Shown: positions 1-64,000 of the stretch, one piece after another | Numbering within the stretch: the first letter of the stretch is position 1 | Layout of the letters: every line of letters begins with the position of its first letter | Assembly: GCA_017531985.1 (NCBI GenBank) | Contig: JAFXJY010000016.1 | Coordinates: 16,351-80,350, forward strand | DNA: 64,000 nucleotides | Source of the DNA: Bacteroidaceae bacterium | GTDB taxonomy: Bacteria; Bacteroidota; Bacteroidia; Bacteroidales; Barnesiellaceae_A | Direction: 5' to 3' | Made by a program: the position numbers and the translations under genes | Notes under the pieces: generated by a model | What the model was told of the DNA's origin: nothing | Seen by the model: only the letters and a program-made list of their open reading frames with translations | Database searches by the model: none

Positions 1-1526
1 TCCAATTCATTAATGAACTCTTCTATACTACTTATTCTTTCTTTTGGGAATGATGTAGATGTACTTCTGAAGAAATTATTGAGTTTTGTTTGAAGATGGG
101 ATGGAATATTGATGTAGCCAATAGGTGTAGGTAATACACACCCATTCATCCTTTTCTTCAAAGCCTCTTCTTCACAACCTTGCACCCAAAATGCAGGACG
201 TAGGTTATTTAAGATAAAGTACATTACCATAGATATGGAGTAAACGGCGGAAGCTTCGGTGAAAATACCAGATACAAAAGTTTCCGGTGCCATAAACCAC
301 TGATTACCTACGGTTTCTTTAATGTCAAAATCATTTGTACAACTTCCAAAATCACCCAATTTGAATGTGCCGTCATCAGAACGATAGATATTACAAATAT
401 GAATGTCACGATATAGTACACCTCGTTCTTGACACTCTTTCCAAGCTGTGGCAACATCTATAGCTATCTTTATTAGACCTTTCAATGAAAGTTCATAATA
501 ATGACTGCATAACAAATCAACAATAGGAGTAGACTGTTCAATTGCTACTGTATTTTGAGCAATGTCAGTATAATCTTCATTGCATTGAAGTAAGTGTCGA
601 CAGCCTCTTGTTTGCTGCATATAATGGTATTCCTCCCGACTTGTCGTTTTGCTGTTTGGACGAAATACCTTGAGTACTATATTTTTATCTTTTGAACATA
701 AATAAATGTCTGCCGAACTTCCCATATGAGACAATAGGCATCCCTTTGTATTCCCCCGTTGTTTCAGCTTTATTAGTGCTAATGAATTTATTAAAGTCTT
801 AGACCATGAGTTGGGGCAGTCAGGCAAAGTCGTAATATCTTCAATACTTCTTGTCTTTAATATCTCATTTGTGGAAACACATAAGAAATTATAGTTAATA
901 CAATCAATCTTAAATAATTCTTGAACTCCGGATTTGATAGCTACATTATCCAATATACTATCACCGAAGCAAACATCAAAATGGTAGTATTGATTGTTGA
1001 TCTCTACAATATTCCAACAATGTCTGCCATCCTCTTTGTCATTGTGTAATCGCCCAAAGACTAAACGAGATTTAATACCTAATATGTTGAACAAGTATTG
1101 AGCCGATTTTGCATACCCTGTGCAAACAGAATTTCTACGAATAAAGACGCTGTATATGCTTTGATTATATGCAGAGTTGGTATTATAGTTGCAGTAAGTC
1201 ACTAACCATTTATATACATAGGCTACTTGTTCCTGACGTGTTAATGTTTTTACATATTCAAGTCGAAAATCATTATCTGTAACATCTTTAATACTCTGCT
1301 GGATTGTTTTAACTCTCTCAACAGAAAATGTATATTGAAAATGTATGGTAGAACTTGTTTTGTCATAATAATACTGATGAGCGAACCAGAATATATCCGG
1401 ATTATCTCGCATTATTTGGCGGATTACAACACGAATATCGTCAGATGTAGGTGATTGCTTAATCACCTGTTCTGCATTTTGATTGCGAATAGCGGTTTCT
1501 AATTGATGATATAATTCTGTTTTCAT
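1..1526 (-). CDS. Transglutaminase-like / protein kinase fusion protein (C-terminus off the window edge)
   Basis: The minus strand is open from an ATG at 1526 to the window edge (508 codons, no stop), so this is a partial gene. Residues about 70-190 resemble a transglutaminase-like cysteine-protease fold with a plausible triad: Cys135 in NSVCTGYAKSAQYL, His169 in GRHCWNIV and Asp184 in YYHFDVCFGD. Residues about 250-508 look like a Ser/Thr kinase: a Gly-rich start MGSSADIYL, Lys286 in VLKVF, the catalytic loop YRDIHICN (Asp374) and DFG at Asp392. No signal peptide is visible, so it is probably cytosolic. It begins 25 bp after the GH53 stop and may be co-transcribed. It is more AT-rich than its neighbours, which may indicate transfer. 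Substrates are unknown, and further domains may lie beyond the edge. Confidence 0.8.
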   Translation of the reverse strand, partial: MKTELYHQLETAIRNQNAEQVIKQSPTSDDIRVVIRQIMRDNPDIFWFAHQYYYDKTSSTIHFQYTFSVERVKTIQQSIKDVTDNDFRLEYVKTLTRQEQVAYVYKWLVTYCNYNTNSAYNQSIYSVFIRRNSVCTGYAKSAQYLFNILGIKSRLVFGRLHNDKEDGRHCWNIVEINNQYYHFDVCFGDSILDNVAIKSGVQELFKIDCINYNFLCVSTNEILKTRSIEDITTLPDCPNSWSKTLINSLALIKLKQRGNTKGCLLSHMGSSADIYLCSKDKNIVLKVFRPNSKTTSREEYHYMQQTRGCRHLLQCNEDYTDIAQNTVAIEQSTPIVDLLCSHYYELSLKGLIKIAIDVATAWKECQERGVLYRDIHICNIYRSDDGTFKLGDFGSCTNDFDIKETVGNQWFMAPETFVSGIFTEASAVYSISMVMYFILNNLRPAFWVQGCEEEALKKRMNGCVLPTPIGYINIPSHLQTKLNNFFRSTSTSFPKERISSIEEFINEL

Positions 1527-1551
1527 AGTTTGCTCTTGTTTTGCCCGATTA

Positions 1552-2727
1552 CTATTCACTCTCTCCGAAGTTGCACAGAGCATCGAAGGCGGGTAGGGCT
1601 TCGCCGGTCTCTTTGTCGAATAGGCCTCGATTGAGGTCTATGCGGTGTGATGAACGCCAGTCGATGAGTGTTTCTTCGGGAAACCAGTAAAATATGCCTG
1701 TTACATTGTCGTATTGCTTGATGGTTGTTACAAGGTCGGTAAGGAACTGTTTCTGTCCCTCGGGGGTAGAGGCATAGTTGCCATAGGCTGTGGTTGCCGA
1801 GTCGTCGCTCCACTCGTTGTAGCCAAATCCTGTTTCTACTATCATGATGGCTTTCTTGGGGAATGTGTTGCTGAGGGTACGCAGCGTATTGCCCAATTGA
1901 CCTAATGTACCATGCCAGTAGGGATAATAGCTCAACCCGATAATGTCGTAGTCTATATCGGCAATACGCTCATAGTATCGGCGAGCAGTCTCGGCATCGC
2001 CACCGCGGTCGATATGCACGATGATGCGAGCATCGGGGCACTCTTCTCGACATGCTTTCGCTGCATTGCGTAGCAAACCGAGGAAATTGTCCCATTGTTG
2101 TGGAGTGTCATGACTCTCACCCCACACACTCACACGACCTGTATTCCACAACATACCGGCTGTTATCTCGTTGCCTATCTGTATGTGTGATGGTGTGATA
2201 TGATGATTTTTCAGTGTTTGCAGGGTTTCGCGAGTATAGTCGTATATTTTATTTTTCAATGCAGTAACATCAAGCGTACTCCATGCTTGCGGTTTGTGCT
2301 GTTTGGCAGGATCAGCCCATGTGTCGGAGTAGTGAAAGTCAAGGCATATGTTCATGCCTGCGGCTTGCATGGCAGTGGCACTCTCTATCACATAGTCCAA
2401 GTCCTGACAAGCTGTCGATGACTTGTCGGGGTCGACAAACAATCGCAGTCGAGCCACATTGTAGCCACTCTCGGCGAAGAATGCCGGTAAGTTGTCAATG
2501 ACTGTTCCTTCACATTTCCACACGGCTCCATCTTCTTTGTAAACCAACCATTGCGATAGGTCGGCTCCCACATAGTGGTGAGTATCAATGGGGTTTTCGA
2601 CCGGTGGTTGTGGAATGTCGTTGTTGCCTCCTGAGTTATTACCATTATTGTCGTTATTACCGCCATCGTCATTGCAAGCCATGCAGCAGGTCAATGCAGC
2701 AATCATCATAAATTTATACCATTTCAT
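1552..2727 (-). CDS. Arabinogalactan endo-beta-1,4-galactanase (GH53), surface lipoprotein
   Basis: This is a glycoside hydrolase family 53 enzyme (391 aa), expected to cut beta-1,4-galactan side chains of pectin at or outside the outer membrane. A lipoprotein signal ends at Cys18 (CCMAC) and is followed by an Asn/Gly-rich linker typical of exported Bacteroidota lipoproteins. The TIM-barrel begins near residue 52 (VGADLSQW). The acid/base is Glu187 in IQIGNEITAGMLW and the nucleophile is Glu298 in IMIVETGFGY. Length is normal for the family. No SusC/SusD pair adjoins it, so it is not in an obvious utilisation locus here. It lies upstream of the kinase fusion and 23 bp downstream of the epimerase gene, on the same strand. 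Confidence 0.93.
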   Translation of the reverse strand: MKWYKFMMIAALTCCMACNDDGGNNDNNGNNSGGNNDIPQPPVENPIDTHHYVGADLSQWLVYKEDGAVWKCEGTVIDNLPAFFAESGYNVARLRLFVDPDKSSTACQDLDYVIESATAMQAAGMNICLDFHYSDTWADPAKQHKPQAWSTLDVTALKNKIYDYTRETLQTLKNHHITPSHIQIGNEITAGMLWNTGRVSVWGESHDTPQQWDNFLGLLRNAAKACREECPDARIIVHIDRGGDAETARRYYERIADIDYDIIGLSYYPYWHGTLGQLGNTLRTLSNTFPKKAIMIVETGFGYNEWSDDSATTAYGNYASTPEGQKQFLTDLVTTIKQYDNVTGIFYWFPEETLIDWRSSHRIDLNRGLFDKETGEALPAFDALCNFGESE

Positions 2728-2750
2728 AGTTGTAATTATTTATTACACGT

Positions 2751-3896
2751 TTATATGCTTATTGTCAGCGATTGATTAACGCCTATACCCGGACGCTCGT
2801 TGAGCTTGATACGACCATCTACGATTTTCACCCCTTCGTAACAGTCGTTCGATATAAGCAGATTTCCGTCCAAGTCGGCCCAGTCGCACAAGGGCGATAG
2901 TTGTGCTGCTGCCGAGATGGCACATGATGTCTCTGTCATGCAGCCTATCATCAGCTTCATACCCATGGCTCGTGCTGCCGATGCCATTTGGTAAGCCTCG
3001 TGCATACCGGTACTTTTCATCAACTTGATGTTGATAGCATCGTATGCTCCATAGGCACGAGGTACGTCATCAAGTCGTTGAAGGAACTCATCGGCAACGA
3101 TGGGTAACGGACTGCGTTCACGCAGCCATGCGGTTTCGTCCAGCATTGCTTTGGGAAAAGGTTGTTCTACAAATGTGCAGCCTCTTTCAGCGAGCCAATA
3201 TACCATTTCGAGAGCCTCTTCTTTGTTGTTCCATCCCTCATTGGCATCTACGCAGATGGGACGATTGGTGTGGCTGCGAATGGTCTCTATCAGCAGCTTA
3301 TCATTGGGTACTCCAACCTTAACTTTCAATATTTTATAAGCAGCTGCTTCGTCCACCTTTTGTCTTATCACCTCGGGTGTATCTATTCCTATTGTGAATG
3401 AGGTACAAGGAGCTTTTTCGGGCGATAGTCCCCATATACGCCACCAAGGTTGTCCCATCATCTTGCCCACAAGGTCATGTAGTGCAATGTCTATCGAGGC
3501 CTTTGCAGCTCTGTTACCTTCGGCTATGCTATCGACATATTCAAGTATCTCTTCCATGCGAAACGGGTCGTTGAAGCGAGTCATATCCACTTGTGAGAGA
3601 AATGAACATACACTTTCAGTCGTTTCTCCTAAATAGGGTGGCATTGATGCTTCGCCATATCCCACAATTCCCTCGTATTCGAGAAATACCAACACATCGG
3701 GCGTGTGTGTGCGTGAATTTTTTGACACCGTAAAGGTGTGTATTAATTTTAATTCATAAGGCTTGAATGACAGATTGATACGACCACTGCGATGAGGTAG
3801 GGGAGCATGCAACTTTTCGGTACAAAAACTCTCGGGCGACATAGCCAATGCAGCCGTCCCTATTCCCATGTATTTAAGAAAGTCTCGTCGTTTCAT
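2751..3896 (-). CDS. Dipeptide epimerase (L-Ala-D/L-Glu epimerase type, enolase superfamily)
   Basis: This enolase-superfamily protein (381 aa) probably epimerises L-Ala-D-Glu and related dipeptides released from peptidoglycan. The muconate-lactonising subgroup motifs are present: KVKVG with Lys191/Lys193, metal ligands Asp217 (VDANEGW), Glu243 (VEQPF) and Asp268 (ADEF), and a second base Lys290 (INIKLMKSTG). The N-terminus MKRRDFLKYMGIGTAALA looks like a Tat signal, so it may act in the periplasm, unlike cytosolic YcjG. It sits 12 bp after an NlpC/P60 peptidase gene that could generate its substrate, so the pair suggests murein-peptide salvage. The exact dipeptide specificity cannot be read from sequence. 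Confidence 0.88.
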   Translation of the reverse strand: MKRRDFLKYMGIGTAALAMSPESFCTEKLHAPLPHRSGRINLSFKPYELKLIHTFTVSKNSRTHTPDVLVFLEYEGIVGYGEASMPPYLGETTESVCSFLSQVDMTRFNDPFRMEEILEYVDSIAEGNRAAKASIDIALHDLVGKMMGQPWWRIWGLSPEKAPCTSFTIGIDTPEVIRQKVDEAAAYKILKVKVGVPNDKLLIETIRSHTNRPICVDANEGWNNKEEALEMVYWLAERGCTFVEQPFPKAMLDETAWLRERSPLPIVADEFLQRLDDVPRAYGAYDAINIKLMKSTGMHEAYQMASAARAMGMKLMIGCMTETSCAISAAAQLSPLCDWADLDGNLLISNDCYEGVKIVDGRIKLNERPGIGVNQSLTISI

Positions 3897-3908
3897 CGGC
3901 TGTTTATG

Positions 3909-4844
3909 CTAAAAATACCATGAATGTTCACTCGCTTTTACTATGCCATCGCTGCCTATGGCTGTTGCTATGCGGCGTGCCGAGTGTACTTGTAAGTTAT
4001 TGTATAGATTGTTATCGGGCAGCAAGCTGTTTATCTTTACACAACCCGAACTATGAATATATCGACCATTTTCCAAGTAGATAGCCACGTGGTTTATTCT
4101 ACCGCTTGCTCCGGTAAAGAACAATAAGTCACCTCGTTGCAGGTTGTTGATGTTGGTGTAATCTATCTTCTCTCCGCAGGTAGCCTGTTGTGAAGCATCA
4201 CGCAGCAATATGATACCTTGTGAGTAGTATAGTAGCTTGGTAAAGCCCGAACAGTCAGCCCCTTTTACCGACATTCCACCCCACAAGTAGGTTGTTCCCA
4301 TCATCATGCGAGCCTCCTTTTCGAGACGCTCGACATCGAATTGTTGTTGTGACCACACATCGAGTTTTGTTACCTCCGAAGCCTTGGCATATCCCTTGCG
4401 ACCATCGGGCAATATTACTTCTATGTAGCCTCTTTTCTTCTTACTGCAACTCTCTACAATACATCCCAGTGTCATGTCGCTTATCGGCAAGGCGTTGCGT
4501 TGGGGCTTGTCGTAGAGGTAGCCTTGCATACAGCTATATATGTAGCGTTCAGATTTTCGCCAGCATGACATATCTTCATCACTCTTGACGGCTATCGATA
4601 ACGGATGCACCCATGCATGATACCCCTCGGGAGTCTCTATTTTATACCACTCATTTTCTTGGTCGAGTATCCTTACAGGTGTTCCCATTAAGGCTTGTGT
4701 CACCATTTCAGAGCCATGTCGCGACTCGGCTCGCAGATGCACGCAACACAGCGATATAATACCCCATTGCGGAGTGGCAATAGTCTGGCTCATACCACAC
4801 ATACAATTAAGCAGCACTATCACAGTTAATAATATCCGTTTCAT
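3909..4844 (-). CDS. Secreted NlpC/P60 peptidase with SH3-like domains (gamma-D-Glu-diamino acid endopeptidase type)
   Basis: This 311-aa protein starts with a signal peptide (MKRILLTVIVLLNCMCGMSQ). Two bacterial SH3-like modules follow (about 30-90 and 100-165; the first has EWYKIETPEGYHAWV). The NlpC/P60 catalytic domain is C-terminal, with Cys198 in GADCSGFTKLLYYSQG, His252 in INHVAIYLENG and His264 in RYIHSSG. The layout matches the YkfC type, which cuts the gamma-D-Glu-diaminopimelate bond in murein peptides after L-Ala. It lies between lgt (8 bp upstream) and the dipeptide epimerase, so epimerase and peptidase probably act in sequence. It is most likely periplasmic. Confidence 0.9.
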   Translation of the reverse strand: MKRILLTVIVLLNCMCGMSQTIATPQWGIISLCCVHLRAESRHGSEMVTQALMGTPVRILDQENEWYKIETPEGYHAWVHPLSIAVKSDEDMSCWRKSERYIYSCMQGYLYDKPQRNALPISDMTLGCIVESCSKKKRGYIEVILPDGRKGYAKASEVTKLDVWSQQQFDVERLEKEARMMMGTTYLWGGMSVKGADCSGFTKLLYYSQGIILLRDASQQATCGEKIDYTNINNLQRGDLLFFTGASGRINHVAIYLENGRYIHSSGCVKINSLLPDNNLYNNLQVHSARRIATAIGSDGIVKASEHSWYF

Positions 4845-4852
4845 GCACTCTG

Positions 4853-5692
4853 TTATAAGCGAGTTGTTCCAAGACTTATACGATCAATATGCTTATATAG
4901 CATGCATAGCAAGCCTAAGGCTATGAATGGTATGCTCAGGTAGTGACCGGTATTGAGTGCAAAACCCTCGAATATACCGTTGTTTATCTTGGAGAACTCA
5001 ATGAAAAATCGAGCAGTGAAAATTGTTGTCAGGCAATACCCGAAGTAGAATCCTCTGTGCATTCGCTCGCCTTTCCACCGATAGATGGCAATACCTATAA
5101 CAAATATGATGATGTAAGCGATAGCTTCATACAGTTGCGACGGATGGCGTGCCACATCGTCCACTTGCTTAAAGATAATTCCCCAATCACTACCTGTTGC
5201 ATTGCCTATAATCTCCGAGTTCCAGAAATTGCCCAATCGTATGCAACAAGCTGTTATGGGTGTTGCTATTGCTATGTTGTCGAGTGTCTGCCACAGATTG
5301 ATTCCTGACCTGTAAGCATACAACCACAAGGCCAACATCAAACCCAACGTTCCACCATGACTCGCCAATCCGGCATATCCCACAAACTGGTAATTACCGG
5401 AAGAATCAATGGCTATCGGTAAGATGATTTCGAGAGGTCGTGTCACAAAGTAAATGGGGTCGTAGAAGAGAAAATGCCCCAATCTCGCACCTACAAATAT
5501 TCCTATGAATGAATAAACTATAAGACGATCAAAGTTTTTCTCGGAAATATCTTGACGCTTATATAAATATCGTAGTATGAAGTAAGCCGCAGCTAAGCCT
5601 ATCAACCACCACAACGAATAATAACGCACCGAAAAAGCTCCTATCGTAAACAATTCGGGCGATGGATTCCATTCTATTGCACAGAACATCAT
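4853..5692 (-). CDS. lgt: Prolipoprotein diacylglyceryl transferase
   Basis: Lgt (279 aa) is an inner-membrane enzyme that moves diacylglycerol from phosphatidylglycerol to the lipobox cysteine of prolipoproteins. About seven hydrophobic helices are visible. Family signatures include SHGGTLGLMLALW, the RLGNFWNSEIIG segment, and GARLGHFLFYDP near residues 68-79. It is the first gene of the minus-strand run 5692-1, followed closely by the NlpC/P60 peptidase. The start ATG at 5692 gives MMFCAIEWNPSPELFTIG, a typical N-terminus. The function is general, serving the many lipoproteins in the window. Confidence 0.95.
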   Translation of the reverse strand: MMFCAIEWNPSPELFTIGAFSVRYYSLWWLIGLAAAYFILRYLYKRQDISEKNFDRLIVYSFIGIFVGARLGHFLFYDPIYFVTRPLEIILPIAIDSSGNYQFVGYAGLASHGGTLGLMLALWLYAYRSGINLWQTLDNIAIATPITACCIRLGNFWNSEIIGNATGSDWGIIFKQVDDVARHPSQLYEAIAYIIIFVIGIAIYRWKGERMHRGFYFGYCLTTIFTARFFIEFSKINNGIFEGFALNTGHYLSIPFIALGLLCMLYKHIDRISLGTTRL

Positions 5693-5773
5693 TCTTGTTT
5701 ATATTTTGAAGTTTATATTATATTGCAAATGTATAAAAATTTTACCGAATGATGAAATTCTACCCCACACCAT

Positions 5774-5804
5774 TTTGTCGGGTGATGAAATTAATATAAT
5801 TTTG
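5774..5804 (+). promoter_or_regulatory. Bacteroidota-type promoter for the GSIII gene
   Basis: TTTG at 5774-5777 is followed after 19 bp by TAATTTTG at 5797-5804. This matches the -33/-7 pattern (TTTG, TAnnTTTG) of the primary sigma factor of Bacteroides relatives. The start codon is at 5880. Confidence 0.65.
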
Positions 5805-5879
5805 TACACACAACAGCATGCTCATTCAGTTGCTGTCTCTTTGGTATAATAAAGGTAAAAATCAAAATCAGAATTAAAA

Positions 5880-8063
5880 ATGTTACGATTTAAAGCAGTG
5901 GAAGAAACGTTGGGGCGAGAACCGGTTGAAGTTCCCGAGCCAATGGGTCGCCCATCCGATTATTACGGTCTCTATGTATTCAACCGAGAAAAGATGTTCA
6001 AGTATCTCAATAAGTCGACTTACGATGCGTTGGTCGATGCTATTGACAACCAGAAGGCTCTCAGTCGCGAAGTAGCCGATAGCGTTGCTGCCGGTATGAA
6101 ACAATGGGCTATCGATATGGGAGTAACCCATTATACACACTGGTTTCAACCACTCACCGACGGTACTGCCGAGAAGCATGATGGATTTATTGAATATGAT
6201 GGTAAAGGTGGTGTGGTAGAAGAATTTAGTGGTAAACTGCTCATTCAGCAAGAACCCGATGCATCGAGTTTTCCCAGTGGAGGAATACGCAGTACTTTCG
6301 AGGCAAGAGGATACTCGGCATGGGACATTTCTTCACCGGCATTCATTCTCAATAAGACTCTCTGCATTCCCACTATTTTTATCTCTTATACAGGCGAATC
6401 GCTCGATTATAAGACACCCTTACTGAAAGCTCTCAACAGTGTCAATAACGCAGCGACAGCAGTATGCCAATATTTCGATCCCAATGTCAAGCGTGTCACT
6501 GCCTATCTTGGTTGGGAACAAGAGTATTTCCTTGTTGATGAAGCATTGTACAACTGTCGTGCCGACCTCATGCTCACGGGGCGTACTCTTATGGGACATG
6601 AGAGTGCTAAAAATCAACAACTCGAAGACCACTATTTCGGTTCTATACCTCTACGCGTGGAGGCATTCATGCGTGACTTTGAGATAGAGTGTCACAAACT
6701 TGGTATCCCATGCAAGACACGCCACAATGAGGTTGCCCCCAATCAGTTTGAGGTAGCACCCATTTACGAAGAGGTCAATCTTGCCAATGACCACAACTTG
6801 CAACTCATGACCGTAATGAATAATGTGGCTCGTCGTCACCGATTTCGTGTTCTTCTACATGAGAAACCATTCAAAGGGATTAACGGCTCGGGCAAGCACA
6901 ATAATTGGTCGCTTGGAACTGATACCGGTGTGCAACTCTTTGCACCCGGCAAGACACCGCAGGCCAATCTGCAATTTATTACCTTTGTTGCCAATGTTAT
7001 GGCTGCTGTGTATCGATATAACGCACTGCTCAAAGCCTCTATCATCTCGGCTACCAACCAACACCGCCTTGGAGCCAACGAAGCTCCACCGGCCATTATA
7101 TCCATTTTCCTCGGAAAGCAGATAGGCGAACTCGTCGATAAGATTATCAAGTCGCCTTCACGCGAAGCTCTCAACCTTGCCACCAAGAGTGGTCTTGATT
7201 TGCATGTATTTCAAGTGCCTGAACTTCTGTTGGATAACACCGACCGTAACCGCACATCGCCCTTCGCTTTTACCGGTAATCGTTTTGAATTTCGTGCATT
7301 GGGTTCATCGGCCAACTGTGCATCGGCTATGATTGTTATCAACGCAGTCGTTGCACATCAACTCATGGAGTTCAAGAAAAACGTCGACGTTCACATTGCC
7401 AAAGGCGTTAGTAAAGAAGATGCCATCTTTACCGAAGTACAAAAGTTACTTATAGAGAGTCAGCCCATACACTTCGATGGTAACGGATACAGTGACGAGT
7501 GGCGTGAAGAGGCTGCTCGTCGCGGACTAGACTGCGAAACATCAGCTCCACTGATGTATGACTCGTACATCAGCGATGCAACTGTGGACATGTTTGCCAA
7601 GACAGGAGTTATGACACAGTCGGAACTTATAGCTCGTAATGAAGTAAAATGGGAACTATACACCAAGAAAATACAGATAGAAGCTCGCGTACTCGGCGAT
7701 TTGGTTCTTAACCACATTATACCCGTTGCTACGCGTTATCAATCGGTACTTATTGACAATGTATTTAAAATAAAAAATCTTTTCCCTGCCGATAAGGTCG
7801 AAGCCATTGCTCGTCAGGATATGGACGAGATTGAAGAAATAGCTTCGCACATGCAAGCAATCAAGCAGAACGCTGCTGCCATGGTGGAAGCTCGTAAAGT
7901 GGCCAATCGCATCACATGCGAGCGTGAAAAGGCAATTGCTTATCACGATACCGTCGAACCTTACATGGAGGAGATAAGATACCATGTCGACAAACTCGAA
8001 CTTGTCATTGATAACGAAATGTGGCCACTGCCCAAGTATCGCGAACTACTCTTTATCAAATAG
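5880..8063 (+). CDS. glnN: Glutamine synthetase type III
   Basis: This 727-aa protein is a GSIII glutamine synthetase (glutamate + NH3 + ATP to glutamine). The size and segments such as EAPPAIISIF, NRTSPFAFTGNRFEFRALG and FKGINGSGKHNNWSLGTDTG are typical of GSIII, which is the common form in Bacteroidota and is much longer than GSI. The C-terminal extension (about 590-727) is helical, as in other family members. The start at 5880 follows an AT-rich leader and a clear promoter, and the gene is monocistronic, ending in a strong terminator at 8079-8130. Regulation by nitrogen status is expected, but no operator is seen. Confidence 0.96.
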   Translation: MLRFKAVEETLGREPVEVPEPMGRPSDYYGLYVFNREKMFKYLNKSTYDALVDAIDNQKALSREVADSVAAGMKQWAIDMGVTHYTHWFQPLTDGTAEKHDGFIEYDGKGGVVEEFSGKLLIQQEPDASSFPSGGIRSTFEARGYSAWDISSPAFILNKTLCIPTIFISYTGESLDYKTPLLKALNSVNNAATAVCQYFDPNVKRVTAYLGWEQEYFLVDEALYNCRADLMLTGRTLMGHESAKNQQLEDHYFGSIPLRVEAFMRDFEIECHKLGIPCKTRHNEVAPNQFEVAPIYEEVNLANDHNLQLMTVMNNVARRHRFRVLLHEKPFKGINGSGKHNNWSLGTDTGVQLFAPGKTPQANLQFITFVANVMAAVYRYNALLKASIISATNQHRLGANEAPPAIISIFLGKQIGELVDKIIKSPSREALNLATKSGLDLHVFQVPELLLDNTDRNRTSPFAFTGNRFEFRALGSSANCASAMIVINAVVAHQLMEFKKNVDVHIAKGVSKEDAIFTEVQKLLIESQPIHFDGNGYSDEWREEAARRGLDCETSAPLMYDSYISDATVDMFAKTGVMTQSELIARNEVKWELYTKKIQIEARVLGDLVLNHIIPVATRYQSVLIDNVFKIKNLFPADKVEAIARQDMDEIEEIASHMQAIKQNAAAMVEARKVANRITCEREKAIAYHDTVEPYMEEIRYHVDKLELVIDNEMWPLPKYRELLFIK

Positions 8064-8078
8064 AGATTGAAAAATCCC

Positions 8079-8130
8079 GAATACAGATAATATTTCTATC
8101 ATACAGAGAGTTATCTGTATTCTTTTTTTT
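8079..8130 (+). terminator. Rho-independent terminator after GSIII
   Basis: GAATACAGATAA (8079-8090) pairs with TTATCTGTATTC (8111-8122), giving a 12-bp stem directly followed by eight T residues (8123-8130). Confidence 0.9.
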
Positions 8131-8221
8131 GATACTTAAAAAAAAGCTCATCCATAACAAAAGTACAAAATAATTTACTTATTTTTGCAACACTTTATCA
8201 ACATAGTAAATACTTAAAACA

Positions 8222-10102
8222 ATGTTAGAACCCCTTAAGCACGAATGTGGTATAGCTTTAGTACGCCTCTTAAAACCACTATCATATTACAAAGAAAAGT
8301 ACGGAACATATCTCTATGGTCTTAACAAACTCATGCTTCTCATGGAGAAGCAGCACAACCGTGGTCAAGAAGGTGCCGGACTATCTTGTGTGAAACTACA
8401 TGCTCAACCGGCCGAAGAGTACATCTTCCGCGAGAGGGCATTAGGAACAGGTGCTATTCAAGAAATCTTCGGGAAAGTTCAGAAAGAAATATCCGAGATA
8501 GACTACAACTCCAAGAGTGCTGAGTGGGTTGAACAACACATGCCCTTTGTGGGAGAACTCTACATGGGACACCTTCGCTACTCTACTACCGATAAGCAAG
8601 GCATATCCTATATTCATCCTTTCTTGCGTCGCAGCAACTGGCGTTCGCAGAATCTCTTGCTCTGTGGTAACTTCACAATGACCAACGTTGATGAGATTTT
8701 CGATTATGTCGTAGCACAAGGACAACACCCCCGATACTATGCCGATACATTTATCATTCTCGAACAACTTGGTTATGCACTCGATATGGAAAATCGTCGT
8801 TTGAGCGACAAGTTCCGTGAAGAAGGTCACACCGGTGTTATCAATAATCTTATTGAAGATAATCTCGACATCGCAGGTCTGCTTCGCAACGAAGCACCCA
8901 TCTGGGATGGTGGATATGTAATGTGTGGACAGACCGGTAGTGGCGATATGTTTGCCGTTCGTGACCCACATGGTATACGCCCTGCTTTCTATTATCGTAA
9001 TGACGAAATTGTTGTTGTAGCTTCTGAGCGACCCGTTATACAGACTGCCATGAACATCCCCGTTGAGGATGTATATGAGTTAAGTCCCGGTGAGTCCATC
9101 ATTATCAACAAGAATGGTGAGGTAACTTTCGAACAGATACTCGAACCCCTTAAAAACGAAGCCTGCTCGTTCGAGCGTATTTATTTCTCGCGTGGTAGTG
9201 ACCGCGATATATACAACGAACGTAAAATGCTCGGCAAGCAACTTACCGATTCCATTCTCAAAAGCATCGACTACGACTTGCAACACACTGTATTTTCGTT
9301 CATCCCTAACACCTCCGAGGTTGCATACTATGGCATGGTAGAAGGTATGACCGAGCATCTCATTGCTCAGAAAATCAAACTTATCAAGGATGGTCGTCGC
9401 ACCCTCTCGGAAGACGAGTTGTACCGCATCCTCAAAATGCATGTTCGCACCGAGAAAGTTGCCATCAAAGACATCAAGTTGCGTACATTCATCTCCGAGA
9501 CCAATACTCGCAATGACCTTGCAGCTCATGTTTATGACATAACATACGGTACAATAACACCTTATATCGACAATCTGGTGGTCATTGACGACAGTATAGT
9601 GCGTGGTACTACACTCAAACAAAGTATCCTCAAAATACTCAGCCGTCTGCATCCCAAGAAGATAGTAATTGTTTCTTCCTCACCGCAAGTGCTTTACCCC
9701 GATTTCTATGGTATAGATATGTCCAATATGGACGAATTTATCGCCTTCCGTGCAACTGTCGAGTTGCTTAAAGATCGTGGCATGAAATCACTTATCGATG
9801 AAGTCTATGAAAAGTGTATTGCTCAGCGAACTTTACCCAAGGAAGAGATTGTCAACCATGTGCAAGAGATATATGCTCCATTCACCATGGAAGAAATTTC
9901 GGGCAAGATTTCGCAAATGCTTACCGACGGTATAGAATGTCCTGTCGAGATTGTATATCAATCGGTCGAAGGCATGCATCGTGCCATACCCGATCATCCC
10001 GGCGATTGGTACTTCACAGGCAACTATCCAACTGCGGGGGGTAATAAACTCGTTAATGAGGCATTTATTCGTTATGTAGAGAAGCGTAATAAAGCGAAAT
10101 AA
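8222..10102 (+). CDS. Amidophosphoribosyltransferase-type class II glutamine amidotransferase (PurF-like)
   Basis: The protein (626 aa) joins an N-terminal class II glutaminase domain to a phosphoribosyltransferase domain, as in PurF, which makes phosphoribosylamine from PRPP and glutamine. The nucleophile would be Cys9 (KHECGIALV), implying an eight-residue propeptide like that of Bacillus PurF. HNRGQEGAGL and CGNFTMTN are glutaminase landmarks, and VVIDDSIVRGTTLKQS is the PRPP-binding loop. It is about 150 aa longer than classical PurF, with extra sequence in both halves. Long homologues of this kind are, as I recall, common in Bacteroidota, and a second conventional PurF may exist elsewhere, so the exact substrate is uncertain. 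A TATTTTTG box lies at 8180-8187. DUF2461 follows after 8 bp. Confidence 0.82.
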   Translation: MLEPLKHECGIALVRLLKPLSYYKEKYGTYLYGLNKLMLLMEKQHNRGQEGAGLSCVKLHAQPAEEYIFRERALGTGAIQEIFGKVQKEISEIDYNSKSAEWVEQHMPFVGELYMGHLRYSTTDKQGISYIHPFLRRSNWRSQNLLLCGNFTMTNVDEIFDYVVAQGQHPRYYADTFIILEQLGYALDMENRRLSDKFREEGHTGVINNLIEDNLDIAGLLRNEAPIWDGGYVMCGQTGSGDMFAVRDPHGIRPAFYYRNDEIVVVASERPVIQTAMNIPVEDVYELSPGESIIINKNGEVTFEQILEPLKNEACSFERIYFSRGSDRDIYNERKMLGKQLTDSILKSIDYDLQHTVFSFIPNTSEVAYYGMVEGMTEHLIAQKIKLIKDGRRTLSEDELYRILKMHVRTEKVAIKDIKLRTFISETNTRNDLAAHVYDITYGTITPYIDNLVVIDDSIVRGTTLKQSILKILSRLHPKKIVIVSSSPQVLYPDFYGIDMSNMDEFIAFRATVELLKDRGMKSLIDEVYEKCIAQRTLPKEEIVNHVQEIYAPFTMEEISGKISQMLTDGIECPVEIVYQSVEGMHRAIPDHPGDWYFTGNYPTAGGNKLVNEAFIRYVEKRNKAK

Positions 10103-10110
10103 AAAGTACG

Positions 10111-10773
10111 ATGAGTGAGTTACTCGGTTTTTTGACAGAGTTAAGTCGACACAACTATCGTGAATGGTTTTACGAGAACAAGTCGCGATACGATGTACTT
10201 CGAGCCACATTTATTAACGATGTGGAACGTCTTGTAGCACTCTTGGCGGCTCGCGACCCCGAGTTGCAAGGAGTGCAAGCCAAGGATTGTATATATCGCA
10301 TCTATCGCGACATTCGCTTTTCGCCCGACAAGACACCTTATAAGACCTACTTCTCGGCTTATATGGCTCGTGGCGGGAAGAAGAGTCCGCGTGCCGGATA
10401 TTATCTGCACATCGAGCCGGGCAATATTGCTGTTAGTGGTGGTATCTGGTGTCCCGAGCCACGACTTATCAAGGCTTTACGACATGCCATATACGACAAC
10501 CTCGATGAGTGGCGGTCGATAGTCGAAGCATCCTCATTTATCAAGGAATATCCTCTATTCGTAGGTGAAACATTGAAAATGGTACCTCGCGATTTTCCTC
10601 GCGAAGGCGACCATGTGCAGTGGGTTAAACGCAAGGACTACACAGTGTGGGGGAAACAGCCTGACGATTTTATTTCGCACTCACATTGGGTCGAACAAGC
10701 TGCCGAAAAGTTACTCCTCATAAAGCCTATGAACGATTTTCTCAACTATACAGTCGACGAGTTGGCCTATTAG
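10111..10773 (+). CDS. DUF2461 family protein (TIGR02453)
   Basis: This 220-aa protein matches the DUF2461/TIGR02453 family: an N-terminal FLTELSRHNYREWFYENKSRYD, then IYRDIRFSPDKTPYKTYFSAYMARGGK and GYYLHIEPGNIAVSGGIW. No catalytic role is established for the family, and I infer none. No signal peptide or membrane segment is visible, so it is probably cytosolic. It starts 8 bp after the PurF-like gene, suggesting co-transcription. Its stop codon lies inside the stem of a terminator. Confidence 0.85.
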   Translation: MSELLGFLTELSRHNYREWFYENKSRYDVLRATFINDVERLVALLAARDPELQGVQAKDCIYRIYRDIRFSPDKTPYKTYFSAYMARGGKKSPRAGYYLHIEPGNIAVSGGIWCPEPRLIKALRHAIYDNLDEWRSIVEASSFIKEYPLFVGETLKMVPRDFPREGDHVQWVKRKDYTVWGKQPDDFISHSHWVEQAAEKLLLIKPMNDFLNYTVDELAY

Positions 10774-10789
10774 CCAACTCGTTTCTTTT
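10758..10789 (+). terminator. Terminator overlapping the DUF2461 stop codon
   Basis: CGAGTTGGC (10758-10766) pairs with GCCAACTCG (10773-10781), followed by TTTCTTTT. The stop codon TAG (10771-10773) sits in the loop and at the base of the right arm. Confidence 0.8.
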
Positions 10790-10858
10790 GATACCAATAG
10801 ACAAAATAATGGCGACCCGTATTTATTTCGAGTCGCCATTATATTGTCTATCGGTATC
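10790..10858. terminator. Long bidirectional hairpin between converging genes
   Basis: GATACC-ATAGACAA-ATAATGGCGAC (from 10790) pairs with GTCGCCATTAT-TTGTCTAT-GGTATC (to 10858), with two or three mismatches over about 27 bp. It lies between DUF2461 (plus) and alaS (minus) and can stop transcription from both sides. Confidence 0.75.
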
Positions 10859-10862
10859 AGTT

Positions 10863-13487
10863 TTATGATACAACCAATTCACACAATTTATCGTATGCTT
10901 CGGTGAGACGAGCCGCATCTTTACCTCCTGCTTGGGCAAAGTGGGGCTGACCACCACCACCGCCTTGGATAAGACGAGCCGCTTCACGGACTATCTGTGA
11001 GGCATTCTTTCCGCCTGACACAACATCATCACTGAGCATAACGGTGAGCAATGGTTTCTCTTCACCGACTTTCTTGGTTGCTGCCACAAAAGCCATCTTC
11101 TCGGTAATCTCGCCACGAAGCATGAATGCTAAGTCCTTGGCTACCTCGGGAAGCATAGGACCAATATATGAGAGTAGCATTATACCATTTATCTCCTTGG
11201 CATTCTTGATGAGCATCTCTTTGATGGCAAGCGTACGTTCTTTGGTAAATTCATTTACCTGATTACGCAAGTCACTGTTCTCTGAGATTGACTTCTCGAT
11301 TGTCTGTATAATGTTGGCAGCGTTGTTAAAGAGTGAACGAATCTGCTTAACAGTGTTCTCCACTTCGTTCATCATCTCCTCCACTTTGCTACCCGTAATA
11401 GCCTCAATACGACGTATTCCGGCAGCAATAGAACTTTCGCTGATGATGCGTATCATACCTATGTTGCCTGTGTTGCGTACATGAGTACCACCGCACAACT
11501 CAACCGATGAACCGAATCGAACAACACGCACTTCGTCACCATATTTCTCACCGAAGAGAGCCATAGCACCCATAGCTCGTGCATCGGCAATGGGCATGTT
11601 GCGATGCTCGTCGAGAGGCATGGCTTGGCGTACCTTGGCATTGGCAATGCGTTCTACTTGTCTCAACTCTTCGTCAGTGACTTTCTGGAAGTGAGAGAAG
11701 TCAAATCGTAACGAATCGGGCGATACATATGAACCCTTCTGCTCGACATGTGTTCCCAACACTTCACGCAGTGCCTCGTGGAGCAAGTGCGTAGCCGAGT
11801 GGTTACATGATGTAGCAATGCGGGCTTCTTCATCAATGCGTGCATGGAATGTCGCTGTGGGGTCGGATGGCAGTTGACGGCTGATGTGTACGGCAAGATT
11901 GTTTTCACGCTTGGTATTCTCTATGACGATTACCTCTTCGCCCATAGTCAGTGTTCCACTATCACCCACCTGACCACCCATCTCGGCATAGAATGGTGTG
12001 CGGTCGAGTACTATCTGATAATATTCTTGATTTTTCTGTTTTACCTTTCGGTAACGGAGTATTTCGGCATCGCATTCATTCAAGTCGTAGCCTACAAACT
12101 CGGGTTCACCCTCACGCACTGTCACCCAGTCTCCGGCTTCGATTGCTGCTGCATTGCGGGCTCTATTCTTCTGTTGTTGCATTTCGGCATCAAACTCTTC
12201 GATGTTTACACTCATGCCATGCTCTTTGAGGATTAGCTCAGTGAGGTCAAGAGGGAATCCGTAAGTGTCGTATAGTGTAAAGGCATCTTTACCACTGATT
12301 ACACTTTTTTGAGCAGCAGCAGTGTCGCTCATTACTTTATCTAACAAGCGGATACCTGTCTCCAATGTACGCAAAAATGCATCCTCTTCTTCTTTGATAA
12401 CTTTGGCAATAAGGTCGCGTTGAGTCGACAACTCAGGATAAGCATCCCCCATTGTGTCTATCAGTATATCTATCAGGCGGTACATGAAGGCCTGACGTTG
12501 TCCTAAGAATGTGTAACCGTAACGAACGGCACGACGCAGGATGCGACGTATCACATATCCGGCTTTGGCATTCGATGGTAATTGACCATCGGTTATCGAG
12601 AATGCTATGGTGCGTATGTGGTCGGCTATTACACGCATAGCCACATCGTCTTGGGCATTGTCGCCGTAACGCTTGCCACACATCTCTCCGATAACGGTGA
12701 TAATGGGTTGGAACACATCGGTGTCATAGTTTGATGTCTTACCTTGCAGAGCCATGCACAAGCGTTCAAATCCCATACCCGTATCTATTACCTTGGCAGG
12801 AAGTGCTTCCAATGAACCATCGGCTTTGCGATTATATTGCATGAATACAAGATTCCATATCTCTATTACTTGTGGATTGCTCTGGTTCACAAGCGAACGA
12901 CCATCGACCGAGGCTCGTTCCTCGTCACTACGCAGGTCGATGTGTATCTCGGAGCAAGGTCCGCATGGACCGGTGTCGCCCATTTCCCAGAAGTTGTCTT
13001 TGCGATTTCCGTTGATAATGTGGTCGGCTGGTAAGTGTTTTTCCCAGTATCCGGCAGCCTCATTGTCTCGTTCAAGACCTTCTGGCTCATATCCTTCAAA
13101 TACGGTTGCATACAAGCGGTCGGGCGACAATTTAAGTACATCTACAAGATACTCCCATGCCCAGTCGATAGCCTCTTTTTTAAAATAGTCGCCAAACGAC
13201 CAGTTGCCCAACATCTCGAACATGGTGTGGTGATATGTATCATGTCCCACCTCCTCGAGGTCGTTGTGCTTGCCACTCACGCGAAGGCACTTTTGAGAGT
13301 CGGCAACACGAGGATATTTAACTGCTACATTGCCCAGAATTATATCCTTAAACTGATTCATACCGGCATTGGTAAACATCAATGTCGGGTCATCTTTGAT
13401 TACCATCGGTGCCGATGGTACAATCTGATGCTCTTTGGAGCGGAAGAAAACTTTGAATGATTCTCTGATTTCTTTTGCAGTAAGCAT
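10863..13487 (-). CDS. alaS: Alanyl-tRNA synthetase
   Basis: AlaS (874 aa) charges tRNA-Ala. The class II catalytic core is N-terminal: [15 protein letters not shown], then [35 protein letters not shown] and [13 protein letters not shown]. The editing domain carries the zinc-binding pair of motifs [16 protein letters not shown] and [15 protein letters not shown]. The C-terminal oligomerisation part ends in a Gly-rich [16 protein letters not shown] segment. Length is standard. It is convergent with DUF2461 and divergent from the M23 peptidase gene. Confidence 0.98.
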
Positions 13488-13579
13488 ATTTTTCGGTTTT
13501 ATTTTATTGGTTTTTACTTCATTTTTACCGCATCACAATATAAAATATAGTGTGATACAATTAATATTATTGAAAACAG

Positions 13580-13610
13580 TTTGCAAAAATAACCCAAAAT
13601 ATTAATTTTG
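13580..13610 (+). promoter_or_regulatory. Promoter upstream of the M23 peptidase gene
   Basis: TTTG at 13580-13583, 19 bp, then TAATTTTG at 13603-13610 match the Bacteroidota consensus. A second near-match, TACCTTTA, lies at about 13674-13681, close to the GTG start at 13697, so a second start site giving a very short leader is possible. Confidence 0.55.
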
Positions 13611-13696
13611 CAGCAATTCTTTGACAAAAAAGTGACTACTTTAATTCATTTTTTTGTTGTTAAAGATATTTCATACCTTTACAAATAAAACAAATA

Positions 13697-14650
13697 GTGA
13701 GCCAAAAGAAGTACTATATATTTAATAATCAGACTGGTGAGTACGAGCCTGTGCCAATATTAGGCTCTCGTCTACGCACCACCATCTGGGTTGTTACTTC
13801 GTGTATAGTTCTATGTACGGTACTTATCCTATTGGTGTTCTTTTTCTTCGGTTCACCACAAGATGAGTTGCTCAAACGCGAGAACGAACGATTAAAGACT
13901 CAGTATGCACTATTGCAACACCGAGTTGACGATGCCATGATTGTACTCGAAGACTTGCAACAACGAGATGACAATCTGTATAGGGTGGTAATGCAAGCTG
14001 ACCCGATAGGTCGAAAAGTGCGAAATGCAGGTGTCGATAATGCAGCACGATATGCCGAGTTGCTACAAATGTCGAACGGACAACTTGTTGCATCGGTTAC
14101 TCGCGATGTTGACCGCTTGTCACGCAACCTATATGTGCAAGACAATTCATTCAACGAACTTGTTGACCTTGCACATCAACAGGAAGACCGTCTGCAACAC
14201 ATCCCTGCCATTCAGCCTGTTGCTCAAAAGGATGTACGACGCATAGGTTCGGGCTTTGGATGGCGTATTGACCCCATAAGCGGTCTGCGTACTTATCATG
14301 ATGGACTTGACTTGTCGGCCAATACGGGTGTGCCTGTTTATCTTACCGGTGATGCAACTGTAACCTTTACCGGTTGGAAACAAGGATATGGACGCACCAT
14401 TGAAGTAGATCATGGTTATGGATATGTAACACGTTATGCACACTTGCACAAAATAGAAGTGCAGAAAGGACAATCTCTCAAACGAGGCGTAAAAATAGGG
14501 CAAGTGGGTAGCTCGGGAAAAAGTACTGGACCTCACCTTCACTACGAGGTTATATTTCGTGGTCGTAACGTCGACCCCATCAACTATTTCTTTCTCGACC
14601 TATCGCCCGAAGAATATGATCGCTTGATACAAGAAGTAGGAAACCTTTAA
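13697..14650 (+). CDS. M23 family peptidase (LytM-type murein endopeptidase), membrane-anchored
   Basis: The protein (317 aa) starts with GTG. One transmembrane helix lies at about residues 28-51 (TIWVVTSCIVLCTVLILLVF). A coiled-coil of about 60-170 follows, and then a C-terminal M23 domain: GSGFGWRIDPISG, HDGLDLSANTGVPVYL, and GPHLHYEVIFRG with the zinc-binding HxH. This organisation matches cell-envelope M23 proteins that cleave peptide crosslinks or activate amidases during division. The Zn ligands appear intact (H-x-D in HDGLD, HLH), so activity is plausible. The MerR gene follows after 11 bp. Confidence 0.9.
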   Translation: MSQKKYYIFNNQTGEYEPVPILGSRLRTTIWVVTSCIVLCTVLILLVFFFFGSPQDELLKRENERLKTQYALLQHRVDDAMIVLEDLQQRDDNLYRVVMQADPIGRKVRNAGVDNAARYAELLQMSNGQLVASVTRDVDRLSRNLYVQDNSFNELVDLAHQQEDRLQHIPAIQPVAQKDVRRIGSGFGWRIDPISGLRTYHDGLDLSANTGVPVYLTGDATVTFTGWKQGYGRTIEVDHGYGYVTRYAHLHKIEVQKGQSLKRGVKIGQVGSSGKSTGPHLHYEVIFRGRNVDPINYFFLDLSPEEYDRLIQEVGNL

Positions 14651-14661
14651 ATGCCGCAGTC

Positions 14662-15012
14662 ATGAGCAACAATACCAACAATGATAAAGAGAAAACATTT
14701 TATTCCATAGGTGAGGTTTCTCAAATGTTAGGCATTCCCACATCGACTTTGCGATATTGGGAGAAAGAACTTCCTACTATTAACCCTCGTAAGAGTCAAG
14801 GAGGAACTCGCAAATACCACATTTCCGATATTGAAGAGTTGAAACTCATACATCGGTTGGTGAAGGATGAAGGACACACTATTGAAGGAGCAAAGAAAAT
14901 ACTACGTCGTCGCCGTCACTCTGAGATGACTAAGAGTGACATAATCCGACGCTTACAAGATATACGACAAGAAATCATGGGTATCTTGCAAGAACTCGAA
15001 GAGAATATGTAA
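14662..15012 (+). CDS. MerR family transcriptional regulator
   Basis: This small regulator (116 aa) has the MerR winged-helix: FYSIGEVSQMLGIPTSTLRYWEKELPTINPRKSQGGTRKY is recognisable at residues about 12-52. A helical dimerisation segment follows (about 60-116). No cysteine-rich or ligand-binding C-terminal domain is present, so the signal it senses is unknown. Short MerR proteins next to an M23 peptidase gene are, as I recall, a frequent arrangement in Bacteroidota. It is probably co-transcribed with that gene, ending at the hairpin 15039-15085. Confidence 0.9.
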   Translation: MSNNTNNDKEKTFYSIGEVSQMLGIPTSTLRYWEKELPTINPRKSQGGTRKYHISDIEELKLIHRLVKDEGHTIEGAKKILRRRRHSEMTKSDIIRRLQDIRQEIMGILQELEENM

Positions 15013-15038
15013 GGTATAATGGGTCGTACCGTTGTATA

Positions 15039-15085
15039 AGAACAGCACCCATGAAGTTCGACTTGAATTTCATGGGTGCTGTTCT
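15039..15085. terminator. Bidirectional terminator between the MerR gene and nadC
   Basis: A perfect 17-bp inverted repeat: AGAACAGCACCCATGAA (15039-15055) with TTCATGGGTGCTGTTCT (15069-15085), in the gap between converging genes. Confidence 0.85.
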
Positions 15086-15129
15086 TTATGTCGTATTCTC
15101 TTCACAAGAAGAGATGTCGTGTGAGGTTG

Positions 15130-15978
15130 TCAGCAAGCCTTGAAACTCATGTCAAGACCTTTTACCGAGTGGGTGAGTGCTCCCACCGATACATAGTCGA
15201 CACCACATTCGGCATACGAGCGTATAGTGTCAATGGTGATACCTCCCGACGACTCGGTTTCGTAGCGATGGTCAATGAGTCGGACAGCTTCGCGGGTGAG
15301 GTCAGTGCTGAAATTATCAAGCATGATGCGGTCTACTCCGCCCACACGCAATACTTCTTTGAGTTCTTCCATATTGCGAACTTCAATCTCTATTTTCAAC
15401 TCTTTGCCTTTGTTGCGTAGATATTCCTTGGCACGAAGAATGGCATTTTCAATACCTCCTGCAAAGTCGACATGATTATCTTTGAGCAAAATCATGTCAA
15501 ACAAGCCTATGCGGTGGTTTACACCGCCACCTATTTTTACAGCCTCTTTCTCTATCATACGCATGCCGGGAGTGGTCTTGCGAGTGTCCAATACGCGAGT
15601 GCCTGTTCCTTCGAGAAGTCTTACATAGCGACGAGTGGTTGTAGCAATTCCGCTCATACGTTGCATAATGTTGAGCATGGTGCGTTCTACTTGCAATAGC
15701 GATTGTACACGTCCTTCTACAACAAATGCTACATCACCGGGCTTAACCTCAGTGCCATCTTCGATGTAGGTTGTAATTTTTAATTGTGGGTCAAAGTAGT
15801 TAATGACACGTCGAGCCATTTCGACTCCGGCCAATACACCTTCTTCCTTGATGAGTAATTTTTGTTTGCCCATCTCATTGTCGGGTATACAACACAAGGT
15901 GGTGTGGTCGCCATCGCCTATATCTTCGTTAAATGCCAGACGTATGAGTTCGTCGATTAGTTCTTGTGGAGTTTTCAT
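15130..15978 (-). CDS. nadC: Nicotinate-nucleotide pyrophosphorylase (quinolinate phosphoribosyltransferase)
   Basis: NadC (282 aa) turns quinolinate and PRPP into nicotinate mononucleotide in de novo NAD synthesis. Family landmarks are EDIGDGDHTT near the N-terminus, the RVLDTRKTTPGMRMIEK loop, GGGVNHRIGLFDMILLKDNH, and IEIEVRNMEELKE followed by DRIMLDNFS. Length matches the family. The gene stands alone without nadA or nadB and lies 20 bp downstream of the DegT aminotransferase gene on the same strand, so read-through from the sugar cassette is possible. Confidence 0.97.
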   Translation of the reverse strand: MKTPQELIDELIRLAFNEDIGDGDHTTLCCIPDNEMGKQKLLIKEEGVLAGVEMARRVINYFDPQLKITTYIEDGTEVKPGDVAFVVEGRVQSLLQVERTMLNIMQRMSGIATTTRRYVRLLEGTGTRVLDTRKTTPGMRMIEKEAVKIGGGVNHRIGLFDMILLKDNHVDFAGGIENAILRAKEYLRNKGKELKIEIEVRNMEELKEVLRVGGVDRIMLDNFSTDLTREAVRLIDHRYETESSGGITIDTIRSYAECGVDYVSVGALTHSVKGLDMSFKAC

Positions 15979-15998
15979 AATTTGTTATGATGTTATGG

Positions 15999-17117
15999 TT
16001 ATTTATATTCAAATCGGTTTATTACAGTAATGATATAATGTACATCATCATCGCTCAGATAGGGGGCAATGGGGATGCTAACTACCTCACGAGCGAGCTG
16101 CTCGGTGATGGGTAATGATGTGTCGCAATAGCTAAGGTACGCTCCCTGTTTGTGTGGAGGAATAGGGTAGTGTATGCCGGTCTCTATGCCGTTGTCCGAC
16201 ATATATTGCATGAATGCCTCACGATGGGGTGTGCGTATGACATATTGATGCCACACATGCGATTGCCTCTCTTGTGGTAGTGTCGGTGTTGTGATAAAAG
16301 GGTTGTTTATCCCCGAGGTGTAGAGTTCGGCCAATTCGCTTCTTCGTTCGTTAGCGTCATGCAATCCGGGTAATTTCACTCGCAATACAGCTGCTTGCAT
16401 CTCATCGATACGACTATTCAATCCTTGATGGTTATAGACATATCGCTTGTGACCTCCATAATTACCCAAGGCTCTTACCATCATGGCAAGTTGCTCGTTG
16501 TGTGTTGTTACCATGCCGGCGTCGCCCATAGCTCCCAAGTTTTTACCCGGATAGAAACTTGTAGCAGCTGCATCGCCCAGTGTGCCGGTATATCGTCCAT
16601 CGGGAATCTTGGCACCTAAGGCTTGGGCATTGTCCTCAATGATGAGTAGCCCTCTCTTGCGACAGCGTTCGATAAAGTCGTTGTCCCAACAGGCTTGACC
16701 ATAGAGATGTACCAAAAGAATGGCTCGCGTGTGAGGTGTGATGGACTGCTCGGCAAGCGTGAAGTCTAAGTTGTGAGTTGTTGCGTCGGGGTCAATAAGC
16801 CGTGGGATAAGTCCGCAATCGGTTATGGCCAATACCGATGCTATAAATGTGTTGGCAGGAACTATAACTTCGTCACCATGTTGTAGTTGCCCCATTTCGA
16901 TATATGCCTTGAAGATGAGTCGTAAAGCATCAAGACCATTGGCTACACCTACAACATGTCCCACTTGTAGATATGCACTCATCTCATTCTCAAAACGTTC
17001 AGTCTCTTGACCTCGAAGATACCAACCCGAGTCGATAACGCGTGATATGGCATCTTTGATGTCTTGTGCGTAAGGAGCATTAAGGCGTTGCAGTGACAAT
17101 AGTTCGTAGTGTTCCAT
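15999..17117 (-). CDS. DegT/DnrJ/EryC1 aminotransferase (FdtB/QdtB-like)
   Basis: This 372-aa sugar aminotransferase depends on PLP. Lys192 in SFYPGKNLGAMGDAG is the predicted Schiff-base lysine, and the segments VGVANGLDALRLIF and VPANTFIASVLA match the DegT fold. With the two neighbouring FdtA-type cupins, the likely reaction is 3-transamination of a dTDP-3-keto-6-deoxyhexose (FdtB/QdtB type), giving a 3-amino-3,6-dideoxy sugar for surface glycans. The gene follows the cupins by 3 bp. No N-acetyltransferase (FdtC/QdtC) is adjacent, so the final product cannot be assigned. Confidence 0.88.
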   Translation of the reverse strand: MEHYELLSLQRLNAPYAQDIKDAISRVIDSGWYLRGQETERFENEMSAYLQVGHVVGVANGLDALRLIFKAYIEMGQLQHGDEVIVPANTFIASVLAITDCGLIPRLIDPDATTHNLDFTLAEQSITPHTRAILLVHLYGQACWDNDFIERCRKRGLLIIEDNAQALGAKIPDGRYTGTLGDAAATSFYPGKNLGAMGDAGMVTTHNEQLAMMVRALGNYGGHKRYVYNHQGLNSRIDEMQAAVLRVKLPGLHDANERRSELAELYTSGINNPFITTPTLPQERQSHVWHQYVIRTPHREAFMQYMSDNGIETGIHYPIPPHKQGAYLSYCDTSLPITEQLAREVVSIPIAPYLSDDDVHYIITVINRFEYK

Positions 17118-17120
17118 TGC

Positions 17121-17549
17121 TTATATGTTTCTAATGTATTCTACAAATTCATTATAATCGCGTATATAATCTTCTTCGTCATAATGTTCCGATGCCAATA
17201 CTAAGCATACCGCTCCCGACGAAAAGTTATTAAGTTCACGCCATATGCCCGAGCGTATATGCAGCCCCATATATGGACGATTGAGTGTTACCGTTCGGCG
17301 ATTGTAGCCATCGTCAATCACAACATCGAAGCTACCACTTACAGCAATAATAAACTGTTGCAAAAGGCGATGAGCATGTCCCCCTCGAGCTTCCCCCGAT
17401 GGAATATCATACAAGTAGTAAACTCTCTTGACATCGAATGGTATGGAAATACCATTCTCCACCACTGTCAAGTTGCCATTGATGCGAGTGTGCTTGGGTA
17501 AGTTTACCACTTGGCAGTCATTTATCGTATGTAGGCTGTTGTCATTCAT
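17121..17549 (-). CDS. FdtA/QdtA-like dTDP-4-keto-6-deoxyglucose 3,4-ketoisomerase (cupin, copy 1)
   Basis: This cupin (142 aa) belongs to the WxcM-like/FdtA family of sugar 3,4-ketoisomerases. The core has GNLTVVENG, FDVKRVYYLYDIPSGEARGGHAHR and AVSGSFDVVIDDG. The HAH pair expected in catalysis is intact. Its start overlaps the end of copy 2 by 8 bp, and the aminotransferase gene follows 3 bp downstream, so the three genes form one translationally coupled unit. Whether the product has the galacto (FdtA) or gluco (QdtA) configuration cannot be told from sequence. Confidence 0.88.
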   Translation of the reverse strand: MNDNSLHTINDCQVVNLPKHTRINGNLTVVENGISIPFDVKRVYYLYDIPSGEARGGHAHRLLQQFIIAVSGSFDVVIDDGYNRRTVTLNRPYMGLHIRSGIWRELNNFSSGAVCLVLASEHYDEEDYIRDYNEFVEYIRNI

Positions 17550-17955
17550 CCCTGTTTAGCTCTTTCTTGTATAGTGCATAGTCCTCAATATAGTCGATAG
17601 CATCGTATAGTGTCGAACTCAATACCATCGCCACCGATCCGGTTGAGAAGTTATCCAATTCACGCCACATCATGTTGGGAATGTACAATCCGTGATGTGA
17701 ACGGCACAGATGAAATCTGCGACGCTCATTCCCATCATCGAGTATGACATCGAAACTTCCCGAGAGAGCTACGATAAACTCATGTTGCGTGCGGAAGGCA
17801 TGACCTGTGCGGTGTGCTCCTCCCGGTACATCATATATCCAGTAGGTGCGTGCTATCTCGAAGGGTAGTGTTGTTCCACTCTCTATTATCGAAAGATTAC
17901 CGCGACGGTCGTGCTTTGTAGTCAATTCTATAATATGTACTTGCTCCATGCCCAT
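17542..17955 (-). CDS. FdtA/QdtA-like cupin, copy 2 (second His replaced)
   Basis: This paralogue of the next gene is 137 aa from the ATG at 17955 (MGMEQVHIIEL); another ATG lies at 17949. An upstream in-frame extension to 18072 is open, but its residues do not resemble the family, so I prefer 17955. The core GNLSIIESG, IYDVPGGAHRTGHAFR, ALSGSFDVILDDG and MWRELDNFS aligns with copy 1. The HAH motif has become HAF, removing one histidine thought to matter for ketoisomerisation. It may have another specificity, form a mixed oligomer, or be inactive. Confidence 0.82.
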   Translation of the reverse strand: MGMEQVHIIELTTKHDRRGNLSIIESGTTLPFEIARTYWIYDVPGGAHRTGHAFRTQHEFIVALSGSFDVILDDGNERRRFHLCRSHHGLYIPNMMWRELDNFSTGSVAMVLSSTLYDAIDYIEDYALYKKELNRDE

Positions 17956-18098
17956 ACTATCTTGCGAAGATACAAAATAATTCTTAATAATTGAGGCCAC
18001 ACAAACCAAAAAACTTCTTTTATCCCTTCCGCCATCGTTTGCATAGTTATAAATAACTAAAAAAATATCCACCCTTTTACTGTCCGAAACACTTTTGT

Positions 18099-18106
18099 TA
18101 TCTTTG
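18099..18106 (+). promoter_or_regulatory. Predicted -7 box for pfkA
   Basis: TATCTTTG at 18099-18106 matches TAnnTTTG. The upstream -33 region (TTTTAC near 18075) is only a weak match. A small hairpin (AAGGGGGCTTCCCCTT) lies between this box and the ATG at 18190. Confidence 0.5.
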
Positions 18107-18189
18107 TCACTCGATGACGGACTATATAGCCCGATTATGCTTTCATATTATAAATAAGGGGGCTTCCCCTTGATAAAATTAGTATTATT

Positions 18190-19170
18190 ATGGGTGCAAT
18201 CAATTGTATAGGTATCCTTACCTCGGGAGGCGATGCTCCCGGAATGAATGCCGCCATTCGTGCGGTGACTCGTGCTGCAATCTTCAACGGATTTGAAGTT
18301 AAAGGCATTTATCGTGGTTATCGTGGTCTTATTACCGGCGAAATCAAGCCTTTCAAGACCGAGAATGTAAGTAATATTATACAGCAAGGAGGAACAATCT
18401 TAAAAACTGCCCGTTGTCAAGAGTTTCAAACAGCCGAGGGTCGCCGTCAGGCTTATGAGACATTGCAACGCGAAGGTATTGATGCTCTTGTTGTAATAGG
18501 AGGCGATGGCTCGTTGACCGGTGCCCGCATCTTTGCACAAGAATATGACTATCCTATTATAGGTCTGCCGGGAACCATCGATAACGACCTTTATGGTACT
18601 GACTTGACTATTGGTTACGATACAGCACTCAATACCATCATGGAGGCTGTCGATAAAATACGTGATACTGCTTCATCGCACGAGCGACTTTTCTTTATCG
18701 AAGTGATGGGACGTGATGCCGGCTTTCTGGCTCTAAATGGGGCTCTTGCCACCGGCTGCGAAGCTGCTATCATCCCCGAAATCTCAACTGAGATTGACCA
18801 GCTGAAAGAACTTGTTGAAAATGGTTTCCGCAAGTCGAAAAACAGTAGTATCGTATTGGTTGCCGAGAGTCCGCACACAGGAGGAGCCATGCAACTTGCC
18901 GAGCGTGTCAAGAATGAATATCCTCAATACGACGTGCGTGTAACAATTCTCGGACACATTCAACGCGGAGGATCTCCTTCGGCACAAGATCGCATCCTTG
19001 CCAGTCGGTTAGGTGCAGCTGCCATAGATGCACTGCTCGACGGACAACGCAATGTGATGGTGGGTATTCGTAACGACGAAATTGTGTATGTGCCGTTTAG
19101 CAGAGCTATTAAGTTTGACAAACCGATCAATCGCGAACTGCTCAATACGCTTCGCCGTCTTTCGATATAA
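18190..19170 (+). CDS. pfkA: ATP-dependent 6-phosphofructokinase
   Basis: PfkA (326 aa) phosphorylates fructose-6-phosphate in glycolysis. Motifs are [17 protein letters not shown] at the nucleotide site, [11 protein letters not shown], the catalytic loop [10 protein letters not shown] (Asp of TIDND as base), and [19 protein letters not shown] favours ATP over pyrophosphate use. Length is normal. The gene is monocistronic with its own promoter and a terminator at 19199-19230, and it is divergent from the sugar cassette. Confidence 0.97.
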
Positions 19171-19198
19171 TAACTTGTTTGATTATATAACAGGACTG

Positions 19199-19230
19199 AG
19201 AGTCGTGCCAATGGGTGCGACTCTTTTTTG
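19199..19230 (+). terminator. Terminator after pfkA
   Basis: AGAGTCG (from 19199) pairs with CGACTCT (19218-19224), followed by TTTTTTG. Confidence 0.75.
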
Positions 19231-19360
19231 TTTTTATAGAAGATAGGGTGTGTTTGTTAAATATATCAAAATTTTATTGCGTATATTCTCGACGATTTGT
19301 TTGCTAATATTTAATATCATATATTTGCCTCAAATACTTTAACCTTAAAAAGAGAGTGAT

Positions 19361-19756
19361 ATGAAAAACATTAAGAATTTTGCATGGATGTTATGTGCAT
19401 TGTTGTGTATGACAGCCTTTACAGCTTGCGAAGATGATACGGAAGATTTTTATGGTATCAGTGTTGGCGAAATGAGTGACGCTTTCAAGGAGAATTATTT
19501 GCTGCAAACTTGTGTAGGAGTTGCCTTGACCGATCCTATGATTGAGGGCGTAGACGGTAGTGAAAAGTTACGCACTGAGAAAGAGGCTAAACAATGGTTC
19601 GATTCAGTGTGTGATAAAGTGAAAAATTCATGGACAATTGTCAATACCTTTGTAGCCATTGAGCCGGATACATGGTTGGAGTTGCAACTTGTCAATAGCA
19701 ATAATGCTGTTGTAAAGACTAAGAAAGTAAAATTTGAAGTAAATAAAATAGAATAG
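19361..19756 (+). CDS. Small exported lipoprotein, unknown function
   Basis: This 131-aa protein is not recognised beyond its export signal. A hydrophobic signal (FAWMLCALLCMTAFTAC) ends at Cys23 followed by EDDTEDF, a Bacteroidota-type lipoprotein with acidic residues after the cysteine, which is associated with surface export. The mature part has a Trp-containing middle (AKQWFDSVCDKVKNSWTIV) and a Lys-rich end. It is flanked by the pfkA terminator and its own terminator, so it is a single-gene unit. Confidence 0.75.
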   Translation: MKNIKNFAWMLCALLCMTAFTACEDDTEDFYGISVGEMSDAFKENYLLQTCVGVALTDPMIEGVDGSEKLRTEKEAKQWFDSVCDKVKNSWTIVNTFVAIEPDTWLELQLVNSNNAVVKTKKVKFEVNKIE

Positions 19757-19790
19757 AATAAAATAAAAATTGTTCTTCATAACAACGTAA

Positions 19791-19829
19791 AACCCGCGGA
19801 GCGATAAATGTCCGCGGGTTTTATTTTTA
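19791..19829 (+). terminator. Terminator after the small lipoprotein gene
   Basis: AACCCGCGGA (19791-19800) pairs perfectly with TCCGCGGGTT (19811-19820), followed by a T-rich tail. Confidence 0.9.
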
Positions 19830-19830
19830 T

Positions 19831-19860
19831 CTTGATAAATACAAAGGGATATTTATCAAG
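19831..19860. terminator. Hairpin at the end of the TonB receptor gene
   Basis: CTTGATAAAT (19831-19840) and ATTTATCAAG (19851-19860) form a perfect 10-bp inverted repeat next to the previous terminator, between converging genes. No long T-run follows, so its role as a terminator is inferred. Confidence 0.5.
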
Positions 19861-19876
19861 TTACATGATTCGATTC

Positions 19877-22327
19877 TTAGAAAGAAAGAGTTAGATTGGC
19901 ACCGAATGTGATGGGGCGACCTTGTTGAACAAATGCATTGGGTTGTGCAAGATTCTGGGCATTGGTCGTCTCAAAGTAGAATGTGTTGTATTGTGTGTTG
20001 GTGAGATTTTTACCCCACAGATTTATTTCTAACCATTTCCACTTGTAAGAGAGATTGGCATTGAGTAGTGCATAGAAAGACTGGCTGGCATTATTGACCT
20101 CAGTCCAGTAGATGTCGCCATTACCATTGCACTGAGCCGATAGGGTAATGGATTGTTCCTTAGCAAGCTCCCATGTATATGCACCGCTTACCATAAAAGA
20201 GTGTGCCGGTGCAAATGGAACATGATTGCCTGTGTAATTAATATAACCTTTCTCGCCGGGAGTACCTATCTCGTAGTTCTTGAATGTGGCATGTGTGTAA
20301 CCGTAGGAGGCCGAAAGACGCAGATTATTGATGGGCATGATGTTAAATGCTGCTTCAAGACCATAACTTTCGGTGCGTCCTGAGTTGCGGGTGACGCGAC
20401 CATAACCGCTAACGGTCGACAATTGTTGATTGTAACAATCTATGTAGAAGAGTGACAATTCGGTATTGATGCGATTGTTCCATGCATTGCCTCGCATGCC
20501 TATCTCATAATTCCAGCTATACTCGGGCTTGTAGGCAATGGCATCTTCAATATTATTCATATTGTCATCACTGACGTGTCCCGAAAAAATGCCATTCATC
20601 TGAGCTATGATTCCTTGTGCCATGGGACTGTCACCCATCATTCCTCGTATAATGTCGGTTGCATTTTCACCAACAGAGGTAATCATACCGTTTCGCATCT
20701 GCGATTGTATAAGATTGGAGAAGGCTTGATAATTGTAACCTCCCGAACGATAGCCACGAGCTATTGATGCGTATGCCATGAAGTCTTTATTCAATATATA
20801 TTTAAGTTCATACTTGGGCAGTAACTCAATGTTGCCTTGATGTATGTAGCCATCGATGTTGGGTGTTGTTGTAAAAGGAACGGGTATAGTCATAGGACCC
20901 ATAGCTATTGTGGCTGTACCGGTCATATTCTCTTCTGTGGCAGTATTGTGACGGAGGGCATTATGCTCATATTCAAGTCTTGCTCCTAAGGCAAATGAAA
21001 AGTTGGAGTCGAAAATCCGCTTGGCTTCCATTTGTCCGAACGCTGCAATAGAGTAGGTGGGAGTGTAATAATCACCATTAATTGTCAGATTGGTGTTATT
21101 GATATCGATGTTTATATCGGGCATCTTCGGATTTTGCAACTTGGCAGCAGCCATGGCTGCGTTGCTTGTTCCTTCTATCAGGTAATCAATACCATCACTA
21201 AGGAACTCGACCGGTGCATCTACCCGTAAGTCTTGGTACGAACCAAAAACACCGGCTGTCCAGCCCCAATGCTCATTTTCGTGACCGCGTAAGACAACTT
21301 CTTGCGTAATGGCATGTGAGCGTTGTTTCTGAGCGAGTGTAAATATACTGAGTGGCGTAAAATCTTGGTCCATATTCATCTCGTCATTGAGATATTGATA
21401 GCTTGTTGTAGACGTGAGTAAGAAGTTGTCGTGACGATATTCCATCTGCAACCCGGTGGTAAGAATTGTGCGTTTATATCCGGCTGGTGAATTGTAATTA
21501 ATGTCGCCAATCTTACCACTATTGGTATCGAATGAGGCATAAGGATAACCCGATTGATCACCATTATCGATACTTGCCGATAAGCTCCATTTAATGCGTT
21601 GAGATGACTTCCAGTCAAGTTGAATCCGACCATTTATTGAGTACTCATTGCCACAATAATCGTTTGTGTAGAGATTTTTATGATAGCCTTTGTGGCTGTC
21701 ATAACTGATAGCTGCTGTGAGAGCTAAATTCTCGGCGAGTTTCCATGATGAGTCAAACGATGCATCTATTGTTGAATAATTTCCATATCCTAAGCGTACT
21801 CGATATCCTTGTCGTTCGAAAGGTGAGTGTGTGTAGATGTTGATGAGTCCGGCCATGGTGTTGCGACCATATAATGTTCCTTGGGGACCTCGCAGTACTT
21901 CAATGCGTGCCACATCTATCAAGTCTATGTCATAAGCACTCTTGTCAAGTATGGGCATGTTATTGATGCTGAGTCCAACAGCAGGTGAGTTGATGCGTGA
22001 ACCTATACCACGAATATAAGCCGATGTGATGAGGTTGGAACCGTAATCGGGTATAAATACATTGCTCACTATCGATGAAATGTCCTTGATGGAGATGATA
22101 TTCATCTGTTCTAAATTGCGTTCGCTCAGTAGTGTTATCGAACCCGGCATCTCAAATAGTTCCGATTCTACTTTGGGATTACTTATTACTGTGACTTCAT
22201 CGAGCCGGTATGACCGTATTCCTATTGAGTCGATGGTATTCTCTTGTATAGGCTCTTGTGCTATCGACAGCACTGTGACACAAGCCAGTAGGCTCGCAGT
22301 GAGTAGTTTGCGTGTATTGATAAACAT
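19877..22327 (-). CDS. TonB-dependent outer-membrane receptor
   Basis: This TonB-dependent receptor (816 aa from the ATG at 22327, MFINTRKLLTASLLACV) starts with a signal peptide. An in-frame ATG ten codons upstream (22357) is less likely because it would bury the signal. The plug domain includes VTVISNPKVESELFEMPGSITLLSE and VEVLRGPQGTLYGRNTMAGLINIYT, the latter a hallmark of the family. The barrel ends in GRPITFGANLTLSF with a terminal Phe. It lacks the carboxypeptidase-like N-terminal domain of SusC, and no SusD lies beside it, so a siderophore, cobalamin-like or other small ligand is more likely than a glycan. The ligand is unknown. Confidence 0.93.
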   Translation of the reverse strand: MFINTRKLLTASLLACVTVLSIAQEPIQENTIDSIGIRSYRLDEVTVISNPKVESELFEMPGSITLLSERNLEQMNIISIKDISSIVSNVFIPDYGSNLITSAYIRGIGSRINSPAVGLSINNMPILDKSAYDIDLIDVARIEVLRGPQGTLYGRNTMAGLINIYTHSPFERQGYRVRLGYGNYSTIDASFDSSWKLAENLALTAAISYDSHKGYHKNLYTNDYCGNEYSINGRIQLDWKSSQRIKWSLSASIDNGDQSGYPYASFDTNSGKIGDINYNSPAGYKRTILTTGLQMEYRHDNFLLTSTTSYQYLNDEMNMDQDFTPLSIFTLAQKQRSHAITQEVVLRGHENEHWGWTAGVFGSYQDLRVDAPVEFLSDGIDYLIEGTSNAAMAAAKLQNPKMPDINIDINNTNLTINGDYYTPTYSIAAFGQMEAKRIFDSNFSFALGARLEYEHNALRHNTATEENMTGTATIAMGPMTIPVPFTTTPNIDGYIHQGNIELLPKYELKYILNKDFMAYASIARGYRSGGYNYQAFSNLIQSQMRNGMITSVGENATDIIRGMMGDSPMAQGIIAQMNGIFSGHVSDDNMNNIEDAIAYKPEYSWNYEIGMRGNAWNNRINTELSLFYIDCYNQQLSTVSGYGRVTRNSGRTESYGLEAAFNIMPINNLRLSASYGYTHATFKNYEIGTPGEKGYINYTGNHVPFAPAHSFMVSGAYTWELAKEQSITLSAQCNGNGDIYWTEVNNASQSFYALLNANLSYKWKWLEINLWGKNLTNTQYNTFYFETTNAQNLAQPNAFVQQGRPITFGANLTLSF

Positions 22328-22357
22328 ATCTTTTTTTGTTTGAAAAATTTCCGACAA

Positions 22358-22927
22358 AGTTACCGTAAAAATTAAATATGCACAATCACTAATTTTAGTG
22401 ATTTTTTATTAAACCTACACAATCCCGAATCTTATCTCATGCTATCATTAAGTGAATCTATATAAATGACTCAGATAAATCATTCGTTGATTATCGGAAT
22501 CATCCATTTTGCTTACTATATGTTTTTTAGTTCTCTTTCCTTCTTGATGTCAATCATATAGCACGTTATACTCGTGCATCTGAAACAAAAATCTTTTCAA
22601 AAAAAAGAATCAAAATCGCAACAATGAAGTTGATGGATGTTTACTTAACATAATCCACTGCAACCATGTATTAAAAATTATCATTACCATGATGCTCTTA
22701 TTACGATTAAATATATAAATATTTCTAAAATCAATGAACATTGATGTGTGAGTTTGTTATAATGTTACATTATTTTTATCTATCTTTGTACTTCATAAGT
22801 AATGTTATCCTTCGATGGAAATAAACTTGCTTGTAGATGGGAAATATTCTATTTGCTTAAAGATTAGCGTTTTACGTTGACTTTGAGGAGCCATTGTATT
22901 GCTTTTTTGTGAATGTAAACTAATGAA
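22358..22927. other. AT-rich intergenic region ahead of the capsule locus
   Basis: 570 bp between the divergent TonB receptor and upxY genes. It holds a TATCTTTG box at 22781-22788 and about 130 bp of leader before upxY, where an UpxY-type factor could act. I looked for the paired inverted repeats that flank invertible capsule promoters in Bacteroides and saw none. No convincing ORF is present. Confidence 0.6.
22781..22788 (+). promoter_or_regulatory. Predicted -7 box for the capsule operon
   Basis: TATCTTTG matches TAnnTTTG. The nearest TTTG upstream (22753-22756) is spaced 24 bp, wider than usual. The upxY start lies about 140 bp downstream, leaving a long leader. Confidence 0.5.
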
Positions 22928-23494
22928 GTGCTTGTCATGTGTGTGAAAAATAGCGAAGAGCCGATCGAATGGTTCGCACTGAGTGCTCCGTATCGTAATG
23001 AACTGAAAGCCAAAGCACTCCTTGATGAGCAAGGGGTAGAGAACTATCTGCCCATGCAGCACAAGATAGTTACTGACAAAAAAGGTAAAAAGGTGAGGAA
23101 ACTAATGCCGGTTGTAAGCAATCTGCTCTTTGCCCGCACAACTCGTACTCATCTGCAAGAAATTAAGACAGGCGTACATTATCTGCAATATCGCACCCGC
23201 GTAGTCAATGGTCGCAACGTACCTATTGTAGTACCCGATTATCAGATGAAACAATTTATTGCCGTGTGTGATACTCGTAATGAACAACTGATATTTCTCA
23301 CTCCCCAAGAGATTAACCTATCGAAAGGTACACCTGTGCGAGTGATAGGCGGTATGTTTGATGGAGTGGAGGGTCTCTTCTTAAAGGTGAAAGGCGTGCG
23401 TTCACGACGTGTAGTCGTGCAAGTTGATGGCATAGCTGTTGCCACTGCCGAAATAGAACCTCAATATATCGAAGTCATCCAATCATCGAAATAA
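22928..23494 (+). CDS. UpxY-family transcription antiterminator (NusG-like)
   Basis: This 188-aa protein resembles UpxY/NusG-family antiterminators that let RNA polymerase read through the long leaders of Bacteroides capsule operons. The N-terminal NGN-like domain has WFALSAPYRNELKAKALLDEQGVENYLPMQ, and a C-terminal KOW-like part has KGTPVRVIGGMFDGVEGLFLKVKG. The start is uncertain: GTG at 22928 or ATG at 22937. It heads the polysaccharide locus and is probably co-transcribed with it. No UpxZ-type partner is next to it. Confidence 0.88.
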   Translation: MLVMCVKNSEEPIEWFALSAPYRNELKAKALLDEQGVENYLPMQHKIVTDKKGKKVRKLMPVVSNLLFARTTRTHLQEIKTGVHYLQYRTRVVNGRNVPIVVPDYQMKQFIAVCDTRNEQLIFLTPQEINLSKGTPVRVIGGMFDGVEGLFLKVKGVRSRRVVVQVDGIAVATAEIEPQYIEVIQSSK

Positions 23495-23613
23495 CTTATA
23501 AGATAAACTGAAAATGTACATGATAGATAGAGCAACGGATGGATCAAAAATCCACTCTCCTGTATTGTCTCTATCATCATAATCCACTTAGGAAACCTTA
23601 ATATAATAGCACG

Positions 23614-24930
23614 ATGAAAATAGCAGTTGCAGGAACAGGATATGTGGGATTATCTATCGCTACCTTGTTAGCTCAGCACAATGAGGTGGTAGCTGTGGAT
23701 GTTATTCCCGAGAAGGTCGAAATTATCAATAACAACAAGTCGCCCATTCAAGATGAATATATCGAGAAGTATCTTGCCGAGAAAAACTTAAACCTACGGG
23801 CTACACTCGATACACAAGAGGCATATAGGGATGCCGACTTTGTAATTATAGCCGCCCCCACCAACTACGACAGTCAGAAGAACTTCTTCGATACATCGAC
23901 CGTCGAGCAAGTGATAGACCTCGTGCTAAGTATCAATCCCGATGCCGTAATGGTTATAAAAAGTACAATTCCGGTGGGATATTGTCGCTCGCTTTATGTC
24001 AAGTATGCACACCGATTTAGCGTTGATGAGCATTTAAGAAACAAAAAATTCAATCTGCTGTTCTCTCCCGAGTTTCTTCGCGAAAGCAAGGCTCTTTACG
24101 ACAATCTCTATCCCTCTCGCATCATTGTGGGAATACCCAAGTATATAGCCAACTACGATGAGGAAAACAGGGCTATTGCAGCCATTGCCGACATTGACCA
24201 ACTCGAAAAAGCAGCACACACCTTTGCACAACTATTGCAGGAAGGAGCTATCAAAGAGAATATCGATATACTGTATATGGGGTTGAAAGAAGCCGAGGCC
24301 GTCAAGCTGTTTGCCAACACCTATCTCGCATTGCGAGTAAGTTATTTCAACGAACTCGATACCTATGCCGAGATGAAAGGTCTCGACACGCAAGCCATCA
24401 TTACCGGTATAGGCTTAGACCCCCGCATAGGAACACACTATAACAACCCCTCATTCGGTTACGGAGGCTACTGCCTGCCCAAGGACACCAAGCAACTGCT
24501 TGCCAACTACAACGATGTGCCACAAAACATGATGACAGCCATTGTTGAGAGCAACCGCACTCGCAAAGACTTCATTGCCGACCAAGTACTCGCCAAGGCA
24601 GGATACTACACCGGGTCAAGTGCATGGGATGCTACTCGCGAACAAGAAATAACCATCGGAGTATACCGTCTAACGATGAAATCCAACTCCGACAACTTTC
24701 GCCAGAGTGCCATACAAGGCGTGATGAAACGCATCAAAGCAAAGGGAGCAAAAGTAATCATTTACGAGCCAACACTCGACGATGGAGCCATGTTCTTTGG
24801 CAGTGAAATAGTCAACGACTTGGCAACCTTCAAGCAGCGTTCACAAGCCATCATAGCCAATCGTTACGACACCTGTCTTGACGATGTCATCGACAAAGTA
24901 TATACTCGCGACATCTTCCGCCGCGATTGA
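23614..24930 (+). CDS. ugd: UDP-glucose 6-dehydrogenase / nucleotide-sugar dehydrogenase
   Basis: This 438-aa enzyme likely oxidises UDP-glucose to UDP-glucuronate for the polysaccharide. The NAD-binding start is [20 protein letters not shown]. The catalytic cysteine lies in [15 protein letters not shown], and [26 protein letters not shown] is the conserved middle. Length is normal for the short Ugd type. Related dehydrogenases acting on UDP-HexNAc are the main alternative, but the sequence resembles the UDP-Glc type more. It is the second gene of the capsule locus. Confidence 0.9.
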
Positions 24931-25017
24931 TTAAGACATATACTTGGCAAATTATGAATGATATGATACTATTTTCATCGCTTGCATTTTCCTAATGGTG
25001 TAGTAAATATTCCATAT

Positions 25018-26520
25018 ATGAATCAACTCAAGGCTGGTGTAGTTCTTAATTATGTAATTATAATTCTTAACATATTGATGGGGTTGATATATACTCCATA
25101 TATGTTGCGTACTATGGGACAGAGTGAGTATGGATTATATTCACTTGTTGCATCAGTAATATCTTACCTTACTATCTTAGACCTCGGATTTGGAAATGCT
25201 GTGATACGTTATACAGCCAAATTTCGGGCAGAAGGAAAGCAAACCGAGCAGTATGAAATGTTTGGAATGTTTTTTATTCTATATATCATTATTGGTATTA
25301 TTGCGTTTGTTGCCGGATTGGTACTATACAACAATGTCAATAACTTATTTGGCAACACGATGTCCATATATGAACTGGATAGAGCTCGTATAATGATGCT
25401 CTTAATGATATTCAACGTGGCTGTAACTTTCCCATTCAGTATATTTAGTTCTATTATTACAGCATATGAAAACTTTGTTTTTGCCAAGAGTGTCAATATA
25501 ATTCGCATAATACTCAATACCATTGTGATGATCTGCTTATTGTCAATGGGATATAAAGCTGTTGCAATGGTAGTAGTGCAAACTATATTTAATTTAGCCA
25601 CACTTATTATCAATTTTATTTACTGTAAATATCGGTTACATATAAAGATAATCTTTCGTCGTTTTGAATGGAAATTTTTCAAGGAGGTTGCCATATATTC
25701 ATTTTGGATATTTCTGAATATAATACTTGATCGAGTATATTGGAGTTCTGGTCAATTTATTCTTGGTCTTGTAGTGGGTACTGCATCAGTTGCGGTCTAT
25801 GCAATTGCCGTACATTTGGCTCAAATGTTTATGAGTTTTTCAACAGCTATCAGTGGAGTGTTTTTGCCCAAAGTTACAGCTATGGTAGCTCGAAGTGATG
25901 ATAAAAACGAAATATCAGATCTTTTCATACGTACAGGTCGCATACAATACACCGTTCTAAGTATTATATTATTTGGTTTTATTACTTTTGGTAAAAGTTT
26001 CATTAATCTTTGGGCAGGGGGCGATTATATGGAAGCTTATATTATTACAGTTCTGTTTTTTATAGGCTTTTTACCCGACCTTATTCAAAATATAGGTATA
26101 TCTATTCTTCAAGCCCGTAATCAATTGAAGTTTCGTTCTTTGTTATATATCACGGTTGCTATAATAAGTTTTATATTACAGTATTTAGGGGGTAAAAAGT
26201 ATGGAATTATGGGATGTTCGATAGCAGTATCTGTCACCTTGTTTGTTTGTAATGGGTTGATAATGAATATATATTATTATAAAACTCAAGGTCTTGCAAT
26301 AATTCGCTTTTGGAAAGAAATTGTTAAAATGTCAATAATGCCATCGATATTGTGTCTGGTCGCATCTTATATATGCAGTAATATAAATATTGATACATGG
26401 TCTCGACTTATTATTGCAATAACTGTATTTATAATATTATATATACCATTGTTCTATAAATTTAGTTCTAATACCGAAGAGAAAACTTTGATATTGAATA
26501 CAATAAAAAAATCTCTGTAA
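25018..26520 (+). CDS. Oligosaccharide flippase (Wzx-like)
   Basis: This 500-aa membrane protein (ATG at 25018, MNQLKAGVVLNYVIIIL) has about 12-14 hydrophobic helices and the polysaccharide-synthase/MOP fold start LNYVIIILNILMGLIYTPYMLRTMG. It probably flips lipid-linked repeat units across the inner membrane. An open extension to 24982 starts with TTG and adds residues unlike the family. Codon use is AT-rich compared with ugd, as is usual for strain-specific capsule genes. The next gene overlaps by 1 bp (TAATG). Confidence 0.9.
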   Translation: MNQLKAGVVLNYVIIILNILMGLIYTPYMLRTMGQSEYGLYSLVASVISYLTILDLGFGNAVIRYTAKFRAEGKQTEQYEMFGMFFILYIIIGIIAFVAGLVLYNNVNNLFGNTMSIYELDRARIMMLLMIFNVAVTFPFSIFSSIITAYENFVFAKSVNIIRIILNTIVMICLLSMGYKAVAMVVVQTIFNLATLIINFIYCKYRLHIKIIFRRFEWKFFKEVAIYSFWIFLNIILDRVYWSSGQFILGLVVGTASVAVYAIAVHLAQMFMSFSTAISGVFLPKVTAMVARSDDKNEISDLFIRTGRIQYTVLSIILFGFITFGKSFINLWAGGDYMEAYIITVLFFIGFLPDLIQNIGISILQARNQLKFRSLLYITVAIISFILQYLGGKKYGIMGCSIAVSVTLFVCNGLIMNIYYYKTQGLAIIRFWKEIVKMSIMPSILCLVASYICSNINIDTWSRLIIAITVFIILYIPLFYKFSSNTEEKTLILNTIKKSL

Positions 26521-27434
26521 TGCCTCGTGTAAGTATTATTGTTCCTGTATACAATGCTGAGAACTATATAGTTCAGTGCCTTGATAGTATTTTAAATCAG
26601 ACGTTTCAAGATTTCGAGGTTATCATAGTAGATGATGGTAGTACTGATAATAGTGCTAAGATATGTAATAAATATGCAGAACAAGACCATCGCATAATAC
26701 TTATAAAAAAGTCAAATGGAGGTGTTAGTGCAGCTCGAAATATCGCCATATCGCAAGCATCGGGTGAGTGGATTACGTTTCTTGATGCCGATGATATGCT
26801 ATTTCCTGATTGTTTGGAGCAATGTGTTTCTATTATGGAAATAAAAAAATTAGATCTCCTTCAATTTTCTTTATCGCGAACCTATGATAGGTCAATAAAC
26901 AATGCATTACCTCCTGATATTCATGTGTATAATTCTTCTGATTTTTTTAGTGTTATGCATAATGTTTCAGCTGGTGGAAGTTTTATAAAACTTTCGACTC
27001 TATTGGATAATAACATAAGATTTAACGAAACGATTAAATTGGCAGAAGATCAGTTATTTATACTGAATGTTATAAAAAATTCTAATAGAATTTCTATTAT
27101 ACCATCTGTCCTTTATTATTATCGCTTGAATGAGAATAGTGCTACACATACTTCAAGGGAGGATGATGTGTTGCGAACTTGCCATGTGTTGTACATAGAA
27201 AAAATGGCACATCCCGAATTTGTTCATCAAGTGGATAACACCATATTGAATCTTGTTTTCAATATGGTTGTGTATTCTCGAAATAAAACTAATATAGATC
27301 AGATAATTAAATTGTATAAAAAAGCAAATATAAAATATTGTGATAGAGTGCCACTTGCTACGCAGTGTTTCTATTGGTTATCCTGCTTCAATGTGCAATT
27401 TGCGGTATTTGTTTCGCGACTCTATTATAATTGA
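26520..27434 (+). CDS. Glycosyltransferase family 2
   Basis: This 304-aa GT-A glycosyltransferase has PRVSIIVPVYNAENYIVQCL at the start, VDDGSTDNSAK and the metal-binding FLDADDM. It transfers a sugar to the lipid-linked repeat unit in the cytoplasm. Donor and linkage cannot be read from sequence. It overlaps the flippase stop by 1 bp and precedes the polymerase gene. Confidence 0.93.
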   Translation: MPRVSIIVPVYNAENYIVQCLDSILNQTFQDFEVIIVDDGSTDNSAKICNKYAEQDHRIILIKKSNGGVSAARNIAISQASGEWITFLDADDMLFPDCLEQCVSIMEIKKLDLLQFSLSRTYDRSINNALPPDIHVYNSSDFFSVMHNVSAGGSFIKLSTLLDNNIRFNETIKLAEDQLFILNVIKNSNRISIIPSVLYYYRLNENSATHTSREDDVLRTCHVLYIEKMAHPEFVHQVDNTILNLVFNMVVYSRNKTNIDQIIKLYKKANIKYCDRVPLATQCFYWLSCFNVQFAVFVSRLYYN

Positions 27435-27456
27435 TAATAAATTTGTTATTAAGTTG

Positions 27457-28635
27457 ATGGTTGATAAAAAAACTATTTTAGACGGCATAAGTTTGCTATG
27501 CTTGTTTTTTGCAGCAGTATTTTCTTTGGATGATGCTATGAATACATATGCATTGTACGGAGCATTACCTATTGCAATGCTTTGTTGTTTTGTATCAAAT
27601 AATCCCATTAAAAATAATAGGTATATAAAGTTGCTGATATTTTTATATATCTGGGTTGCGGTTTGTTATCCATTTGCTTACTATCCCGATTTGGCTAATA
27701 GAGAAATGAAGCAAATATTGGGCTGTTTTATACTTTGTTTTACAGTGGCATCGTTGGCATCCAAACCTGTAAATATAACTCCATTATATTTAGTATATTG
27801 TTTATTATTGCTATTTGCGTGGAATTATGCTCATGACAATATTATGAAAGATGCAATTTTAGGAACTGATAGATTAAATGATGAAAATCTCAATGCTAAT
27901 ACCTTGGCATACTATACGTTTTTTGTAACGATTAGTATATATGCATTAGGTGAGTATGCACCGCAGAAATTGAGATTTATATTTAGAATTTTATTCTGGG
28001 CAACAATAGTATTGAGTTTTATAACAGCTATCTATACAGCTTCTCGTCAAGTACTGCTTATACAAGTTCCTTTATATGTATGTCTTATATTCCATCGATA
28101 TTTCATAGGAAATAGAACTCACCGATTTTTCCCGATACTTATTGTTGTTGTAAGTTGTCTATTCCTTTATTCTCTGTATACTGACTATGGTGAAACTATC
28201 TTTAATGATAGTTTGTTAAAGAAACGTTCTGAAATAGAATTTAAAGACGATGTCCGTTATACGATAATTAAAGAGTCATTGGAACTCTTCAAATCCGAAC
28301 CTGCTTTGGGATATGGACCCGGCAACTCATCTCAATTTATATCTACCGGTCACTTTACCCATAATACCTTTCTTGAATTAATGGTAAACTGTGGATTGGT
28401 TGGTTTTTTGATATACTTATATATGGTATTATCTTTTATCTGGACGCAATACAAACGTTGGAGGAAAGCAAAAGATAAGAGTTATTTGTTTTTTGCTATA
28501 TTTGGTGTTTTCTGGTTTGTTGATCAGTTTTTTTATGTTTTCTATACGCATCTGTGGTTGATTTCATTTTTTATACTTGTAGCCACTCATTCCGAAGTAT
28601 ATTACTCTCGGAGTTATAAAAGAGAACTTCTATAA
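27457..28635 (+). CDS. O-antigen/capsule polymerase or ligase (Wzy/WaaL-like)
   Basis: From the ATG at 27457 (MVDKKTILDGISLLC) the protein is 392 aa with about ten hydrophobic segments. A large loop near residues 260-310 carries ALGYGPGNSSQF and THNTFLELMVNCGLVG, typical of the O-antigen polymerase/ligase superfamily. Next to a Wzx-type flippase it is most likely the Wzy polymerase of this locus. An open extension to 27340 overlaps the previous gene and adds no family-like sequence, so I do not use it. Confidence 0.85.
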   Translation: MVDKKTILDGISLLCLFFAAVFSLDDAMNTYALYGALPIAMLCCFVSNNPIKNNRYIKLLIFLYIWVAVCYPFAYYPDLANREMKQILGCFILCFTVASLASKPVNITPLYLVYCLLLLFAWNYAHDNIMKDAILGTDRLNDENLNANTLAYYTFFVTISIYALGEYAPQKLRFIFRILFWATIVLSFITAIYTASRQVLLIQVPLYVCLIFHRYFIGNRTHRFFPILIVVVSCLFLYSLYTDYGETIFNDSLLKKRSEIEFKDDVRYTIIKESLELFKSEPALGYGPGNSSQFISTGHFTHNTFLELMVNCGLVGFLIYLYMVLSFIWTQYKRWRKAKDKSYLFFAIFGVFWFVDQFFYVFYTHLWLISFFILVATHSEVYYSRSYKRELL

Positions 28636-28863
28636 ATTCCGCAGATTAATAATTCATTTATTATCGGAAATATTTTTCTTTTTTGCTTTATTTTTTTCTT
28701 GGTATCTTTCAGTTTTTACCTCAATCACATAGATTGGTATGCTCTTTCGGCTAAAATCAAAAATCTACTCTGAGCAAAAATCATAACAATGTAACTTATA
28801 GTAGCACACGAAACTATTCCGTAATAGGTGAAAATCTGTCACAACTCATTAAATTAAAAAATA

Positions 28864-29946
28864 GTGAATATATTACATATACATACGAGTCTGCAAGGCG
28901 GTGGTATAGAAGCTATGATATGTGGTCTTGCGAATGAGATGGTGAAGACAAATAATGTAGTCGTATGCACTATATTTAAGCCTCAAAATACGGACGTTTT
29001 TCAGAACAAAATAGATACTCGGGTACAATGTTTATCATTAAATAAGACGAAACAGGGATTTTCTTTAAAGGAGATATTTAAAATTGTAGCGTTAATAAGT
29101 AAAAATAAATATGATGTTGTTCATATACATGGTTCTTTCTATTACTACTTTTTAGCAATTTTGTTATTTCATAAGCGTATAAAATTTTTTTATACAGTGC
29201 ATTCCGATGCTTTTATGGAATGTAGCTATTGGGATAGAAAGATTTTATGGTTAAAGAGATTTTGTTTTAGAAGAGGGTGGATAAAAGCTATTACAATATC
29301 TCCTGACTCTCAATTATCTTTTAAGAAGTTATATAACAGTAAAAGTAAATTAATCTATAATGGTGTTCCTAAGCCTTTAATATCTACCCCCAATATATTA
29401 TCTCAATATAAAATTAATAAAGCGACAAAAGTATTTCTTCATGCCGGGCGTATTTCAAAACCCAAGAATCAATTTGTTTTGTGTAAAGTTTTCAGACGTT
29501 TGATTGATGAAGGTCATGATATTGTTCTCGTTATTGCAGGTGGTTGTCAAGATATGTCTATATATAAATCTATTAGTACATATTTCTCAGAACGAATACA
29601 TTATATTGGAGAGAAATCCAATGTAATTGATTACATGGCTGATGCTGATGCTATGTGTTTGCCGTCTCTATGGGAAGGTCTTCCTATAACATTGCTTGAA
29701 GCTTTTTCAATAGGATGTATTTCTATCTGCACTCCCGTAGGTGGAATTAAGAATATAATAGAAGATGGTGTAAATGGGTTATTATCGGCAAGTAGTAATG
29801 AAGATGATTATTACAATGCGATGAAGCGTTATTTAGAGTTAAGTTCTAAGCAAATTGAGGCTTTGCGAAGAGCTGCATTTGAATCATTTGCTAAGTTTGA
29901 TATTAAAAACGTATCCAAAGAGTATTTGGATTTCTATTCTGAATAA
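28864..29946 (+). CDS. Glycosyltransferase family 4 (GT-B)
   Basis: This 360-aa GT-B enzyme starts with GTG (MNILHIHTSLQGGGIEAMICGLA). The C-terminal donor-binding part has LHAGRISKPKNQFVL and MADADAMCLPSLWEGLPITLLEAFSIGC, with the EGLPITLLEA (E-x7-E-like) motif of GT4. It is separated from the polymerase gene by 228 bp of AT-rich sequence without a clear promoter. It probably adds an internal sugar of the repeat unit. Confidence 0.92.
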   Translation: MNILHIHTSLQGGGIEAMICGLANEMVKTNNVVVCTIFKPQNTDVFQNKIDTRVQCLSLNKTKQGFSLKEIFKIVALISKNKYDVVHIHGSFYYYFLAILLFHKRIKFFYTVHSDAFMECSYWDRKILWLKRFCFRRGWIKAITISPDSQLSFKKLYNSKSKLIYNGVPKPLISTPNILSQYKINKATKVFLHAGRISKPKNQFVLCKVFRRLIDEGHDIVLVIAGGCQDMSIYKSISTYFSERIHYIGEKSNVIDYMADADAMCLPSLWEGLPITLLEAFSIGCISICTPVGGIKNIIEDGVNGLLSASSNEDDYYNAMKRYLELSSKQIEALRRAAFESFAKFDIKNVSKEYLDFYSE

Positions 29947-29956
29947 TTAATAACCT

Positions 29957-30778
29957 ATGAATATATCTGTCATTATTCCTACATATAAACCTCAAAAGTA
30001 TATAGAGGACTGTTTGGAGTCATTGAAGAATCAAACCTATAATAAACATGAGTTTGAAATTATCATTGTGTTGAATGGTTGTTGTGAGCCATATAAGTCT
30101 CAGCTCCAATCTTATATTTATGCTAATTTAGATGATTATAATGTTGTCCTTATACAATCAGACGAGAGTGGTGTATCAAAAGCTCGTAATATAGGGTTGG
30201 ATGTAGCACAAGGTGATTATATAACATTTATTGATGATGATGACTATGTGTCGAAAGAATATTTAGAAGAATTGTATAGTAATTCATCTGATGACACAAT
30301 AGCTATATGTTATCCTTATGCATTTAAAGATGGCGACTCAGTGCAAATGTCTTATTCGATGACCGATCAGTATAATGCACGTGCTTCCTATGGCAAGCAA
30401 AGCTATATTTATGCTAGGAAATTTTTCTCAGGACCATGTATGAAACTGATACCCAGACACTGCATAGGTCATCATCGTTTTGATGTTAATTTTAAGAACG
30501 GTGAAGATACTTTATTCATGTTTGAAATTTCAGAAAACTTTCGTAATGTAAAGTTTACATCAATGCACGCAGTTTATTTTAGGCGTTACAGAGAAGGAAG
30601 TGCGGTGTTTTCATTTACAAATCAAGGCTTTCGTAAAGTGGTATCTAACACAGCGAGTTTAATATGGGCTTATTCAAAAGTATATTTTAGTAACATACAT
30701 TCATATAATTTCGTTTTTTATATAACGAGAATATTGGGTACAATAAGAAAATTGGCATTGTTTATTAAAATAGTGTAG
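29957..30778 (+). CDS. Glycosyltransferase family 2
   Basis: This 273-aa GT-A enzyme has MNISVIIPTYKPQKYIEDCLESL, GVSKARNIGLDVAQGDYITF and the metal-binding FIDDDDYV. The acceptor and sugar are unknown. It starts 10 bp after the GT4 gene. It shares the AT-rich composition of the locus core. Confidence 0.92.
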   Translation: MNISVIIPTYKPQKYIEDCLESLKNQTYNKHEFEIIIVLNGCCEPYKSQLQSYIYANLDDYNVVLIQSDESGVSKARNIGLDVAQGDYITFIDDDDYVSKEYLEELYSNSSDDTIAICYPYAFKDGDSVQMSYSMTDQYNARASYGKQSYIYARKFFSGPCMKLIPRHCIGHHRFDVNFKNGEDTLFMFEISENFRNVKFTSMHAVYFRRYREGSAVFSFTNQGFRKVVSNTASLIWAYSKVYFSNIHSYNFVFYITRILGTIRKLALFIKIV

Positions 30779-30835
30779 AAAAAGTATGTAAGCAATTATT
30801 TGCCGCATGGAATAGTTGAAGTAATAGGATGGATT

Positions 30836-31678
30836 ATGAAATTTATATATTCTGAGTGGGAAGATTTCTGTAAGGCTCTATCGGACAGTGGGCTGAGAAG
30901 CGTAACGTCGGCGAGTGTATTGCAAGATGCTATTAAGGGCAATTCTTGTGAGAAACGATTCGTTACGCTCAAACATGACGTGGAATCGTTACCGTCCAAA
31001 GCATTGGACTTTGCCCGAATAGAGCATAAGTATGGACATCGTGCAAGTTACTATGTGCAGTCCTATTTGATGAATGAAGAGAATTATTCGATATTTTCTC
31101 AAATACAGCAATTGGGACATGAGGTATCCTATCATCACGATGTAATGGATGGTGCCAAGGGCGATTGGCAAGCTGCTATGGCTATTTACAAAGAGAATCT
31201 TGATAAATTTAGTCGTTTGGGGTTTGATGTTACAACGGTATGTCAGCATGGTAATCCGGTTTCCGATTTTGCAAATAGAGACTTTTTTAGGAGCGATTTA
31301 GTGCAGAACTTATATCCCGATCAAGCCGATATAATGGTGGACTTTATGAGAAAAATCAATCGGGAATATACATATATCTCGGACTTCGGTATGAGTTATA
31401 AGATTGTAAAAGACCCCATTGAAGTTGAAAATTTACAAGACGATGATAAGTACATTGTATTGGGCGATGTGATGAATGTTGCAGCAGAGATAATATCACA
31501 TCCACAGGAGTCGTATATCGTAAGTGCCCATACGCACCGCTACAATCGGAGTGCTTTTAAGTCGGTGTGTAGGAGATTCATATTTAGGGCTATACGTTGT
31601 GTTGCTAAGATATTATTCTTAATTCCGGGAATGAAGAAATTTTTATTCCGATTCAATGTTATCACAAAGTATCTGTAA
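30836..31678 (+). CDS. Polysaccharide deacetylase-fold protein (NodB-like, divergent)
   Basis: The preferred ATG at 30836 (MKFIYSEWEDFCKAL) gives 280 aa. The segments FVTLKHDVESLPSKALDFARIEHKYGH and LGHEVSYHHDVMDGA resemble the Asp/His-rich metal site of carbohydrate esterase family 4 or its relatives, and VSAHTHRYNRS near the end may complete the site. It may deacetylate an N-acetyl sugar of the glycan. The family fit is partial, so a non-enzymatic or other hydrolase role remains possible. LicD follows 3 bp downstream, suggesting a coupled unit. Confidence 0.65.
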   Translation: MKFIYSEWEDFCKALSDSGLRSVTSASVLQDAIKGNSCEKRFVTLKHDVESLPSKALDFARIEHKYGHRASYYVQSYLMNEENYSIFSQIQQLGHEVSYHHDVMDGAKGDWQAAMAIYKENLDKFSRLGFDVTTVCQHGNPVSDFANRDFFRSDLVQNLYPDQADIMVDFMRKINREYTYISDFGMSYKIVKDPIEVENLQDDDKYIVLGDVMNVAAEIISHPQESYIVSAHTHRYNRSAFKSVCRRFIFRAIRCVAKILFLIPGMKKFLFRFNVITKYL

Positions 31679-31681
31679 GAT

Positions 31682-32509
31682 ATGGAGCAGAAAAAATCGG
31701 TTCGTGAAGTCCAAGACAAGATATTGGAAATAATGAAGTATATCGATGCTATATGTCGCAACAATGGCATTGTGTATTATATTATGGGTGGAACTGCTCT
31801 CGGAGCAATACGTCACGGCGGTTTTATACCGTGGGATGACGACTTAGATATATTTATGACTCCGCATGAGTATGATAAGTTCAAAGTTGCCATGACCCAA
31901 GAGAATAATCCTCATTTCGTATTGCAGGAATGGCGTACGGTGAAGGACTATCTTGAATATGCCAAGGTGCGGATGAACGGAACTACCTTTATTGAAGATA
32001 ATTTCAAGGATTGGAAGAATTTGCACCAAGGAATATATGTAGATATTATGATTCTGCATAAAGTACCCGATTCAAGATTTATACAGAAATTGGTCTATTA
32101 TGAATCGAAATTTGTTACTTTATATGCTCTGAGTCAACGTAACTGGAAACCCAAAAACAGTGGACAAGCAATAATGCTTCATTTGTTGAAGATTCTTCCT
32201 TGTCAATTCATCAGTAGAATGTGTTATCGTCGTATATATAAATATGATGATATGACCGATAACTTTAAGTTTTGCTATTGGATTACACCGGCAAAGTTCC
32301 GGTCGGGACTTTTCGATAAAAGATTCTTTGACTTACCCATTGACATTCCATTTGAAGATACAACCCTATATGGCTCGGAGTATATCAAGGAATATTTGCA
32401 ATATCGTTATGGCGATTATATGAAGTTGCCATCGCCCGAGCAGCAACGTGCCGCGGTTCATGCATTGATATTCGATACAGAGAAAGATTATACGGAATAT
32501 ATTAAGTAA
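31682..32509 (+). CDS. LicD family phosphotransferase
   Basis: This 275-aa protein carries the LicD signature MGGTALGAIRHGGFIPWDDDLDIFM. LicD proteins move phosphocholine or related phospho-substituents from a CDP carrier to glycans. The next gene is a cytidylyltransferase that could make such a CDP carrier, which supports a decoration role, for example phosphocholine or glycerol-phosphate. The exact substituent is not determined by the sequence. Confidence 0.92.
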   Translation: MEQKKSVREVQDKILEIMKYIDAICRNNGIVYYIMGGTALGAIRHGGFIPWDDDLDIFMTPHEYDKFKVAMTQENNPHFVLQEWRTVKDYLEYAKVRMNGTTFIEDNFKDWKNLHQGIYVDIMILHKVPDSRFIQKLVYYESKFVTLYALSQRNWKPKNSGQAIMLHLLKILPCQFISRMCYRRIYKYDDMTDNFKFCYWITPAKFRSGLFDKRFFDLPIDIPFEDTTLYGSEYIKEYLQYRYGDYMKLPSPEQQRAAVHALIFDTEKDYTEYIK

Positions 32510-32548
32510 AAGGGAACTTCCCTAAACATATTTGTTACTAAAAACTGC

Positions 32549-32977
32549 ATGGAAAAGAAATATAAGATAGGTTATACGACAGGTGTTTTTGATATGTTTC
32601 ACATCGGGCATCTGAATATTCTTCGGCGTGCCAAAGAGCAATGTGAGACTTTAATTGTCGGTGTAACTACCGACGAACTTTGCTATCAGCGTAAGCATAA
32701 GTATCCTATTATTCATGAGCAGGACCGTATAGCCATAGTTGAGTCCATCCGTTATGTTGATAAGGTAGTACTTCAAACAGATATGGAGAAGATACGTCCG
32801 GTCAGAGAGTTGAAGGCCGATGCGGTATTTGTAGGCTCAGACTGGAAGGGAACGGATGCATGGAACCAATATGAGAAAGATTTTGCAGCAGTGGGGTGTG
32901 TTGTGGTGTATTTAGATCACACCGAGGGTATCAGTTCTTCTTATCTACGCGAGAAAATGAATGAAATTTTAAGGTAG
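32549..32977 (+). CDS. Cytidylyltransferase (TagD/glycerol-3-phosphate type)
   Basis: This 142-aa nucleotidyltransferase has TTGVFDMFHIGHLNILRRAKE with the HxGH motif (His18/His21), and HTEGISSSYLREKM near the end in place of the usual RTxGIST. Size and motifs fit glycerol-3-phosphate or choline-phosphate cytidylyltransferases that make CDP-activated groups. Next to LicD it probably supplies the donor. It ends just before the first copy of a duplicated intergenic segment. Confidence 0.9.
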   Translation: MEKKYKIGYTTGVFDMFHIGHLNILRRAKEQCETLIVGVTTDELCYQRKHKYPIIHEQDRIAIVESIRYVDKVVLQTDMEKIRPVRELKADAVFVGSDWKGTDAWNQYEKDFAAVGCVVVYLDHTEGISSSYLREKMNEILR

Positions 32978-33176
32978 GTCTTATCAATTGGGTCGAGTTG
33001 ATTGTGAAGCTTATTGTGTGGCGATTTCCAATTTCTCATAAAGTCACAATGCGAGCATCGTAACTGGATGAAAATTAGGAATATACTATAATCAATTCAA
33101 AAGCGACCGAAATAGAAGCGACCGACAACAATGAATTTATCTACTAATGATGTAGAACAAGCCTTAAAGTAATATT
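32978..33176. repeat. Duplicated intergenic segment, copy A
   Basis: The 199-bp gap shares blocks with the gap at 34635-34799: GGTCGAGTTGATTGTGAAG-like, ATTCAAAAGCGACCGAAATA and GAAGCGACCGACAA, then a loose match running up to the next start codon. Copy A has an extra block of roughly 70 bp between the first two parts. The order and orientation of blocks are the same in both. Confidence 0.8.
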
Positions 33177-34019
33177 ATGACACAATCAGCTAATACACCA
33201 TTCTCGGTATGCATGTCGGTTTACCACAACGATAATGCCGATAATTTTATAGCGGCTGTTAATAGTATATATTGTCAGACAGTTCCTCCCAATGAAATAA
33301 TTTTGGTGGTGGATGGTCCTGTTGGTCAAGAGCTTGAATATGCCATAGAGCATCTTGTTGAAGAAATACCTGTGATGAAGGTGATAAGGCTGCCAGAAAA
33401 TAAGGGACATGCTATTGCTCGTCAGACAGGATTGGATGCTGCTCGGTATGACCTTGTAGCGGTCATGGATGCCGATGATATAGCACTACCCAATCGTTTC
33501 CGGCAGCAGTTGGCTGTCTTTGAAGAGCATCCCGAAGTGACAGTTGTCGGAGGTCTTATTCATGAATTTGTTGATGATGTAAATAATGTTGCAGGGGTGC
33601 GATGGGTGCCACAGAACGATGCTGACATAAAAGAATATTTAAAGGATCGTTGTCCGATGAACCTTGTGACGGTCATGTTTCGTAAAGAACATGTTCAGAA
33701 GGTAGGAGGATATATCGATTGGTATTGTGAGGAAGATTACTATCTGTGGATACGTTTAACTCTGGCCGGATATAGATTCTATAATATTCAACAAAATCTT
33801 GTCAATGTGAGGGTGGGGCATGCGATGTATAGTCGTAGAGGTGGAGTGAAATACTTCAAAAGTGAAGCGGCACTTCAACGGTTGATGCTCACAGAGAAAA
33901 TAATTACTCCAATAAAGTTTCTTTCGAACGTTACGAAACGATTGATTGTACAAGTCTTATTGCCTAATGCTGTGAGAGGTTGGATATTTAGAAAGTTTGC
34001 AAGAAAACAAAGAAAATAG
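33177..34019 (+). CDS. Glycosyltransferase family 2
   Basis: This 280-aa GT-A enzyme has PFSVCMSVYHNDNADNFIAAV, ILVVDGPVG, and VAVMDADDIALPNRFRQQL with the DxD-type metal site. It resembles the amylovoran/AmsE-like GT2 group. It starts directly after the duplicated segment and is followed 12 bp later by the initiating sugar transferase, so the two genes may have moved as a module. Confidence 0.92.
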   Translation: MTQSANTPFSVCMSVYHNDNADNFIAAVNSIYCQTVPPNEIILVVDGPVGQELEYAIEHLVEEIPVMKVIRLPENKGHAIARQTGLDAARYDLVAVMDADDIALPNRFRQQLAVFEEHPEVTVVGGLIHEFVDDVNNVAGVRWVPQNDADIKEYLKDRCPMNLVTVMFRKEHVQKVGGYIDWYCEEDYYLWIRLTLAGYRFYNIQQNLVNVRVGHAMYSRRGGVKYFKSEAALQRLMLTEKIITPIKFLSNVTKRLIVQVLLPNAVRGWIFRKFARKQRK

Positions 34020-34031
34020 AAGAATAAACCT

Positions 34032-34634
34032 ATGAAATACCTTTTTGATCGCGTAGTATCGTTACTCGGACTTCTTTTCCTATGGCCTGTATTGCTCATT
34101 GTGGCATTGCTCATCATGATCAAGATGCCCGGTGGTCCGGTCTTTTTCAAGCAGAAAAGGGTAGGGCGTTATGGTAAATTGTTTACGATGTACAAGTTCC
34201 GTTCCATGACGGTAGCACACACCGGTTCGTCTGTTTCGGTGGCAGGTGAGAGTCGTATTACACCTTTGGGGGCAAAGTTACGAAAGTATAAACTTGACGA
34301 ACTGCCCGAGTTGTGGAATGTACTGATAGGCGATATGAGCTTTGTGGGTCCTCGTCCCGATGTACCCGGATATGCCGATAAGTTGCAAGGTGAAGATCGC
34401 CTTATATTGCAACTTCGACCCGGCATTACAGGACCGGCTTCACTTAAATATGCCAATGAAGAAGAACTATTGGCACAGGTTGACAATCCACAACGATATA
34501 ACGATGAGATTATCTTCCCCGACAAGGTAAAGATAAATCTTGATTATTATTACAATCGCTCGTTTGTGGGTGATATAAAGTTGATTTTTCAAACAATCTT
34601 TCGCTCATATACAGTGGCAGAGATACAAAATTAA
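34032..34634 (+). CDS. Initiating phosphoglycosyl transferase (monotopic PGT, WcaJ/PglC-like)
   Basis: This 200-aa protein is a small monotopic sugar transferase. It has an N-terminal membrane helix (LLGLLFLWPVLLIVALLIMI), FFKQKRVGRYGKLFTMYKFRSM, the catalytic Asp-Glu pair in KYKLDELPELWNVL, and GDMSFVGPRPDVPGY. It moves a sugar phosphate from a UDP-sugar to undecaprenyl phosphate, the first step of repeat-unit synthesis. The short form lacks the membrane bundle of WbaP. With the nearby DegT enzyme, a 4-amino or diamino sugar (PglC-like) is a possible donor. Confidence 0.93.
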   Translation: MKYLFDRVVSLLGLLFLWPVLLIVALLIMIKMPGGPVFFKQKRVGRYGKLFTMYKFRSMTVAHTGSSVSVAGESRITPLGAKLRKYKLDELPELWNVLIGDMSFVGPRPDVPGYADKLQGEDRLILQLRPGITGPASLKYANEEELLAQVDNPQRYNDEIIFPDKVKINLDYYYNRSFVGDIKLIFQTIFRSYTVAEIQN

Positions 34635-34799
34635 GGTAGGTTCTATCAATTAGGTCGAGTTGATTATGAAGTTTATATACTACCATAAATTCAAAAGCGA
34701 CCGAAATAGAAGCGACCGACAATGAAAACTTAGAATCTGTTTTAATTTTATTTCGAGATTATTATTTACTAATTTATAGAACATGTCTTAATACTCTTT
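34635..34799. repeat. Duplicated intergenic segment, copy B
   Basis: The 165-bp gap matches copy A at 32978-33176: GGTCGAGTTGATTATGAAG, ATTCAAAAGCGACCGAAATA and GAAGCGACCGACAA in the same order, with a deletion of the middle block of copy A. Similarity continues loosely to the start of the aminotransferase gene. Confidence 0.8.
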
Positions 34800-36050
34800 A
34801 TGCAAAAACGCATTTACCTCAGTCTGGCTCACATGAGTGGTAGTGAGCAGAAGTTTATACAAGAGGCCTTCGATACCAATTGGGTAGTACCTCTGGGACC
34901 AAATGTAAATGGATTTGAAACCGACCTTGAAGAATTTGTTGGAGCGAACAAGAAGGTTGTGGCACTCTCGGCAGGAACCGCGGCGGTTCACCTTGCACTC
35001 ATAGCATGTGGTGTAGGTGTGGGCGATGAGGTTATCTGTCAGTCGTTTACTTTCTGTGCATCGGCCAATCCTATTACCTATCTTGGAGCAACCCCCGTTT
35101 TTGTCGATTCGGAACGCGACACATGGAACATGGAGCCACAACTGCTTGAAGAAGCCATAAATGACCGCATTGCCAAGACCGGACGTAAGCCTAAGGCAAT
35201 TATTGCGGTACACCTATATGGCATGCCTGCCAAGATGGATGAAATTGCCGATGTCGCTGCGAAGTACGATATACCCGTTATTGAAGATGCAGCCGAGGCC
35301 TTCGGCTCTTGTTATAAAGATCGTATGTGTGGAACGATAGGACGGTATGGAGTGTTGTCGTTCAACGGTAATAAGATGATAACCACATCGGGAGGAGGAG
35401 CATTGATATGCCCCGATGAAGAGGCTAAGCAGTCTATAATGTTTTATGCCACTCAGGCTCGCGAGTCGTATCCTTATTATCAGCATGAACACATAGGGTA
35501 CAACTATCGTATGAGTAACATCTGTGCCGGTATAGGTCGTGGGCAAATGACAGTCGCCAATGCTCATATTGAACATCATCGCCATGTGTGTGCCTTATAT
35601 AAAGAGTTACTTGCCGATGTCGGTGGTATCAGCTTGCATGAAAATCCGACATCGCATTATCAGAGCAACTATTGGCTCAATACCATTCTTCTTGCACCCA
35701 CTTTGCGAGTGAAAGGAGAAGAACAAGCCTATGCGACAGCGGTGAGAGGTGCCATAGGTGGTGCAGCCGGTGTAACTCATGCAGCCGAGAAGTTACACAC
35801 CGATTGTGAACCTAATGCCAATGTCGAGGCCTTGCGTGTGGCACTCGATGCAGCCGGTATAGAGGTTCGACCTTTGTGGAAACCAATGCATCGTCAGCCG
35901 GTGTATGCTTCATCGCCGGCTTATGTCAATGGCGTGAGTGAAGATTTATTTGCACAAGGATTGTGCCTGCCCAGTGGCCCTTGCGTAACCGATGAAGATG
36001 TTCATTACATCGTAGAGCAGATAAAGTCGAACATCGAACACATCCCTTAA
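34800..36050 (+). CDS. DegT/DnrJ/EryC1 aminotransferase (PglE/PseC-like group)
   Basis: This 416-aa PLP enzyme has Lys192 in VLSFNGNKMITTSGGG as predicted Schiff-base lysine, ALSAGTAAVHLALIA and VIEDAAEAFGS. The NGNK context is typical of aminotransferases acting on UDP-4-keto-6-deoxy-HexNAc (PglE-like), in contrast to the GKNLG context of the enzyme at 15999-17117. It may make the amino sugar loaded by the adjacent phosphoglycosyl transferase. It is the last gene of the capsule locus. Confidence 0.88.
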   Translation: MQKRIYLSLAHMSGSEQKFIQEAFDTNWVVPLGPNVNGFETDLEEFVGANKKVVALSAGTAAVHLALIACGVGVGDEVICQSFTFCASANPITYLGATPVFVDSERDTWNMEPQLLEEAINDRIAKTGRKPKAIIAVHLYGMPAKMDEIADVAAKYDIPVIEDAAEAFGSCYKDRMCGTIGRYGVLSFNGNKMITTSGGGALICPDEEAKQSIMFYATQARESYPYYQHEHIGYNYRMSNICAGIGRGQMTVANAHIEHHRHVCALYKELLADVGGISLHENPTSHYQSNYWLNTILLAPTLRVKGEEQAYATAVRGAIGGAAGVTHAAEKLHTDCEPNANVEALRVALDAAGIEVRPLWKPMHRQPVYASSPAYVNGVSEDLFAQGLCLPSGPCVTDEDVHYIVEQIKSNIEHIP

Positions 36051-36182
36051 ATTCGTGAGCGTGTAGTGTCGTAATCAGTGATTATGGCTTAAATTTTCGG
36101 TTCAAACTTATTGGGTGAGGGCGTGAAATAATCAGAAGTAAAAATAATGACTCCATCGCTTTTATATTCCAAGATAAATTAC

Positions 36183-36190
36183 TACCTTTG
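36183..36190 (+). promoter_or_regulatory. Predicted -7 box for rplY
   Basis: TACCTTTG matches TAnnTTTG and lies 88 bp before the ATG at 36278. Confidence 0.5.
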
Positions 36191-36277
36191 CACCGCTTTT
36201 TGAAAATACCGTGTGATGGGAAATTAAGGAGCATGATTTTAATAACTTAATTTTGAGTAACACAAAAACTTTAAACA

Positions 36278-36934
36278 ATGAAAACATTTGTTCTTGAAGG
36301 TAAAGTACGCAATGGTCTTGGAAAGAAGGCTGCTCGCGACTTGCGTAAAGAGGGTTTTATTCCCGCAGTATTGAATGGTGGTGCTATCGTAAACCTTCCC
36401 TATGAAGGTACTCTCGCCGATGGAGAGAAGATAGTGGAGATAGAAAATGGTCGCGGTGTTATCGTTACCGATTTTGCAATCGCACCTGAGTCGGTTCGTA
36501 AATTGGTGTACACTCCCGACATCTTCGTTATCGACCTTACCATTGGTGGCAAGAAGGTGAAAGCTGTGTTGAAAGACATCCAATTCCACCCAGTTAAGGA
36601 TACAATCCTCCACATGGACTTCCTCGAAGTAAGCGAAACTAAACCCATTGTTATGGACGTTCCCGTTAAACTCGAAGGTCACGCCGAGGGTGTTAAGGCC
36701 GGTGGTAAGTTGCAACTTTCTATGAAGAAAATTCGCGTTAAAGCCCTTTATAACAACATTCCCGAGCGTCTCGTTATCAACATCGATAACCTCGGTCTTG
36801 GTAAGACACTCCAAATTGGTCAACTCAATTTCGAAGGTCTTGAATTGATGAACGCTAAGAACGCTGTTGTATGTGCTGTTAACTTGACTCGTGCCGCTCG
36901 TGGTGCTGCCGCAGCTGCTGCCGCCAAGAAATAA
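36278..36934 (+). CDS. rplY: 50S ribosomal protein L25/general stress protein Ctc
   Basis: This 218-aa protein is the long (TL5/Ctc) form of bL25, which binds 5S rRNA. The N-terminal L25 domain has LEGKVRNGLGKKAARDLRKEGFIPAVLNGG and KAVLKDIQFHPVKDTILHMDFLEV. The C-terminal beta domain ends in an Ala/Lys-rich tail. It forms an operon with pth (13 bp) and the S4-domain gene. The rplY-pth order is widely conserved. Confidence 0.97.
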   Translation: MKTFVLEGKVRNGLGKKAARDLRKEGFIPAVLNGGAIVNLPYEGTLADGEKIVEIENGRGVIVTDFAIAPESVRKLVYTPDIFVIDLTIGGKKVKAVLKDIQFHPVKDTILHMDFLEVSETKPIVMDVPVKLEGHAEGVKAGGKLQLSMKKIRVKALYNNIPERLVINIDNLGLGKTLQIGQLNFEGLELMNAKNAVVCAVNLTRAARGAAAAAAAKK

Positions 36935-36947
36935 TCCTACACGATAA

Positions 36948-37511
36948 ATGAAATATCTGATAGTAGGGTTGGGTAATATCGGAAGTGAATACGAGAATAC
37001 CCGGCACAACATAGGATTTAAGGTATTGGACGCTTTGGCTGAAGCGTCCAATACTGTTTTTACCGACCGTCGATATGGTGCTATTGCCGAGATAAAAATC
37101 AAGGGACGTACCCTTGTGTTGCTTAAACCATCGACTTATATGAACCTTAGCGGTAATGCGGTGCGTTACTGGATGCAGCAGGAGAAAATTGAAGCCGACA
37201 AGATGTTAGTGGTTGTCGACGACCTCTCATTGCCATTCGGTACCTTACGATTGCGTCCGCAAGGTAGCGATGCCGGTCATAACGGATTGAAGGATATAGT
37301 GCGTGTCCTGGGTAATGATGTCTATCCACGATTGCGTTTCGGCATAGGCAATGACTTCCCTCGTGGAGGTCAGATTGACTATGTGTTGGGTGAATTTACA
37401 ACCCAGCAGAGTGAACTTCTTCCCGAACGATTACAGATTGCATGCGACATTATAAAGAGTTTTTGCCTCGCAGGCATCACACTTACCATGAACCAATATA
37501 ATAAAAAGTAA
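36948..37511 (+). CDS. pth: Peptidyl-tRNA hydrolase
   Basis: Pth (187 aa) releases peptides from prematurely dropped peptidyl-t[23 protein letters not shown] carries Asn10 and the catalytic His20, and [12 protein letters not shown] and [30 protein letters not shown] are family blocks. Length is normal. It lies between rplY and the S4 protein gene, with only 2 bp to the latter. Confidence 0.97.
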
Positions 37512-37513
37512 CT

Positions 37514-37957
37514 ATGGCTCAGTCGGAGGTTCGTATAGATAAATGGTTGTGGGCAGTGCGTATCTTCAAGACACGAACGATTGCCACTGATGCTTGTAAA
37601 AAAGGCCGAGTCATGATGGGAGGTGTAGCTGTAAAACCTTCGCGAACCATTAAAGCCGGTGATGTAATTAATGTGCGTAAACCCCCTGTCACATATTCGT
37701 TCAGGGTACTCGATGTGGCTGAAAATAGAATGGGTGCCAAGCTTGTACCCAATTACATGGAGAATATTACTCCCCCCGAACAATATGAATTACTCGAACT
37801 CATTCGCATCAGCGGATTTGTCGATAGACAGAAAGGTCTCGGACGTCCCACTAAGCGTGATGGTCGTGCATTGCGTGAATTTACCGATGCCGAGATGATG
37901 AACGATGGATTTGACTTCGATTTTGATTTTGACGAAGATGACTTTGACGACGAGTGA
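37514..37957 (+). CDS. S4-domain RNA-binding protein (Hsp15-like)
   Basis: This 147-aa protein has an N-terminal S4 domain: VRIDKWLWAVRIFKTRTIAT, CKKGRVMMGGVAVKPSRTIKAGD. It resembles Hsp15/HslR, which in E. coli binds 50S subunits with a stalled nascent chain. The C-terminal tail is rich in Asp/Glu/Phe (FDFDFDFDEDDFDDE), unlike the basic tail of E. coli Hsp15. Its position after pth fits a ribosome-rescue role. It ends the three-gene operon. Confidence 0.92.
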   Translation: MAQSEVRIDKWLWAVRIFKTRTIATDACKKGRVMMGGVAVKPSRTIKAGDVINVRKPPVTYSFRVLDVAENRMGAKLVPNYMENITPPEQYELLELIRISGFVDRQKGLGRPTKRDGRALREFTDAEMMNDGFDFDFDFDEDDFDDE

Positions 37958-37996
37958 AAATCTACAATTATAGAATGTCTTCGATATTAGTTATAT

Positions 37997-38039
37997 AAGC
38001 GATGTAGTACTCAACAAGAGGGTACTACATCGCTTTTTT
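37997..38039 (+). terminator. Terminator of the rplY-pth-S4 operon
   Basis: AAGCGATGTAGTAC (37997-38010) pairs with GTACTACATCGCTT (38022-38035), 14 bp, followed by T residues. Confidence 0.92.
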
Positions 38040-38126
38040 CCTTTAATGATATTAAAAATAGTGTTATATAGTATTATTGGGTGTAAAATTTACGCAAAAA
38101 GTGAGCGATTTTAAAAAAAATATTAC

Positions 38127-38134
38127 TATATTTG
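38127..38134 (+). promoter_or_regulatory. Predicted -7 box for the Nudix regulator
   Basis: TATATTTG lies only 11 bp before the ATG at 38146, implying a very short 5' leader if used. Confidence 0.5.
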
Positions 38135-38145
38135 CATGAAAAATT

Positions 38146-38856
38146 ATGCAAATGAATTTGACAAGAAATAAGAAAAAATATTGCTATCAGTATCCGCATC
38201 CATCCGTAACGACCGATTGTGTAATATTTGGTTTCGATGGAATGAGTATCAAGCTATTGCTTATCGAGAGGGGTATAGAGCCGTACAAAGGGAAGTGGGC
38301 ATTCCCCGGAGGATTTATGCGTATAGATGAGACTGCCGATGAATGTGCCCGTCGAGAACTTGAAGAGGAAACCGGGCTGACAGAAGCCAAGATGGAGCAA
38401 TTTTATACCTTTACCGATGTGAATCGTGATCCTCGTGAACGAGTTATTACAATAGCCTATTTTGCCTTAGTCAAGATTTCGGATGTGCGTGGAGGAGATG
38501 ATGCTTCGAAAGCCCAATGGTTCGATTACAATAAAATTCCATCTTTGGCATTTGATCATGATCACATCCTGCGTCGGGCGGTCAATGAACTGAAAGAGCG
38601 TATATGCTTTGAACCTATCGGGTTTGAACTATTGCCTGAGGTCTTTACCATGTCGCAGTTGCAAAATCTCTACGAGGCTATTCTTGATGTCAAGTTCGAT
38701 CGTCGCAATTTTTACAGCAAGATGCATAAGCTCGATATACTAATACCGGTCGATAACCGTACGGCTGATACTCCAACGCGAGTCCCCCGATTGTACCAAT
38801 TTAATCGTGTGAAATATAATGAGTTGAAGCAGAAAGGTTTTCGGTTGGAATTTTAG
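38146..38856 (+). CDS. Nudix-domain transcriptional regulator (NrtR/AraR-like)
   Basis: This 236-aa protein joins an N-terminal Nudix domain (about 20-150) to a C-terminal winged helix (about 160-236, FEPIGFELLPEVFTMSQLQNLYEAILD). The Nudix box GGFMRIDETADECARRELEEETGL is close to intact, so hydrolysis may persist, although many NrtR-type members use the domain only to sense ligands. Known members control NAD or sugar (for example arabinose) genes in Bacteroidota. No target operon is adjacent, so the ligand is unknown. Confidence 0.88.
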   Translation: MQMNLTRNKKKYCYQYPHPSVTTDCVIFGFDGMSIKLLLIERGIEPYKGKWAFPGGFMRIDETADECARRELEEETGLTEAKMEQFYTFTDVNRDPRERVITIAYFALVKISDVRGGDDASKAQWFDYNKIPSLAFDHDHILRRAVNELKERICFEPIGFELLPEVFTMSQLQNLYEAILDVKFDRRNFYSKMHKLDILIPVDNRTADTPTRVPRLYQFNRVKYNELKQKGFRLEF

Positions 38857-39025
38857 TAATATCTTACTATCAGTCTTGTGTAATAAGCAGAGTAGTGTTA
38901 CGGCTCACTCTCTGGTAGTACTATAACAAGCCGTAAAGGGGAAAAGTAATAATTATAAAACTTCTGTTCTAACACCAGATAAGGGAGGAATAGGAGGGGA
39001 ACTATTAAAAATTAAATGTAAAGTT

Positions 39026-39655
39026 ATGAAAATCAAAGTGTACAATCTTGTCATTCTTGACGCAAGTGGCTCTATGTATGTCATTCGTGAGCAAGCTATT
39101 AGTGGTATTAATGAAACTATCCAGTCAATCAAATTGGCACAACGTGAAAATCCCGAACAAGAGCATTATTTCTCATTTGTATCCTTCAATAACAAAATGA
39201 GAACCGTTGCCGATTGTCAGCCCATCGAAGAGGTCGTAGAAATCAGTGAAGATACATATCGTCCTGAGGCCATGACAGCTCTATATGATGCAATGGGCTT
39301 GTCGCTTCTTGCTCTTGAAAGTAAAATCTCAGCCGACGATAGGGTATTGGTAACAATTATAACCGATGGCATGGAGAATGCATCCCAAGAATTTACAGGG
39401 ACAGCTGTTAAGACATTGGTCGAGCGTCTCAAAAGTAAAGGTTGGGTATTTGCTTATATCGGAGCCAATCAAGATGTGGAAGCTGTTGCTGCCAAAATCG
39501 CTATTAAGAATACCATGTCGTTCGAAGCAACCGAGGTGGGTACTTGCTATATGATGAAGAACTTGGGTGCACAACGTGAAAAGTTCTACAAAAGAATGAG
39601 TTGTGACGCTCCGATGGATGCCGTAGATGAAAACGAAAATTTCTTTAAAAAGTAA
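39026..39655 (+). CDS. VWA-domain protein
   Basis: This 209-aa protein is essentially a single von Willebrand A domain. The MIDAS motif DASGS is in NLVILDASGSMYVIREQA, with MTALYDAMG and IITDGMENAS providing the other metal contacts. No signal peptide or membrane helix is seen, so it is cytosolic, unlike BatA/BatB-type VWA proteins. No AAA+ ATPase partner lies beside it, so the complex it serves is unknown. Confidence 0.9.
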   Translation: MKIKVYNLVILDASGSMYVIREQAISGINETIQSIKLAQRENPEQEHYFSFVSFNNKMRTVADCQPIEEVVEISEDTYRPEAMTALYDAMGLSLLALESKISADDRVLVTIITDGMENASQEFTGTAVKTLVERLKSKGWVFAYIGANQDVEAVAAKIAIKNTMSFEATEVGTCYMMKNLGAQREKFYKRMSCDAPMDAVDENENFFKK

Positions 39656-39730
39656 GTCAAAATAAGTGCGAGGGGGGACGAAAGACTTCGTTGAGTAGAA
39701 ACTGAACTATCCTCGATAGTAGAGTATATA

Positions 39731-39780
39731 GGGAACTGTGTCGGATGGAAAACGTTCTGGCACAGTTCCTTTCTTTTTCT
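39731..39780 (+). terminator. Terminator after the VWA gene
   Basis: GGGAACTGTG (39731-39740) pairs with CACAGTTCCT (39761-39770) with one G-T pair, followed by TTCTTTTTCT. Confidence 0.8.
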
Positions 39781-39802
39781 CATTATACTACCGATATACT
39801 AT

Positions 39803-41071
39803 TTATCGTCCCGAATAACACACCGCAGTACCTATCAATCGGTCGTATCTTGCTCCCGGAGGTCGATGATACACCTTTACAACATATTCGTTGACCGTCT
39901 CATAATAGTCACCTTCGGTAGGAGCAAGGGTTGCTATGTTACTTCCATCGGGGACAAAGGTGTACATATAGTTGTAAGAACCTTGTTTGAGCAGCAACAC
40001 CTTTTCGTACTGTTGCAGCTGCTCGTTATATTGCATCATTGATTGGTTATCGTAAGTATGGTTGGTTAATTCACCATCAATATAGACATTGCCACCAGCT
40101 AATGGGTCGGAGGCAAGAGCAAAATGCACAGCAATATAGTCGGCCTCCAAGTCACTATCTTCGGCATTGCTTTCGCGTATGACATAGCGACCATTCTGTG
40201 TGCGATCGTAGAGATAGTTCATGCCACATCGGGGATAGTCGGTGTTGAGTGTAGCATGGTAATAAGGCTCATAATATTCATATTGGGCAATGTTCATGCC
40301 CGGGTAGGTTATAGATACCATCTCAAATCGGCGATATTCGTTTCCTGCTGCAAAGATTAGTTCGCGATTGTGTTCAAAGATAATATCGTTATCCATAATA
40401 CGCAATGGCCGAGTCGTAGTCACCTCGTTATCATAGCGACCATTTTGAGATACAACAATTTTAAGGTCGTTGAATGGACTCTGTATCGTATAGAATGGGT
40501 GTGATACAACAACATCTATCTGCTGGTAAGTATCATTATATCCAATGTCGGTACGAGATGTAGCATTAGCGGTAACATGCACTTTGCGTTCAGTTACGCA
40601 GAAGCATGCTTGTGCAACAATCTCATCGCTATATTCGGGTGATATAAGTACAGCATAATTACCCGAGTGGGTCAGTTGTACTTCATCGTTTGGTAACGTT
40701 ATTCGATAATTGACATAATGTGCAAATGTGTTGGAAGAGTAAGCATAGTCGTTCACATCTTGAAGATTGATACCCTCCATATATTCCAGTTCCGACAAGC
40801 CCGAAGGTGTCCAGTCGGCATTACAATGAACAATGCGATATTGTAAGTAAGTAACATCTTCGGCCAGATGGTCGAATGAGATAACTATTCGATTGGCTTC
40901 ACCAAGCGTGATGATGGGTGGCGACAACGGATTGTCTTCGACATACACTTGCAAGGTTCGCCAATCGAAGCCATTGGTGCGTGTATGATAAGTTTGTTGA
41001 GCCACAACGGTAATATTAGTTATGAAAACTATAATTATGACATTAAGTGTGTGTAAAAACAACTTTTTCAT
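39803..41071 (-). CDS. DUF5103 protein (type IX secretion plug-like)
   Basis: This 422-aa exported protein has a signal peptide (LFLHTLNVIIIVFITNITVVAQ). The mature part (TLQVYVEDNPLSPPIITL, VTYLQYRIVHCNADWTPSGLSELEYMEG) fits the DUF5103 family, which includes the Plug protein of the type IX secretion translocon. No other secretion genes are near it. The role is therefore family-based; whether the organism has a working type IX system cannot be seen here. It is divergent from the C1 peptidase gene. Confidence 0.85.
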   Translation of the reverse strand: MKKLFLHTLNVIIIVFITNITVVAQQTYHTRTNGFDWRTLQVYVEDNPLSPPIITLGEANRIVISFDHLAEDVTYLQYRIVHCNADWTPSGLSELEYMEGINLQDVNDYAYSSNTFAHYVNYRITLPNDEVQLTHSGNYAVLISPEYSDEIVAQACFCVTERKVHVTANATSRTDIGYNDTYQQIDVVVSHPFYTIQSPFNDLKIVVSQNGRYDNEVTTTRPLRIMDNDIIFEHNRELIFAAGNEYRRFEMVSITYPGMNIAQYEYYEPYYHATLNTDYPRCGMNYLYDRTQNGRYVIRESNAEDSDLEADYIAVHFALASDPLAGGNVYIDGELTNHTYDNQSMMQYNEQLQQYEKVLLLKQGSYNYMYTFVPDGSNIATLAPTEGDYYETVNEYVVKVYHRPPGARYDRLIGTAVCYSGR

Positions 41072-41110
41072 AAGTCAATCGATATTTATAAACTCAAAGA
41101 TACAATTAAA

Positions 41111-41143
41111 TTTGTGTTATATGGTACAAATGTACTATATTTG
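41111..41143 (+). promoter_or_regulatory. Promoter for the C1 peptidase gene
   Basis: TTTG at 41111-41114, 21 bp, then TATATTTG at 41136-41143. The start codon is at 41208. Confidence 0.65.
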
Positions 41144-41207
41144 CACCAAATATTGGACATAAATCGAAAATATAAGTTTAATCAAAACACCTAAATAACT
41201 AATAATT

Positions 41208-42410
41208 ATGAAAAATTACGCATGGGTATTAGCCCTGTCAATGACGTTGCCAATGTTTAGTGCATCGGCACAAGAGTGTGATACAATTGCACAACCCGAA
41301 GGTTATCAATTTACCGATACCAAAGTACTTCCTACTACACCCATTAAGAACCAAGCTCAGTCAGGTACTTGTTGGAGCTTTGCCGGTATAGCACTGCTCG
41401 AAAACGAACTTCTTCGTGAAGGAAAACCCGAGTATGACTTGTCGGAGATGTGGATTGTGCGTCACTGTTATCTCGATAAAGTAGAACGATTTGTTCGTTA
41501 TCATGGCACTTGCGAGCTGGCCGGTGGTGGCGGTGTAGTAGATGTTCCCTACGTTGCAGCCAACTATGGTCTTGTACCCGAAGAGGCTTATAAAGGACTT
41601 AACTATGGTTATGATAAGCACAATCACAACGAACTTGATCGTGTGATGCGTACATTTGGCGAAGCTGTCGCTTCGGGCAAGAAACCCACCACAGCATGGA
41701 GCAATGCCGCAGCAGGTATTATAGATGCTTACTTGGGCGAAGTTCCTGAAACATTTATCTACGAAGGCAAAGAATATACCCCCGAATCGTTCGAGGCTTC
41801 TTTGGGTCTTGATATGAACGACTATGTGTGCGTATCGTCATTTACTCATCATCCTTTCTATACCCAGTTTGCGGTAGAAGTTCCCGACAACTGGTTGCAT
41901 GGTATGTCCTACAATGTACCACTCGATGAGTTGCAACGCATCGTCGATGAAGCTATCGATGGCGGATACAGTGTATTGTGGGCTGCCGACGTAAGCGAGA
42001 AAGGATTCAACCGCAAGAAAGGTTTCATGGTGTGTCCTGCCGAGAAGAAGAGCGACGACATGAGTGAAGGTGAGTGGCTCAACTGGTCGAAGATGACCGA
42101 CAAAGAGCGTGAAGATATGCGTTATAAACTCGATCGTCCCGGTGAAGAACTCAATGTAACACAAGAGTTGCGTCAAGAAGCATACGACAACTATGAGACA
42201 ACCGACGATCATGGCATGTTGCTTATGGGTAAAGCCGTTGACCAAATAGGTAACAAATACTACAAAGTGAAAAACTCTTGGAGTACTGCCAACGGTTACG
42301 ATGGATACTATTATGCATCAGTACCTTATTTCCGCTACAAGACTATATGTGTAGTTGTTAACAAAAACGCCATATCGAAGGACCTTCGCAAGAAAATGGG
42401 TATTAAGTAA
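41208..42410 (+). CDS. Secreted C1-family cysteine peptidase (bleomycin hydrolase/aminopeptidase C-like)
   Basis: This 400-aa papain-fold peptidase has a signal peptide (WVLALSMTLPMFSASAQ). The oxyanion Gln49 and nucleophile Cys55 are in PIKNQAQSGTCWSFAG. The catalytic His is in TTDDHGMLLMG and the Asn in YYKVKNSWS. The internal layout and ending (RKKMGIK) recall bleomycin hydrolase/PepC, but the signal peptide points to the periplasm or surface. It is a single-gene unit with a strong promoter and a 20-bp hairpin downstream. Confidence 0.93.
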   Translation: MKNYAWVLALSMTLPMFSASAQECDTIAQPEGYQFTDTKVLPTTPIKNQAQSGTCWSFAGIALLENELLREGKPEYDLSEMWIVRHCYLDKVERFVRYHGTCELAGGGGVVDVPYVAANYGLVPEEAYKGLNYGYDKHNHNELDRVMRTFGEAVASGKKPTTAWSNAAAGIIDAYLGEVPETFIYEGKEYTPESFEASLGLDMNDYVCVSSFTHHPFYTQFAVEVPDNWLHGMSYNVPLDELQRIVDEAIDGGYSVLWAADVSEKGFNRKKGFMVCPAEKKSDDMSEGEWLNWSKMTDKEREDMRYKLDRPGEELNVTQELRQEAYDNYETTDDHGMLLMGKAVDQIGNKYYKVKNSWSTANGYDGYYYASVPYFRYKTICVVVNKNAISKDLRKKMGIK

Positions 42411-42450
42411 TAATGCTTATTTACTCGTAGCATAGTAATAAAACTTGTTT

Positions 42451-42497
42451 ATACAATAAGATGCTGTATTGCTTTGTAATACAGCATCTTATTGTAT
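42451..42497 (+). terminator. Strong hairpin after the C1 peptidase gene
   Basis: ATACAATAAGATGCTGTATT (42451-42470) and AATACAGCATCTTATTGTAT (42478-42497) form a perfect 20-bp stem with a 7-nt loop. No long T-run follows. Confidence 0.75.
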
Positions 42498-42857
42498 GTA
42501 GTATAATGAAAGGAATCATAGCGTAAGATGATTGTTATAAGTGTCATTGACAGGAGGAATATCGCAAAGGCACATTATCTCGACAGATAGGAATGATTAT
42601 CAGCTTCAAGCTATGCAAGCACTCCATATTCTTTATCATGGTACAGCCTCCGTAGAGAGTATCACGACTCTTTTCAATTCCGCTTGTCGGTTCGGCATAT
42701 AGCTAACTTGTCATCCGAGTGAATATCACACTTGCTTGTGCATCACATTTCTTAAATATCCTTACACATTGCCAAAAAACTATCATTATCATTTTATTAT
42801 ACACAAAACTCTCCTTATCTTTACACCCGATTAAAGTTAAAGACATTCACAACCCCT
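42498..42857. other. Intergenic region without a recognisable gene
   Basis: 360 bp between the C1 peptidase hairpin and the sigma-factor gene. I see no ORF, RNA gene or repeat. A TATCTTTA near-match to the -7 box lies at about 42816-42823 and may serve the sigma gene at 42858. Confidence 0.5.
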
Positions 42858-43412
42858 ATGACTCCCGTATATAACGAAGAGATAGTAGTTGCCAAATTGC
42901 AAAATCCATCGACCGCTCGCGATGCCTTTGGACAAGTTGTAGAGCATTATGGTGAACGTATCTATTGGCAGATAAGAAAGATGGTCGTTTCGCATGAAGA
43001 TGCCGATGACCTCTTACAGAATACCTTTCTCAAAGCATGGAACAGCATCGAACTGTTTCGCGGTGAGGCCAAGCTGTCGACTTGGCTTTATCGCATAGCT
43101 GTCAACGAAACCATAACATTTCTCAACAAAGAACGTCAACACAATAATATATCCATCGATAGCGACGACACCTTTCTGCTCAATAATATCGAGTCGGATG
43201 AGTGGTTTGATGGTGATGAACTACAATTGCGTCTGCAACGAGCCATTGCATTATTGCCCGAAAAACAACGCTTGGTATTCAACATGAGGTATTTCGATGA
43301 GATGAAATATGAAGACATTTCCGAAATATTAGGTACATCGGTTGGAGCTTTAAAAGCATCGTATCATCATGCAACCAAAAAAATTGAGGAATATTTGTTA
43401 TCCTGCGATTAA
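42858..43412 (+). CDS. ECF-type RNA polymerase sigma factor
   Basis: This 184-aa sigma-70 family protein has region 2 (RIYWQIRKMVVSHEDADDLLQNTFLKAWNSIELFRGEAKLSTWLYRIAVN) and region 4 (ALLPEKQRLVFNMRYFDEMKYEDISEILGTSVGALKASYHHATKKI). It lacks regions 1 and 3, so it is an ECF sigma. The next two genes encode a one-helix membrane protein and an exported helical protein, probably its regulator and target. An envelope-stress role is plausible. Confidence 0.94.
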   Translation: MTPVYNEEIVVAKLQNPSTARDAFGQVVEHYGERIYWQIRKMVVSHEDADDLLQNTFLKAWNSIELFRGEAKLSTWLYRIAVNETITFLNKERQHNNISIDSDDTFLLNNIESDEWFDGDELQLRLQRAIALLPEKQRLVFNMRYFDEMKYEDISEILGTSVGALKASYHHATKKIEEYLLSCD

Positions 43413-43459
43413 ACCATTTTATAATTATTTTGTCAAAGCAGTGTAAATACTCCAATGCA

Positions 43460-43807
43460 ATGAAACAGAAGGAAAACATATTAGATAATATCGGTGGTAA
43501 GTCGGGATTTAAAGTGCCCGATGGATATTTCGAACAATTGTCGACTCGTATCATCGATCAGCTGCCCGAGCGGGAATTGCCACAACCCGAGGTGATTACC
43601 ACATGGCACAAGTTGCGTCCTTACATATACATGGCTGCCATGTTTGCCGGTATATGGCTCATGGTTCAAGTATTTGTGGCTCCGGCTGTCAACTCTCAGA
43701 ACGAGATGATTGCCGAAACCGAGCATGAAGAAGATCTTGAAGAGTATATGCTATACTCCATGGATGAATATACAATATTTGAAACCCTATATGCTGAAAG
43801 TGAATAG
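43460..43807 (+). CDS. Small single-helix membrane protein, possible anti-sigma factor
   Basis: From the ATG at 43460 (MKQKENILDNIGGKSGFKVPDGYFEQL) this is 115 aa with one transmembrane helix (YIYMAAMFAGIWLMVQVFVA). The first part, cytosolic by prediction, has the FKVPDGYFE pattern often seen in Bacteroidota proteins next to ECF sigma genes. The acidic C-terminus would be periplasmic. No zinc-binding HxxxCxxC motif is present. Function is inferred from position. Confidence 0.7.
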   Translation: MKQKENILDNIGGKSGFKVPDGYFEQLSTRIIDQLPERELPQPEVITTWHKLRPYIYMAAMFAGIWLMVQVFVAPAVNSQNEMIAETEHEEDLEEYMLYSMDEYTIFETLYAESE

Positions 43808-43829
43808 ACCTCAATACAATCCTTATGAT

Positions 43830-44318
43830 ATGAAAAAGATAATTTCCATACTATTATTGACATTGACATTGGCTCATGTTTCATCGGCTGTGGCACAAGA
43901 CAACAAGCATGATGATAAACAAACTCGCAAAGAAAGATGGGAAAAGTTTCGTCAAGACAAGCACGATTTCTTTGCAAAAACAATGGAACTTACCGACGAA
44001 CAGTCACAACAATTTTTCCCACTCTACGAAGAGATGGAAAAAAAATGTTTCGAGGCAGTGCGTGAAGTGCGTCGCGAGACTCGTGAGATAATGAACAATA
44101 AAAACGTTTCCGACGAGAAGTATAAAGCTGCCGCCGATCGTGCTGCTGCATTAGATACCCGTAAGGCTGAGATTGAACGAGAGTACTATACCAAGTTCTG
44201 TCAAATTCTTACTCCTCGTCAACAATTCTTGTATCATCGTTGTGAGCATGAGTTTCAGAAAGCAACTATCAACAAAAAACACCACACAGCCAAGAAAGAT
44301 GCTCAAAGGTGCAAGTAA
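43830..44318 (+). CDS. Spy/CpxP-like periplasmic protein
   Basis: This 162-aa exported protein has a signal peptide (IISILLLTLTLAHVSSAVAQ) and a helical mature part: FFAKTMELTDEQSQQFFPLYEEME and ILTPRQQFLYHRCEHEFQK. The paired LT-x2-Q-like motifs (LTDEQ and LTPRQ) resemble Spy/CpxP periplasmic chaperone-like proteins. It follows the putative anti-sigma gene by 22 bp, so it may be both a member and an output of an envelope-stress unit. The ATG at 43830 is chosen over an upstream in-frame start because it leads directly into the signal. Confidence 0.78.
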   Translation: MKKIISILLLTLTLAHVSSAVAQDNKHDDKQTRKERWEKFRQDKHDFFAKTMELTDEQSQQFFPLYEEMEKKCFEAVREVRRETREIMNNKNVSDEKYKAAADRAAALDTRKAEIEREYYTKFCQILTPRQQFLYHRCEHEFQKATINKKHHTAKKDAQRCK

Positions 44319-44406
44319 ACTTTACTATACATCTTTGTTGTGTTGTTCGAAAATTTGCATTATCTTTACAATCGTATAACGTTTACGCAACGAAAATATG
44401 ACAGTT

Positions 44407-44892
44407 ATGAAGAAGATATTTACGATGATTGCATTGGCACTGATACTTGTATCGTGCCAAGGTCCTATGGGACCGCAAGGTCCGCAAGGCCCTCCGGGAC
44501 AACCGGGTGAGGGTGTTAACTGGAAAGTGTATGACTTTACCATTCCATCAGACCGTTGGGAATTAGTCAATGGTGAGAATCAACTGAACTCCTATTTCAT
44601 GTATGTCTTCGACGGCAACGAAGCACCCAAGGAATTGCAATATGTTACCCAGTATGATGGCGATGTGTCGGGTTATTTCATAGGTCGTCTTGATAATGGC
44701 GAAGAACTATATTCACCACTCCCTTACGAAGTATATGCCGGTCAGGCCAATGGAAACAATGAATGGTTGTGGAGCGAATTGTACACATTTGACTTCACTC
44801 GCAGTAGCATAGCTTTCTACGTCTACTACAACGATTTTGCGACCGGTACACCACCTCCCACATGTACATTCCGTATGAGTTTTAAGTGGTAA
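44407..44892 (+). CDS. Lipoprotein with a collagen-like Gly-Pro segment
   Basis: From the ATG at 44407 (MKKIFTMIALALILVSCQG) this is 161 aa. Cys17 is the lipidated residue. The mature protein begins with GPMGPQGPQGPPGQPGEG, about six collagen-like G-x-y triplets, then a Trp/Tyr-rich globular domain (VNWKVYDFTIPSDRWELV, ending TCTFRMSFKW). Such short collagen-like stalks next to a lipid anchor are known in Bacteroidota lipoproteins. Function is unknown. An in-frame ATG three codons upstream is possible. Confidence 0.75.
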   Translation: MKKIFTMIALALILVSCQGPMGPQGPQGPPGQPGEGVNWKVYDFTIPSDRWELVNGENQLNSYFMYVFDGNEAPKELQYVTQYDGDVSGYFIGRLDNGEELYSPLPYEVYAGQANGNNEWLWSELYTFDFTRSSIAFYVYYNDFATGTPPPTCTFRMSFKW

Positions 44893-44954
44893 AAAAGAAG
44901 TGAAATATCAGACGAAGACGATTTCGCTTTGCATACAATACAATACAATATGAA

Positions 44955-44992
44955 GGCTCGGTTATCAAAAAAGATAGCTGAGTCTTTTCTTT
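44955..44992 (+). terminator. Terminator after the collagen-like lipoprotein gene
   Basis: GGCTCGGTTATC (44955-44966) can pair with GATAGCTGAGTC (44973-44984) with several G-T pairs, followed by TTTTCTTT. Confidence 0.65.
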
Positions 44993-45137
44993 AATTGTCG
45001 TCCCATTGATACTATTCATGATAGCTCTATATTATTGAACATACCTATATGCAATATTTTCGTTCTAAGAAATAATAAGAAGATAATAAGATTGCAAAAT
45101 TATTACTAACTTCGCGGTGTGAAATTGTTTCATATAT

Positions 45138-46508
45138 ATGACCGATAAGCAATCCCCTCAAATATTAGGCACTGCGTCCGTTGGACACCTATTGGTGCAG
45201 TATTCCATTCCTGCCATTATAGCAATGACAGTGAGTTCGTTGTATCACATCATCGACAGTATTTTCATAGGACAGGGAGTAGGTGCTATGGCCATTGCCG
45301 GGCTGGCGGTGACCTTTCCGCTTATGAACTTGGTTATAGCCTTTTGCAACCTTGTGGGTATAGGTGGGGCAACTATCAGCTCGATATTTCTGGGGCAACG
45401 CGATATGGTGCGAGCTACCGAAACACTACACAATGTGGTGTGGTTGTGTCTCATCAGTTCATTCTGTTTCGGTGGCTTATCCCTTATTTTTCTTGACAGC
45501 ATACTGCTGTTCTTCGGTGCGAGTCCCGATACATTACCCTACGCACGCGAGTTTATGCAAGTCATATTGATAGGTACACCTATTGCCTATCTTTTCATCG
45601 GACTCAATAATGTGATGCGTTCGACCGGCTATCCCACCAAGGCAATGTTCTCGTCGTTGATATCGGTTATTGCCAATGTCATATTAGCCCCCATCTTTAT
45701 ATTCGTGTTTCAATGGGGCATTCGCGGTGCTGCCTTGGCAACGCTCGTATCGCAGATGATAGGTCTTGTGTGGGTGTTGATGCACTTTCTCAACAAGGCT
45801 AATTATGTTCATTTCGATACTCGTTACAATCGCCTGAAAGCACCCATTGTGGGACGCATATTTTCCATAGGCTTGTCACCATTCTTGATGAATGCTTGTA
45901 GTTGCTTGGTGGTTATAATTATCAACCGATCGTTTATGAAGTATGGCGGAGACTTGGCTGTGGGTGCTTATGGTATTACCAACCGCGTACTGATGCTCTT
46001 CGCTATGGTTGCTATGGGTATAACACAGGGCATGCAGCCTATTATCGGCTACAACTACGGAGCCAATCAGATGCAACGTGTTCACCGAACACTTACCTAT
46101 GGTATAGTGGCAGCTACCATTGTAACCTCGTTGGGGTTTGTGATGGCTCAGATTATCCCCACACCGGTAGCCCGTCTCTTTACAGCCGACGATACGCTCA
46201 TTCAGTTGTCGGCCAACGGTTTGCGTATCTCGTGTATGGCTTTCTGTCTCATCGGAGGGCAGATCGTGATATCCAACTTTTTTCAGTCCATCGGTAAGGC
46301 CAAGATTTCTATCTTTCTATCCCTCTCGCGACAGCTCATTTTCCTTATACCCTCCTTGCTGATTCTACCCGGTATATATGGTATAGATGGAGTGTGGGCA
46401 AGTCTTCCATTATCCGATGCCATAGCATTTTTTGTAGCCATAGCAGCATTATATATCTATTTACGGAATGCTCGACGCACTATTCAGAAGAGTTCCGAAG
46501 TAATATAA
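45138..46508 (+). CDS. MATE family efflux transporter
   Basis: This 456-aa inner-membrane protein has about twelve helices and the MATE fold: LLVQYSIPAIIAMTVSSLYHIIDSIFIG, GAMAIAGLAVTFPLMNL, and a repeat in the second half (GAYGITNRVLMLFAMVAMGITQGMQPIIGYNYGA). It probably exports drugs or organic cations using a Na+ or H+ gradient. Substrate and regulator are not evident. It is a single gene between the collagen-like lipoprotein gene and purL. Confidence 0.95.
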   Translation: MTDKQSPQILGTASVGHLLVQYSIPAIIAMTVSSLYHIIDSIFIGQGVGAMAIAGLAVTFPLMNLVIAFCNLVGIGGATISSIFLGQRDMVRATETLHNVVWLCLISSFCFGGLSLIFLDSILLFFGASPDTLPYAREFMQVILIGTPIAYLFIGLNNVMRSTGYPTKAMFSSLISVIANVILAPIFIFVFQWGIRGAALATLVSQMIGLVWVLMHFLNKANYVHFDTRYNRLKAPIVGRIFSIGLSPFLMNACSCLVVIIINRSFMKYGGDLAVGAYGITNRVLMLFAMVAMGITQGMQPIIGYNYGANQMQRVHRTLTYGIVAATIVTSLGFVMAQIIPTPVARLFTADDTLIQLSANGLRISCMAFCLIGGQIVISNFFQSIGKAKISIFLSLSRQLIFLIPSLLILPGIYGIDGVWASLPLSDAIAFFVAIAALYIYLRNARRTIQKSSEVI

Positions 46509-46609
46509 CCCCATTGTCGCAGTAACACTATATCAACTCACTATCCACCCCGGCCGATAGTGAGTTGAATAATATTTATAAATCATGTTCAATTGTTGGT
46601 GCAAAAACC

Positions 46610-46640
46610 TTTGACTTGATGTTATTTTTCATTACATTTG
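46610..46640 (+). promoter_or_regulatory. Promoter for purL
   Basis: TTTG at 46610-46613, 19 bp, then TACATTTG at 46633-46640. The start codon is at 46704. Confidence 0.65.
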
Positions 46641-46703
46641 CACACATATTTCCGATGAGGATTACATCATCGGGTTAATGTCAATTCTTAAACACAACAC
46701 ATA

Positions 46704-49700
46704 ATGGTACTTTTTTTTAAAACTACCCAACAGAATGTTATCGTAGTAGAGAGTAATCACCTATTCTCGGCCGAGGAGAATGCCAAGCTGATATGGCTCT
46801 TCGACAATGCTACACCTATGAGTGAAACAACCCTGACAGGATGGTTTGTAGGACCTCGTAAAGAGATGATCACACCTTGGAGTACAAATGCCGTCGAAAT
46901 TACCCAAAACATGGGCATCGCCGGTATTTCACGCATTGAAGAGTTCTATCCCGTTGCCGGTGAAAATGCCTCTTACGACAAGATGTTGCAGCGTCTGTAC
47001 AATGGTATCGACGATACAATATTTGCCATCAACAAGCAACCCGATGCCATTGTTCATATCGACGACATCGAAGCATATAACCTCAGCGAGGGACTCGCTC
47101 TCAGTGATGACGAGATAACCTATCTGCGTGAGTTGAGCAACCGTTTAGGTCGTCCGCTCACTGATAGTGAAGTATTTGGTTTCTCACAAGTCAACTCGGA
47201 GCACTGCCGCCACAAGATTTTCAACGGAGTCTTCATTATCGATGGTGAGGAAAAAGAGAGTTCGCTCTTCAAACTCATCAAAAAGACATCAGAATACAAT
47301 CCCAACAAACTCGTATCGGCTTATAAAGACAATGTTGCCTTTGTCGAAGGACCGGTTATAGAACAATTTGCACCCGTCAATCCCGAGACTGCCGACTACT
47401 TCGAGGTACGCGATGTAAAAACCGTTATCTCGCTCAAAGCCGAGACACACAACTTCCCCACAACCGTCGAGCCATTCAATGGAGCTGCTACCGGTACCGG
47501 TGGTGAAATACGCGACCGTCTGGGTGGCGGTAAAGCCAGTCTGCCCATCGCAGGTACTGCCGTATATATGACCTCATATCCTCGCAGCGAGCAAGGTCGT
47601 ATGTGGGAAGAACGTGCTATGGCTGCCCGCAAATGGCTCTATCAGACCCCCGAAGAGATACTCATCAAGGCCTCAAACGGAGCATCCGACTTCGGTAATA
47701 AATTTGGTCAACCCCTTATCTGCGGCTCATTGCTCACATTCGAGCATGCCGAGAACGACAAAAAATATGCCTACGACAAGGTCATCATGCTGGCTGGTGG
47801 AGTAGGATTCGGAACCATGCGTGATGCCATCAAGGGTACACCCGCACCCGGTGAGAAAGTCGTGGTAATGGGTGGCGACAACTACCGCATCGGTATGGGC
47901 GGTGGAGCCGTATCATCGGTCGAGACCGGACAATATGCCAATGCCATAGAGCTGAACGCCGTACAACGTGCTAACCCCGAGATGCAGAAACGCGTATCGA
48001 ACGTCGTGCGTGCATTAGCCGAGAGCGACGACAATCCCATCATATCTATCCACGATCATGGAGCAGGAGGTCACCTCAATGCCCTGTCAGAGTTGGTCGA
48101 AGCCACAGGTGGTAAAATCGACATGGCAGCTCTACCCGTAGGCGACCCCACACTCTCGGCCAAGGAAATAGTAGGTAATGAGAGTCAGGAACGCATGGGT
48201 ATGATCATACGCGAAGAGAACATCGACCGCGTGCGTCGCATTGCCGATCGCGAACGAGCACCCATGTACGTCGTAGGCGAGACAACCGGTGACGACCGCT
48301 TTGTCTTTGAGCAAGCCGACGGCGTGCGACCCATCGACCTCGCCATGGACGACATGTTTGGCAAAGCCCCTCGCACCTACATGCGTGACAATACTATCGA
48401 CGAAAGTTATATCGATGCCAATTACAACGTAGCACAACTCGATGAATACGTCGAGCAAGTACTGCAACTCGAAGCCGTAGCTTGTAAAGACTGGCTCACC
48501 AACAAAGTAGACCGCTCGGTAACAGGTAAAATAGCCCGCCAACAATGCCAAGGCGAGATACAACTCCCCCTCAGCGACTGCGGTGTAGTAGCACTCGACT
48601 ATCGCGGACGTGCCGGTATAGCAACATCCATAGGTCATGCACCACAAGCTGCCCTTATCGACCCCGCAGCAGGTTCGGTACTCGCCATCGCCGAGGCACT
48701 TACCAACATCGTGTGGGCACCGCTTGCCGACGGACTCGACAGCGTGTCGCTCAGTGCCAACTGGATGTGGCCTTGTAAGAACCCCGGCGAAGACGCTCGC
48801 CTATACCGTGCCGTAGAGGCATGTAGCGACTTTGCCTGCTCACTCGGCATCAACATCCCCACCGGCAAAGACTCACTCTCCATGACTCAAAAATACGGAC
48901 AAGACAAAGTATTCTCGCCCGGTACAGTCATCATATCGGCAGGAGCCGAAGTAAGCGACGTACGTCGCGTAGTATCGCCCGTCATGCAAAACGTAGCCGA
49001 CAGTGCCTTCTACTACATCGACTTCTCATTCGACAAGCTCCAACTCGGAGGCTCAGCCTTTGCACAATCGTTGGGAACCATCGGAGCTCAATGTCCCACC
49101 GTACAAGACACCGAATACTTTGCCAATGCCTTCAATGCCGTACAAGACCTCATCAAGCGTGATCTCATCCTGGCAGGACACGACATCTCGGCCGGTGGTA
49201 TCATCACCACACTTCTCGAAATGTGTTTTGCCAACGTCGATGGCGGTATGAACATCAATTTCGACACACTCCCCGAGAAAGACCTCGTGAAGATACTCTT
49301 TGCCGAGAACCCCGGTGTAGTGGTACAGACAGCCCATCCTGCCGAACTCGAAAAACGCCTCAAAGCAGCCGGCGTAGGCTTCCTCCACATAGGTCAACCC
49401 TGCGACGAACGACACATCTTCATCGAAAAAGACGATGCCCAATACCAGTTCTTCATCGACCACCTTCGCGATGTGTGGTATGCCTCGTCCTACCTCCTCG
49501 ACCGCAAGCAGAGTGGCGATAAATGTGCTCGTGAACGCTTCATCAACTACAAGCAACAACCCATCGAATTGCAATTCCCTGCCGACTTCACCGGTAAGTT
49601 GCAACAATACGGCATCAGTGCCGACCGCCGCACACGCAGCGGAGTGCGTGCAGCCATCATCCGCGAAAAAGGCGTTAACGGCGATCGCGAAATGGCCTAC

Positions 49701-50399
49701 TCACTCTACCTCGCAGGCTTCGATGTCAAGGACGTACACATGACCGACCTCATCAGCGGTCGCGAGACACTCGACGACGTCAACATGATAGTATATTGCG
49801 GAGGATTCTCCAACAGCGACGTACTCGGTTCAGCCAAAGGTTGGGCAGGAGGCTTCCTCTACAACGAACAAGCCCGTCAGACACTACAACGCTTCTACGA
49901 CCGTCCCGACACACTCTCGCTCGGTATATGCAACGGCTGTCAGCTCATGGTCGAACTCGGCTTGCTCACCCCCGACCACGACCAGAAGCCCCGCATGCGT
50001 CACAACGAGTCGCACAAGTTCGAGAGCAACTTCATCGGACTCACCATCCCCGAGAACAACTCCGTCATGTTCCGCACACTTGCCGGCAGCAAACTCGGTA
50101 TATGGATAGCCCACGGCGAAGGAAAATTTGAGTTCCCCTACACAACCGACCGCTACAACGTCATCGCACGCTACAACTACGATGCCTATCCGGCCAACCC
50201 CAACGGTTCGCCCGAAGCAATAGCCGGTATATGCAGTGCCGACGGTCGACACCTCGCCATGATGCCCCACTTAGAGCGAGCCATCTTCCCATGGCAATGC
50301 GGATACTATCCCGCCCAACGTCGCCTCACCGACGAAGTGACACCATGGATCGAAGCTTTCGTCAACGCCCGCCGTTGGGTCGAAGAACACACCCGATAA
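46704..50399 (+). CDS. purL: Phosphoribosylformylglycinamidine synthase, large form
   Basis: This 1231-aa single-chain PurL converts FGAR, glutamine and ATP to FGAM in purine synthesis. The synthase part has VNSEHCRHKIFNGVF, KAETHNFPTTVEPFNGAATGTGGEIRD and SIHDHGAGGHLNALSELVE. The C-terminal class I glutaminase has the nucleophile Cys in SLGICNGCQLMVELG and the His-Glu pair near MMPHLERAIFPWQ. The large fused form is usual in Bacteroidota and Proteobacteria. GC content and Tyr/Asn codon use become noticeably more GC-ending towards its 3' half. Confidence 0.98.
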   Translation: MVLFFKTTQQNVIVVESNHLFSAEENAKLIWLFDNATPMSETTLTGWFVGPRKEMITPWSTNAVEITQNMGIAGISRIEEFYPVAGENASYDKMLQRLYNGIDDTIFAINKQPDAIVHIDDIEAYNLSEGLALSDDEITYLRELSNRLGRPLTDSEVFGFSQVNSEHCRHKIFNGVFIIDGEEKESSLFKLIKKTSEYNPNKLVSAYKDNVAFVEGPVIEQFAPVNPETADYFEVRDVKTVISLKAETHNFPTTVEPFNGAATGTGGEIRDRLGGGKASLPIAGTAVYMTSYPRSEQGRMWEERAMAARKWLYQTPEEILIKASNGASDFGNKFGQPLICGSLLTFEHAENDKKYAYDKVIMLAGGVGFGTMRDAIKGTPAPGEKVVVMGGDNYRIGMGGGAVSSVETGQYANAIELNAVQRANPEMQKRVSNVVRALAESDDNPIISIHDHGAGGHLNALSELVEATGGKIDMAALPVGDPTLSAKEIVGNESQERMGMIIREENIDRVRRIADRERAPMYVVGETTGDDRFVFEQADGVRPIDLAMDDMFGKAPRTYMRDNTIDESYIDANYNVAQLDEYVEQVLQLEAVACKDWLTNKVDRSVTGKIARQQCQGEIQLPLSDCGVVALDYRGRAGIATSIGHAPQAALIDPAAGSVLAIAEALTNIVWAPLADGLDSVSLSANWMWPCKNPGEDARLYRAVEACSDFACSLGINIPTGKDSLSMTQKYGQDKVFSPGTVIISAGAEVSDVRRVVSPVMQNVADSAFYYIDFSFDKLQLGGSAFAQSLGTIGAQCPTVQDTEYFANAFNAVQDLIKRDLILAGHDISAGGIITTLLEMCFANVDGGMNINFDTLPEKDLVKILFAENPGVVVQTAHPAELEKRLKAAGVGFLHIGQPCDERHIFIEKDDAQYQFFIDHLRDVWYASSYLLDRKQSGDKCARERFINYKQQPIELQFPADFTGKLQQYGISADRRTRSGVRAAIIREKGVNGDREMAYSLYLAGFDVKDVHMTDLISGRETLDDVNMIVYCGGFSNSDVLGSAKGWAGGFLYNEQARQTLQRFYDRPDTLSLGICNGCQLMVELGLLTPDHDQKPRMRHNESHKFESNFIGLTIPENNSVMFRTLAGSKLGIWIAHGEGKFEFPYTTDRYNVIARYNYDAYPANPNGSPEAIAGICSADGRHLAMMPHLERAIFPWQCGYYPAQRRLTDEVTPWIEAFVNARRWVEEHTR

Positions 50400-50442
50400 G
50401 ACCACACAGAGTAGCCACAGAAAAGCTATTAAGCCCCATTAT

Positions 50443-50483
50443 ACAATCCACATCTTCATAATGCCGAAGGTGTGGATTGTTTG
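50443..50483 (+). terminator. Hairpin after purL
   Basis: ACAATCCACA (from 50443) pairs with TGTGGATTGT (to 50480). Only a short T-run follows, so it is a weaker terminator candidate. Confidence 0.55.
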
Positions 50484-50578
50484 TGAAAGTACCATAGCTG
50501 CATGCTGTATTCTTAGGTATATAAGGGTAATGAATGAGAAATAAAAAATTTTTTTTCATCGCACTGACAGATTTTGCT

Positions 50579-50586
50579 TACCTTTG
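50579..50586 (+). promoter_or_regulatory. Predicted -7 box for the DGR target gene
   Basis: TACCTTTG matches TAnnTTTG; a clear -33 box is not visible. Its position inside the longer open frame from 50534 supports the ATG at 50627 as the true start. Confidence 0.5.
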
Positions 50587-50626
50587 TGTCCTTATCAGTA
50601 AAGAAACTATAACAATCACCCATATC

Positions 50627-52546
50627 ATGAAAGAATATAACGATACCAATCTCGATGACGATGTAGAAGAATACTACACGCATCTACAACCCGATACCCT
50701 CTTGCAGAAGGGAAAGTACCGAATAATTCGTTTTATCAAGAGTGGAGGCTTTGGTTGCACCTATGAAGCCGTAAATACTACATGGCAAGATCGTCGTGTA
50801 GCCATCAAGGAGTTGTACATCGACGACTTCTGTCACCGTCGTCCGCAAGATGGACGCGTGACCATCACCACGCAGAACAAGAAACCACTCTTTGAGAAGC
50901 TCCGCAAAAAGTTCTGGGACGAAGCCAACCGCATCAACCAACTCACACACCCCGGAGTGGTGCGAGTAACCGACTTTTTCGAGGAGAACGGTACGGTCTA
51001 TTACGTCATGGACTACATCGAGGGAAACTCCCTTCACGACCTAATTGCAAAAAATGGTGCATTGAGCGAAGCCAAAGCATTGTATTACATCCGTCAGGTA
51101 GCCGAGGCATTGCAGTATGTTCATGAAGCAGGTTTGATGCACTTAGACATCAAGCCCGGCAACATTATGGTCAGTGACAAGGATAAGGCCATCCTCATCG
51201 ACTTCGGCGTGTCGAGGCAGTACGACGAAGTAAGCAATGCCCATACATCCACCCTTGTACCTTACACCGAAGGATTTGCCCCCATCGAGCAGATGGGACG
51301 TAATGTCAGAGAGTTTGGAGCAGCCACCGACATCTATGCCTTGGGAGCTACCCTATATGCCCTACTCACAGGCGAATCACCCCTCTCAGCCACCATATTG
51401 GCTTCGGGCGAGAAGTTACCCGCATTACCGTCCAAGATAAGTGCCACCACCCGCCGAGCCGTCCTCTCGGCCATGAGCATCAACAAAGACAATCGTCCGC
51501 AATCGGTAGCCGAGTTCCTCGCCCTGTTGGATGGGAAAAAGACGGGCGGAGGTAGGAGCGGAGGCAGCAAACCTAAGTCCGACAAGCCCTTCCCATGGCC
51601 ATTGGTAGCGTTGGCAGGCGTAGTATTGGGTGTAGCAGCAATTATAGGTAACAAAGGAGATGATACGCAGGTAGATGACCTGCAAGTTGATGCGACCGAA
51701 ACAGAACGTATTGTCGATGAGGTAAAGAGTAATCATGATACGAAAAAAGAAGGTAACGGCTTAGACATCTTCCCCACGTTATCGTATGATGAAATGGTCT
51801 ATGTAGAGGGAGGCGAGTTCATGATGGGTTCACAATCGACCAACAGCAGTAGTGCCTATTATGATTATGAAGCAGGTAGTGATGAAAGTCCTGTACACAA
51901 AGTGACACTCTCATCTTATTATATAGGCAAATATGAAGTCACCCAGCAACTGTGGGAATATGTGATGAATTACAGTGGAGCGACCACAGATGGGACTATA
52001 TTTAGTCCGGTAGCATCCGATCCATGGTTAGGCGATTACAATCCCACATCGAGCTATGGAAAGGGCGATTATTATCCGGCTTATTATGTGAGTTATGACG
52101 ATATAGTAAATCACTTTCTGCCACGACTCAATAAGATAACAGGCAAGACTTATCGTCTGCCCACCGAGGCAGAGTGGGAGTATGCCGCCCGGGGCGGCAA
52201 CAAGTCGCAAGGGTGCAAGTACAGTGGCAGCCATTCCATCGACCGCGTAGCGTGGTACGACGGCAATAGTGGAAACAAGACACATGCCGTAGCCACCAAG
52301 CAAGCCAACGAGTTGGGACTCTACGACATGAGCGGTAATGTGTGGGAATGGTGCAGTGGTTGGTATGGCAGTTACAGTTCGTCAAGCCAGACCAATCCCA
52401 AGGGAGCAAGCAGTGGTCAATACCGCGTCAGCCGCGGTGGTAGCTGGAGCGACTATGCTCGCTACTGTCGCGTCTCTAATCGCGACCACTTTACCCCGTC
52501 GGACCGCTACTACGACCTCGGCTTCCGCGTAGTTCTTGTTCCTTAG
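50627..52546 (+). CDS. DGR target: membrane Ser/Thr kinase fused to a variable FGE-sulfatase/C-type-lectin-fold domain
   Basis: From the ATG at 50627 the protein is 639 aa. Residues about 30-300 form a kinase: FIKSGGFGCTYEAV, Lys61 in VAIKEL, Asp174 in HLDIKPGN and Asp192 in IDFGVS, all apparently intact. A membrane helix (about 324-341, WPLVALAGVVLGVAAII) follows a Gly/Lys-rich linker. Residues about 388-639 are a formylglycine-generating-enzyme (FGE)-like domain: MVYVEGGEFMMGS, YYIGKYEVTQQLWEYV, YRLPTEAEWEYAARGG, DMSGNVWEWCSGW. The last 41 residues contain the variable repeat, from RVSRGGSW to LGFRVV. Thirteen codons there differ from the template (residues 599, 602, 608-610, 613, 620-622, 626, 628-630). 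With the kinase inside the cell, the variable domain would face the periplasm, like a receptor kinase. Confidence 0.93.
   Translation: MKEYNDTNLDDDVEEYYTHLQPDTLLQKGKYRIIRFIKSGGFGCTYEAVNTTWQDRRVAIKELYIDDFCHRRPQDGRVTITTQNKKPLFEKLRKKFWDEANRINQLTHPGVVRVTDFFEENGTVYYVMDYIEGNSLHDLIAKNGALSEAKALYYIRQVAEALQYVHEAGLMHLDIKPGNIMVSDKDKAILIDFGVSRQYDEVSNAHTSTLVPYTEGFAPIEQMGRNVREFGAATDIYALGATLYALLTGESPLSATILASGEKLPALPSKISATTRRAVLSAMSINKDNRPQSVAEFLALLDGKKTGGGRSGGSKPKSDKPFPWPLVALAGVVLGVAAIIGNKGDDTQVDDLQVDATETERIVDEVKSNHDTKKEGNGLDIFPTLSYDEMVYVEGGEFMMGSQSTNSSSAYYDYEAGSDESPVHKVTLSSYYIGKYEVTQQLWEYVMNYSGATTDGTIFSPVASDPWLGDYNPTSSYGKGDYYPAYYVSYDDIVNHFLPRLNKITGKTYRLPTEAEWEYAARGGNKSQGCKYSGSHSIDRVAWYDGNSGNKTHAVATKQANELGLYDMSGNVWEWCSGWYGSYSSSSQTNPKGASSGQYRVSRGGSWSDYARYCRVSNRDHFTPSDRYYDLGFRVVLVP
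52419..52536 (+). repeat. DGR variable repeat (VR)
   Basis: This 118-bp segment at the 3' end of the target gene aligns without gaps to TR at 54104-54221 (offset 1685). Fifteen positions differ, at 52421, 52423, 52431, 52449, 52451, 52454, 52463, 52484, 52487, 52490, 52491, 52502, 52508, 52511 and 52514. In every case the template has A; the VR bases are G (6), T (7) and C (2). The last 22 bases before 52536 are identical to TR and nearly A-free, as expected for the region where retrohoming starts (IMH). Confidence 0.97.
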
Positions 52547-52564
52547 TTTTAGAGGGTCATTCAT

Positions 52565-52578
52565 CGGAGATAAGCTAA
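52565..52578 (+). repeat. 14-bp inverted repeat, left copy (DGR cassette border)
   Basis: CGGAGATAAGCTAA at 52565-52578 is the exact reverse complement of TTAGCTTATCTCCG at 54225-54238. The left copy lies 28 bp after VR and the right copy 3 bp after TR, so they bracket the accessory, RT and TR part of the element. Confidence 0.8.
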
Positions 52579-52586
52579 TAAAAAAA

Positions 52587-52641
52587 GCCTTTGAACCGGC
52601 GGGCAGGGCAAGGGACAAGCCCTGCAAGTGGGTTCAAAGGC
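52587..52641. other. Strong hairpin/cruciform downstream of VR
   Basis: GCCTTTGAACC (52587-52597) pairs perfectly with GGTTCAAAGGC (52631-52641), and inside it GCAGGGC (52603-52609) pairs with GCCCTGC (52619-52625). It is flanked by A-runs on both sides, so it would act as a terminator only for minus-strand transcripts. In the Bordetella phage DGR a hairpin just after VR aids target recognition; this one lies about 50 bp after VR and may have the same role. Confidence 0.7.
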
Positions 52642-52658
52642 CGAAAAAAAATAAGACT

Positions 52659-53123
52659 ATGGAAATTAAAATTTTTGATATTTCATCGCGAGGCAGTGAT
52701 GAAGAATTGGAGAAAATGAATAAATTCATGAGAGGTCATAAAATTCTTGATATTGACCGACAGTTTTATACATCGTCCGACAACATAGGACACTGGTCGA
52801 TACTCGTAACATATCTTCCCACAGTCAATCCCAATGTTGAGCGAAAAGAGAAAGTCGACTATAAATCAGTATTGAGTGAAGAAGATTTTGAAAAGTTTAC
52901 ACGATTGCGAGCCATTCGCAAGCAACTTGCAGCCGACGATGCCGTGCCGGCATATTCGGTATTCTCCGATTCGGAATTGGCTCAGATAGCCCAACTTCCC
53001 CAAGTGCTGATTGGAGAAATAAAACGCATATCGGGAATAGGCGAAAAGCGTGTCGAGAAATATGGCAAATTGCTGTGTGCAGCTTATAACAACGAAGATG
53101 AAGCGAGTAGGGTATCTGATTGA
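52659..53123 (+). CDS. HRDC-domain DGR accessory protein
   Basis: From the ATG at 52659 (MEIKIFDISSRGSDEELEKM) this is 154 aa. The N-terminal 60 residues are unassigned, with DRQFYTSSDNIGHWSILVTYL. Residues about 70-150 form an HRDC-like nucleic-acid-binding domain: FEKFTRLRAIRKQLAADDAVPAYSVFSDSELAQIA and EIKRISGIGEKRVEKYGKLL. HRDC proteins replace Avd as the accessory factor in part of the DGR family. Its end overlaps the RT start by 26 bp, implying translational coupling. It probably helps the RT bind its RNA or DNA. Confidence 0.88.
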   Translation: MEIKIFDISSRGSDEELEKMNKFMRGHKILDIDRQFYTSSDNIGHWSILVTYLPTVNPNVERKEKVDYKSVLSEEDFEKFTRLRAIRKQLAADDAVPAYSVFSDSELAQIAQLPQVLIGEIKRISGIGEKRVEKYGKLLCAAYNNEDEASRVSD

Positions 53124-54099
53124 CCGTATAGCCGATGTTGATAATTTATTGCAGGCTTATTATCAAGCTCGTAGAGGGAAACATGATAAGTATGGAGTAA
53201 AGGAATATGGAAAAAACCTAACAGATAATATCTTGTGCTTGCGAAGACAAATATTATCAACAGAAGTAGATGTGGGAAAATATCACTATTTCAAGATCTA
53301 TGATCCCAAGGAAAGACAGATATGTGCAGCACCATTTAGCGAGCGAGTGTTACACCATGCTATCATAAATGTGTGCAAACCATATTTTGAGCGACATCTT
53401 ATCTATGATACATATGCCACACGCGATGGAAAGGGTGTATATGCAGCAATAGATAGAGCAAGAGTGGCTATGAAAAAGTATCGCTATGTTGCCAAATTGG
53501 ATGTGCGTAAGTATTTCGACTCTATTTCGCACACCGTATTAAAAACAAAGTTGCGTAGACTCTTTAAAGACCCTTATTTGCTGACGATATTAGAAAAGAT
53601 TATTGATACATATCATGTAGAGCCGGGCAGAGGCATACCTATTGGCAATCTTACCAGTCAATATTTTGCCAATTATTATCTCTCATCGGTCGATCATTCA
53701 ATGAAAGAAAATCTATCTGTTCCGGTGTATATTAGGTATATGGACGATATATTATTGTTTGCCGATAGAAGAGAAGATATATATCGTTATGTGGAGGAAA
53801 TAGAGTTAATCATGCACCGAACCGTTTTGTTAAATCTTAAACCAGCGGTGGTACAACAAACTCAATATGGAATTTCATTTTTGGGTTATATGTTATATCC
53901 CCATAAAATTTTGCTTAATCGTCGCAGTAAAATAAGGTTTAGAAAAAAGTTGCAGATGTATGAGCAATATAGACAGAGTGGTCGATGGAGTGAAGTACAA
54001 TATCTGCAACACATAACACCATTATTATCATTTGCACAGAAAGCCTTTACACATGGTATGCGTAATGATATATGCAATAGATACTGTAACAGTCGTTAG
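53098..54099 (+). CDS. Diversity-generating retroelement reverse transcriptase
   Basis: From the ATG at 53098 (MKRVGYLIDRIADVDNLLQAYYQ) this RT has 333 aa. Its palm has KLDVRKYFDSI (Asp135), GIPIGNLTSQYFANYYL (residues 179-195) and YIRYMDDILLF (Asp216/Asp217). The IGNxxSQ form of motif 4 is characteristic of DGR RTs, in place of the QGxxxSP of group II intron and other RTs. No maturase or endonuclease domain follows. It should copy the TR RNA while misincorporating opposite adenines. TR begins 5 bp after its stop codon. Confidence 0.97.
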   Translation: MKRVGYLIDRIADVDNLLQAYYQARRGKHDKYGVKEYGKNLTDNILCLRRQILSTEVDVGKYHYFKIYDPKERQICAAPFSERVLHHAIINVCKPYFERHLIYDTYATRDGKGVYAAIDRARVAMKKYRYVAKLDVRKYFDSISHTVLKTKLRRLFKDPYLLTILEKIIDTYHVEPGRGIPIGNLTSQYFANYYLSSVDHSMKENLSVPVYIRYMDDILLFADRREDIYRYVEEIELIMHRTVLLNLKPAVVQQTQYGISFLGYMLYPHKILLNRRSKIRFRKKLQMYEQYRQSGRWSEVQYLQHITPLLSFAQKAFTHGMRNDICNRYCNSR

Positions 54100-54103
54100 A
54101 TAG

Positions 54104-54221
54104 AAAAACGCGTCAACCGCGGTGGTAGCTGGAACAACAATGCTCGCAACTGTCGCGTCTCTAATCGCAACAACAATACCCCGTCGAACCGCAACAACAA
54201 CCTCGGCTTCCGCGTAGTTCT
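54104..54221 (+). repeat. DGR template repeat (TR)
   Basis: 118 bp starting right after the RT gene, identical to VR except at 15 of its 34 adenines. Read in the target frame it is rich in AAC/AAT: clusters of Asn codons correspond to variable residues 608-610, 620-622 and 628-630. In that frame it runs into a stop (CTA TCT TAG) just past the repeat, as if derived from the 3' end of a target gene. It is non-coding in its present place and is expected to be transcribed with the RT gene. Confidence 0.97.
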
Positions 54222-54224
54222 ATC

Positions 54225-54238
54225 TTAGCTTATCTCCG
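54225..54238 (-). repeat. 14-bp inverted repeat, right copy (DGR cassette border)
   Basis: TTAGCTTATCTCCG, reverse complement of 52565-52578. The match stops exactly at both ends. Confidence 0.8.
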
Positions 54239-54244
54239 GTGGAT

Positions 54245-54358
54245 GCCCGATATAAACAGACTGTTATATTGCCTAATATGGGCAAAATGAGAAGATGAAA
54301 ATCTTCAGTTATCAAGGAGGTGGTAGGTAATGATAGATTATTCGAAGCCTCCTTGATA
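54245..54358 (+). other. Three consecutive inverted repeats after TR (possible DGR RNA scaffold)
   Basis: A near-palindrome around 54250-54269 (ATATAAACAGACTGTTATAT), a hairpin GAAGAT-GAAA-ATCTTC with a GNRA loop (54291-54306), and an 11-bp stem TATCAAGGAGG/CCTCCTTGATA (54310-54320 with 54348-54358). DGR RTs need structured RNA 3' of TR for priming, so this tract is a candidate; the last stem may also end the transcript. Confidence 0.5.
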
Positions 54359-54360
54359 CA

Positions 54361-55080
54361 TTTGTATTGCCCCTGCGGGCGTTTCTGACGAAAACACAGG
54401 GGCGAAAATGATAACCCTATCAGCTTGCATACGCTTCGCTTTCCGCTCCTCCGGACGTGCCATCATCCCAATGCGTCAGCCCATAGCCGTAGGGACGCAC
54501 CACTGGTGCGTTGATGGTATAATTATATAAAAATCAATTAATATAATAACCGTACGCACCGCTGGTGCGTCCCTACCTCAGGAGAAAACACAGGGGCGAG
54601 GTAACCTTTTCTGCCCCTGCAAGCGTAGCGAGATAGGGGAAGTCCCCGTAGGGGGAAGGGGTTGAGACCTAACGGATGCGTTTAGGCTGACATGGTCTAT
54701 TACATCTGATTTTTATTATTATTTTTAACCCCTCTGTCTCGCTGAGGCTCGACGTCTCCCCTATATTTTCTTGCGAAAAACACAGGGGCGAAAATGGAAA
54801 CAAACAATACGTCGCAGACGTATGGCTATCGAAACCCCACGATGAAGCACGCAGTGCGTAATCGTGGGGGATGCATGGCGATAGGATACTACCTACCACT
54901 ACGTCGAAGACGTAGCACGAGAATAGCAGAAGCGTAACGTCTTCGACGTAAGGCGATACCGCACACACTTCTACCCCACGTAACGCTTCGCTTACGTGGG
55001 GTTTCTACTGCACAACGTCTCCGACGTTGCAGCGGTGCGTCCCTACCTTAGGAGAAAACACTGGGGCGAAGATGATAACC
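54361..55080. repeat. Palindrome-rich, repeat-rich non-coding island
   Basis: Several short motifs recur: GGAGAAAACACAGGGGCGA-like units at about 54389, 54581, 54773 and 55051; GCACCACTGGTGC and GCACCGCTGGTGC palindromes at about 54497 and 54556, with a GGTGCGTCCCTACCT unit near 54563 and 55034; ACGTC-NNN-GACGT palindromes at about 54829, 54901, 54938 and 55015; and hairpins CCCCACGAT/ATCGTGGGG (about 54836-54869) and ACCCCACGTAA/TTACGTGGGGT (about 54973-55002). Open frames here are short and unlike known proteins. Confidence 0.75.
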
Positions 55081-55520
55081 CTATCAACCCAGCGTCTGAA
55101 ATACACGACGAGGGTGTCAGCCTGAGTATGAATAACCCCCAACGAGCGAAGGCGAAGTAGGAGGGGAGGGTGCGACAGACCATACAGGTCGGAGTATCAC
55201 TTTTATCGGGTATTTCTTGGCTATTAGGCAATAATTGTATAAATTCGCACTCACATAATAGGAGTAGAAAGGAGTCGCATAGTGTCAGCCCGATATACTC
55301 CATAGGGAACTTCTGTCAATTGCGTTGTTATGATTGATGGTTATTTTCTTAGCGTAGATTTCAGACCATGACCGAATGAGTATATCGAGCTATGTGATTG
55401 AGGTCGAGGCTGAATGATAGCAAGAGAAAACAGCAGGCAAGCCCCAAGAATGTTTCCCTTAACGAATGAATGATAAATCGGTGGAATTTATAGAAGTTCC
55501 CCATAGCAAATTGTAAAGAC
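55081..55520. other. Intergenic region between the repeat island and the porin-like gene
   Basis: About 440 bp with no supported gene. A minus-strand frame at 55043-55303 overlaps the repeats and shows no family resemblance. No clear promoter box was found for the gene at 55521. Confidence 0.5.
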
Positions 55521-56132
55521 ATGAACGTTATCAATCGACTATTACGCAGTGCAGCAGTGGCACTCGCACTGACAGCCACCACTGCTATGGCTCAAACAGC
55601 TACGACCAACACTACTACGGGATTGCCCCGAGCAACCGAAATGACTCACACCGCCGTGCAGCAGCAACCCTCTACGGTAAATGCACCATCGCATCCCTTT
55701 GCCTTCGGAGCTGAGATAGGTGCCAACATTGACTTCTCGTCGACCGAGAGCAGTTGTTTCGACATCGATATATACGGTGGTTATCGTCATGGAGTGATTC
55801 AGGTGTTGGGTCTCGGAGTGGGACTGCATCCCTCTTTTTCGCACAATCGTCGTTTTATTCCCATCTATGCCATGTTCCGCTGCAACTTCAAGCCCGGACG
55901 CTCACTCTGCTTTGCCGATGCCAAGGTGGGTATGTCCATCAACGAGTTGAATGCCATGAACCACAACACCGGGCTGTATGCCTCGGCCGGTATAGGCTTC
56001 AATCTGTGGCAGACTCGCCGCGTCAAGACTCATGCCCTCATAGCCTACAACTACACCGGAATAAAGCCCTTTGCAATATATACCGACAAGGCATTGCATG
56101 GTGTCTCCATCCGTATAGGTGTGACATTCTGA
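55521..56132 (+). CDS. Outer-membrane beta-barrel-like protein
   Basis: This 203-aa protein has a signal peptide (LLRSAAVALALTATTAMAQ), a Thr/Pro-rich linker of about 35 residues, and alternating hydrophobic strands (FAFGAEIGANIDFSS, DIYGGYRHGVIQVLGLGVGL, GVSIRIGVTF with terminal Phe). This fits a small eight-stranded outer-membrane protein similar to the OmpA/OprF-type barrel family. Partner and ligand are unknown. It precedes plsC by about 105 bp on the same strand. Confidence 0.72.
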   Translation: MNVINRLLRSAAVALALTATTAMAQTATTNTTTGLPRATEMTHTAVQQQPSTVNAPSHPFAFGAEIGANIDFSSTESSCFDIDIYGGYRHGVIQVLGLGVGLHPSFSHNRRFIPIYAMFRCNFKPGRSLCFADAKVGMSINELNAMNHNTGLYASAGIGFNLWQTRRVKTHALIAYNYTGIKPFAIYTDKALHGVSIRIGVTF

Positions 56133-56237
56133 TAGCAGCGTCTTTGTCATCGCAAAAGAGCAAGAGTATGCCGAATATGTAGAACGTCCCCACGGACGAA
56201 ATTTCCTTAAAACAATAACCGATAACCAACACCCATC

Positions 56238-56972
56238 ATGCGAATATTATACCTCCTCTATCAGTGGCTCATAGCCTATCCGTTGTTGATAGTAATCACA
56301 CTCATTACGAGTCTAACAGTCATCATAGGCAGCCTCTTGGGCAGTCGCGACTTCTGGGGCTACTATCCGCCCATGATATGGGCTCGATGCTTCTGCCTGT
56401 TGCTATTTATTCGCACCGAAGTACGCGGACGCGACAACATCGACCCACGCACATCCTACGTCTTCGTAGCCAATCACCAAGGAGCATTCGACATCTTTCT
56501 CATATACGGCTACTTGGAGCATAACTTCAAGTGGATGATGAAACGCTCGTTATTCAAGATACCCTTTGTAGGAGCAGCCTGCAAGTCGGCAGGACACATC
56601 ATGGTCGATCGCTCCTCTCCGACAGCCATCAAGAACACCATGCAGCACGCACAGAAAACCCTGCAAGGTGGAATGTCGCTCGTCGTATTCCCCGAAGGCA
56701 CACGCTGCATGGATGGTCGATTGCAACGATTTAAACGCGGAGCATTCCTCCTCGCCGAAGAGTTTTCACTACCCGTAGTACCCCTCACCATCGACGGAGC
56801 ATTCTCGCTCCTTCCCAAAGGTGGCATCAACGTACATCCCGGCAAGGTGACACTCACTATACACAAACCCATCACACCACCGGCTGAGGGCAAGTACGAC
56901 ATAGAACAGCTCATGCGTGACTCCTACAACAGCATCGCCTCGGCACTTCCCGGCGAAGCTCCCATCGAGTAG
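56238..56972 (+). CDS. plsC: 1-acyl-sn-glycerol-3-phosphate acyltransferase
   Basis: This 244-aa membrane-associated acyltransferase has the catalytic NHQGAFD (NHx4D), the substrate-binding FPEGTR and a hydrophobic N-terminus (LLYQWLIAYPLLIVITLITSL). It makes phosphatidic acid from lysophosphatidic acid in phospholipid synthesis. Length is normal. Related lipid acyltransferases share these motifs, so an alternative acceptor is possible. Confidence 0.92.
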   Translation: MRILYLLYQWLIAYPLLIVITLITSLTVIIGSLLGSRDFWGYYPPMIWARCFCLLLFIRTEVRGRDNIDPRTSYVFVANHQGAFDIFLIYGYLEHNFKWMMKRSLFKIPFVGAACKSAGHIMVDRSSPTAIKNTMQHAQKTLQGGMSLVVFPEGTRCMDGRLQRFKRGAFLLAEEFSLPVVPLTIDGAFSLLPKGGINVHPGKVTLTIHKPITPPAEGKYDIEQLMRDSYNSIASALPGEAPIE

Positions 56973-57183
56973 GGGCGATAATGCACCACACATGCCCCGT
57001 CGCATAGTTGCAGATACCAGCCGACAGTGCAGCATGATGGCAGTGAGCTTAGTAGCAATCGCCTTGATAGAGTGACGAAAAAATGGTTGAAATGCAAAAG
57101 TATGTTAATATTTGCATTATATCCTCCCAATCCATAGCAAATAAGCAAAAAAAGTTGCAAATTTGCACTCCGTAATCACACCT

Positions 57184-57254
57184 TGTCCTGTGGTGTAATG
57201 GTAGCACTCCAGATTCTGGCTCTGTCAGTGAGGGTTCGAATCCTTCCAGGACAA
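57184..57254 (+). tRNA. tRNA-Gln (anticodon CTG)
   Basis: Acceptor arm TGTCCTG (57184-57190) pairs with CAGGACA (57247-57253). The D arm is GTGT-AATGGTA-GCAC, the anticodon loop TTCTGGC with CTG at its centre, and the T arm GAGGG-TTCGAAT-CCTTC. The first anticodon-stem pair is a C-T mismatch. CCA is not encoded. A terminator follows. Confidence 0.93.
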
Positions 57255-57284
57255 CAAATGAAGTGGTAAAACATAATGAACTAA

Positions 57285-57318
57285 AAAATCCGAGTAACAA
57301 ACAACTCGGATTTTTTTT
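57285..57318 (+). terminator. Terminator after tRNA-Gln
   Basis: AAAATCCGAGT (57285-57295) pairs with ACTCGGATTTT (57304-57314), with eight T residues at 57311-57318. Confidence 0.9.
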
Positions 57319-57385
57319 GTCACAGCCTGTATCGAACACCGTCCCACAACCGAGCCTCAGTCACTATTCGATAATGACCATGTAT

Positions 57386-57470
57386 AAAAGAAAACGAGTA
57401 CCTCGAATGAGACACCCGCTTTAAATGTTTTCACAACGGAATCATCCTTATTGTGAATTGATGAAATTTT
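57386..57470 (-). ncRNA. tracrRNA of the type II-C system
   Basis: Read on the minus strand, about 85 nt. It starts with an anti-repeat (57470-57451) that pairs perfectly over 20 nt with the CRISPR repeat (plus-strand text TTGTGAATTGATGAAATTTT). It continues AAGGATGATTCCGTTGTGAA, strongly like the nexus region of known Cas9 tracrRNAs. It ends with a 10-bp hairpin (57418-57395, loop ATTC) and a T-rich tail. The promoter box TATATTTG is at 57484-57477 on the same strand. It is divergent from cas9. Confidence 0.9.
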
Positions 57471-57476
57471 ATGATG

Positions 57477-57484
57477 CAAATATA
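57477..57484 (-). promoter_or_regulatory. -7 box of the tracrRNA promoter
   Basis: TATATTTG on the minus strand, a perfect TAnnTTTG, placed to start transcription near 57470, exactly at the anti-repeat. A -33 TTTG is not clear. Confidence 0.65.
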
Positions 57485-57569
57485 AATAATTTTTTCTAAT
57501 AATAACACTAATGTGGAAAATAATTTATAAATTGCGAAAAATTTAACATCAATCATAAAATAAAGTATT

Positions 57570-60500
57570 ATGAAAAGAATTTTGGGACTCGATCTGGGTA
57601 CAAATAGTATAGGATGGGCGTTGGTAAATGAGGCTGAAAATGTCGATGAACAATCATCGATTATCCGCTTGGGAGTAAGAGTTAATCCTCTGACTGTTGA
57701 TGAAAAAAGCAACTTTGAAAAGGGTGCAGCCATTACTACTACGGCCGAAAGAACCTTGAAGCGTAGTATGCGACGTAATCTGCAACGATATAAATTGCGT
57801 CGTGAAGCATTAAGAGCAATACTGCTTGATAGTAATTTGATAACATCCGATACATTGCTGAACGAGAGCGGTAAACAATCGACTTACGAGACTTGGATGC
57901 TGCGAGCGAAAGCTGCACGACAAGAAATAACACTCGTACAGCTGGCTCGTGTGCTGATGGCCATAAATAAGAAACGCGGCTATAAGAGCAGTCGCAAAGC
58001 CAATGCCGAGGATGGTATTGCAATAGATGGAATGTCGGTTGCCAAGCAACTTTACGATGACAACATCACCCCCGGCGAATACTGTTGCGAGTTATTATTG
58101 CATGGTAAGAAATATCTTCCCGAGTTTTATCGTTCGGACTTAGAGAATGAGTTGGAAAAAATATGGGACTACCAGTCGCAATTCTATCCCGATATTCTGA
58201 CCGATGAACTGCGTCAGCAACTCAAAGGAAAGTCTCAATCGAAATGCTCGGCCACCTTCGTGGCTAAATATAAAATATATACTGCCGAAAATAAAGGAAT
58301 AGATAAGAAATTGCAGACCTATAAGTGGCGACGCAATGCCTTGCGTGAGCAGTTGACAGTCGAGGAAGTTGCTTATGTTATTAGTAATCTATGTGGTGAG
58401 ATAAATAATACAAGCGGATATCTGGGTAACATAAGTGACCGCAGCAAGCAACTCTATTTCGATAAAATCACAGTGGGTGAGTATCTGTGGCAGCAACTAT
58501 CGCTCAACCACCATACAAGTCTTAAAAATCAGGTGTTTTATCGACAGGATTATTTGGATGAGTTTGAGACGATATGGGAGACACAGGCTCAATATCACAA
58601 GGAACTTACTCCGCAGTTGAAGAAAGATATACGCGATGTGATTATATTCTATCAGCGTCCGCTTAAAAGCAAAAAGGCTTTTCTTGATACATGTGAGTTG
58701 GAGAGTCGCAATGTAATCATGGAAGTTGATGGTCACACCAGAACCATGTGCATCGGTCCCAAAGTGTGTCCCAAGTCATCCCCCATATTTCAAGAGTTCC
58801 GTATATGGCAGCGACTCAATGATGTGAGAGTAACCATTCATGAGAAAAATAAGCTGACTCAACGCAAGGAATACTATACGCGAGAACTCACACTCGAAGA
58901 GAAAGAATTGCTCGCATCGGAATTGATGATAACTCGCAAGCTCAATAAAAAGGATGTCTTGAAGTTACTGTTTAAGACCGATAAGGAGAAAGATATAAAT
59001 TTCAAACAGTTGGATGGTAATGAGACCTATGCCGAACTGTTTGAAAAGTATCTCAATATAGTAGAACTTACCGGTCATCTTTTGCCTCGTGATATCAAGA
59101 ATGCCAAAGAAAAAATTGAGGCAGTGGCACTGATATTTGAAGCGTGCGGATATAATACCGATATACTATCGTTCGATTCATCGCTTAGTTCCGATGAGTG
59201 TTACAATCAGACCTATTACAAGCTATGGCATCTGCTGTACTCGTACGAAGGAGATAACTCTAAGACGGGTGTAGAGGGACTCATTAAGAAAATTATGGAT
59301 ATAACGGGACTGGAAGAAGAGTTTGCCAAGATGTTGTCCGGTATCAGTTATCGTCCCGATTATGGTAGCCTCAGTAGCAAAGCCATGCACAAGATATTAC
59401 CATTCCTACGAGCCGGTAATGATTATGCATTAGCCTGTGCCTATGTCGGTTATCGACACTCAAAGGAGTCGTTGACCAAGGAAGAGATTGAGGCTCGAGT
59501 ATTGAAACCACGATTGGATGTCATTCCCAAAAATTCGCTTCGTAATCCGGTGGTAGAGAAAATCCTCAATCAGATGGTACATGTTGTTAATGGCGTTATA
59601 GAACAATATGGTGCTATCGATGAGATACGCATAGAATTGGCTCGCGAACTGAAACGTTCATCCTCCGAGCGTGCCGATATGTATGACAACATGAACTCGG
59701 CAAACAAAGAGCATGAAAATATAAAGCAAATACTGACATCGGAGTTTCACATAGCCCATCCCACTCGCAATGATATTGTAAGGTACAAGTTATATAAAGA
59801 ATTGGAACCTATGGGATATAAAACACTCTACTCCAATACATATATCCCCAAGGAAAAACTCTTCTCGAAGGATTTCGATATAGAACATATCATCCCACGT
59901 TCACGTCTTTTTGACGATTCGTTCTCCAATAAGACATTGGAAGCTCGTGACATAAATATTGAAAAAGGCAACATGACTGCCTACGATTATGTCATGCAGA
60001 AGTATGGCTCGGGAAGTGAATATGGTATCGATGCCTACGAAAGCAGAATATTGGCACTGCTGAAAAATGGTAGTATATCGAAGGCTAAGTGGAAAAAATT
60101 GAGAATGAAAGAAGTAGAAATTCCCCAAGATTTTATCGATAGAGACCTACGCAATTCGCAATATATTGCTCGCGAAGCCATGCGTATGCTACACCAAGTA
60201 GTACGCACTGTTGTGCCTACAATAGGAGCTATAACCGCACGTCTGCGTGAAGACTGGCAGCTGGTCGATGTCATGCAAGAGTTAAATTGGGATAAGTATG
60301 ACCGTCAAGGTCTCACATCCTATTACGAAGATCATGACGGTCGACGCATCAGGCAGATAACAGACTGGACTAAACGAAACGACCATCGTCATCATGCCAT
60401 GGATGCTCTTACCATCGCTTTTACCAAGCATTCGTATATACAATATCTTAACAACCTGAATGCTCGCAGCGACCGATCGTCGGAGATATATGCCATCGAA

Positions 60501-61715
60501 CATAAAGAACTTGAACGCAATGAACATGGTAAGTTGCGATTTAAGTCGCCCATATATCCTGTTTCGCACTTCCGACAAGAAGCCATGAAACACTTGCAGA
60601 TGATACTTGTCTCCATCAAAGCCAAGAACAAAGTAGTTACAGCCAATATCAACAAGAGTAAAACTCGGGGCGGATATAACCGCAAGCAGCAACTTACACC
60701 CCGAGGACAATTGCACCTCGAGACCGTATATGCTGCTCGTAAGCAATATACTTATGAAGATAAGAATATAGGAGGAACTTTTACGTCCGAGGTTATCGAA
60801 CGTGTAGTATCATCGCTCTATCGAAAGGCTCTAAATGACCGCTTGCAACAGTTCAATGGCGATGTCAAGAATGCCTTTACCGGACGAAACAGCATTGAAC
60901 ACAATCCTATTTACACCGATACCGGCATTGCTGTACCTAAGACCGTAAAAGTGCGAAAGGAGGAAGTTATCTATACTATTCGCAAGGATATTACCCCCGA
61001 CTTGAAGATAGAGAAAGTTATCGACCCACGAGTGAGAACTATCTTACAAGAGCGTCTTCGGGAGCATGGCAATGATGCTAAAAAAGCATTCTCCGACCTC
61101 GATAACAATCCAATATGGCTCAACAAAGAGAAGGGTATAGCGATGAAAAAAGTAACCATTAAGGGGCTAAACAACGCAATATCACTACATGAGAAACGCG
61201 ACAATACCGGTGCTTTCATTACCGATAGTCAAGGTCGACGCATCCCCACCGACTACGTCAACACCGGTAACAACCATCATGTAGCCATATATCGCGATGC
61301 CGATGGGCAATTGCAAGAGGTAGCAGTTTCCTTCTTTGATGCAACTGCACGCTACATGCAAGGATTACCTATCGTAGACAAGGGCTACAAGAGCGAAGAG
61401 GGGTGGACATTCCTCTTCACAATGAAACAAAACGAGTACTTTGTATTCCCCGATGTTGAAGCCGGATTTGACCCATCGGAAATAGACCTTACTGATAGTA
61501 TCAACTACACACGCATCAGTCCCTATCTATATAGAGTTCAAGCTATATCAAACAAAGACTATTTTTTCCGTCATCATTTGGAAACTAATGTAGAAAGGGT
61601 AAAAGAGCTGCGAAACATAACATGGCGGCGAGTAACAAATCTTACCCATCTCGAAGGTATTGTAAAAGTTCGCATCAATCATATAGGTGAAATAGTAAAA
61701 GTAGGAGAGGAGTAA
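57570..61715 (+). CDS. cas9: CRISPR-associated endonuclease Cas9 (type II-C)
   Basis: This Cas9 (1381 aa) cuts DNA guided by crRNA:tracrRNA. RuvC-I is RILGLDLGTNSIGWAL (Asp8), RuvC-II IRIELAREL (Glu689), and RuvC-III HRHHAMDAL (His942, Asp945). The HNH domain has FDIEHIIPRSRLF with His773 and Asn796. An Arg-rich bridge helix (ERTLKRSMRRNLQRYKLRR) starts near residue 60. All nuclease residues appear intact. The length is at the long end, as in Bacteroidota II-C enzymes. cas1 follows after 4 bp and cas2 after that, with no csn2 or cas4. Confidence 0.98.
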   Translation: MKRILGLDLGTNSIGWALVNEAENVDEQSSIIRLGVRVNPLTVDEKSNFEKGAAITTTAERTLKRSMRRNLQRYKLRREALRAILLDSNLITSDTLLNESGKQSTYETWMLRAKAARQEITLVQLARVLMAINKKRGYKSSRKANAEDGIAIDGMSVAKQLYDDNITPGEYCCELLLHGKKYLPEFYRSDLENELEKIWDYQSQFYPDILTDELRQQLKGKSQSKCSATFVAKYKIYTAENKGIDKKLQTYKWRRNALREQLTVEEVAYVISNLCGEINNTSGYLGNISDRSKQLYFDKITVGEYLWQQLSLNHHTSLKNQVFYRQDYLDEFETIWETQAQYHKELTPQLKKDIRDVIIFYQRPLKSKKAFLDTCELESRNVIMEVDGHTRTMCIGPKVCPKSSPIFQEFRIWQRLNDVRVTIHEKNKLTQRKEYYTRELTLEEKELLASELMITRKLNKKDVLKLLFKTDKEKDINFKQLDGNETYAELFEKYLNIVELTGHLLPRDIKNAKEKIEAVALIFEACGYNTDILSFDSSLSSDECYNQTYYKLWHLLYSYEGDNSKTGVEGLIKKIMDITGLEEEFAKMLSGISYRPDYGSLSSKAMHKILPFLRAGNDYALACAYVGYRHSKESLTKEEIEARVLKPRLDVIPKNSLRNPVVEKILNQMVHVVNGVIEQYGAIDEIRIELARELKRSSSERADMYDNMNSANKEHENIKQILTSEFHIAHPTRNDIVRYKLYKELEPMGYKTLYSNTYIPKEKLFSKDFDIEHIIPRSRLFDDSFSNKTLEARDINIEKGNMTAYDYVMQKYGSGSEYGIDAYESRILALLKNGSISKAKWKKLRMKEVEIPQDFIDRDLRNSQYIAREAMRMLHQVVRTVVPTIGAITARLREDWQLVDVMQELNWDKYDRQGLTSYYEDHDGRRIRQITDWTKRNDHRHHAMDALTIAFTKHSYIQYLNNLNARSDRSSEIYAIEHKELERNEHGKLRFKSPIYPVSHFRQEAMKHLQMILVSIKAKNKVVTANINKSKTRGGYNRKQQLTPRGQLHLETVYAARKQYTYEDKNIGGTFTSEVIERVVSSLYRKALNDRLQQFNGDVKNAFTGRNSIEHNPIYTDTGIAVPKTVKVRKEEVIYTIRKDITPDLKIEKVIDPRVRTILQERLREHGNDAKKAFSDLDNNPIWLNKEKGIAMKKVTIKGLNNAISLHEKRDNTGAFITDSQGRRIPTDYVNTGNNHHVAIYRDADGQLQEVAVSFFDATARYMQGLPIVDKGYKSEEGWTFLFTMKQNEYFVFPDVEAGFDPSEIDLTDSINYTRISPYLYRVQAISNKDYFFRHHLETNVERVKELRNITWRRVTNLTHLEGIVKVRINHIGEIVKVGEE

Positions 61716-61719
61716 TATC

Positions 61720-62652
61720 ATGATCAAAAGAACACTCTGTTTCAACAATCCGGCCTATCTGAGCCTGAGGAACAAGCAACTCGTCATCAAGTTGCCCGAG
61801 GTAGAGTGCAACGACACCCTGCCCGAGGCATTCAAGCGAGATGCCACACGCACCATCCCTATTGAGGACATAGGAGTAATACTGCTCGATAACAAGCAGA
61901 TCACCATTACACAAGGCGTACTCGAAGCCTTACTGGCCAACAACTGTGCCGTAATATCGTGCGATAGCAGCCACATGCCCACCGGACTGCTGTTGCCTCT
62001 CGAAAGCCACACATTGCAGAGTGAACGCTTTCGTAACCAACTCGATGCCTCATTGCCACTCAAAAAGCAATTGTGGCAGCAGACCATACAAGCCAAGATA
62101 ACCAATCAGGCCACAGCCTTGCAGCGAGTAGTGGGATGCGAAGTGGGTAATATGCGGTCGTGGGCAAGGGATGTTCGCAGTGGTGACCCCGACAACTATG
62201 AGGCTCGTGCAGCGGCCTATTATTGGCAGACATTCTTTCCCCGACATCCCCATTTTGTGCGAGGACGTGAAGGCGAACCACCGAACAATCTGCTCAATTA
62301 CGGATATGCCATACTACGAGCCACAGTGGCACGCTCATTGGTAGGCTCGGGATTACTACCCACATTGGGCATACATCATCACAACCGTTACAATGCCTAT
62401 TGTCTTGCCGACGATATTATGGAGCCATATCGACCCTATGTCGATATCCTCGTAGCCGAGATAGTAAACGAAGGTAAAGATATCACGCAACTTACCACCG
62501 ACATCAAGTCGCGACTGCTCACTATACCCATCCTCGATGTCGTCATAGACAATCGTCGCAGTCCGCTCATGATAGCCACTACACGCACATCGGCCTCCTT
62601 GGCGGCATGTTTTGCAGGCGAAACGCGTAGAATAGCCTACCCGGTGTTATAG
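61720..62652 (+). CDS. cas1: CRISPR integrase Cas1 (type II)
   Basis: Cas1 (310 aa) inserts new spacers together with Cas2. The metal site is predicted from Glu161 in DNYEARAAAYYWQTFF, the His219-221 cluster in LGIHHHNRYNAY, and Glu235 in ADDIMEPYRPYVD. The beta-domain start TLCFNNPAYLSLRNKQLVI is typical of type II Cas1. The ATG at 61720 is 4 bp after cas9. Confidence 0.97.
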   Translation: MIKRTLCFNNPAYLSLRNKQLVIKLPEVECNDTLPEAFKRDATRTIPIEDIGVILLDNKQITITQGVLEALLANNCAVISCDSSHMPTGLLLPLESHTLQSERFRNQLDASLPLKKQLWQQTIQAKITNQATALQRVVGCEVGNMRSWARDVRSGDPDNYEARAAAYYWQTFFPRHPHFVRGREGEPPNNLLNYGYAILRATVARSLVGSGLLPTLGIHHHNRYNAYCLADDIMEPYRPYVDILVAEIVNEGKDITQLTTDIKSRLLTIPILDVVIDNRRSPLMIATTRTSASLAACFAGETRRIAYPVL

Positions 62653-62997
<345 letters not shown>

Positions 62998-63001
62998 AAA
63001 T

Positions 63002-63032
63002 AAAAAACCGACCTTTGGAGTCGGTTTTTTTT
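63002..63032 (+). terminator. Terminator of the cas operon
   Basis: AAAAAACCGAC (63002-63012) pairs with GTCGGTTTTTT (63020-63030), with a T-run to 63032. Confidence 0.92.
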
Positions 63033-63105
63033 AGCATTATAGACAATTTTTTTATTATACAATACGTTTGTAAATTATTGATAATCATTGCGATACAAAT
63101 ATCGA

Positions 63106-64000
63106 GTTGTCTATAATCACGTCAAAGATACAAAATTTCATCAATTCACAACCCTCTACTTCTCTAAGGCAACGATAACAAAGTTGTCTATAATCACGTC
63201 AAAGATACAAAATTTCATCAATTCACAACCGACAAGGCAACATGTGTCGGGAGAGCTTGGTTGTCTATAATCACGTCAAAGATACAAAATTTCATCAATT
63301 CACAACTAATCTCGAATTGCGAAATTCGGCTCAGGAGTTGTCTATAATCACGTCAAAGATACAAAATTTCATCAATTCACAACACGGGGAAATAATACAT
63401 TTCATTACCATTGTTGTCTATAATCACGTCAAAGATACAAAATTTCATCAATTCACAACTTCCCCGTGAAAGACACAAATACACAATTCGTTGTCTATAA
63501 TCACGTCAAAGATACAAAATTTCATCAATTCACAACAATACCATCATCTTTGCTTATCTCTAACTGTTGTCTATAATCACGTCAAAGATACAAAATTTCA
63601 TCAATTCACAACATGAATTGTGTGTCTTCATCTTTAACTGGGTTGTCTATAATCACGTCAAAGATACAAAATTTCATCAATTCACAACGATGGAGGTCGT
63701 GTAAGATTAGACCCTAACGTTGTCTATACTCACGTCAAAGATACAAAATTTCATCAATTCACAACGATTTTTACGAAATAACGTAAAATGCCATCGTTGT
63801 CTATAATCACGTCAAAGATACAAAATTTCATCAATTCACAACTTGAACGTGATGCTCGTGATATCCGTATGTGTTGTCTATAATCACGTCAAAGATACAA
63901 AATTTCATCAATTCACAACACAGTACATGGTGACTTGAAAAGTGAAGCTGTTGTCTATAATCACGTCAAAGATACAAAATTTCATCAATTCACAACGGAG
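63106..64000 (-). CRISPR. Type II-C CRISPR array, at least 12 repeats, continues past the window edge
   Basis: Twelve 47-bp repeats start at 63106, 63183, 63260, 63337, 63413, 63490, 63566, 63642, 63719, 63796, 63873 and 63950. On the plus strand they begin GTTGTCTATAATC and end TCAATTCACAAC. Eleven complete spacers are 29-30 bp and all different. Only the repeat at 63719 differs (one A-to-C change: CTATACTCAC). The tracrRNA anti-repeat matches if crRNAs are read from the minus strand, so transcription runs towards cas2. On that strand each repeat contains TATCTTTG, a -7 promoter box. Confidence 0.98.

Follow-up and report, generated by a model that had tools for sequence, protein, structure and literature searches.

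Does this locus hold a diversity-generating retroelement (DGR) that rewrites the exterior of a membrane-bound protein kinase and, if so, how does the element find the sequences that it changes? The window, that is, the whole stretch that we analyzed, is 64,000 nucleotides of DNA from a Bacteroidaceae bacterium (Barnesiellaceae_A; GCA_017531985.1, contig JAFXJY010000016.1, positions 16,351 to 80,350, forward strand).

A complete HRDC-type DGR

The genes at the locus run in the order target, HRDC accessory gene, reverse transcriptase (RT) and template repeat (TR), with the following features.

50579..50586, + strand: TAnnTTTG box (TACCTTTG), a pattern match; likely Bacteroidota-type -7 promoter element
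50627..52546, + strand: target gene, Ser/Thr kinase, membrane helix and FGE/C-type-lectin domain, 639 aa
50723..51391, + strand: Hanks-type kinase domain, residues 33-255 (Pfam Pkinase, 4e-39)
51593..51649, + strand: single predicted membrane helix, residues 323-341 (hydropathy, flanking charge, structure model)
51785..52534, + strand: FGE-sulfatase/C-type-lectin-fold ectodomain, residues 387-636 (Pfam, 9e-48)
52419..52536, + strand: variable repeat (VR), identical in sequence to TR at its 3' end
52555..52585, + strand: tag X, reverse complement of X' (31 nt at 81%, including an exact core of 14 nt)
52587..52642, + strand: hairpin 3' of VR, inner stem 52603-52609/52619-52625, read from the sequence
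52659..53123, + strand: HRDC accessory gene (Pfam HRDC, 3e-13)
53098..54099, + strand: reverse transcriptase of the DGR (333 aa; RVT_1, 1e-18), with IGNLTSQ and YMDD motifs
54104..54221, + strand: TR
54218..54248, + strand: X', the complement of tag X, within the TR spacer
54241..54245, + strand: GGATG, conserved spacer motif within X'
54254..54259, + strand: AAACAG a few nt 3' of X', candidate cDNA-priming adenines
54310..54358, + strand: terminator-like hairpin closing the predicted TR transcript, read from the sequence

The listed target ORF begins further upstream, at 50534. Because the TAnnTTTG box, which we take to be the Bacteroidota promoter consensus, falls between this position and 50627, the latter is the likely start of the target. 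The HRDC and RT ORFs overlap and both frames are intact. The interval marked in the first-pass annotation ends (54360) with the terminator-like hairpin.

TR and VR align without gaps over 118 nt with 15 mismatches, all 15 of them at TR adenines, which make up 34 of the 118 TR bases (hypergeometric p 5e-10). This main VR has no non-adenine mismatches, synonymous sites included. It terminates just ahead of the stop codon and so forms the 3' terminus of a gene with a C-type-lectin fold, and a hairpin lies downstream of it; in the loci sampled from the same RT lineage, stems of at least 7 bp occurred within 130 nt past the VR in 29 of 77 cases versus 5% of shuffles. The accessory gene, which in a DGR is avd or HRDC, is HRDC here, and an HRDC-like ORF is present in 80 of the 81 loci of the lineage. 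In a tree that separated 22 DGR rows from 8 rows of group II and 5 of the retron family, the RT was placed inside the DGR clade (support 100/98) and, within it, inside the HRDC-type subclade (100/99). The best PDB match of the RT was 8ub7 (1.5e-40; the next was 1e-14), presumably the BPP-1 DGR RT. The first-pass annotation had proposed a DGR with an RT, HRDC, a TR and a VR at the 3' end of the target, and the repeats and Pfam domains confirm it; an RT outside the DGR clade, which it named as counter-evidence, was not what we found. The DGR is genuine, complete and HRDC-type.

Proteins from other contigs are consistent with VR change by mutagenic retrohoming. P0002 is a sister protein with the same kinase, membrane helix and FGE layout and a VR unlike that of the window: it differs from the window VR at 13 residues, compared with 4 differences in the 94 residues preceding the VR. 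From the translated TR of the window it differs at 8 residues, P0002's own TR not having been seen. All of these VR differences, the 13 and the 8, lie within the 16 of 39 codons that have A at position 1 or 2. Similarly, P0247 is an altered relative of the second target of this DGR, a secreted FGE gene that is unlinked, on contig C15. These comparisons come from a sample of one genome per species. The A-containing VR codons coincide with positions that vary naturally in the fold, as judged from a homologue consensus, and A-enrichment is also seen in FGE genes of sibling species where no RT was found (19/38 in L018 and 23/41 in L019), so this protein-level evidence is weaker than the DNA-level match between TR and VR. 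The other counter-evidence named in the first-pass annotation was a VR identical in all strains with substitutions unrelated to TR adenines; all 15 substitutions are at TR adenines, and the VR differs between the window and P0002, a comparison between contigs.

Could the element be a decaying relic, with a VR pattern left by past activity or by recombination between FGE paralogues? The RT was not found in any of the 8 same-genus genomes. In the VR of the second target, 12 mismatches lie away from adenines and the hairpin is damaged, and mosaic blocks of identity between the main and second target genes, together with a chimeric protein (P0242), point to recombination. Set against these are the open RT, HRDC and target frames, the main VR without a single non-adenine mismatch, and the existence of the differing allele P0002 and the changed secreted-target relative P0247, and we regard the relic reading as very improbable. 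In 5 of the 8 sibling genomes, tblastn did not find the window's downstream genes 3' of purL (4.1 to 7.3 kb each), and synteny downstream of purL is not kept there. A phage-borne DGR is not supported: no viral contig matched the RT in an RT-only scan that reaches close relatives only, and the 152 INPHARED phage records that match it are all under 60% identity.

The target is a predicted receptor-like kinase

The kinase domain of the target has the catalytic Lys, HxD, DFG and Gly-rich loop of Hanks-type kinases. Lys61, Asp174 and Asp192, described as intact in the first-pass annotation, are indeed present, with Asp174 in an HLD motif that makes this a non-RD kinase. The catalytic residues are invariant or almost so across 51 homologues. 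The domain model resembles PpkA (TMt 0.85, Foldseek), and PknB_PASTA_kin (NF033483) scores 158.6, below the NCBI cut-off of 450. The best PDB sequence match of the ectodomain is TvpA (2y3c, 4e-36; TMt 0.69). Between the two domains, the structure model puts a helix at 324-341; the 20 residues before the helix contain 6 K/R and 1 D/E, and those after it 2 K/R and 7 D/E. Hydropathy, charge and the structure model thus predict an N-in, C-out topology. These data support the idea that the cognate target of the DGR is a receptor-like Ser/Thr kinase. Kinase-FGE proteins do not depend on a DGR: of 7995 candidates scored, 1670 were similar to the target as a whole (E <= 1e-80), and both domains were present in 113 of the 120 matches listed.

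To place this target in its lineage we compared 78 target ORFs from the sampled loci, 13 of which are cut at a contig start and lack their N-termini. For L042 and L085, mirrored pairs on the minus strand were left out before counting, as were short-flank pairs, leaving 77 of 78 pairs. A kinase was found in 2 of the 78 targets. Another 71 have an FGE domain without a kinase, many with a signal-like N-terminal helix, and 5, cut or short, match neither. This distribution, along with the secreted FGE protein that is the window DGR's own second target, fits a DGR whose products are adhesin-like surface binders, with the kinase incidental or constitutive and ligand binding uncoupled from phosphorylation. 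Against such a reading, the kinase catalytic residues are kept and at least one further locus pairs an HRDC-type DGR with a kinase: the target of L030 has the same kinase, membrane helix and FGE layout, and 19 of its 20 mismatches fall on A. A third locus, L053, probably does so too; its TR lies beside a kinase-FGE ORF that is cut by the contig end ahead of the VR. We therefore consider uncoupled, adhesin-like function possible though somewhat unlikely.

We think it probable, rather, that this HRDC-type DGR rewrites the outward lectin-fold tip of a membrane kinase and so couples new ligands to phosphorylation, with X' docking at X. By analogy to the BPP-1 prototype, the RT would miscopy A when reading the TR RNA, and the resulting cDNA would replace the VR. 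The kinase domain would lie in the cytoplasm and the lectin fold in the periplasm, and kinase activity would change when a ligand binds; the secreted second target may act as a soluble binder with the same fold. Because the lectin-fold tip differs from TR only at adenines, it is likely that the DGR keeps re-inventing what the receptor binds. If this is true, the lineage gains random new inputs into a phosphorylation pathway, a logic that resembles animal receptor repertoires.

Paired tags X and X'

Approximately 30 nt following the VR (X) are the reverse complement of approximately 30 nt following the TR (X'). X is on the sense strand and adjoins the VR. Neither the paired tags nor the unlinked second target was in the first-pass annotation. 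Across loci, the median X' spans TR-3 to TR+32, and pairing stops about 3 nt inside TR. The median pairing energy was -44.8 kcal/mol for X and X' of the same locus versus -21.8 kcal/mol across loci. With one representative from each of 40 clusters, mean pairing was -38.0 compared with -20.6 (sd 0.88) after permutation, and 29 of these 40 HRDC-type clusters passed the 5% test while 11 failed. When longer flanks were used for 14 loci with weak scores (15 VR rows), only L042 and L078 newly passed, and L060, which had passed before, lost its stronger row and failed. In a further set, 8 of 11 HRDC loci passed; L016 and L171 failed and L149 was at 0.051. This second set is only partly independent and excludes duplicates (L148, L150, L154 and L155 are the contigs of L069, L083, L060 and L098, and L163 is the same place as L014), the removal of which changed the HRDC rows from 12/15 to 8/11 and the HRDC-less rows from 8 to 7.

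The mismatches within the pairing are skewed. Among 28 clusters selected by DNA score alone there were 48 G.T versus 5 A.C mismatches, compared with a cross-locus baseline of 649 versus 454 (1086 pairs), and the skew was seen at four DNA-score cut-offs (53 versus 8, 51 versus 6, 48 versus 5 and 42 versus 4). A count of 44 versus 8 came from loci picked by RNA energy, which itself favors G.T. This asymmetry disfavors inverted homology at the DNA level. The spacer also has conserved motifs. In the 80 nt that follow the TR, GGATG and AACAG each occur in 44 of 64 cases, with 38 of the 44 AACAG sites at TR+19 to +35; of 64 VR downstreams, 1 has GGATG and 7 have AACAG.

Several roles for the tags were weighed. 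The ends of a mobile cassette were rejected, since further VRs also carry X. X and X' lie in what seems to be a single transcription unit, so their sense strands could pair within a polycistronic RNA and form a cis element of the mRNA (a long-range stem, an attenuator or a processing site) or contribute to a terminator, with no guiding function. We judge this unlikely given that X marks 25 of the 26 VRs in multi-target loci, that it is kept on the C15 gene, on a separate contig outside the TR transcript, and that neither 5 phage DGRs (a set without BPP-1; one, L120, is annotated with avd) nor any of 7 VRs from 6 HRDC-less places showed the pair. Alternatively, the 3' end of X, as DNA or mRNA, might prime cDNA synthesis at the 3' end of TR; the end of pairing about 3 nt within TR would position X to copy TR. 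However, the product would be a VR folded back with antisense TR, BPP-1 primes from an internal spacer adenine (PMC12875486, accessible portions), and the conserved AACAG sits just 3' of X', so that priming by X seems to us decidedly unlikely.

We favor a role of X' as a guide that brings the RNA-cDNA to its target through pairing with X. Because X is on the sense strand next to the VR, X' RNA paired with X and antisense cDNA paired with the VR would dock the hybrid on one target strand, with AAACAG beside the docking junction as a candidate priming site. By a modest margin over even, we believe that HRDC-type DGRs in general are RNA-guided mutagenesis machines in which X', a guide of about 30 nt, pairs with X and addresses local and unlinked targets, and that one such machine, in the window, rewrites the exterior of a kinase receptor. 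If the tags are homing guides, they explain how DGRs locate several or unlinked targets, remote targets become predictable from sequence, and targeted hypermutation could become addressable. The tags look to be new: the accessible portions of PMC3240598, PMC4372165, PMC12875486, PMC8867640, PMC4891356 and PMC10907252 describe hairpins or inverted repeats near the VR, or none, and no TR-VR complementarity, and we found no account of X and X' in the literature searched, which had most subscription papers outside its scope.

Comparison with known systems

The comparisons below refer to the accessible portions of the papers cited. In Treponema denticola, as in the window, the HRDC gene of an HRDC-type DGR overlaps the RT gene (PMC4891356), and TvpA shares the lectin fold of our target. 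There, unlike here, the targets include predicted lipoproteins and the accessory gene lies between TR and RT, whereas TR follows RT in the window; that account contains no mention of paired tags (PMC4891356). BPP-1 shares the A-specific transfer from TR to VR, an IMH at the 3' end of the VR and a hairpin past it (PMC3240598), but has Avd in place of HRDC and TR ahead of RT, and the element that it requires past the VR is a hairpin pairing with itself rather than a tag that pairs with the TR spacer.

Kinase-lectin DGR targets were known before from cyanobacteria, where DGR-internal targets carry a domain of the kinase superfamily more often than any other, joined to a C-type lectin (PMC7517822). 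As in the window, these variable proteins have an N-terminal Hanks-type kinase and a C-terminal diversified C-type-lectin domain; they also occur as remote targets, and activation of the kinase by ligand has already been proposed for them (PMC7517822). The cyanobacterial targets are mostly predicted to be cytosolic (PMC7517822), whereas ours has a single predicted membrane helix, a lectin fold predicted to lie outside and a Bacteroidota HRDC-type lineage. Thus, of the first-pass reading, the complete HRDC-type DGR with a receptor-like Ser/Thr kinase as its cognate target stands, and the kinase-lectin target that it set apart from most characterized DGR targets was of a kind already known. The accessible main text of PMC6642488 and PMC8144416 does not mention a kinase. 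Thiohalocapsa PB-PSB1 differs from the window in its NACHT and MoxR conflict systems in multicellular bacteria, and the word HRDC has 0 occurrences in the accessible paper (PMC10907252). Like the window, it has C-type-lectin targets fused to effector domains, Pkinase among them, and some of its lectin domains are predicted to be periplasmic (PMC10907252).

A probable diversified receptor kinase and its retroelement

The cassette lies on the plus strand of the window in the order target–HRDC–RT–TR, where TR is the template repeat and VR the variable repeat:

50627-52546, plus strand: target gene (kinase, membrane helix, FGE)
52419-52536, plus strand: VR
52555-52585: tag X, first arm of an inverted repeat
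53098-54099, plus strand: RT ORF, motifs IGNLTSQ and YMDD
54104-54221, plus strand: TR
54218-54248: X', second arm of the inverted repeat

The RT contains the IGxxxSQ motif, which we take to be a mark of DGR RTs, and the solved structure nearest to it was 8ub7 (1.5e-40; runner-up 1e-14). A tree of 35 RTs placed the window RT with the DGR rows (support 100/98), within an HRDC-type clade of 14 RTs (100/99) and apart from eight group II and five retron-family RTs. VR and TR align without gaps over 118 nt, and all 15 of the 15 mismatches fall at TR adenines; adenines make up 34 of the 118 TR bases, and the chance probability of adenine-only mismatches is 5e-10. These data bear out the DGR RT and the TR/VR pair claimed in the first-pass annotation. 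The 16 variable codons of the TR give about 10^17.8 reachable protein variants. There are 14 TR codons starting with AA, and 13 of these have C or T as third base and cannot yield stops.

An apparent allele, the kinase-TM-FGE protein P0002 on a different contig, has 8 residues that depart from the TR translation and 13 that depart from the window VR, every one at an A-containing codon; the 94 residues preceding the VR contain 4 differences. This evidence is supportive but not decisive, because non-A residues are also conserved across the family at large; the adenine match at the DNA level (15/15) is the stronger evidence.

The 639-residue target combines a Hanks-type kinase domain (4e-39) with one of the FGE/C-type-lectin type (9e-48). 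Its sole hydrophobic helix (residues 323-341) is preceded by 20 residues with 6 K/R and 1 D/E and followed by 2 K/R and 7 D/E, and this charge bias predicts that the kinase is on the cytoplasmic side and the lectin fold outside. A structure model was built from 51 homologues (mean pLDDT 82.7, pTM 0.51, so that the relative placement of the domains is not to be read from it); its kinase domain resembles PpkA (TMt 0.85) and its ectodomain resembles TvpA, a Treponema denticola DGR target (TMt 0.69). The catalytic residues proposed earlier (Lys61, Asp174 and Asp192) held up across the 51 rows, with D174 and D192 invariant and K61 and the Gly-rich loop nearly so; the catalytic motif reads HLD instead of HRD.

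Distribution of the retroelement and of kinase targets

An RT relative at E <= 1e-30 was present in 6 of the 60 related genomes examined and, at E <= 1e-70, in 26 of 393 genomes of the order, the window genome being counted in both; at E <= 1e-30 none was found in the 8 other same-genus genomes. Loci were compared using the window and the best 80 of 349 RT relatives from a scan of named genomes, among which the closest RTs come from Bacteroidales MAGs. HRDC is a nucleic-acid-binding domain of RecQ helicases, and an HRDC-like ORF was present at 80 of these 81 loci. A TR/VR pair was found at 63 of the 81, yielding 78 target ORFs, 73 of which matched the FGE domain (phmmer). Only two of the 73 combined kinase and FGE, the window target and that of L030 (Alistipes sp. 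RGIG8749), although a kinase was possibly missed in the 13 of 78 ORFs cut at the contig start. The L030 RT is the nearest of this set to the window RT (64%), and its target keeps 124/272 kinase and 114/185 FGE residues. At L053 (Bacteroides sp. UBA939) the TR is 3' of the RT and the adjoining kinase-FGE ORF is cut by the contig end before any VR; this is a probable third DGR locus with a kinase target.

Among the matches listed, 113 of 120 relatives have both domains. Kinase-FGE proteins are thus common as such, and the DGR seems to have been added to a pre-existing receptor plan. In the database that yielded these relatives, P0003 and P0004, encoded on other contigs, match the target at 93-94% across the front 54% of the protein and carry PF07603 in place of FGE, which suggests that sensors may be swapped at a single receptor gene. 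The window genome has four copies of the kinase family (the target and paralogues at G000 C12, C43 and C4:448); at E <= 1e-60 none was found in 8 sibling species.

P0003 also has a leader translation near-identical to that of window 50627-52546.

DGRs, HRDC accessory genes, FGE-fold targets and kinase-lectin targets are already described (PMC3240598, PMC4891356, PMC7517822, PMC10907252). What is new here is a variant in which the kinase target, predicted to be membrane-anchored, belongs to a Bacteroidota HRDC lineage.

Paired tags after VR and TR

A repeat search of the window placed the two arms X and X' directly after VR and TR. The relation beat all 200 shuffles in 57 of the 77 VR/TR pairs with enough flank. 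At a score cut of 13 it was seen with the own locus in 51/77 and with another locus's TR in 3/77, and in control regions with 0/74 upstream flanks and 0/76 of the next 90 nt. Median duplex energy was -44.8 kcal/mol for own-locus and -21.8 for cross-locus pairing; the own X' was the best of all partners in 43/77 pairs and in the top 5% in 63/77. When pairs were grouped by X' similarity into 40 clusters with one representative each, own pairing was best in 27 and in the top 5% in 29, with a mean energy of -38.0 versus -20.6 (sd 0.88) when permuted. Within multi-VR loci X follows 25 of 26 VRs, the lone exception being at a contig edge; at L066, L092 and L100 one TR serves three to four VRs, with X after each.

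Mismatches in 28 clusters selected by DNA score were 48 G.T, 5 A.C and 44 other, compared with 649, 454 and 1478 in 1086 cross-locus pairs. The excess of G.T over A.C favours pairing as sense strands, and hence via RNA.

A further set of loci came from other genomes, and four of them were dropped as contigs already in the first set; among the HRDC-type loci left, 8 of 11 reached the 5% level (L011, L012 and L013 among them had already been examined), L149 was at 0.051, and L016 and L171 failed. None of 7 VRs from 6 HRDC-less places reached this level (nearest L160, 0.051). By shuffle test the tags were undetected in 5 phage DGRs with a TR/VR pair; a sixth yielded no pair. Two motifs recur as a constant frame of the TR spacer, GGATG within X' at 44/64 and AACAG, mostly just 3' of X', at 44/64; downstream of VRs these motifs are rare (1/64 and 7/64). 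No report of paired tags was found in the literature searched, and literature outside that search may hold one.

The 3' flank of an FGE gene in a same-genus species with no detected RT (L021, G003:C18) pairs with the window X' at -34.7 kcal/mol (shuffle minimum -26.9). It is perhaps a relic DGR target, or its RT may have been missed.

A second tagged target

Searched against the whole genome, the TR had a single further low-E-value match outside the locus, on contig C15 (76%, 1e-15), in the gene for a 271-residue FGE protein whose N-terminus is signal-like. The VR region there mismatches the TR at 31 positions, of which 19 are at A; of the other 12, 9 fall at third codon positions. The 64 nt after this VR are identical to window 52538-52601, spanning X and entering a hairpin whose far arm diverges beyond them. 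The genome contains three exact copies of the 14-nt X core, following the window VR, the C15 VR and, on the other strand, the TR. Because the tag is shared, C15 is, as judged from sequence, a tagged remote target, yet one without recent overwriting. Of two relatives of the C15 target, P0240 differs from it at 4/39 VR and 3/232 other residues, and P0247 has a strongly changed, apparently partly frame-shifted VR. P0242 joins the N-terminal half of the C15 target to the C-terminal half of the window target, including the VR; either the two targets have recombined or the assembly is chimeric there.

Proposed mechanism

In the Bordetella phage prototype BPP-1, cDNA in the TR 3' end is primed by an internal spacer adenine and remains attached to the RNA (PMC12875486). 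By analogy, AAACAG is a candidate priming site here. If it primes, the hybrid would bear X' beside the cDNA 5' end; X' would then base-pair with X, and the antisense cDNA would anneal to the VR, end to end on the same target strand. We infer this docking as our account of the tag. HRDC may assist opening of the target site, and the altered VR would then change a lectin-fold patch of the predicted receptor.

Neighbourhood

Past the DGR, the intergenic stretch up to the following gene carries a repeat family with direct and inverted copies (54390-55086; D2, D3, I1, I3). A tRNA gene (57184-57254) lies between the DGR and cas9, and type II CRISPR genes, named from their sequence, are just downstream (57570-62652), as a Cas9-like ORF (57570-61715) and a Cas1-like ORF (61720-62652).
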